Shown here in pieces: positions 1 through 29,944 of a DNA stretch of 29,944 nt. The stretch covers positions 1 through 29,944 of the forward strand of contig OUQQ01000203.1 of the NCBI GenBank assembly GCA_900404475.1, read 5' to 3'. Position 1 is the stretch's first letter. The number at the start of each line of letters is the position of its first letter. Both the position numbers and the translations under genes were made by a program. The notes below the pieces were generated by a model. It was given only the letters and a program-made list of their open reading frames with translations. It was not told the origin of the DNA and made no database searches. This DNA is from Spongospora subterranea. Taxonomy: Eukaryota; Endomyxa; Phytomyxea; Plasmodiophorida; Plasmodiophoridae.

Positions 1-162
1 CCGATCTTACACCTAATACTGTATAGTTTTCAAAGTTCGTTTCGACAACGAAAGGCCAGATACCGATCTTACACCTAATACTGTATAGGAATCGGACTAC
101 ATATCATTGTTGAACTAAAACAATCCGCGAATCGGACTATCATTGTTGAACGGAGGGAGCAC
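1..162. repeat. Cluster of short interspersed direct repeats ending in an inverted CTCCCTCCGTTC-like terminus
   Basis: A 26-bp sequence at 1-26 recurs exactly at 63-88. A second sequence, aatcggacta followed by tcattgttgaac, occurs at about 90-115 and again at about 130-151, with a 4-bp insertion (cata) in the first copy. The cluster ends with gaacggagggag at 148-159, the reverse complement of ctccctccgttc. Read on the minus strand, that terminus is followed by a tagtccgattcgc motif. The same combination appears on the plus strand at 29316-29350. This looks like a fragment of a dispersed element rather than a simple satellite. Confidence 0.7.
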
Positions 163-641
163 GTTTTATGCGAACTGTTTGACGTAATTCTTTCAAAATA
201 AAATTGGACCAGGTTTCTAATGACCATATCTCACAACTCGTAAAACCACTACTAATATGCAGTAGATTCAAACTTTGTAAAGGCTCTCATATAATCGAAA
301 TATATTGAACGTGGTTTAGGGATAAGTGTTGAGTCATTTACCACGGGTTCGAAGAACCCTAGACCGTCCCTTATCAGAATTGTTTCTAAATAGAACTGCG
401 ACAAAGTTTGCTGGAACGATGTTTAATATCAATGTAAACATTCTAACCTATATTCAAGCATCGTCGCTCTCACAATACTTGTTGTTAATTAAGCAACAGA
501 AGTCGAACAGTTTGAAATCCTAATTTCATGGGTTGTCGCAAGAACAACAATTACGCTTCGAACCTTAACGAGCATCGAGATCTTGCGGTAGTCTTTTGCT
601 AACTGGTTTACTAACGACTACAAAGAGTATTCCAACTACAT
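163..641. other. Intergenic stretch downstream of the docking-complex gene
   Basis: No convincing coding exon is seen here. A 65-codon open frame at 326-523 has no recognisable domain and ordinary AT-rich composition. A perfect short hairpin, gggttc-gaa-gaaccc, lies at 345-359; it has no run of T after it and no known role. Confidence 0.5.
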
Positions 642-2952
642 TTATCTGACATCGGTGTCACAATTTTCTGGACAACTTGGAGGTACAATGGCAACACCAT
701 CCTCATCAACAACGCCTGGTTCGCGCCAATCACCTACCGCTTTTGTTTTAACAAGCGGCCCCTGACGTATGCGACCTTCGCTGCATGTCGCCAACATCTC
801 CCAGGATTCTTGCTCCAGAGCCGACACCACCGTGTCGATATTCTGCGACGACACTCCATTGTGTATGAGCATATCCTCGACAAGGTCATGACGATGGCCA
901 CCCCGTATTGTAGTGAACAGGGCCTGTATGGGAGCGGTCATATCCGAGAATACGTGTTTCAACCTATCAAGCTCTTCTTCATGATGACGCGTTTGAGTCA
1001 TTACGGTCTCATTGCGACTGACTACAGATGCCATTCTCGTTACAGTCGACCTTTTCTTGTCGGAGTTGTCCCCGACAGTGAAACGTAGGTGATCGGCCGC
1101 GTGGCAGACACTGGCCAAGCTTCGGCGAAGTTCACCAGACTCTTTCACTATACGTTGAATCTCGTTGAAATTTACGAGTTGCTTGACTTGGGCCAACTCG
1201 AATTGCGTGGCGATGTCGTCAATGTTTTCGCATCCGGAAATCTCCTGCAGCGCATCCAACACATTCTTGATCTGTTTATGTCGGTCGCTTGCTGCAACCA
1301 ATAGAGCCTTATCACGGGCGATCCGCCACGCTGTTCGAGACATGATTTTCCGAATGCTCTCGTCAGGTGTTAGCTCAGCTCGCGTTCCGAAATACATTTC
1401 ACCCTGTTCAAAAAATATTAGAAATATCCAAAATCGATGGATTTAATTTTGTTGAGTTCTGTCCCGTCTGAAAACGAACACTGTGAGTTTTATGACGGAA
1501 CAACCTTCTTTCTGATGATTTCTTCTTCTATCTCTCTGTGGCGTTCATCAAGTTCGGCGGTGTGGGCCCAGTCATCCACGAACTTCTCATTTTCTGCACG
1601 TGTTTGTATTCCCAACGGATGCAACGTCGATATCAATGCTTCCTGCTGCTGCTCCGCTTCTGCCATTCCGAGTAAAATGGAACGAATTGTCTCGCGTCGG
1701 GCACAGATTTGTTCCCGCATTCGGTTCAACATGCCAAGATCAGTTGCCCTTTCCAAATTCAAATCGTCGATCTGTTCACGCAAAGTTCTATTTCCAGTCT
1801 GAAGCGCATTGTTCCATCGCCTAGCGAAAGCTTAACAACATCATCAACAACAAACAAAATGGAAGCGTCTTTAACTGAAAATACATTATGCATTCGACTT
1901 GAGTAAAAGCGTCGTATTGAACTCAATGTAGAAAGCAACTGGGGCGTCTATATGAAAAACGGCCGCGGAGAGATGATGTTCAAATTTCAAAACGCTGTGT
2001 AATGACCGTTCATTGAATGTAATCTTCAACAAAAGCCTGCTCAAATGCACTTGATTCATTGGAAACATCCATTTCGAATCAAATAAACTCAAGAACAGTC
2101 AAAACCAGATGTTGCTTCAGAAATCAAGGTACCTAGACATATCTAGACGATCATCCAAAAAAGCGGTGAGTTGCAACCGACGGCGAGCTGCAGGAGACGA
2201 CGGCATGCGATCGTCGTTTTCAACTTCTGGTTGACGTTCTTCGATCAAAGCCAATATCGTATCGATGTCGCCGTCCAACTCGGCAACGATTTCCAGTCCC
2301 TGACGGCGTGCATACTGACCGAGCGCGTCTGCATCGCGTAGTCGGTGCACGATTAAATCGCTCCTCTGAAGATCAGGAGGACGTAAAGACAATGCAGTCA
2401 CATGCCGTTGAGTCATGGCAATATCGTATCTAAACATCAACCAAATCATCGACAGCAAAATTATTGATAATGTTCATGTTAATAAAAGGGTTTGACCAAC
2501 GAATGGTCATATAACGACGATATGTTGGCAATCTGGTGCCAACATATTGAAGGCTTTGGGTCACGAAGAATCGCAAACAATAATTTCCTCAACATCAAAT
2601 GTCTGATTAGGGGTGAAACACAATACCTAGCCAGATGAGTTCCCCCTTCATAATCAGAAACAGTACGATGATGAAGCCTAGCCCTGACCACCGACTTGAG
2701 CGGTGCAGCCGAGTGTGCCCTACTAGCATGGGTCAGGTCGAACACCTCCCGGTGCAGCAATTCCAGCTGGTCGTGCGCATCATCGATAAATGATTCCACA
2801 CGCGACGTGGCGCTACACGGATCCACAACTAACGTCAATTTTGTTTTTCAGTAAGTTTCACCATTCCGGAAATACCTGGCATCTGTCGTGGTACCCCTTT
2901 TCGGTATGCGCTGTGCATGGGTAGGCAACAACGGCGTGCGAACTATGACCAT
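642..2952 (-). CDS. Outer dynein arm docking complex subunit, ODAD1/CCDC63/DC2 family
   Basis: This family is a coiled-coil subunit of the complex that anchors outer dynein arms to axonemal doublet microtubules. The model has exons 2952-2895, 2828-2627, 2429-2133, 1820-1505 and 1403-642, all phase-consistent, giving 544 aa, close to the usual size. Recognition rests on LDDRLDMSRRWNNALQTGN running into LREQIDDLNLERA (the family's RLD-x3-x-RFN-x-AL..LREEID.LRRER core). A later stretch has ENIDDIATQF followed by FNEIQRIVKE, which matches the family's D-x4-V-x-x-F and FNYVNE-like segment. The last three exons are well supported. The exon at 2828-2627 and the start exon at 2952-2895 (GGG|gtacca donor) rest on phase and open frame only, and the N-terminus is poorly conserved. 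The stop is TAA at 642-644. It implies a motile flagellum at some life stage. Confidence 0.8.
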
Positions 2953-3386
2953 AACGCTAGGTTGCTAACGTTCTGTGATGCTGAAAATCCCAATGGTATG
3001 CCGATGATGGGTCATATAAAGGTCAGATAACGATCATTCCTGTACACTTCATAACGGGTTGATTTACTACAGTCGGAGCGATTGGGCCAAAAAATTGTTC
3101 AGCTAGTACAAAACGCAAGTTGGGATAGAGTTACATACTTAAATAACAAAGTATGATGGAGACTCAGAAACTACAAAAACAATTCGAAAAATTCTGCCTG
3201 CAGCATTTTTTCGCAATGACTACAGATATTCATTCAAAGGTTCCTTATGCTTGTTTACAATCTAGCCACAAGTGGTCTAGGATCGACAGATTGAAGTGCT
3301 CTATATTTACTTAATTATAATATGCGTTGTGATTGGTTTGGGACAATGTGGCGGTCAGCAATCGACTAAATACGGTTCAACAATTT
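2953..3386. other. Intergenic, nothing recognised
   Basis: AT-rich spacer between the 5' end of the docking-complex gene and the 3' end of the RRM gene. I see no open exon, repeat or RNA gene in it. Confidence 0.5.
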
Positions 3387-4624
3387 TCATTCTTTTCGGA
3401 TGTAATCGGAACGTGCGTCTGAGTGGTCATCATGCAGATCAAGCTTATCTATGAGCAGCCCCTCGACGCCGTCGTCATGGGAAATCACTTTTGCCGGCGG
3501 CTCCTGATCGCGATCTGCATATGTTCCTATATATGTAGAGGAAAGAAATTGAATCCTCCAGATAACAACTAACAAAAGTAGTTTGAACAACTTTTTTAAC
3601 CTCCCTTGAAGAAACAAATGCGTTCTGTGAATGAAAATGCAATCCTCGATTCTTAAAAAATATGGCTCAAGTCACATTGAAATATATCACGCAAATGAAA
3701 AGCAGAAAACACAAGATGCAGCGAACCTGGCAGACCGCGAGGATAATGGCGTCCCTTGCCAGGGCGGTATCCTGCAGTGAGTCCGCCGCTTGGGTATGGA
3801 CCGAAATACGATGTCGGATTAGACTGACTATGATGCGGGTGCCAACCAGACACCACATAGACGAACCCGTTCATGTCATAACACAGCGCCTGAGGGTAGT
3901 AAACGGGAGGCGGTGGTGATCTCACCACAACTGAGCTGGGGACCATGCGTCCTGGTGGCGGGATCGATCTGCTGCTTCTAACCGGGGATGGAGACACCAG
4001 GCGACGGTACGCCGACTGGCAATTGAGAACTTTACCCATGAAAATGAGGGGAGGCTCATGTTCCTTGGCTCGCCGTGCTAGCTCCGCATCAGCAAAAGTG
4101 ATGAAACCATATCTGTGTGGTCACCAAAGTGGAATTAATTGTCGACATGTTTGACAAGCGCGGGGAATTGAAATATACAAACAACGCAACACTGAATGAT
4201 TTGTCCCAGGCGGTTGATGACCTCGACAGAGGAAATTAACAATCGGAAGACTCAAAGCCACTTAAAACAGTAAAACTCATCGCGACCGTGCTCGAAAGAA
4301 GTCGCGCGAAAGAGGGTTCACATTACATTAAGGCAAATTGAAAATAAAGTACCCTTTAGAGCGATGAGTGTCACGGTCTGTAATTATCCTGCAATGGTAA
4401 GCGGGTCCTATCACGGCATTGAAGAACTGCAAAAGGTCGTGCTCATTTGCCTGTGAATCGGTCAGCCGGATTGAGATGAAGGTCGCACTATACAGCGACA
4501 GCCAAAGAAGATTAAAAACACTACGCCAGCGCACCTTCCAGTTGACGCCGCCAATGAAAACAGTTTCGCAGTCGGTGGGGATGGTTTCCTCAGGCGACTC
4601 GAATTGCGTTGCGGAAGAAAGCAT
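3387..4624 (-). CDS. DAZ/Boule-like single-RRM RNA-binding protein
   Basis: Four exons (4624-4535, 4450-4353, 4112-3727, 3526-3387) join in phase into 237 aa, starting at ATG 4624 and ending at TGA 3387-3389. One RRM fills residues 20-101: RNP2 is VFIGGV (22-27) and RNP1 is KGYGFITF (62-69), the latter created across the second intron. The RRM ends in FMGKVLNCQSAYRR, resembling the DAZ/Boule ending K-x-LN-x-x-x-AIRK. The tail is rich in Pro, Tyr and Gly, then an acidic Asp/His stretch. Family members bind mRNA and regulate translation; the target here cannot be inferred. Intron 1 (84 nt) is a multiple of three and has no in-frame stop, so its retention would insert 28 residues just after RNP2. 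The DAZ assignment is by RRM resemblance only; another hnRNP-like RRM family is possible. Confidence 0.85.
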
Positions 4625-5253
4625 TGTGGGGTCACTTCAATCTCGAAATCGTGTTAGCGGAGTGGAACCACAATATGATAAATATGGGTTCAAAGGGGTT
4701 CCGAATCGATAATAGGGCCAGCCGGCGAGAGAGGAAAAAAGCCAGCCCCAAAAACCATACACACTCACACACACTATCGCCAGCCAATGGTATCGTAAGG
4801 GAGGGCGATACGGACTTTCGAAGCAGTGGTGAGGGGAATTATGGAGTATTCATTACAGATAACCGACCACAGTCACTCTGCTCAGTAGACAGTAGTGGAC
4901 ATTAAAAATAGGACCTGTGTGTAGTGAATATCGGCCCCGTTACAACCCGTTACGGCACTTTTACTTGAAGTGTACACCAGAGTGTTACGACATAAAATGT
5001 GACACTAAATTCCTGACTGCGCAGTAATGTGCACAGTCCACATTACTGTATTTTGCATAAAATCGCACCGTGGACCAGTTGGCGTGCGGCGGGATGTTCT
5101 GCGAGGCCGACCCGACCCATTCTGTAATTGGCATAGTAATTCCATAAATTTCTGGATTGCCTTCACGATCTTCTCCGAGTGTAGGCTTCTATTTGCAGTA
5201 ATAAGCTTAGGAATACAGTGCAAATGCCTCGTCCTGAATTTTTATTTTGAACA
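4625..5253. other. Intergenic, probable promoter side of the RRM gene
   Basis: No supportable gene. It contains a short CA-rich stretch (about 4757-4775) and a perfect 10-bp hairpin at 5022-5048. Open frames here lack recognisable domains. Confidence 0.5.
5022..5048. repeat. Perfect 10-bp inverted repeat (hairpin)
   Basis: cagtaatgtg at 5022-5031 and its exact reverse complement cacattactg at 5039-5048 flank a 7-nt loop. It lies between the RRM gene and the small gene at 5254. It could be an operator-like or RNA hairpin or a small transposon footprint; nothing decides this. Confidence 0.6.
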
Positions 5254-5649
5254 TTAAGCACCTCCGTAGAGTTTCACTCCTAGGTATTTTGGTATGAGCT
5301 CAAGCGCAAACCAGAAACAGAGTTCGTTGATCGAGCGGACTGCTGTCGATGCTCTTTCAACCATGTTAACCATTCCCATCCTCATGATGTTATCAGCATC
5401 TATCCGGAAGCTATTTTGGTTGAGATCCTTCCCGATTATGTTGGGCACGTACGGCCGGTGACCCGCCGTTGCTTGAGTCATGGCCACTCCTTGCTTCAGA
5501 GAGCGAATGCCGTATCCAATTTGAATTTAGGGTCTAACTAAGTACCTGTGTGTGCCCTAGTAAAATAGACGAGAGGTTTTTACCAACTTTACATAGAGTC
5601 GTTCTTCAATGTCTATGTTGTTGATTTTCGTATTGAATTTGAATTCCAT
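5254..5649 (-). CDS. Small protein of unknown function (about 101 aa)
   Basis: The 3' exon (5493-5254) is clearly coding-like. It encodes AMTQATAGHRPYVPNIIGKD, then a region rich in Met and Asn, and ends in a hydrophobic/aromatic stretch around NELCFWFALELIPKYL before GVKLYGGA and TAA. A phase-0 start exon can be proposed at 5649-5584 (22 codons, donor TTG|gtaaaa), joined across a 90-nt intron with acceptor ctgaag, giving 101 aa. The intron size and phase fit this genome, but the acceptor is less typical than the usual cag/tag. I do not recognise the family. The hydrophobic segment is too short and mixed to call a membrane span confidently. It could instead be the last exons of a longer gene. 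Confidence 0.45.
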
Positions 5650-7050
5650 GCGAAACTGATTGGCGTAGCATTACAATTATAGTCCTGAAATTGAGAGATG
5701 TAAGGCCCGTAATTGCCAGTATTGATATCTGTCCCAGACATTAATGCCTGGGTGGACAACGTTTGATAAATCAATATCGCCATACACATGATTGAACGGC
5801 ACTTGGCGTTCTTTCTCAGGGGTTTACATGATTCATCAGACTCTCAGCTGCGTTTTCAAAGTTCGCCAATCAGGGCTATCAAAGGTGCAACATTGTGCAT
5901 GTATTCGTTTAACGGGGATTAGAAAACATTTCACGATGATCCCGGACGATGTCAATTTCTGGAAGAGGCCGTGGCATTCTCGATGTGATTACGAACATAC
6001 ATCACCTAACAAATACTCGAAATTCAAGGTTTTGGCTTTGTCTAAGCCTTTGCAGATTTTCCTGATGAATAATCCTACCATATAATTACAAAATCAGCTG
6101 ATTTTTGAGGCATTGTGCCAAGGATTCTACCTCTATGGGCATGATGACGTTCTCTAAAAATTCGAATTTTTGCGTCCGTCGCAGAAGTGTCAATATTCAA
6201 CATTACATGTTCATTGTGAATCCCGCTTGATATTCTTTTACAATGTAATTTTGCAGAAGATGGAAACCTTTGAAATTGAAAATGTTGAAAACGTTTTGTG
6301 CAAAGTTGTTACGTTCTTGAAGGAAGACTGTCAAATTGACTGGTAGCAATGGCAGCGTCATTTTTGGCGCAAGTCAGCAACAATCCTGAGCGATACACAG
6401 TTCGCGTTGCCGTCGAGGCTAGAAATGCATCTCAGTCCAATCGCCGAATGATTCCGACGAGAGAAACATTCCTTTTGCGATCGGGCACTCTTCCGGGCGT
6501 GACCGCTGCAATAGGTTGTGGATCAACTCAAGGGGACACGTCCCACAATATGAAGGGTATATATGATACAATGAATGCATTTTTTGGTCATTATTTGAAA
6601 TACGCCCTAATAGATTTCGCAAGAACAAAAATAAATATACAGTAAATCATCCTAATAAGACATTGGAAAAATGCCATAGGGTTCAGGGTCTAAGCTTGAA
6701 AATTGGCATTCCGGGGTTCAGGGTGTTAAGTCTTGAAACACAGCATTTTTTTGAGTGATACATACAAAATAGCTCAAAAACCCAAAAGTCGAAGGTCCCT
6801 AACAATTAGACAAATGAATAAATCTAGGCAGAGCTCTTTATAGAATCTTGTGGATCCAACAGCTTTCCGGTGCAACGAATGAACCAACACCAATCCGTTC
6901 TCCGAACGTGTCGAATCCAAACGGCATTGAAGGATGCAACGCGACAATCAAAACAAAACCCGATTCTTTCCGGGAATCATTAGCGCCAATGTCATTTTGG
7001 TTCAAATCAAATGCAGGGTTCTGACCAATGACATCTCCTCTAGAGACTAC
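5650..7050. other. Long gene-poor interval
   Basis: Open frames at 5792-6085 (+), 6349-6645 (+) and 6419-6628 (-) overlap or lack recognisable domains and flanking splice logic, so I do not call them. Two imperfect direct repeats around gggttcaggg occur at about 6678-6700 and 6714-6739, flanked by an aatgcca/tggcatt inverted pair. This may be decayed transposon DNA. Confidence 0.4.
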
Positions 7051-7429
7051 TCAATTGTACGCTGCAAAGATGCGCGGTAGATCCATTTTCTCAATGAAAC
7101 TCTGCACCTGTTTGATTGAGCCAACTGAAACATCACTATTCCTGGACGGGGTTAGATCACAGCTCGCCTCCCTTTTGCTCGAAGAGGCAGACCCGCCAGA
7201 CGTGGTGCAAATCACCGACAAATCACCTGACGATACGACGACACGCAGTGCAGGTGCGTCAGGGCAGCTGGATCTGAGGGCTGTGTGCCAACAACGCGGA
7301 GAACTCTGATTCGTCGGTCGCGCCGACTTTGAGCAGGGTGTTCAGCTCCTTCAGCTGATCAATAAACGACTCCGACTTGAAGCGGCAATCAGGTTCGACG
7401 TGCAATGGCCGCTGTGTCGAGAACGGAGT
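7051..7429 (-). pseudogene. Coding-like remnant or partial gene, two overlapping open frames
   Basis: After a good acceptor (ttctgcag at about 7430) the minus strand reads into a GC-richer frame. It contains RPLHVEPDCRFKSESFIDQL and ends with HSPQIQLP and TGA at 7261-7259. An overlapping minus frame continues on to a stop at 7053-7051 and includes SIKQVQSFIEKMDLPRIFAA. Both have codon-like composition unlike the AT-rich spacers around them. Either an intron joins the two frames or the copy is frameshifted. I found no upstream exon past the poly-G tract at 7482-7491. The product is unknown. The plus-strand open frame at 7028-7309 overlaps it and cannot be excluded as the true one. Confidence 0.35.
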
Positions 7430-7850
7430 CTGCAGAAAATATCCCCATAAAATCATTCTATTAAGACTTTTTCGCTGAAATGGGGGGGGGGTGAATTTGG
7501 TGCTGAAACTAAGACTTTTGCCAAACTGATCCGGGTCGAGGGGTCTTACGGTCCCAATTCAGGGTTCGGGCGTAAATAGTCTTGTCACAATGAATATTAA
7601 TACTTGTATCTCAAAATAGGTACAGTCCTCATATCCATGTGTACGGCTACGGTATCTGGTGCCGCAGCCTCCTCTCAGTCTCTATGCAATGTGATGTGAG
7701 AAATGCCCGTCCTTCAGAATACTGTGTGAGCCCAGAGCACTTTGTTAAGGTTACGCCGCGCCGTGGCCCTGTCAGAATATCAACTTAGTAGGGGTATCAT
7801 ATCGATCTCCATCGCAATTGTTATCCTCTGATTTCAACAAAGTGGTTAAA
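7430..7850. other. Upstream region of the thiolase gene, with a poly-G tract
   Basis: Ten consecutive G residues occupy 7482-7491. The remainder is unremarkable and presumably holds the thiolase promoter. No clear TATA box is seen near the ATG at 7851. Confidence 0.5.
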
Positions 7851-10045
7851 ATGAGCTCTTTTCGCGTCAATTCACTGCTTTCTCAATGCTCTTCTAATAC
7901 GACTGGCGCGTCTTTAGTTGACTCACCCGTCACCGCCCACAAAGACACAGATGTCGTCGTTGTCGCAGCCGTCCGAACTCCTATCTGTCGTGCTAAAGTA
8001 AACAATAATCTTTTGTGGTTAACGATCTCACCAGTTTACAGAAGGGCGGTTTTGCCAACACGTCAGCGACAACTCTTTTAGCAACGGCAATAAAAGGGGT
8101 TTTGGCCAAAGCTAAAGTCGACCCAGCTATCATCGAGGACGTATGCGTTGGTACTACTCTGGCTCCGGGTTCAACCCGTGCCAACGAGGTAATTTCCACA
8201 GTGCTGTTTTCCTTTCTTATTCAAGCAACGGTTCTAGGTTCGAATTGCCGCATATTTATCAGGATTACCTACATCAACCTGTGTTAGAACTGTTAATCGG
8301 CAATGCAGCTCAGGTTGGAGATCCCTGTTTTATTATTCTAGTCATACTATTTAGGGTTTTCTTTTTTGACTTCAAAACGAGTTATTTTGGTTTTCCTGAT
8401 TTCGGTCATTGTTAAATTTCGTCGGAATCAGGACTTCAAGCAATTGCGGATATTGCCGGTGCAATTAAATCTGGTTACATATCCGTCGGAATTGGTGCTG
8501 GTGAGCCTTTTTGGTCGGTGTCGTGTAACTTCAACGTATTAACTGCTCTTAGGCGTTGAATCAATGACCACTGACAGTATGTCGTTTGGCGGGAAAATTG
8601 ACTTAGCAGCAAAGCAGCATCCCATGGTATATCATCTCCGTCTCTCTTGCGTTCGTCTAATTTATTCCATTTTTCGTCTGTAGGCTAGGAACTGCTTGAT
8701 TCCAAGTAAGTAACGACGCTTTTTTCGTATTGCTGTAGGCGTTTCTTCTTTTCAAGTTGCATTTCGATGTTATATAGCCATGCGTTTCAAACTTCAACAG
8801 TAATCAATTTCAGTGCTCAGCTCTGATCGCTTGACTGTTTCGATAGTGAACTGAGGACAACGTTGCGCGCTTGCTCTTTTGTGTTTGATTACCGAGATTA
8901 TTTTTTGGAAATTTCGTTGCGTTTGTTTATAGTTATCAAAGGATACTTTCAGTGATCGCTTTTTTTGCATGGGTCATGTAATTTTGCTTCTTTTCTGATT
9001 CAGTGGGTATCACGTCCGATAATGTCGCCAAGAAGTACAGCATTGACCGAAAATCTCAAGTCGGTTCGCCTTCATCCTGTCATGTATATAGGTCACTTAC
9101 TCAGGTATGCCCTAGGATGCCCTTGCGGTAATGTCCCATGAGCGCGCGGCAAAGGCAACCTTGACAGGTCGTTTTAAAGATGAGATTGTGCCTGTCACCA
9201 CCGAAGTTACCGATCCTAAAACTGGTGTTGTCAAAAACACTGTTGTTGACAAAGATGACGGTAAATTCACATCAGGGAACAACCATGTGGTTTAGAAGAG
9301 CTCCATTACCAGGTATTCGTCCAACAACTATGGAAGGCTTAAGCAAGTTGAAGCCTGCATTCACTAAAGACGGAACAACTACTGCGGGCACCAGCAGCCA
9401 GGTTAGCGACGGAGCGGCAGCGACGTTGCTGATGTCTCGCGCCACGGCGAAGAAGCTCGGGTTAAAGCCGATCGGATCGTTGCGAAGGTAATTTTGTCGA
9501 AACCCATTTCTTGTAACCGTCGGTTAACAGACAACATCGCGGTTAGTTTCTCGGTAATTGGTGTCCCTCCTGAAATTATGGGCATTGGACCTGCTTTCGC
9601 TATACCCGCCGCAGTAAAACAAGCTGGCCTTAACATGAAGCAGATTGATCTGTTTGAAATCAACGAGGCGTTTGCCAGTCAGGTAATAGATGCACTCGCT
9701 GTCGCATGCTGATTAGATGCCCTTCAATCCTACTGAAGCTTCGCTTTACTCTTCGGCCTAAATTTGACTGACAATATTTCCACTTCGATTTGTTTCGTGT
9801 TGTTCAAATCCTTTTCATAGGCTACGTACTGCGTTAATAAACTTGGTCTAAGCTGGGATAAGGTCAATGTCAATGGTGGCGCAATCGCCTTAGGCCATCC
9901 ACTCGGTTGTACAGGATCCAGAATGACCGCAACATTACTATCCGAAATGTCAAAGCGCAAAGCGAAGTATGGCATTGTTTCTATGTGCATTGGAAGCGGA
10001 ATGGTAACCATCTGTGCGAGTGTGCTTTTGGGTCAAATTGTTTAA
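7851..10045 (+). CDS. Peroxisomal-type 3-ketoacyl-CoA thiolase (acetyl-CoA acyltransferase)
   Basis: It catalyses thiolytic cleavage of 3-ketoacyl-CoA to acetyl-CoA, the last step of fatty-acid beta-oxidation. Eleven exons join without any phase conflict: 7851-7997, 8042-8188, 8238-8313, 8432-8500, 8553-8626, 8684-8705, 9004-9059, 9116-9260, 9313-9487, 9547-9682 and 9821-10045. They give 423 aa, the size of peroxisomal ACAA1/KAT enzymes. The nucleophile is Cys121 in NRQCSSG; NEAFASQ, GHPLG (His375) and CIGSGM (Cys405) complete the active site. All catalytic residues are present. Residues 5-13 (RVNSLLSQC) resemble a PTS2 peroxisomal signal but for the last residue. Exon 6 is only 22 nt and the following intron (298 nt) is the longest. 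The gene appears intact. Confidence 0.96.
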
Positions 10046-11025
10046 TGGCTACTACAGGGGGCTGCTGCTGTCTATGAATGCGAATGTTGATTCCGTTCCG
10101 GTTTTACCGTCCGTTATAAAATGTCTCCTTGCTTTATTCTCCATGAGCGAATGAGTACTTTGAGTATTGTCCACACTGGACGTTGCTTCACGTCGATGGC
10201 CTTCAAAAATAGTGTTACGCGATGTGATTTCACGACTTTTGAAAAACACCGCAATCGTAACAACCGGATACGTGTATGGGTAACTATTGGAGCGAAAAAA
10301 ATCTCTGTCACTTTGTCGAGTGTTGAAAACATTGCGGTCCGTTCTCCTGCAGGCGTGATCTTATTTGATGTGTAGAAGATGCTGTGAAGCAGATCGTATC
10401 CTGACATTATTTTGAATCTAAAAAGATTCTGTTTTGTGAAAATCGACGGATTTCAGAGTCATCATAATGTTTACTTACGACAACCAAAGGGGCTAATAAG
10501 GAAATGGAGATATCTGGCGTGATATTGGCTGAATTTCAACCCAGGTTTCGTAGTTGGGTATGTTGTGGCCAGTCTGAGAACGTCATTTGAAACTAAATAG
10601 ATTCTGTTTTGTGAAAAATCGACGGATTGCGAGTCATCATAATGTTTACTTACGACAACCAAAGGGGCTAATAAGGAAATGGAGATATCTGGCGTGATAT
10701 TGGCTGAATTTCAAACCAAGTTTCGTAGTTGGGTATGTTGTGGCCAGTCTGAGAACGTCAAGACGATTTTGTTATATGTTTTGTTTTTAGAAACAGTTTG
10801 CTTCTCGGTTGAACGAGAATTTTCTTTGAGGTCTTTATTCCATTGTCTCTATTATTTCAGGAAATTCCATCTTGGCAAGCAATGATTCACATCAGTATAG
10901 GTGCAATGACCAGTGAAAACATGAGTTTCAATCTCAGGCAAATACAAAGATAAAGCTGCGCCTTGAACCCAGACTTAGGAGATCTGTCACGATTAGAATA
11001 GATTGGCAAATATGAACCGGAAACA
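10046..11025. other. Intergenic between convergent thiolase and membrane-protein genes
   Basis: Holds the 175-bp tandem duplication at 10411-10760. Open frames at 10114-10407 (-) and 10121-10375 (+) mirror each other and look like chance frames. No other structure seen. Confidence 0.5.
10411..10760. repeat. 175-bp direct tandem duplication
   Basis: Copy 1 is 10411-10585 and copy 2 is 10586-10760, head to tail with no spacer and equal length. They differ at only a handful of positions plus a compensating pair of 1-bp indels near aaaatcgacgg/aaaaatcgacgg. From tcatcataatgtttacttac onward they are almost identical. This indicates a recent unequal-exchange or replication-slippage duplication in noncoding DNA. 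No terminal inverted repeats were seen. Confidence 0.95.
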
Positions 11026-11773
11026 TCACAATTTAGGTTTTGAGGGATCCGGATTTAATTTACTTGTATATATAGGTCTATAGAATCTGCTGATTTCTAG
11101 GCTCATTACGACATCTTTGCACAAAATTCCGGCAACGAAACCAACGAAGGAGGCGATTCTGGCCAGAGAGTCCATTTAAATATTGACAGATCGCCAACAC
11201 GGTGGTGGTTTGGGCCGAGTTCAAAGGGGAAAATGTCCCGACCAAGTAAATAATGCGACCATTAAGAAGACGCGCGACTAGCTCAACAGCACGATTATCA
11301 TTGTCTGGAATCTGAGTTTCTCGCAGCATCGATTCAAACACTAAAAGTGGTAAATCCCATCTGATGTTGGACGTTCTCAAGATCTGGCCGGCTGAGCTGA
11401 TCTGCAACAGAATCGACGCGTCTTTCTCGCACTCGTCATCGTCAATATTACGAACCTCACACCCGTCTTTATCATCACGAGCAGAGGCTAAAGAATCGGA
11501 TATAAATTGCGCGCATTGAAAGCGCGATCGAATATAATGTGCTGGTAAACGGTCCCATTGTTCGGTAATTTGCTTAGCAAGTTCCGAGCGGTTAAATAAA
11601 ATCCGCTGTAAAATTGACTTGGCCGCCAGTAACAGAATTGGCAATAACGCCATAGCAGCACTGACTTCGTTGGAATTCGATCCATATATGCCCAGAGTTA
11701 GGATACCTGCTGAGATTGTCAGGATCATGGCCATTTGTGTTGGTTGGTCGCATAATGTGGTAATGTATCCCAT
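11026..11773 (-). CDS. Predicted membrane protein of unknown family
   Basis: Translation probably starts at ATG 11773, since a stop lies just upstream in frame. The N-terminal 60 residues are hydrophobic, with two likely membrane spans (MAMILTISAGILTLGIYG and AMALLPILLLAA). A basic/acidic loop and a leucine-rich helical part follow. The unspliced frame ends at 11078 with an Arg-rich tail of 231 aa in total. An alternative uses a 40-nt intron (donor gttggc, acceptor ctctctggccag). That switches to a frame with a third hydrophobic span (IASFVGFVAGILCKDVVM) and a Pro/Lys-rich C-terminus stopping at 11026-11028. Such tiny introns occur elsewhere here, and the hydrophobic ending seems more natural, but neither ending is proven. 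I do not recognise the family. Confidence 0.55.
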
Positions 11774-12785
11774 CAATAACGGCAGCAGCGCCAGCAATGG
11801 TTAGCACATAAATTAAGTTAGTGGTGAGGGTCTGGTGGACTCACGAGCTCGTGTATTTAGGGGGATGACTAATACATGCGTAATCCTGACTCACGCCTCT
11901 TTGTTACAATAGGTTACAAACATACACCAACAGTGACTTACCCCATCGACAACAGTAACTTACACCACCGACTAACAGTAACTTACGCCATCGACCAACA
12001 GTAACTTACACCACCGACCAACAGTAACTTACACCACCGACTAACAGTAACTTACGCCATCGACCAACAGTAACTTACACCACCGACCAACAGTAACCTA
12101 CGCCATCGACCAACAAATTTATCCAATAACCCTGCCGCTGTCGTTTACACCATATTAGGACTTGTCAGACTTCAAAGTCCTCATGAAATAACTATTGTGG
12201 CTGTGTTGTTTATCACAAATCTGTATTGCATTTTTTGGTGGTTTATGCTATTATCCGAGGAGTTTCTTTGCCCAACGCGACGGATATGCTCTTAGCTTTG
12301 ATGTTCCGATTTGTATACATATCCTTATACAGATATCAAAAAAGTCCCTTTGCAAACCTGCATTTAGATGTTGTTTCTGTAATTACAGAAGTGCCCGAGT
12401 GCAAAACCCACGACAGGTTGATGCGCTTATAGAAACAGTGAACGCTCCTTAGTCATACCGAATGTCCAGAACACCTCAAACTGTTCATCTTCCGCCCTTT
12501 ATGCTTTGATGCATCTCCATGTCATGCACCAGGATACATCTTTCGTCAGCTCAATCACTCTGGGATTGCACAATGGGCACTGGCTGTCTCGATAATTCCA
12601 CCCAGAAACTCAAGATTTGAACATTGGCCGATCATTCACCTGTTTATTACTTTTTCTTGGCCAAATCAAACCTGACCCTCTACAGTCAGCAACTCAGGCC
12701 TGAACTAACACGGTTGGTCTCGTGCCTTCCAGAAGATTCCGAACCCGGAATACGATAGGGAGACCATTGCCAATATCTCGTCAAT
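11774..12785. other. Intergenic between divergent membrane-protein and TTC23-like genes
   Basis: Contains the 23-bp minisatellite (11928-12110). The rest, 12111-12785, shows only short unrelated open frames and presumably includes the promoter of the TPR gene. Confidence 0.5.
11928..12110. repeat. 23-bp minisatellite, eight units with a three-unit higher-order duplication
   Basis: The unit is yaacagtaacttacrccaycgac. The first unit is 22 bp and seven 23-bp units follow, for 183 bp in total. Units 2-3-4 and 5-6-7 are identical triplets (69 bp), so the array grew by duplication of a three-unit block. Units abut directly without spacers, so this is not a CRISPR array. Confidence 0.95.
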
Positions 12786-14532
12786 ATGAGTTCGCATTCC
12801 AAGTCGGCCGCCATAATTGGCCTTGATAGTTCAATGGGGTTTAACCATGCTGCCCTCATGTTTGGAGGGCATAGTCGACACTCTAAGAAAATGTCAATTT
12901 CCTCGAAAAAACGTCAATCGTCACCGCGGTTATTAACAAAAAAGGTTTTGGACCCAGAACTGGAAGATGTCGACATGACACCGCCAGAAGAACGACTCGC
13001 GAAGTTTTCTGTGTTGGCGGTCGAGTACGAGGAACGTCACGATTTCGAGCAGTTGGTAACGGCCAGGATGCATTGCTTGGCGCTTGCACAACTATGTTTT
13101 GGCAAAACGCACCCAGAAGTCACGCTATCACATCTACGATTGGGCAACGCTTTTCAACGCCGGGGCCTGTTCGTACAGGCTGAGCAACATGCACAGACCG
13201 CTCTGGATCGGCTAACGTCTATCGACCACGGCGAGAAAGAATCCAAACGGATCCGGTTTGGAGCGCTTTCTACTGTTGGATGCGCAGGGATAGGCCTTCG
13301 CCAATGGGCCAAAGCTGAGCCTCTTTTGCAGCAGGCGCAGGACCTGGTCGAATATGCATCAGGAGCGAGCGATAAAGCCAACCTCATGCTGGCTTTATCG
13401 CAGGTTCAGACACAGGTCGGGCCTTATCCTGCAGTATTATTACCTTATCGTCATTACACCATACTGTTCAAATGACTGACGTGGCGTTATGTTTGAATTG
13501 GTACTCTCAAACGGATGACGGTTGATTCCTCATGGGGATGTGGCAATCGGAAGACATCCCTGACTGAAGATTGAAATTTTATGCAATTATACCAGTTGGG
13601 GACAGAGTTTAGTGATTTCCTGCCCAAAACCTTGTTGAAAATATTGGAGCCTATTTCAAAGGTTTTCTAGTTATATTTGCAACGGAAATTTGTATCGACC
13701 TAATAATTCACTCTATATCCTTAAATCTCATTTCAGAAACGCTATTATGGCGATGCGGTAGAAACCCTAGAAAGTGCACTGGCTGAAAAACTGAAGATCG
13801 TATCTGAGACCCATCCGGATATGTTGGCATTCTTCCTGCAATTGGGTCGGGCTTATCATCGCCTGTCGACAACCGCTGCAGATCAACCCAACCCTCTCAT
13901 GTCGCAAAAGGCTGTCGAGGTACTCACCAAGGCTGTCAACGTCGGCGTTGTCAACAACTTTGTATTCAAGCAGGAGATGGGCGACGCAATGTTCTATCTT
14001 GGGTAAGTCCCTTACGTTTGTCGTTTGTCGAGGCGCTAATTTTCTCTTTGATTTCACCTCACTAAATGATCGTTAACAGCCTTGATCATGATATTTTGCT
14101 CATTAATTCTGTGTCTTTAACAGGGCCAGTTTGGCGGAGTCGGGAAAGGCCGAAAACGCCATCGAATACTTCGAACGATCACTAAAGGTGTATCGGACCC
14201 TACATGGCAAACGATCAGCTCCGGTTGCTCGAACCCTTCGCCAGATCGCGTTCCTGTTCATCCGTCAGCGAAACCTGGATAGTGCCATTCCCTATTTGGC
14301 GGCCGTTATCAAGGCAGAATCGCACCTGCATGGACCCAACAGCGTTCAAGTTGGGGATCTATTGAAAACACGAGGCGATGTTCTACTGATAGCTCAGCGA
14401 TACGACGAGGCAATCGCGTCGCTGACTGAAGCCGCCTCCGTCTACGAGACCGTATTTGGGTCCGATTGCCAGCAACGCAAGGAATGTCATGACAGAATTG
14501 CCCGAGCCGATGAAATCAAATATTCGGAGTAA
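12786..14532 (+). CDS. TPR protein, TTC23-like (kinesin-light-chain-type repeats)
   Basis: Three exons (12786-13415, 13737-14002, 14124-14532) join in phase into 434 aa. After a basic low-complexity N-terminus (about 1-65), tandem TPR helices run to the end. The segment with FEQLVTARMHCLALAQLCFG then KTHPEV and a repeat ending QAEQHAQTALD parallels the TTC23 opening, where a 'Y-x-x-H' motif follows CLALTR. Later repeats contain YFERSLKVYRTLHG and RYDEAIASLTEAASVYE, typical of the kinesin-light-chain TPR type. TTC23 proteins of animals act at the ciliary base (EvC zone), and the length (about 447 aa in human) matches. The TTC23 identity is by pattern; a generic KLC-type TPR protein is the alternative. 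Introns are 321 and 121 nt. Confidence 0.8.
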
Positions 14533-16467
14533 ACAATAAATTCTGAGAATTCTGATGTGATTGATCGGGCAATCGTCGACCGTTGCAATCGACAACACGA
14601 GACACTCTTCATTGCTACTGGGAAATCAGGAACGCCCCGCTGGAGATTCAGGAATAACCCGTTGTATTGCGGAAAAGAGCAAAACAACATAAAGTGGGGT
14701 TGGACGAAAGTGTTTTACCAGATCCCATCAGTCTGGAAAGGAAGAGGAAAAATTCTGTATCTGAGCTGAGGGCAATATCGTCCAATCCAATAGGGATATG
14801 GCGGTCGGTCCACAATCACCATTGCCAACACACTGTTGTTGAATTAACATCGACATTAGTGATAACAGATATCCTCAAGAAAATCAAGCACAATCATCAG
14901 CGAGATGGTACCACTATAGGGAAAGTTGTGAAGAAGGTGCTCTAGCAACATCTCGTTAATCACAAACAAATTTAATCACAAAGAAATTTTCTGTCTGAAT
15001 ATTGTAAAACAAAACTTGAAAATTAAAGGGGTCAAGATGGCGATGCACAAACACCCCGGTGTCGCATTCGATACATGTCATGAATATTACTGTTTTTAGC
15101 CCTGATGCTGTCTTCCCTGATCAACAGTTTCTCAGAATGGTTTCAGTGAAAATAATACCATTGGTGCTGTTATGACATGTGCGAGTTGATCCTCAGCTCA
15201 TGATAATGAACGTTTTAATGATCTGGGGACACCAATGCCAATCCACGAATCTGGCCAAGGCGCTATTCAGCCGGATCAAAATTTCACAAGAACGCCTTCA
15301 TACAATACACCAGATGATCTCCACATTTGGCTGCACTTTACCAACAACCTCTTGGTTTACAGGGCTTCTTGTTGGTCGCCTTCAGATCCATGTTGCTTCA
15401 AGCGAACTGCCAAAGTTCAATACACTACACGATTTCGTTTTACCAAGAATCTGAGCACCATTTCGAATCCATTCAATTGTTCGGTATATTAGACCAGATG
15501 CATTTTCCAGCAATTATGTACAAAGATTTTCGTGGTTTAGAGAATGGACAAAGTACTGATATGGCAAAGACTTAGATATATTCTCAATGATAGGATCAAC
15601 ATTCTAACCTGAATAATTTTGCCAAAATAGAACTGGCGGTGATATGGTTATGGTAAGACAACGCCTGTGAGCTGTTGATGCAACTGCCAGGGCAAACCAA
15701 TACCTTCTTGAACAACATCAGTTAGTTCTATCTCTGCCCCAATTGCTTCATGGCCTTTGCCCTGTTCGGGCGTCATTTCATGCCAGAATCTGATCACATT
15801 CATTCAATACCCAAGGACACAATCGACAATCGAAATGAAGGAACCCCCTTTCATCTCAGTTGACGATCATCAACGTACGGGAATTCTCTGTGAAACGGTC
15901 GTTGATTGGGTGTAAAAAAGCAGGAGAAGCATCGACGAATGCGCCATCTCCAGTATGATGTCATGTGATGAGTTATGAATCAGACGGTGGCACGTCTGTA
16001 AACTAGCGTTTTCTCGAACAATCTCATTCAGTGTATTCTTTAACCGTAGACGGACTGTGTGATGAAATGGCGATAAACTAATGGCCGATATATGATTGTC
16101 TGTGGGTTTATTCGCTCATCTCGGTCGTTAGAACCAGTAGTGTCTCTCTTTTACAGAGCACAAGCGAGCGTTAATGATATCTGAATAAGTCTCTTCGGTA
16201 TTGTGTTGTCAGCAAACAAACCCTGATCGAGAGGACCTTTGACTACTAGCGCTGATCATCTGTTTATAGTGGTGCTAAGTGACTATCACGACACTTGTTA
16301 TTTCAAAGCAGAAGACCACGAAAACAACCGGTGAAACGGCATCAGCGATTAAAATCTTGGTTCAATGTTCAACCACATTTAGATGACGAAAGAACCTGTC
16401 GAAAATGGGAGGAGAACAGGACCTTTTCACACTGAATTCCTATTTATTGAGGTTTCTCAACGACAAA
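14533..16467. other. Large intergenic interval between convergent TTC23-like and peptidase genes
   Basis: No supportable gene across 1.9 kb. Overlapping plus-strand frames at 15179-15575 are open in all three frames, which argues against real coding. It may hide decayed mobile DNA, but I recognise no domain or terminal repeat. Confidence 0.45.
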
Positions 16468-19215
16468 TCAGAAATCGAGTTTGGCGACCCAGTGTTTAAA
16501 GCGCTTGCATGCGGCGGTCAGGCCACCGTCCTCCACGCTGTCGGCCACAACTTCGTCGCCATGAACAAGAATCACGCGCATGTCCAAATGTTTGGAAACG
16601 TCGGCGCCGAATGCGAAACGAGGTCCTTGGGAAACGGCGGCGTCGTAGGAGCTGCGTTCTTGGGCAATCTTACTGTGGACATCTTCTTCGAGCATGGCCA
16701 CCCAGGCGTCACCGGATAGCGCCTTTGCCGTCATGTTTTGAACCAAATCCATGAACGGGACACTGTTGCCAGGACGCCAATAAATGTTGTCCAAATCAGC
16801 ACCAATCTAGAAGACTGTACTCAGCGACAATGATATTATCCAGTGCAACTTATTGCGATCGGGCGCTAGATGACGAAAGGTTACACGAAAGTAAACACTT
16901 TGATATGTTTTGAACGAATTACACACTAACAGCGAAACACTAATGTCGATAAAGGCAACCAATTGCTGATTGGAAAAACGCAAAAACAATTGAAAGCAAG
17001 GTCAATGTTGAAGAAAACAAAAACTAAAAAAAAACAACCTGGGGATTATCGACGATTGTTTGGTATTTGCTGAGGAAGTGGGCCCGAGTTTGATGAACCG
17101 CCATATCGGCCAGCACATACCCATGATAATAAGCGGCGCTCTCATCACTCAATATATGAGGGATGCTGAGCAAAGGACGTGATGATAAACCGCCCTGGAT
17201 TGCATACTCGACGTCATCTGACAGGGCCAACAACCCATCGACCGTCACCTGATCGTCTGGCAGTTCGTAAAGACGACGCTCGAAGAATGGGACCGCCAGC
17301 ATCGAGCGCAGGGCAAATACTTTATACGGGTGCGTCGCTAGTAGATCGGCTTCGATTGTCGAAAACGGGATCGGCTCGCCAGTCCGAGAGAGAGCAAAAC
17401 GACCCATCCAAGTTGCGTCGCCGACAAGAGAATCCAAAAACATCGACTGAAAAAAACAAAAGTTATTTAAAGAAACGAAGGCGAACAATTACTTTATATA
17501 ATCAAAACAGAATCAAACGCTGATACAATCGAACCTGCGTTTCAGCATAGGCAACTGATGTTGGGGCGCGCTCCTGAGAGAAAAGCGGGCTGTGTTGTTT
17601 GACGTTAGCGAAATGTGCAGCGTGACCACCCTCGTGCATGAGCGTGATTAGGGCGGTGTGTCCAGAGCCGACCTGTTTAGGCGAAGCCAGGCTGGTCAGG
17701 TTGGCCTGCGACGGAACCCAATCATTGTGCGACCGCACCCAGGCGGGTTGTGGCCAATGACAGAACCTAATACACCAACATCAAGACGTTGGAAACCAGA
17801 AACTCTAAAAGGAGATGGTGGGAAAACACATATCGATACAAAACATTGAAAGCACAAAAGAAAACTCGAGAAAAGACTCATATGGAAACCGATGCTCGAC
17901 TGTTTGCGAGTGTCGTACCCGTTGCTATATTTCCCTGGGCGATCGCAAAGGTCCATGCGCATGGTTGCCCCTGAATATGTGATCCCCATGCCGGCGAATG
18001 AGCGCGCCCATACATCGACAGCGTTCTCAAAGGGGAAATACGGATCCTTCATTCGGTCGATCGCACCGGATAGGGCAAATCCGGTATTCCAGGGGTTCAG
18101 GGCGTCCGGACCGCGAGAGACGCCTAAGTTTTTCCGAGCGTGCTCCATTAATGGGCGAGAGCGTTCTTCCAGCGCGTCCAAAATGGTGAATAGCGTGTGT
18201 TTGTTGAACCCTTCAGCCTGCGACACTTTCATATCGTAGAAGCATTGGTAGCCCAACAGGCGCGCCAGCTTGTTTCTTAGAAGCACAATCCTAATCGAAT
18301 GTTCTCGTTAGTCGAACCATCAAATATTTTAAACAACCGAAACTGTAATGTGATTATACGAAAATGAACCTCGTAGGAAAATGGTCGAAAACACACCAGT
18401 ATCATTTCGAATGACAAACCGTGACCGTATCAAACCAATTGGAAGAACGCATTACTCGCAGAATTTGGGAACGATGAAGGTGCCGATAGATCGCATCCCT
18501 TGATAACAGGACTTGCGAACAGTTTCATTTTGATCGGTACGCATGACATTGCGTAGCTGAACGCTGGACGCTGGCGTCACGGTACCATTCCCGTCAACGT
18601 ATTGCAACTTCATCATATTACGCTCCGATGCCAGTTCAGCCTCCAACGCGTCTATTCGTTGACGTATAGCGCGCGCGTCTTCGTTCTCAATGACGTAGCA
18701 CTTGATGGTCCGTTCGAATAGCTCCAGCGTGCGGCGATGATCATCGGTCAGTGAAGGAGACGATAACCATTGGCGGACCGTTGCCAGCGCGCTCGTATCC
18801 CCGAGAAACGCATCCAGCTCCGCCTTCGTCTTGGTCAGATTTGCTAGACACCATAGCGAGAATCAATAATCGACCGCATTAATGTAATCTGACGGTCAAC
18901 ACAGGGCCAACTGGTGGACGAAACCTTATGAGAATGATAAAAACTACCTGCTGATGCATTCTTCAGGTTCATCTTTGTGGCCCAAAAACAATCTGCAACA
19001 ATAGCGCCATGGTTAAAACTGATGACGGGCAAAACAGGAGGGGGAGGGCGATCCCGACCTTCATAGGCCTTATGCTTGGATTCATAAGCGGAATTGAACG
19101 ATTCGATGAAGGTGTCGACGCTGCCGGCCTGTACCATACCCGCTGCTACCGTTGACGAGGTCGTGAATGAATGGCGAACGAAACAAGAGGATAGCGGTCG
19201 GATCCACAACAACAT
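16468..19215 (-). CDS. M3 family zinc metallopeptidase (PepF-like oligopeptidase), probably mitochondrial
   Basis: A zinc-dependent oligopeptidase. Seven exons (19215-19059, 18992-18948, 18843-18456, 18290-17919, 17766-17535, 17446-17039, 16806-16468) join in phase into 646 aa. The zinc motif is HEGGH (365-369) within LITLMHEGGHAAHF. A downstream Glu (about 396, in SVAYAETQ) is the expected third ligand, and AYYHGYVLA is the conserved late Tyr region of M3 enzymes. KLARLLGY and RPGKYSNGFCHW are further family landmarks. The N-terminus (MLLWIRPLSSCFVRHSF) is basic, hydroxylated and without acidic residues, as in a mitochondrial presequence. Exon 2 is only 45 nt. No disrupted catalytic residue is seen. 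The subfamily assignment (M3B versus M3A) is tentative. Confidence 0.92.
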
Positions 19216-19534
19216 ATATGGACGGACCGTTTAGTTCACCGAACCCGGGACAATATTAACCCCTAAAACACATCACAACTCCGCATCGATTTCTTTCATC
19301 GTTTTTCAACCGACTTGCAGACAATCAGGACGCGATTCGTTCACGATTTCAAATTTACAATTTCCTCCCGAACATACTCGCTTGCGCTCGGGATTACTCG
19401 AAATGATGTGGCGCACTGTGAAAAACTGACACGACTGGGTCAGCGCTGAAACAGCTCATCGAAAGTACAATATGAACTCGAAATAATATATATTGTATTT
19501 GGCGATAACAGGTTAGGATATAAACAACAGTTAT
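19216..19534. other. Short spacer between the peptidase start and the ISWI stop
   Basis: This 319-bp stretch separates two minus-strand genes. It should hold the peptidase promoter and the ISWI 3' UTR. No motif is recognised. Confidence 0.5.
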
Positions 19535-22500
19535 TCACTTGTTCGGCGTGCCAATAGATACTCTGGCCTGCTGTTGAGAGGTCTTTCTTTTCGGTTCAGA
19601 CTTCTTCAGTGAAGGTTTTTTCGCCTTCGGTGCCTCCGACCGTTTTTCGGATTTCTTGGCCTCGTCTTCTTCTTTTTTTTCAACTCCCTGTAGTAAATAA
19701 AAATGTCAAACCCGATACATTCCGGAACATCGAAAAAGAGCCCTTGGTCATAGATAAAAAACGCAAAAACAAACGGACCTTTTCAATCACTCTGACCAAA
19801 ACCTCCACGCGACGAGAAAGGTCGGCCGGTGATCGGCTTTTTAGGAAAAAATCATAGGTGAATAAAGGTGAGCACATAACAGCCATGTGCAAGCGATCCC
19901 AATCGCCGAAGCCGAACTCCTCTGCAAATACTCTTAAGAACAATGGAATACGCCATCAAACAAGCATACCAGTTTTAACCAGAAGAAAGCGATCGTTGAG
20001 CTCAGAGTAACCTTTGCCTTTGTGAGCGGTGGAATATTTGAGGTCCATGCATTCCATGGGATTGGGCGCAGCGGCAGCCACAGCACGGCTTATCACCTGA
20101 GTTAAGTTGACGTCAGATACAAACACGGACCACTTCCAATTCAATCGAAATATTCATTATATAAACACGATCAAAAGCTGCGAAACAAGAACTAGAAAAA
20201 AAAATAGTGATGGAAAAAAGATTAAATTACCGCTTGCATCTCATTGAAACGAACAAGGCGAGATTCTCCACGCTCGATAGCTTTCATGATTTTTTCCCAT
20301 CCGTCCAACTCCATGTAACGCTGACAGAATTCTTCATGATAGGCACATATCTAAACAATTGCCAAAAAAAAACCCATTGATGTTATTTAGACAGCCTGTC
20401 AACTAAATGCGATACCTCTTCTTTAGGCTTGGATGGTATAGATTTTACGATTTGATCCAAGTCTAACCGCCCGAACCGCTCTGTATCGATGATCAACACG
20501 AGAAGTAATACTGCCAATTGGCATTTCGTACCGACAGCACGAAGATAACGGTGGAAATCACGTCGGTTCCACGAAACAAACCCTTTACTGAGCAAAAGCT
20601 CCTTTTCGGCAAGTTCCTCCTCAGTTAGAGGCGGAGGTAAATCGGTTTCTTCAGCAGCCTACTACGAATTCAACAAAACGATGTCCCCCGTAGTATATAT
20701 TATACCTCATGAGAAAAAGCCCAGCGAAGATACTCTCGTTCGGTGAGTTCGTTCAACCGCACATGGTCAACAAACTGATAAAACAACATCTGAATTCAAA
20801 CGCAAAAAACCCTCATTTTGGACATAAGCTCTACCTGAAAGTCGAACAGTTGGGGTAAACGCTTCGGCCTAGGAACAGACCCTGCACTTTTTTTCCGCTT
20901 GTCCTCCATTACCTGCTCAAAGTTCATTACATATAGACAGTATATACACCATCAAGATAATCACAGATATCAATCCAAGTGTGCGAACGTTGCAAATTAA
21001 ATCCAGATAATTGTAGGTTTAAAACAAAAAGGTTAGATTAACACCTCTTTGTAATATTGGTCAACATCGTAGCTACTGCGTGATTTAGCTCGGTCGCGCT
21101 TCCCTAATGCCGTTGACACTTTGTTCAGAAAGGCCAGGTCCTGTTGTTTGCGAGATGATTGTTCGGCTCCGGCCAAGGACATGAACGCAGCATCCACCGA
21201 GGGCTCCTCTTCAGACATAGCGAAGTTCGAGAAAGATGTTTGAAAATCGGCAAGTTTTTTCTATGAATCATACACATTAGCGCCAAATCTCAGTATAAAT
21301 ACGAATAATATACTGCAAGCTGTTCGGTACGCTCGGTGCCTTTGGAAAGAATTAGGTCAATGTCTTCATCGGTAATGGTTGAATCTTTGGAGCGGAATAT
21401 CTCATCAGCACCATATCGAATCAACGTTACCATCTCCTCCTTTGAAATCTTTGCCTGACGATCGGCCAAACGGCCTTGCTGGATCACCATGGCATCCAGA
21501 CGCAGTTTCATTTCCGCCCTCTCGATTACCTGTGATCGAGCTCAGAAAATCAGTGCATGACTGGAAACATCCTGAACCTTTTCCTCAATGGTGTGCTCTG
21601 TGACAAATCGATACACAAATACATGTTTCTTTTGTCCAATGCGATGAGCTCGATCTTGAGCCTGTAAATCCATTTGCGGATTCCAATCTGATCCAAAATA
21701 AAGTTGGCCATGCGTACACACAAACAAAATGTGAGAAACGTAAGGAGACAAACAAAACTGCCTGAAAAAAACACAAAACGAATAGCTCCATCACAGAACC
21801 GAAAAGAATCAAAAATGATTCACAGCGAGCAAACCTGAATCATATAGGACGACGATGTCCGCAGTCTGGAGATTGATTCCGAGGCCCCCAGCTCTTGAGG
21901 ACAAAAGGAACAAGAACTTGTTTGATCCCTCGGCATTATACTCTGCCATCTGCCGCTCGCGGTCTTCCGACCCGGTTGAACCATCGATTCGGCAGTATTC
22001 GTATCCACGATATCTGAATCAAAGAAGTGAACTTGTTTGATTCGGATAAAATTGCAACCCCTTACACCGCGAAATCTTCGAGAATATCGAGCACTCTTGT
22101 CATTTGAGAAAATATAAGGACGCGCGACCCTTGTTGTTGTAAGCGCGATAACAACTTGTCCAGTACGACCATTTTGCCGCTGTTCGTAATCATATGCTCA
22201 CCATACGCTGGTAGAGACCTATCCTCAATTCCCTCAAACAAGTACGGATGGTTAGCTGCTTTCCGTAGCTGCATCATTACATTTAGCAGTCCTGCACATT
22301 ATGAATGTTACTGGGCGTGAGTCCGGAAAAAACAGCAACGAAACATTGTCTAACAAAACTACAGAGAAGCTAGAGGCAACATTTTTGTACAATACAAATA
22401 TTACGTTTTGTGCTTCGAGTCGATCCTTGAATCGCATCAAGATCGCGGGTGAATATGGCCCGGTATATTTCTTTTTGGACAGCGGACATGCCCACATAGA

Positions 22501-24066
22501 GGAGCGTCTCAATTTTCGGGGGGATGTCTTTGGCTACATCAGTCTTTTGAAGCAAATTAAGGTTCAACGATAGCGGCACGAAACGCGACTTCAAGATACC
22601 TTCAACCTTCGCAATAGAAATGGGCGTAAAATCGTATGCAACTTTGATAGGAGCTGATCGCCAGCTTCGTTGTCGGCACTGGCAACATTAAGGAACTGCA
22701 ATAGAGTTAGAAAACCGTAAGTGCAGTGGAAATCGCACTAACGGCATCAAACTCTCCTGCAGAATCAAAGAGATGAGGCATGAGAAAATTTAGCAAAGCC
22801 CAGAGTTCATGCAGGTTGTTCTGCAAAGGCGTTCCTGTGATCAACAATCGCGCACGGGACTCGAACAGACGTAACACCTTCATTTAAGGATGAGAGGATT
22901 CTCAATTCAACAACCTGAGGCAAACCTGTGATAGAATCGAGTTTTCGTTTTTCAAACGATGCGCTTCGTCAACTACGAGTAAGTTCCAGGAAATTTTTTT
23001 GATCGCGCTTTTCTCCCTCAAAACCATTTCGTAGCTGCAAAAGCTAATTTAACAATTACCATAAAAACCGACCCGTCCAAAAGACGAAACCTTGTCACAC
23101 AGACATCGAAACTCTGAGGAACTAATCTTTCCCGTACGAGCTCGGCCCTCTCATGCTTGTTTCCATGGAACAATAGAACGTCAACGTCTGGACACCTATT
23201 ACGAACGTTTAAGTTCCCAAACGAATAACAAAGGAGGTAGTAATTACCATCTTTTGAATTCATTGCCCCAATTGCCCATTGTCGACTTAGGTACTACAAT
23301 CAAGTGTGGTCCCAATATTTTTCGGTACTGACGCAGATAGGCGATTAACGAAATAGTCTGAATGTTATAGCTCAAAAACAAAAAAGCAGACTACATTGTG
23401 GGACCAAATTTACCTGCAACGTTTTCCCAAGACCCATTTCGTCGGCCAGAATTCCGTTAACTTTGTTTTCATAGAGGCGAATCAGCCAATTCAAGCCAGA
23501 TAATTGATAAGGCTTCATTGTGCCGCCAACGATGTTCGGCGGCTGGACATCAAATCGAGGAATATCCAGATTGGCATCGTCTTCTCCCGCTTCGTCCTGC
23601 GATTACTGAAGTTAGGGAGGACCAGGCAAATGAAACGCGATTATGATCTGATAAATGAACACCAAATAGTCGAACAAACAAAGGCAGACATGCCTCACAA
23701 AACACAAAATGTACCACCTAAAAACGCAACGATAACAGTACGCGTCAAAAAAAAAAGAGATGGAATCATGTTGAAAGGCTGTGAAAGAAGAAAAAAAACC
23801 AACGTCGAAACACAACTGGTACTAAATAGAACGACAACAGATGAATAAGATCACGATGGATCGGTTGATATCGTAAAGCATACCCGGATAATCATTGCAT
23901 CCTCCTCCTTCTCCGTCATTCGTCGATTGGCAGCTCCGGCATGTGTGTTCGCTGCCTTCGTCAGCTGCTCGGCCTTATCAATGATCTGTTCCAGGGTATT
24001 GGCCGCCTCAACCGGGGTCGGGCGGCGAGCAGGCGGGACAGGTTCGTGCTGAACTCGACCAACCAT
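19535..24066 (-). CDS. ISWI-type chromatin-remodelling ATPase with a one-base frameshift before the DEAH box
   Basis: ISWI ATPases slide and space nucleosomes. Twenty-one exons run from ATG 24066 to TGA 19535-19537, with boundaries at 24066-23884, 23596-23414, 23357-23248, 23195-23091, 23035-22926, 22877-22743, 22695-22600, 22543-22405, 22291-22066, 22013-21835, 21687-21578, 21529-21314, 21260-21045, 20912-20835, 20774-20706, 20658-20532, 20480-20416, 20350-20231, 20096-19970, 19930-19779 and 19687-19535. Ignoring one extra base, the product is 965 aa. Landmarks are DEMGLGKT (Walker A, ~113-120), DEAH, LLLTGTP-like [29 protein letters not shown] (~735-790) and SLIDE ending [14 protein letters not shown] (~850-915), then a Lys/Glu-rich tail. 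Exon 5 is 110 nt where 109 would keep frame. The extra base lies at 22980/22981, between ISWNL and LVVDEAH. Read literally, translation stops three codons later at about 215 aa. Every other junction is in phase. Confidence 0.93.
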
Positions 24067-24905
24067 CCCGAAAACCAGACTTTTCGCTATTTACGGAGTT
24101 GACAACGCCTCTCTCCGGTTCGAAACTGATATTATTAGACAATTGGATTAATGCCATTGAGACTGAAATGACTTCATCATCAACTCACACTCAATATGTG
24201 GAGCAGCCCTTTGAACCAGATAACTTCCACTTTGGGGTTCGGTTATCGTCGAATATCAGAGAGAACTCGTTTTGTTGAAATCATATAGAACTCGGACGTA
24301 ATTGGTGACGCAGCCTCTCTGGAGGAATTGTTCAGGAAATTGGCGATAGTATGTGTGTCCGGTCGGAATCAAGTTGGGAGAGAGGTCCCTGATTGAGAAC
24401 CAATCGAGTTCACCGGAGGGGATTGCCAGAAGAAATGAAATACCATCTGGACATCACGATGAACGCCATATGTCCCGTTCCACAACAATCGTTTACAGAT
24501 TTAATACAATAGGCAACACGTCGCTGGATAAATAAATCAATATATATATTTACATTAGTCCTGTTCGTGAGTCGTACAACGATATCTTCACTAAACAAGA
24601 TGAGTCATGGGCTCTGAAGTTGAGACCTTTATATGTGCTGATACCGCCGAGCGAACATATATTGCCCGAGTCATGTGTCCAATCATGGCGAGGAAAACCT
24701 CAGCAATTATTTCGCGATTGTGATGAAAACAATATTAAGACGGTACCTTTCAGCTTAGCGATTTTCTCTGGAACTTTCTCAGACGGCGAATATTTCAGAA
24801 CAGGCGCCAATCCTTTATGGCCTAAGTGATGAAGACCCCAATGCAAGACTCGAGCACACCTTCATGGAATAGCCAAAGAACATATTACCCAAGCCCTCAA
24901 GCAGT
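24067..24905. other. Upstream region of ISWI, no gene recognised
   Basis: AT-rich, with a tatatatatatt tract near 24540. Open frames at 24353 and 24620 (+) show no domain. The latter could belong to the 5' part of the neighbouring retroelement relic, but nothing confirms it. Confidence 0.45.
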
Positions 24906-25816
24906 CAGATGGCAATGAACAATGTGAACATGAAGATCCATTTCTGCAAGATTGGCAATGATGTCGGTCACTGGTCACGAAGATGCAAGATCAAGAGTAA
25001 AAACAAGGCATACAAGAGAGCGGTCTCCGTCAACACAACAAACGGCACCATGCACAACGACAATTTTGGGCCCCAATGCCACTCAAGACAGCATATACTA
25101 ACAGGCGATGTTGAATCATGTTCTTTTGCAGTGAGAGCGGTTTGAGCCTATTGTGTCGTGCATTGTTTGCCATTTGGCTGTTTCAGGGACTTGGTTGTGA
25201 GTATTCCATTCATGCATCAAGTGCATTTCTGGGCATTTTCATTGATACTGGCGCTTCACTAAACAATAGCGAGGCACTCACGTAGCTGGCGCAAACCCAG
25301 TCAACGACATCGTGAACTTTTGAAGGACCAATAAAGCCACTTGGAATCCGATTTGGCAAACAGGTGGTAAAAATTAACGTCAACCTGATCTTCATCGGTG
25401 GACCTTTTGTCGACGGCGACATCGACGAAGCCACATTCGATCGCCATCCTTGCAAACTAATAAAAAAACAGTATGTATTCGCTTCCGTCACCCGTCGAGA
25501 TAAATTTCACCCTCCCTGGAAACAAATTCGCCTCACGAACGCGATTGAGCGATGACGGGGCACGCATCTGCAATGATAACTGATATGATGAAGAGGAAGG
25601 CACAGGTCAACGGGCATCAAGATCAGCACTCCCATGCATCAATTGCAACTTGTGAACCATGTGCTAATGCAAAACAACCGTCTGGACTCGAACCGCTGCA
25701 GAAACCAGGTAGCCTCCTACATGTCAATATTCGGGGTCCCATGCATTTGCTAAACGGACCCATGCCAGGCGTCACATCCACCGGTCAAGATTTAGCCAGC
25801 GACTGGCTTAAAAATT
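24906..25816 (+). mobile_element. Decayed Ty1/copia-type retroelement fragment (gag zinc knuckle to start of integrase)
   Basis: Landmarks occur in the usual copia order on the plus strand. First is a degenerate zinc knuckle, CKIGNDVGHWSRRC (about 24945-24990), in which the second Cys is replaced. Next is an aspartic-protease-like FIDTGAS (about 25235-25260). Last is a GAG-pre-integrase type CEPCANAKQ followed by LLHVNIRGPM (about 25650-25745), as at the start of an integrase core. These sit in different frames separated by stops, so the element is inactive. No LTRs and no reverse transcriptase were found, and downstream sequence is too degraded to follow. The fragment separates ISWI from the secreted-protein gene. 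Confidence 0.7.
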
Positions 25817-26588
25817 AGCCAGGGAGTTGCAGCTTGTACTCAGCTTGGGTGAAATACATTGAATGCGGATGGAGCAAAAAATCATTCGTTTGCGTTGAAC
25901 TGAAAATTTGGTGTTGAGGTGGCATCGTGGCGCTCAAAAATATAAACAAACAGGGAACCAAATGGATTTCAATTTTCAAAGAGAGTTGAATATGTGCAGC
26001 GAAAACACGAATTGGTGACATGACCTGACATGCAAAGCATGAAGGAAGGGGTGATGAAAACTGACTGGAACCTGGGGAAGATAAATCGTTATAATTGAAA
26101 ATGAACAGAGTGCAGCACCTCAGTCTGAACTCGATAACTGAAATTTTATCTTCCAGTCTGACCAGGCAGTAAAACCCAAAAAAATGATGTGAGAAAAATT
26201 GGGGAATTGGCAAACCACGAATCTAAAGCTGAACTGACCGAATCAAATTCCAATACGTCGACGAACCGATTTCGATAACTGAAAGTACACAGCAGAATCA
26301 GAACCAGCGCGCCATTTCTACCAGGCCAACTCAGAACCAACAATCAACACGCCAATCAAGGCGAAAGGTCGCCGCCTGTAGGCAATCAAATCCTACACGA
26401 TAACGCCCCGAAATCCTGCCAGATAACCAAATCCAAACTTGGATCTGTAGAGCATAATGATCAAGTGAGAATGGGGTATATGAATTATAATGTAATAACA
26501 CATAGAACCGTTCGTCTCATCCTTCACTCTGAACTCATCCTTTCCCGTTTAACGAACAGCGCTACTGTTGCGCCATCCTATATCTCAA
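25817..26588. other. Spacer with possible further retroelement debris; upstream region of the secreted-protein gene
   Basis: No intact exon recognised. A minus-strand frame at 25815-26213 is open but has no domain and looks like a shadow. The last 150 bp before ATG 26589 must include the promoter; no clear TATA box is seen. Confidence 0.4.
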
Positions 26589-28913
26589 ATGCGTGTCCTC
26601 GAATTGTTGGGATTGTTGCTTTTGGCGACCAGACCGACTCGATCTGTGACACTCGAACTTGGTCATGATTGGAGCGAACACCTTGGTTCAGGTCAGGTTA
26701 ATGTCGCCACAATAATCGCCTCCTCGACTTCCTCGGTATGGATGGCGGAATGTCGCTCCAAAGAATTGAATTCTGAGATCATTGGTCCTTGCAGGACACC
26801 ATGTCGCCATCGCAGGAGTGGCCAATGTCCCATGACAAGACCAAAGGTTTATATTACCCAGTAAACAAGCATTCAAATTTGCTGAAAGGCGATTCCTTGT
26901 TGGAGTTTGATTTTGCCAATATCAATCGTGTCGACCAGTTTGGTGAAAATTCTTCGATGAATGTAGTTCAGCTCATCTTCATATAGAGATTCGGCTTGCT
27001 AAGTGCATTTTTAGGAATGGCACTCGAGCCCGGGTTCGAAAATTGACGCGTCCCAAATTAATATCGATTCTCAACATTTGAGCCAAAAGGGCGAGAACCT
27101 CCATTGCCTTATTGATCTAAATCGAATTCCTATTGATTCGGAAATGTTGCCATCAACAGACTTTCTCGAGAATATCGTGCCCGATAACAGAATCGCCCAC
27201 CAGTTTGGAGGCAGTTCTTCCAGAAACTTAGCCGTTCAGTTCATGTCCAAATTGTGTTTGGATTTGCTGAGTTCTTTTGTAGGATTGGAACCCGAGCACG
27301 AGTTCAAACCGTGATGCAACCCGTATAAGAGTTGATGGTCAACAGTCAATTGAAAGCATAGAAGGCAACACTTTCGATTTCCGCATCGAAAACACGATTA
27401 TTTCGAATAACCAGCCTGTTGACGTTCGTCAGAAAGTCGTGCTGGTAAGACATTGCCGAGAATTGTGATGACCAATATCTGCTTATGTCGTACTAGGATG
27501 GATTTCCGGAGCACACTAAAAAAATGGTTCATCCTTCTGCGTTCAGATTTAGAAAGTTCTGTCCGCCCCTTAACTGGGACCTGGATGAGGTCAAAGATTA
27601 TGGAAGCCTCTGTGTGTTTCTGGTCAGAACTCCGGTCATCGCTCTGTCTGGAATTTGATGATCACAAACTGTATCGTCTACTTAGGGAAAGGAGACGAAT
27701 CTAGAACAGATCGAGTTTTACAACAGTGTCGCCATGACGGAACACATGATGAATCTACTGTTGCGCGGAAAGTCGGTGCGGGATACCGTTAAGGTCGGAC
27801 AAAACAACATCGATGTTCCTCATCCTAGGTTATTTGCCAAGGCGACCAACACCCTGCAAAAGCTGATCCTAATTTCGAATTTTGTTTTGAAACTGGTCTC
27901 TTGTACCAGATCGCTCAACGGTATTGATCCTCACTTGACTTTTCTTTTCAAGCACACCTGTATCCCTGTCCTTCAATGTCTTGTGAAATGTTGTGGCAAA
28001 GATATGGACCTGTTCCAGACACGTTGGGGCCCGTGTTTCAAGCACCCTTCTTTTGGAAAACAATTATGCCCCGGTCCTGGATTAAATCATAACACCTGCG
28101 GTTTCCAGATGACGAAAATCGTCAAAGCCCCTGAGTACTGGTTTTCATTCGCATTTTTCAGAAAAACTGATGAACATTTGTGCTTTCAGAGACAAACACC
28201 CCGGTTTATTTGAACTCAAAGTTCTTATTGATGCTGCTTCAACGTCAAAAACCGCAGAACACAAACTAAATTTGTGTTGGGCAGAGCACACACTGAATTT
28301 GTTTTGGAAATTCGACGAGATATACCGATCAAGTGACCCTATGAGTACAAAGAGTTACCAATCATATTATTCCCGGTCTACGCAACCCATTTTGGGGTGC
28401 TTTGTTCATCACTGTCACCAAAATATAAATGAGTGGATTCGAAAATGGGGCACTAAATTCACACATGGGGAATTCAGATCGCGGAAATGTCAGGGCTTGA
28501 AGGACCATTTTTGCGGAGAGAGCGACCCACCATTTGATATCAAAGCAAGACATGAACTTCGCAAAAAATCAAAATCAACCCGAAACCTCCTCCCAGCGAT
28601 ATCCGAAATTATCGAACAGTATGATCATTACGTGAATGTAAAGGAAAAATCAATGAGAAGGCCTCATCCGGATTTGACCGCGTTGATCATTAGATGCCTT
28701 CGTCCTGTCAACAATTGTTGGCAGCGTCATTGCGATGGAGACGTTGAGGAATTTGTTCGGAGATGGGGAAAATTTCTATTTTACAACAGTTTCCGTCACG
28801 ATTGTTGTCCTGGAAAGGAAGCTGCGATCTGTCAATATCGTCGTCCCAAGGTTAGATCTGGGTTGACCCTCCCAGTGACTCAACAAACAAAAAAGGTGAA
28901 GTCAAACAAATAA
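26589..28913 (+). CDS. Secreted cysteine-rich protein with three C-x4-C-x10-WG-x12-C modules; unknown family
   Basis: Seven exons (26589-26696, 26795-26965, 27015-27233, 27283-27444, 27497-27634, 27686-28134, 28190-28913) join in phase into 656 aa. MRVLELLGLLLLATRPTRS is a clear signal peptide, and no later membrane span is seen. The N-terminal third is low-complexity and polar; exons 3 and 4 begin with a related EWHSSPGS/DWNPSTSS start and introns 2 and 3 are both 49 nt and similar. The C-terminal half carries three modules with Cys/Trp at 364/369/W380/394/404, 486/491/W502/516/524 and 592/597/W608/622/630. The consensus is C-x4-C-x10-W-G-x12-C-x-G-x5 to 7-C, with a conserved Phe five residues before the third Cys. 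Four Cys per module suggests two disulfides. The C-terminus is basic (RRPKVR, TKKVKSNK). A DLNRIP string lies at 127-132. I recognise no family; a secreted effector or wall/adhesion protein are possibilities. Confidence 0.8.
26870..27320 (+). repeat. Intragenic exon-intron duplication in the secreted-protein gene
   Basis: The exon 2 end, intron 2 and exon 3 start (about 26910-27050) resemble the exon 3 end, intron 3 and exon 4 start (about 27165-27320). Shared strings include NRVDQFGENSS/NRIAHQFGGSS, donors gttcagctcat/gttcagttcat, both introns of 49 nt, and gcactcgagcccgggttcgaa/gaacccgagcacgagttcaaa. The similarity extends through the intron, so it is DNA duplication rather than protein convergence. 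Confidence 0.7.
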
Positions 28914-29021
28914 ATAGGATTATTCTTTTGTATTCATATCATTTTTTTTTCTTTAAAATTCCGTCATTTTTCCGTAATTCCGTTGGATTCTGGCAGAGAT
29001 ACATGTATGTGGCTTCAACAC

Positions 29022-29055
29022 CTCCCTCCGCTAAGAATTAGGTAGGCAACGCACG
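29022..29055 (+). repeat. CTCCCTCCG-type terminus, copy 1
   Basis: ctccctccgctaagaattag at 29022-29041 shares its first nine bases with the 29735 copy. Its downstream sequence is more divergent, so membership in the same family is tentative. Confidence 0.45.
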
Positions 29056-29315
29056 CTCGATTGATGTCGATTGATTTTGTTGTTGAGTCTAATGAATGGT
29101 TGGAGTGGGCTACCATCAGATATGATGGCAGTGGGAAGGATGCCAATAGATCCCACCCCAGATAGAGAGCAACCGACTCGTGTACGGGTTGGAAATCCGT
29201 GTACCAGGATAAGCGTAAAATGTTTGACACAAACCCAATTACTAAATAAAACGGTAAAACGCATTACGATAAATCGACTTGTTTGTCACGAATGGTAACC
29301 AAACGGTGTTAAATA

Positions 29316-29365
29316 CTACCTCTGTTCAGAGTTAGTAGTCCGATTTGCCCAGTTTCTCAAGATTT
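29316..29365 (+). repeat. CTCCCTCCGTTC-type terminus, copy 2
   Basis: ctacctctgttcagagttag at 29316-29335 is followed by tagtccgatttgccc. It matches the minus-strand sequence at the left end of the window (159 down to about 125) in both the terminus and the tagtccgattygc motif. It is preceded by aaata, like the 29735 copy. Confidence 0.6.
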
Positions 29366-29734
29366 TTGTCCGAACATACCGCAGAGACTGAATTTAATTA
29401 GATCTTTTCACGAGGTTTCTTTTTTATACTGTTCGTCCACTTTTAAGCATTGGAAACCTGCGCTATAACTCGCTGAAAACTCCTTTTTCGCGGTTAGTTC
29501 TTTTTTTTTCGCTGATGGCGTAATATTCTCGTGACGACCTTGACAACTGGATGGTTAGAGAGTACGCGTCAAGTCGAATCATGTGATATGTTGAATGTGC
29601 CAGAATGCCACATTTGACGGTTTTAGCGCGCGTTTCGGTGTCACTCATTGTGAATTGTGATCTCATCGTAGTTCATTAGCGTATTGTTTTCTCCAGAATT
29701 TTGAAGTGGACTATAATTTTGAACAAACAAAATA

Positions 29735-29790
29735 CTCCCTCCGTTCGGATTTAATGGGCGCATTGTTTTTTTTGCGAGATTAAGGTCAAA
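29735..29790 (+). repeat. CTCCCTCCGTTC-type terminus, copy 3
   Basis: ctccctccgttcggatttaa at 29735-29754 is preceded by TA. It has the form of Stowaway/mariner-type terminal inverted repeats known from plants (TA target, CTCCCTCCGTT). The trailing tgcgagattaaggtcaaa parallels ctcaagatttttgtccgaa after copy 2. A partner end in opposite orientation was not found in the window. Confidence 0.6.
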
Positions 29791-29826
29791 TCATTGAAAT
29801 CAACTCAAAAAACACCGTGAGCAGGC

Positions 29827-29834
29827 TATAAATA
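29827..29834 (+). promoter_or_regulatory. Canonical TATA box of a gene beyond the right edge
   Basis: tataaata lies about 30 bp before an agtgtgtacacactc stretch that would be a plausible transcription start and 5' UTR. No ATG-initiated exon follows before the window ends, so the gene itself is not visible. Confidence 0.4.
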
Positions 29835-29857
29835 AAGAGTCCCCTGATTTTAGTGTG

Positions 29858-29903
29858 TACACACTCATTACACACTCAGAGGCCGCGCACAATTACACAC
29901 TCA
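29858..29903 (+). repeat. Three copies of tacacactca
   Basis: tacacactca occurs at 29858-29867, 29869-29878 and 29894-29903, with a similar tttacacac at the window edge. It follows the TATA box, so the repeats may lie in a 5' UTR. Confidence 0.7.
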
Positions 29904-29944
29904 AATCTATTTTTGCTACTGCATATAGAGTACAGTTTACACAC

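Follow-up and report, generated by a model that had tools for sequence, protein, structure and literature searches.

Spongospora subterranea, the organism of potato powdery scab, is a parasite of plant roots. A stretch of 29,944 nucleotides of its DNA (hereafter the window) carries, on the forward strand at 26589-28913, a gene of seven exons separated by introns of 49-63 bases. An earlier note, made from the letters of the window alone, read the product as an undescribed secreted protein built on a repeated C-x4-C-x10-WG-x12-C-x-G-x5/7-C module, possibly one that interacts with the host or a surface. The locus raises the question of what such a protein is: whether it stands alone or belongs to a family, whether its module is of an extracellular type, and whether the copy in the window is itself sound. 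As far as the available parts of the publications go, 613 secreted proteins are predicted in S. subterranea, mostly not shared with Plasmodiophora (PMC4471660), and a secretome study published in eLife in 2025 covers the species (PMC12503489). According to the available text of a 2026 review, the species still has no annotated repertoire of effectors, and no specific gene or protein of the pathogen had been identified in studies as a usable target for pesticides (PMC12883290). A recognisable module together with a sequenced relative offers a concrete list of genes, a profile with which to look into other plasmodiophorids, and a domain without an assigned fold.

For comparison with the exon model (Table 1), 17 paralogous copies were taken from 16 loci of this genome. 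In the alignment, the exon frames are kept in most of these paralogues and the splice sites are mostly conserved; among otherwise open copies, the exceptions are L022, without the GT of intron 2, and L017, without the AG of intron 6. Compared by eye, an uncharacterized protein of the same species, P0001, joins exons 1-2, 2-3, 3-4, 4-5, and 5-6 exactly as modelled. Frames and splice sites common to most paralogues, and the P0001 joins, thus bear out the seven exons first proposed from the window alone. Intron 6 deserves a separate mention. Its position is read through in P0001, and it is open in several copies of the genome. In L020, on contig C673 (3121-3125), it is absent, about one codon having been removed with it. 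This natural intron loss supports the splice model. A one-base difference near 28153 was considered as a frameshift and rejected, because the position falls in intron 6, as defined by conserved splice sites and by the intron-less L020.

Table 1. Coordinates of the family gene and of associated features in the window
Feature	Position	Strand	Remarks
Exon 1	26589..26735	+	Start codon and hydrophobic, signal-peptide-like N-terminus; open and aligned in compared copies
Exon 2	26795..26962	+	Donor GTAGTT at 26963, alternative donor possible at 26966; junctions 1-2 and 2-3 match P0001
Exon 3	27015..27233	+	N-terminal repeat unit; each copy has one or two in addition to exon 4, to which they are homologous
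Exon 4	27283..27444	+	Repeat unit akin to exon 3; junctions 3-4 and 4-5 match P0001
Exon 5	27497..27622	+	Paralogue alignment; junctions 4-5 and 5-6 match P0001
Exon 6, carrying module 1	27686..28134	+	Usual family donor 28141, which would give a stop in the window copy; 28135 is there the donor that keeps the frame open
Exon 7, carrying modules 2 and 3 as well as the stop codon	28190..28913	+	Paralogue alignments
Module 1, C-to-C core	27977-28099	+	Pattern match; invariant residues
Module 2, C-to-C core	28398-28514	+	Pattern match; invariant residues
Module 3, C-to-C core	28716-28832	+	Pattern match; invariant residues
27-bp in-frame tandem duplication	28254..28307	+	Window copy only; none of the 29 remaining exon-7 rows has it
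Extent of homology to other copies, with flanks	26467..29282	+	Nine copies start matching at 26467, seven end at 29282

The N-terminal part of the protein combines a putative signal peptide with a repeat of variable number. As judged by hydropathy, all 18 copies begin with a hydrophobic stretch, the best 11-residue Kyte-Doolittle mean of exon 1 being 2.61 in the window copy and 2.61-3.35 over the whole set. The homology of exons 3 and 4 is apparent from profile comparison (hhalign E 3.7e-7), and the number of these units differs between copies. Over 34 loci, three units are found in nine (L021-L026, L035, L037, and L042, where two pieces overlap), four in L011, which contains two genes, and one each in L036 and L040, which lie at contig ends. 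The remaining 22 have two units, as in the window gene.

In the six frames of the window, the module pattern has three matches, all in this gene, whereas 100 equally long sequences generated with an order-1 Markov model contain none. Profile comparison makes the three modules homologous (hhalign E 1.5e-9 for modules 1 and 2, 1.2e-10 for 1 and 3, and 6.6e-10 for 2 and 3), and in the genome search the exon-7 query of one copy also matches exon 6, with module 1, in many copies (E 6.0e-4 to 4.6e-7); the exon 6 of the window itself is matched at E 5.3e-6. The repeat described in the earlier note is therefore genuine. Its spacings of 122 and 106 residues are reproduced if the last intron is taken as 28135-28189, and its module length of about 110 residues agrees with the 105-120 or so found here.

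The residues that define the module hardly vary over the family. In the numbering of the window exon 7, 30 exon-7 sequences never change at C70, H74, C75, W86, G87, F95, C100, G102, and C108 (module 2), nor at C176, H180, C181, W192, G193, F201, C206, and C214 (module 3). For module 1, 30 exon-6 sequences, some of them incomplete (L031-L034), are invariant at C92, C98, C102, C103, W114, G115, F123, C128, and G130, and nearly so at C138. The exact pattern occurs at least once in 57 of the 60 exon-6/7 pieces, and a looser core in all 60. The residue preceding the second cysteine is also invariant: module 1 has C there, and both other modules have H. Two details of the earlier description have to be corrected. 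Four cysteines per module had been counted; the conserved numbers are six, four, and four for modules 1, 2, and 3, those of module 1 comprising five invariant cysteines and one nearly so. Moreover, the P-x-LT-x-L string reported for module 1 is absent from the family consensus at that module. AlphaFold2 gives helical models for the window exon 7 (mean pLDDT 74.2, pTM 0.50) and for the three modules of L020 (mean pLDDT 75.6, pTM 0.41), in which long helices are accompanied by a short one that terminates at WG. Fold searches gave no convincing match: Foldseek against viral models returned nothing at E≤1e-3, and a further set of matches, middling for a helical model, was set aside.

The window gene is one member of a large, expanded multigene family and not a single protein. 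In the 20.59-Mb assembly to which the window belongs (679 contigs), DNA search gives at least 62 matches and protein search with one exon 7 at least 74. At least 34 of these 74, among them the window, are free of stops over 150 or more of the 208 exon-7 residues, one of them, on C99, being disturbed elsewhere in the gene (L019); the remainder are cross-matches to the exon-6 module, fragments, or stop-containing pieces. Eleven of the 17 paralogues are open in every exon, and six (L011a, L012, L018, L019, L021, L025) have a stop or a frameshift in at least one, the status of rows with an extra exon-3 unit being judged by eye. Remote modules lie on C304, C306, and C316, those on C306 and C316 looking partial.

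Copies are scattered over the assembly, with two or more on some contigs (C657, C463, C278, C100). The common ends of homology at 26467 and 29282 suggested a transposed unit, that is, a mobile element. This candidate was set aside and segmental duplication is preferred, because other copies share longer and variable flanks among themselves. Upstream of the gene, the stretch 25770-26447 recurs in the flanks of L023, L024, and L038 with 75-93% identity in pieces; it has the opposite orientation to the gene and is perhaps a repeat element.

Outside the assembly, few relatives were found. A search with a 10-row alignment retained two of 2,994 candidate proteins at E 1e-3, both from S. subterranea, and a search with the 30-row exon-7 alignment retained two of 1,249, P0002 and P0003. 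Such protein searches need shared five-letter words, so that distant relatives can be missed. Indeed, the window exon 7 as sole query returned no protein among 96 candidates, though P0002 was within the length range; this search thus misses relatives. P0001 (A0A0H5REK9, uncharacterized, 639 aa, S. subterranea) has all three modules, the N-terminus, and the repeat units, and P0002 (A0A0H5QYM5, uncharacterized, 340 aa, same species) has all three modules without the N-terminal part. Their identities to copy L022, used as a 394-residue query, are 68% over 97% and 48% over 92%, respectively. Against the assembly, P0001 reaches at most 73% over exons 6-7 and up to 91% and 93% over exons 3-4 and exon 5, and P0002 at most 69%; hence the assembly holds no near-identical copy of either. 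Part of the published genome seems to be absent from the searched set, or isolates may differ. P0001 itself probably comes from a transcript, since its accession series, from about 2015, is older than the first genome of the species. The available text of the 2026 review dates that genome to 2018 and gives the published draft as 28.08 Mb in 2,340 scaffolds (PMC12883290).

P0003 is of another kind. This hypothetical protein of 239 residues from a JGI metagenome contains one complete module (E 2.3e-14 and 2.6e-10), with PPKKRRK just before it, and starts without a visible signal peptide, its start on the contig of 2,500 bases being unproven. It resembles a locus of the S. subterranea assembly (L048, C304:76900-77900, minus strand; 29% over 204 columns, E 2.9e-20), the matching pieces of which sit in different frames, be it through introns or damage, and which has KRGRPS at the corresponding place. 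P0003 and the C304 locus thus share one full module with the family, but both are single-module forms with a basic stretch before the module.

No known domain was found to account for the module. None of the ten pieces submitted to Pfam matches a zinc or any other domain at E≤1, NCBIfam gives one chance-level match (E 0.21) for three pieces, and PDB sequence search returns nothing for exon 7, the alignment reaching only E 0.43-0.49. Word-based searches of viral contigs and prokaryote genomes yielded no confirmed relatives. In titles and the beginnings of abstracts, no paper describing the family was found, and it may sit unnamed in the supplementary cluster lists of the 2025 study (PMC12503489). 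The module and the family thus appear undescribed in the searchable literature, expanded modular candidate effectors being already known as a kind. These searches agree with the earlier note in several respects: the profile search hits no zinc or intracellular Pfam domain and returns two uncharacterised Spongospora proteins and, by its module, P0003; no known family emerges; and close relatives are found, by word-based search, in S. subterranea alone. Its view of an extracellular-type protein holds only in part. The hydrophobic N-terminus of all 18 copies agrees with it, but the module also occurs in P0003. As that protein has no visible signal peptide and PPKKRRK before the module, disulfide bonding cannot be assumed.

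Omega was estimated pairwise (Nei-Gojobori) in the main subgroup, comprising 24 exon-6 and 23 exon-7 copies and leaving out six rows (L029-L034) for exon 6 and seven for exon 7. Whole-exon values are 0.89 for exon 6 (bootstrap 0.72-1.08) and 1.04 for exon 7 (0.87-1.25), neither distinguishable from 1. Windows of 15 codons over C-x4-C fall to 0.38-0.51, and those over WG give 0.46 and 0.89 in module 1, 0.72 in module 2, and 1.09 in module 3. Values of 1.4-2.0 are found where exon 7 begins, ahead of helix B, in the stretches that separate the modules, and in the C-terminal loops, some of the windows taking in the third or fourth cysteine. Across the 18 aligned copies, the divergence of exon 7 (0.198) is greater than that of any of the six introns (0.132-0.170); exons 2 and 5 also exceed each intron, exon 6 does so marginally (0.171), and exons 1, 3, and 4 (0.139-0.149) do not. 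Fast windows and an exon 7 that outpaces the introns are what a fixed scaffold with changing surfaces would predict. The same picture, at least in part, could also arise from relaxed constraint together with gene conversion.

From these sequence features, we consider it probable, with some reserve, that the gene belongs to a lineage-specific, diversifying multigene family of secreted modular candidate effectors of this plasmodiophorid root parasite. The predicted proteins begin with an N-terminus that resembles a signal peptide, continue with two or three repeat units of one exon each, and end in three modules, modelled as helical and some 105-120 residues long, whose fixed points are C-x3-[H/C]-C, WG, C-x-G, and a final C. 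The N-terminus would direct entry into the secretory pathway, and oxidised cysteines would hold the helices of the modules. Because invariant residues lie beside stretches that change fast from copy to copy, the former may keep the fold and the latter vary, so that a single scaffold would present many different surfaces. The likeliest role would follow release into the host cell or at the host-parasite interface, where different copies might bind or evade different host molecules. We accordingly regard the family as a good candidate set of molecules with which the parasite acts on its host, and the interpretation of the earlier note holds partly. Counting against an effector role are the whole-exon omega values, not above 1, the WG windows at 0.72 and 1.09, the fast windows that include the third or fourth cysteine, the six broken paralogues, and P0003 as a module relative lacking a visible signal peptide.

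Known effector families offer analogies without identity. The CCG motif is defined as CX2CX5G, and this string is found in none of the 60 exon-6/7 pieces. The CCG candidate effectors of Albugo candida, as presented in the available part of the secretome study, may nonetheless be compared with the present family, being an expanded and species-specific group of secreted proteins with several helical modules pinned by cysteines (PMC12503489). The RAYH/AvrSen1-like proteins of Synchytrium endobioticum, so far as the available texts describe them, are similar in that their secreted, species-specific family is expanded, keeps its intron positions, and has a core of alpha helices (PMC6572847, PMC12503489), but they belong to another organism and RAYH occurs in none of the 60 pieces here. 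The best six-frame match to a RAYH-type motif in 257,763 bases covers 6 of 11 positions, the same as shuffled motifs. Ankyrin-repeat secreted proteins, 39 of them in a cluster, are reported as expanded in the S. subterranea secretome in the available part of that study (PMC12503489). These plasmodiophorid proteins are likewise expanded and repetitive, but the ten pieces searched here contain no ankyrin or other Pfam domain. Finally, inspection by eye of the exon 1 and exon 2 translations of 18 copies found no RxLR of the oomycete effector type; the string is present in 10 of the 60 exon-6/7 pieces, far from the N-terminus.

The main rival holds that the module binds metal, for instance zinc. 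It would originally have occurred once, in a protein located inside the cell and perhaps in the nucleus, and would have been triplicated in this family, the latter being perhaps secreted, perhaps not. We regard this as unlikely, and it stays in consideration because of the H/C exchange before the second cysteine, an exchange seen in many zinc sites, and because of the single-module relatives, P0003 and the C304 locus with their basic stretches. The hydrophobic start of every family copy speaks against it, as do the even numbers of conserved cysteines, which all-disulfide pairing would need, the failure of the Pfam search to find a zinc family, and the unproven start of P0003. An extended version seems more doubtful still: the module (C-x3-[H/C]-C ... 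WG ... C-x-G ... C) would be a new domain of the zinc type, originally present once in an intracellular nuclear protein of plasmodiophorids or of their kin. It would have acquired a signal peptide ahead of it, undergone triplication, been fused to an exon repeat of variable number, and multiplied until the parasite had in it one of its largest families of hypervariable secreted proteins. Cysteine-rich secreted proteins are often structural, and the family could also consist of structural or protective proteins of the parasite, for example of the spore or sporosorus wall, the change from copy to copy being relaxed drift after duplication. Whole-exon omega values near 1 and a broken exon in six of 17 paralogues are in line with this proposal, which we nevertheless hold improbable: with invariant cores beside fast windows and an exon 7 more divergent than any intron, diversifying change, as in the candidate-effector reading, fits better than drift alone.

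A further alternative concerns the window copy only, which is atypical and may work or be decaying. Of the 18 copies compared, it is the only one in which the usual exon 6/7 junction, read by eye, would give a stop; the 27-bp duplication is likewise its own, and its frame runs about 20 residues beyond the usual stop of the family. Its nearest paralogue, on C124 (86% DNA identity), has neither the duplication nor the altered junction. That the window copy is a decaying pseudogene of the family is thus possible, though we lean against it: none of the seven exons is interrupted, no module residue has been lost, and the frame stays open if a GT lying six bases upstream of the usual exon-6 donor is used.

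Other features were observed along the way. The window also contains a minisatellite at 11926-12115 (a 23-bp unit, about eight times), a near-perfect tandem duplication of 175 bp at 10411-10760 (96% alike), and gene pieces for a thiolase N-domain at 9165-9491 (+) and a TPR_12 protein at 12759-14532 (+), together with a weak peptidase M3 match, below the cut-off, at 17696-18307 (-). An alpha-tubulin of animal type and 11 chitin synthase matches on six contigs had suggested a chytrid, in particular Synchytrium endobioticum. Against this reading stand a single LysM match, where that species is reported to be enriched (means 22 to 7; PMC6572847), and the protein search, which points to Spongospora; a published mitochondrial primer has no match either, which by itself says little. 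The GC content of about 44-45% in the sequences examined compares with a published 45.7% for S. subterranea (PMC12883290). Searches for an 18S end pattern, 5S rRNA, and nuclear receptors yielded no match, the control genomes giving none either in one of the three. Elsewhere in the assembly, a second, clearly divergent alpha-tubulin-like open frame lies on C275 (L044, 1087-2148), besides the intronless one on C350.
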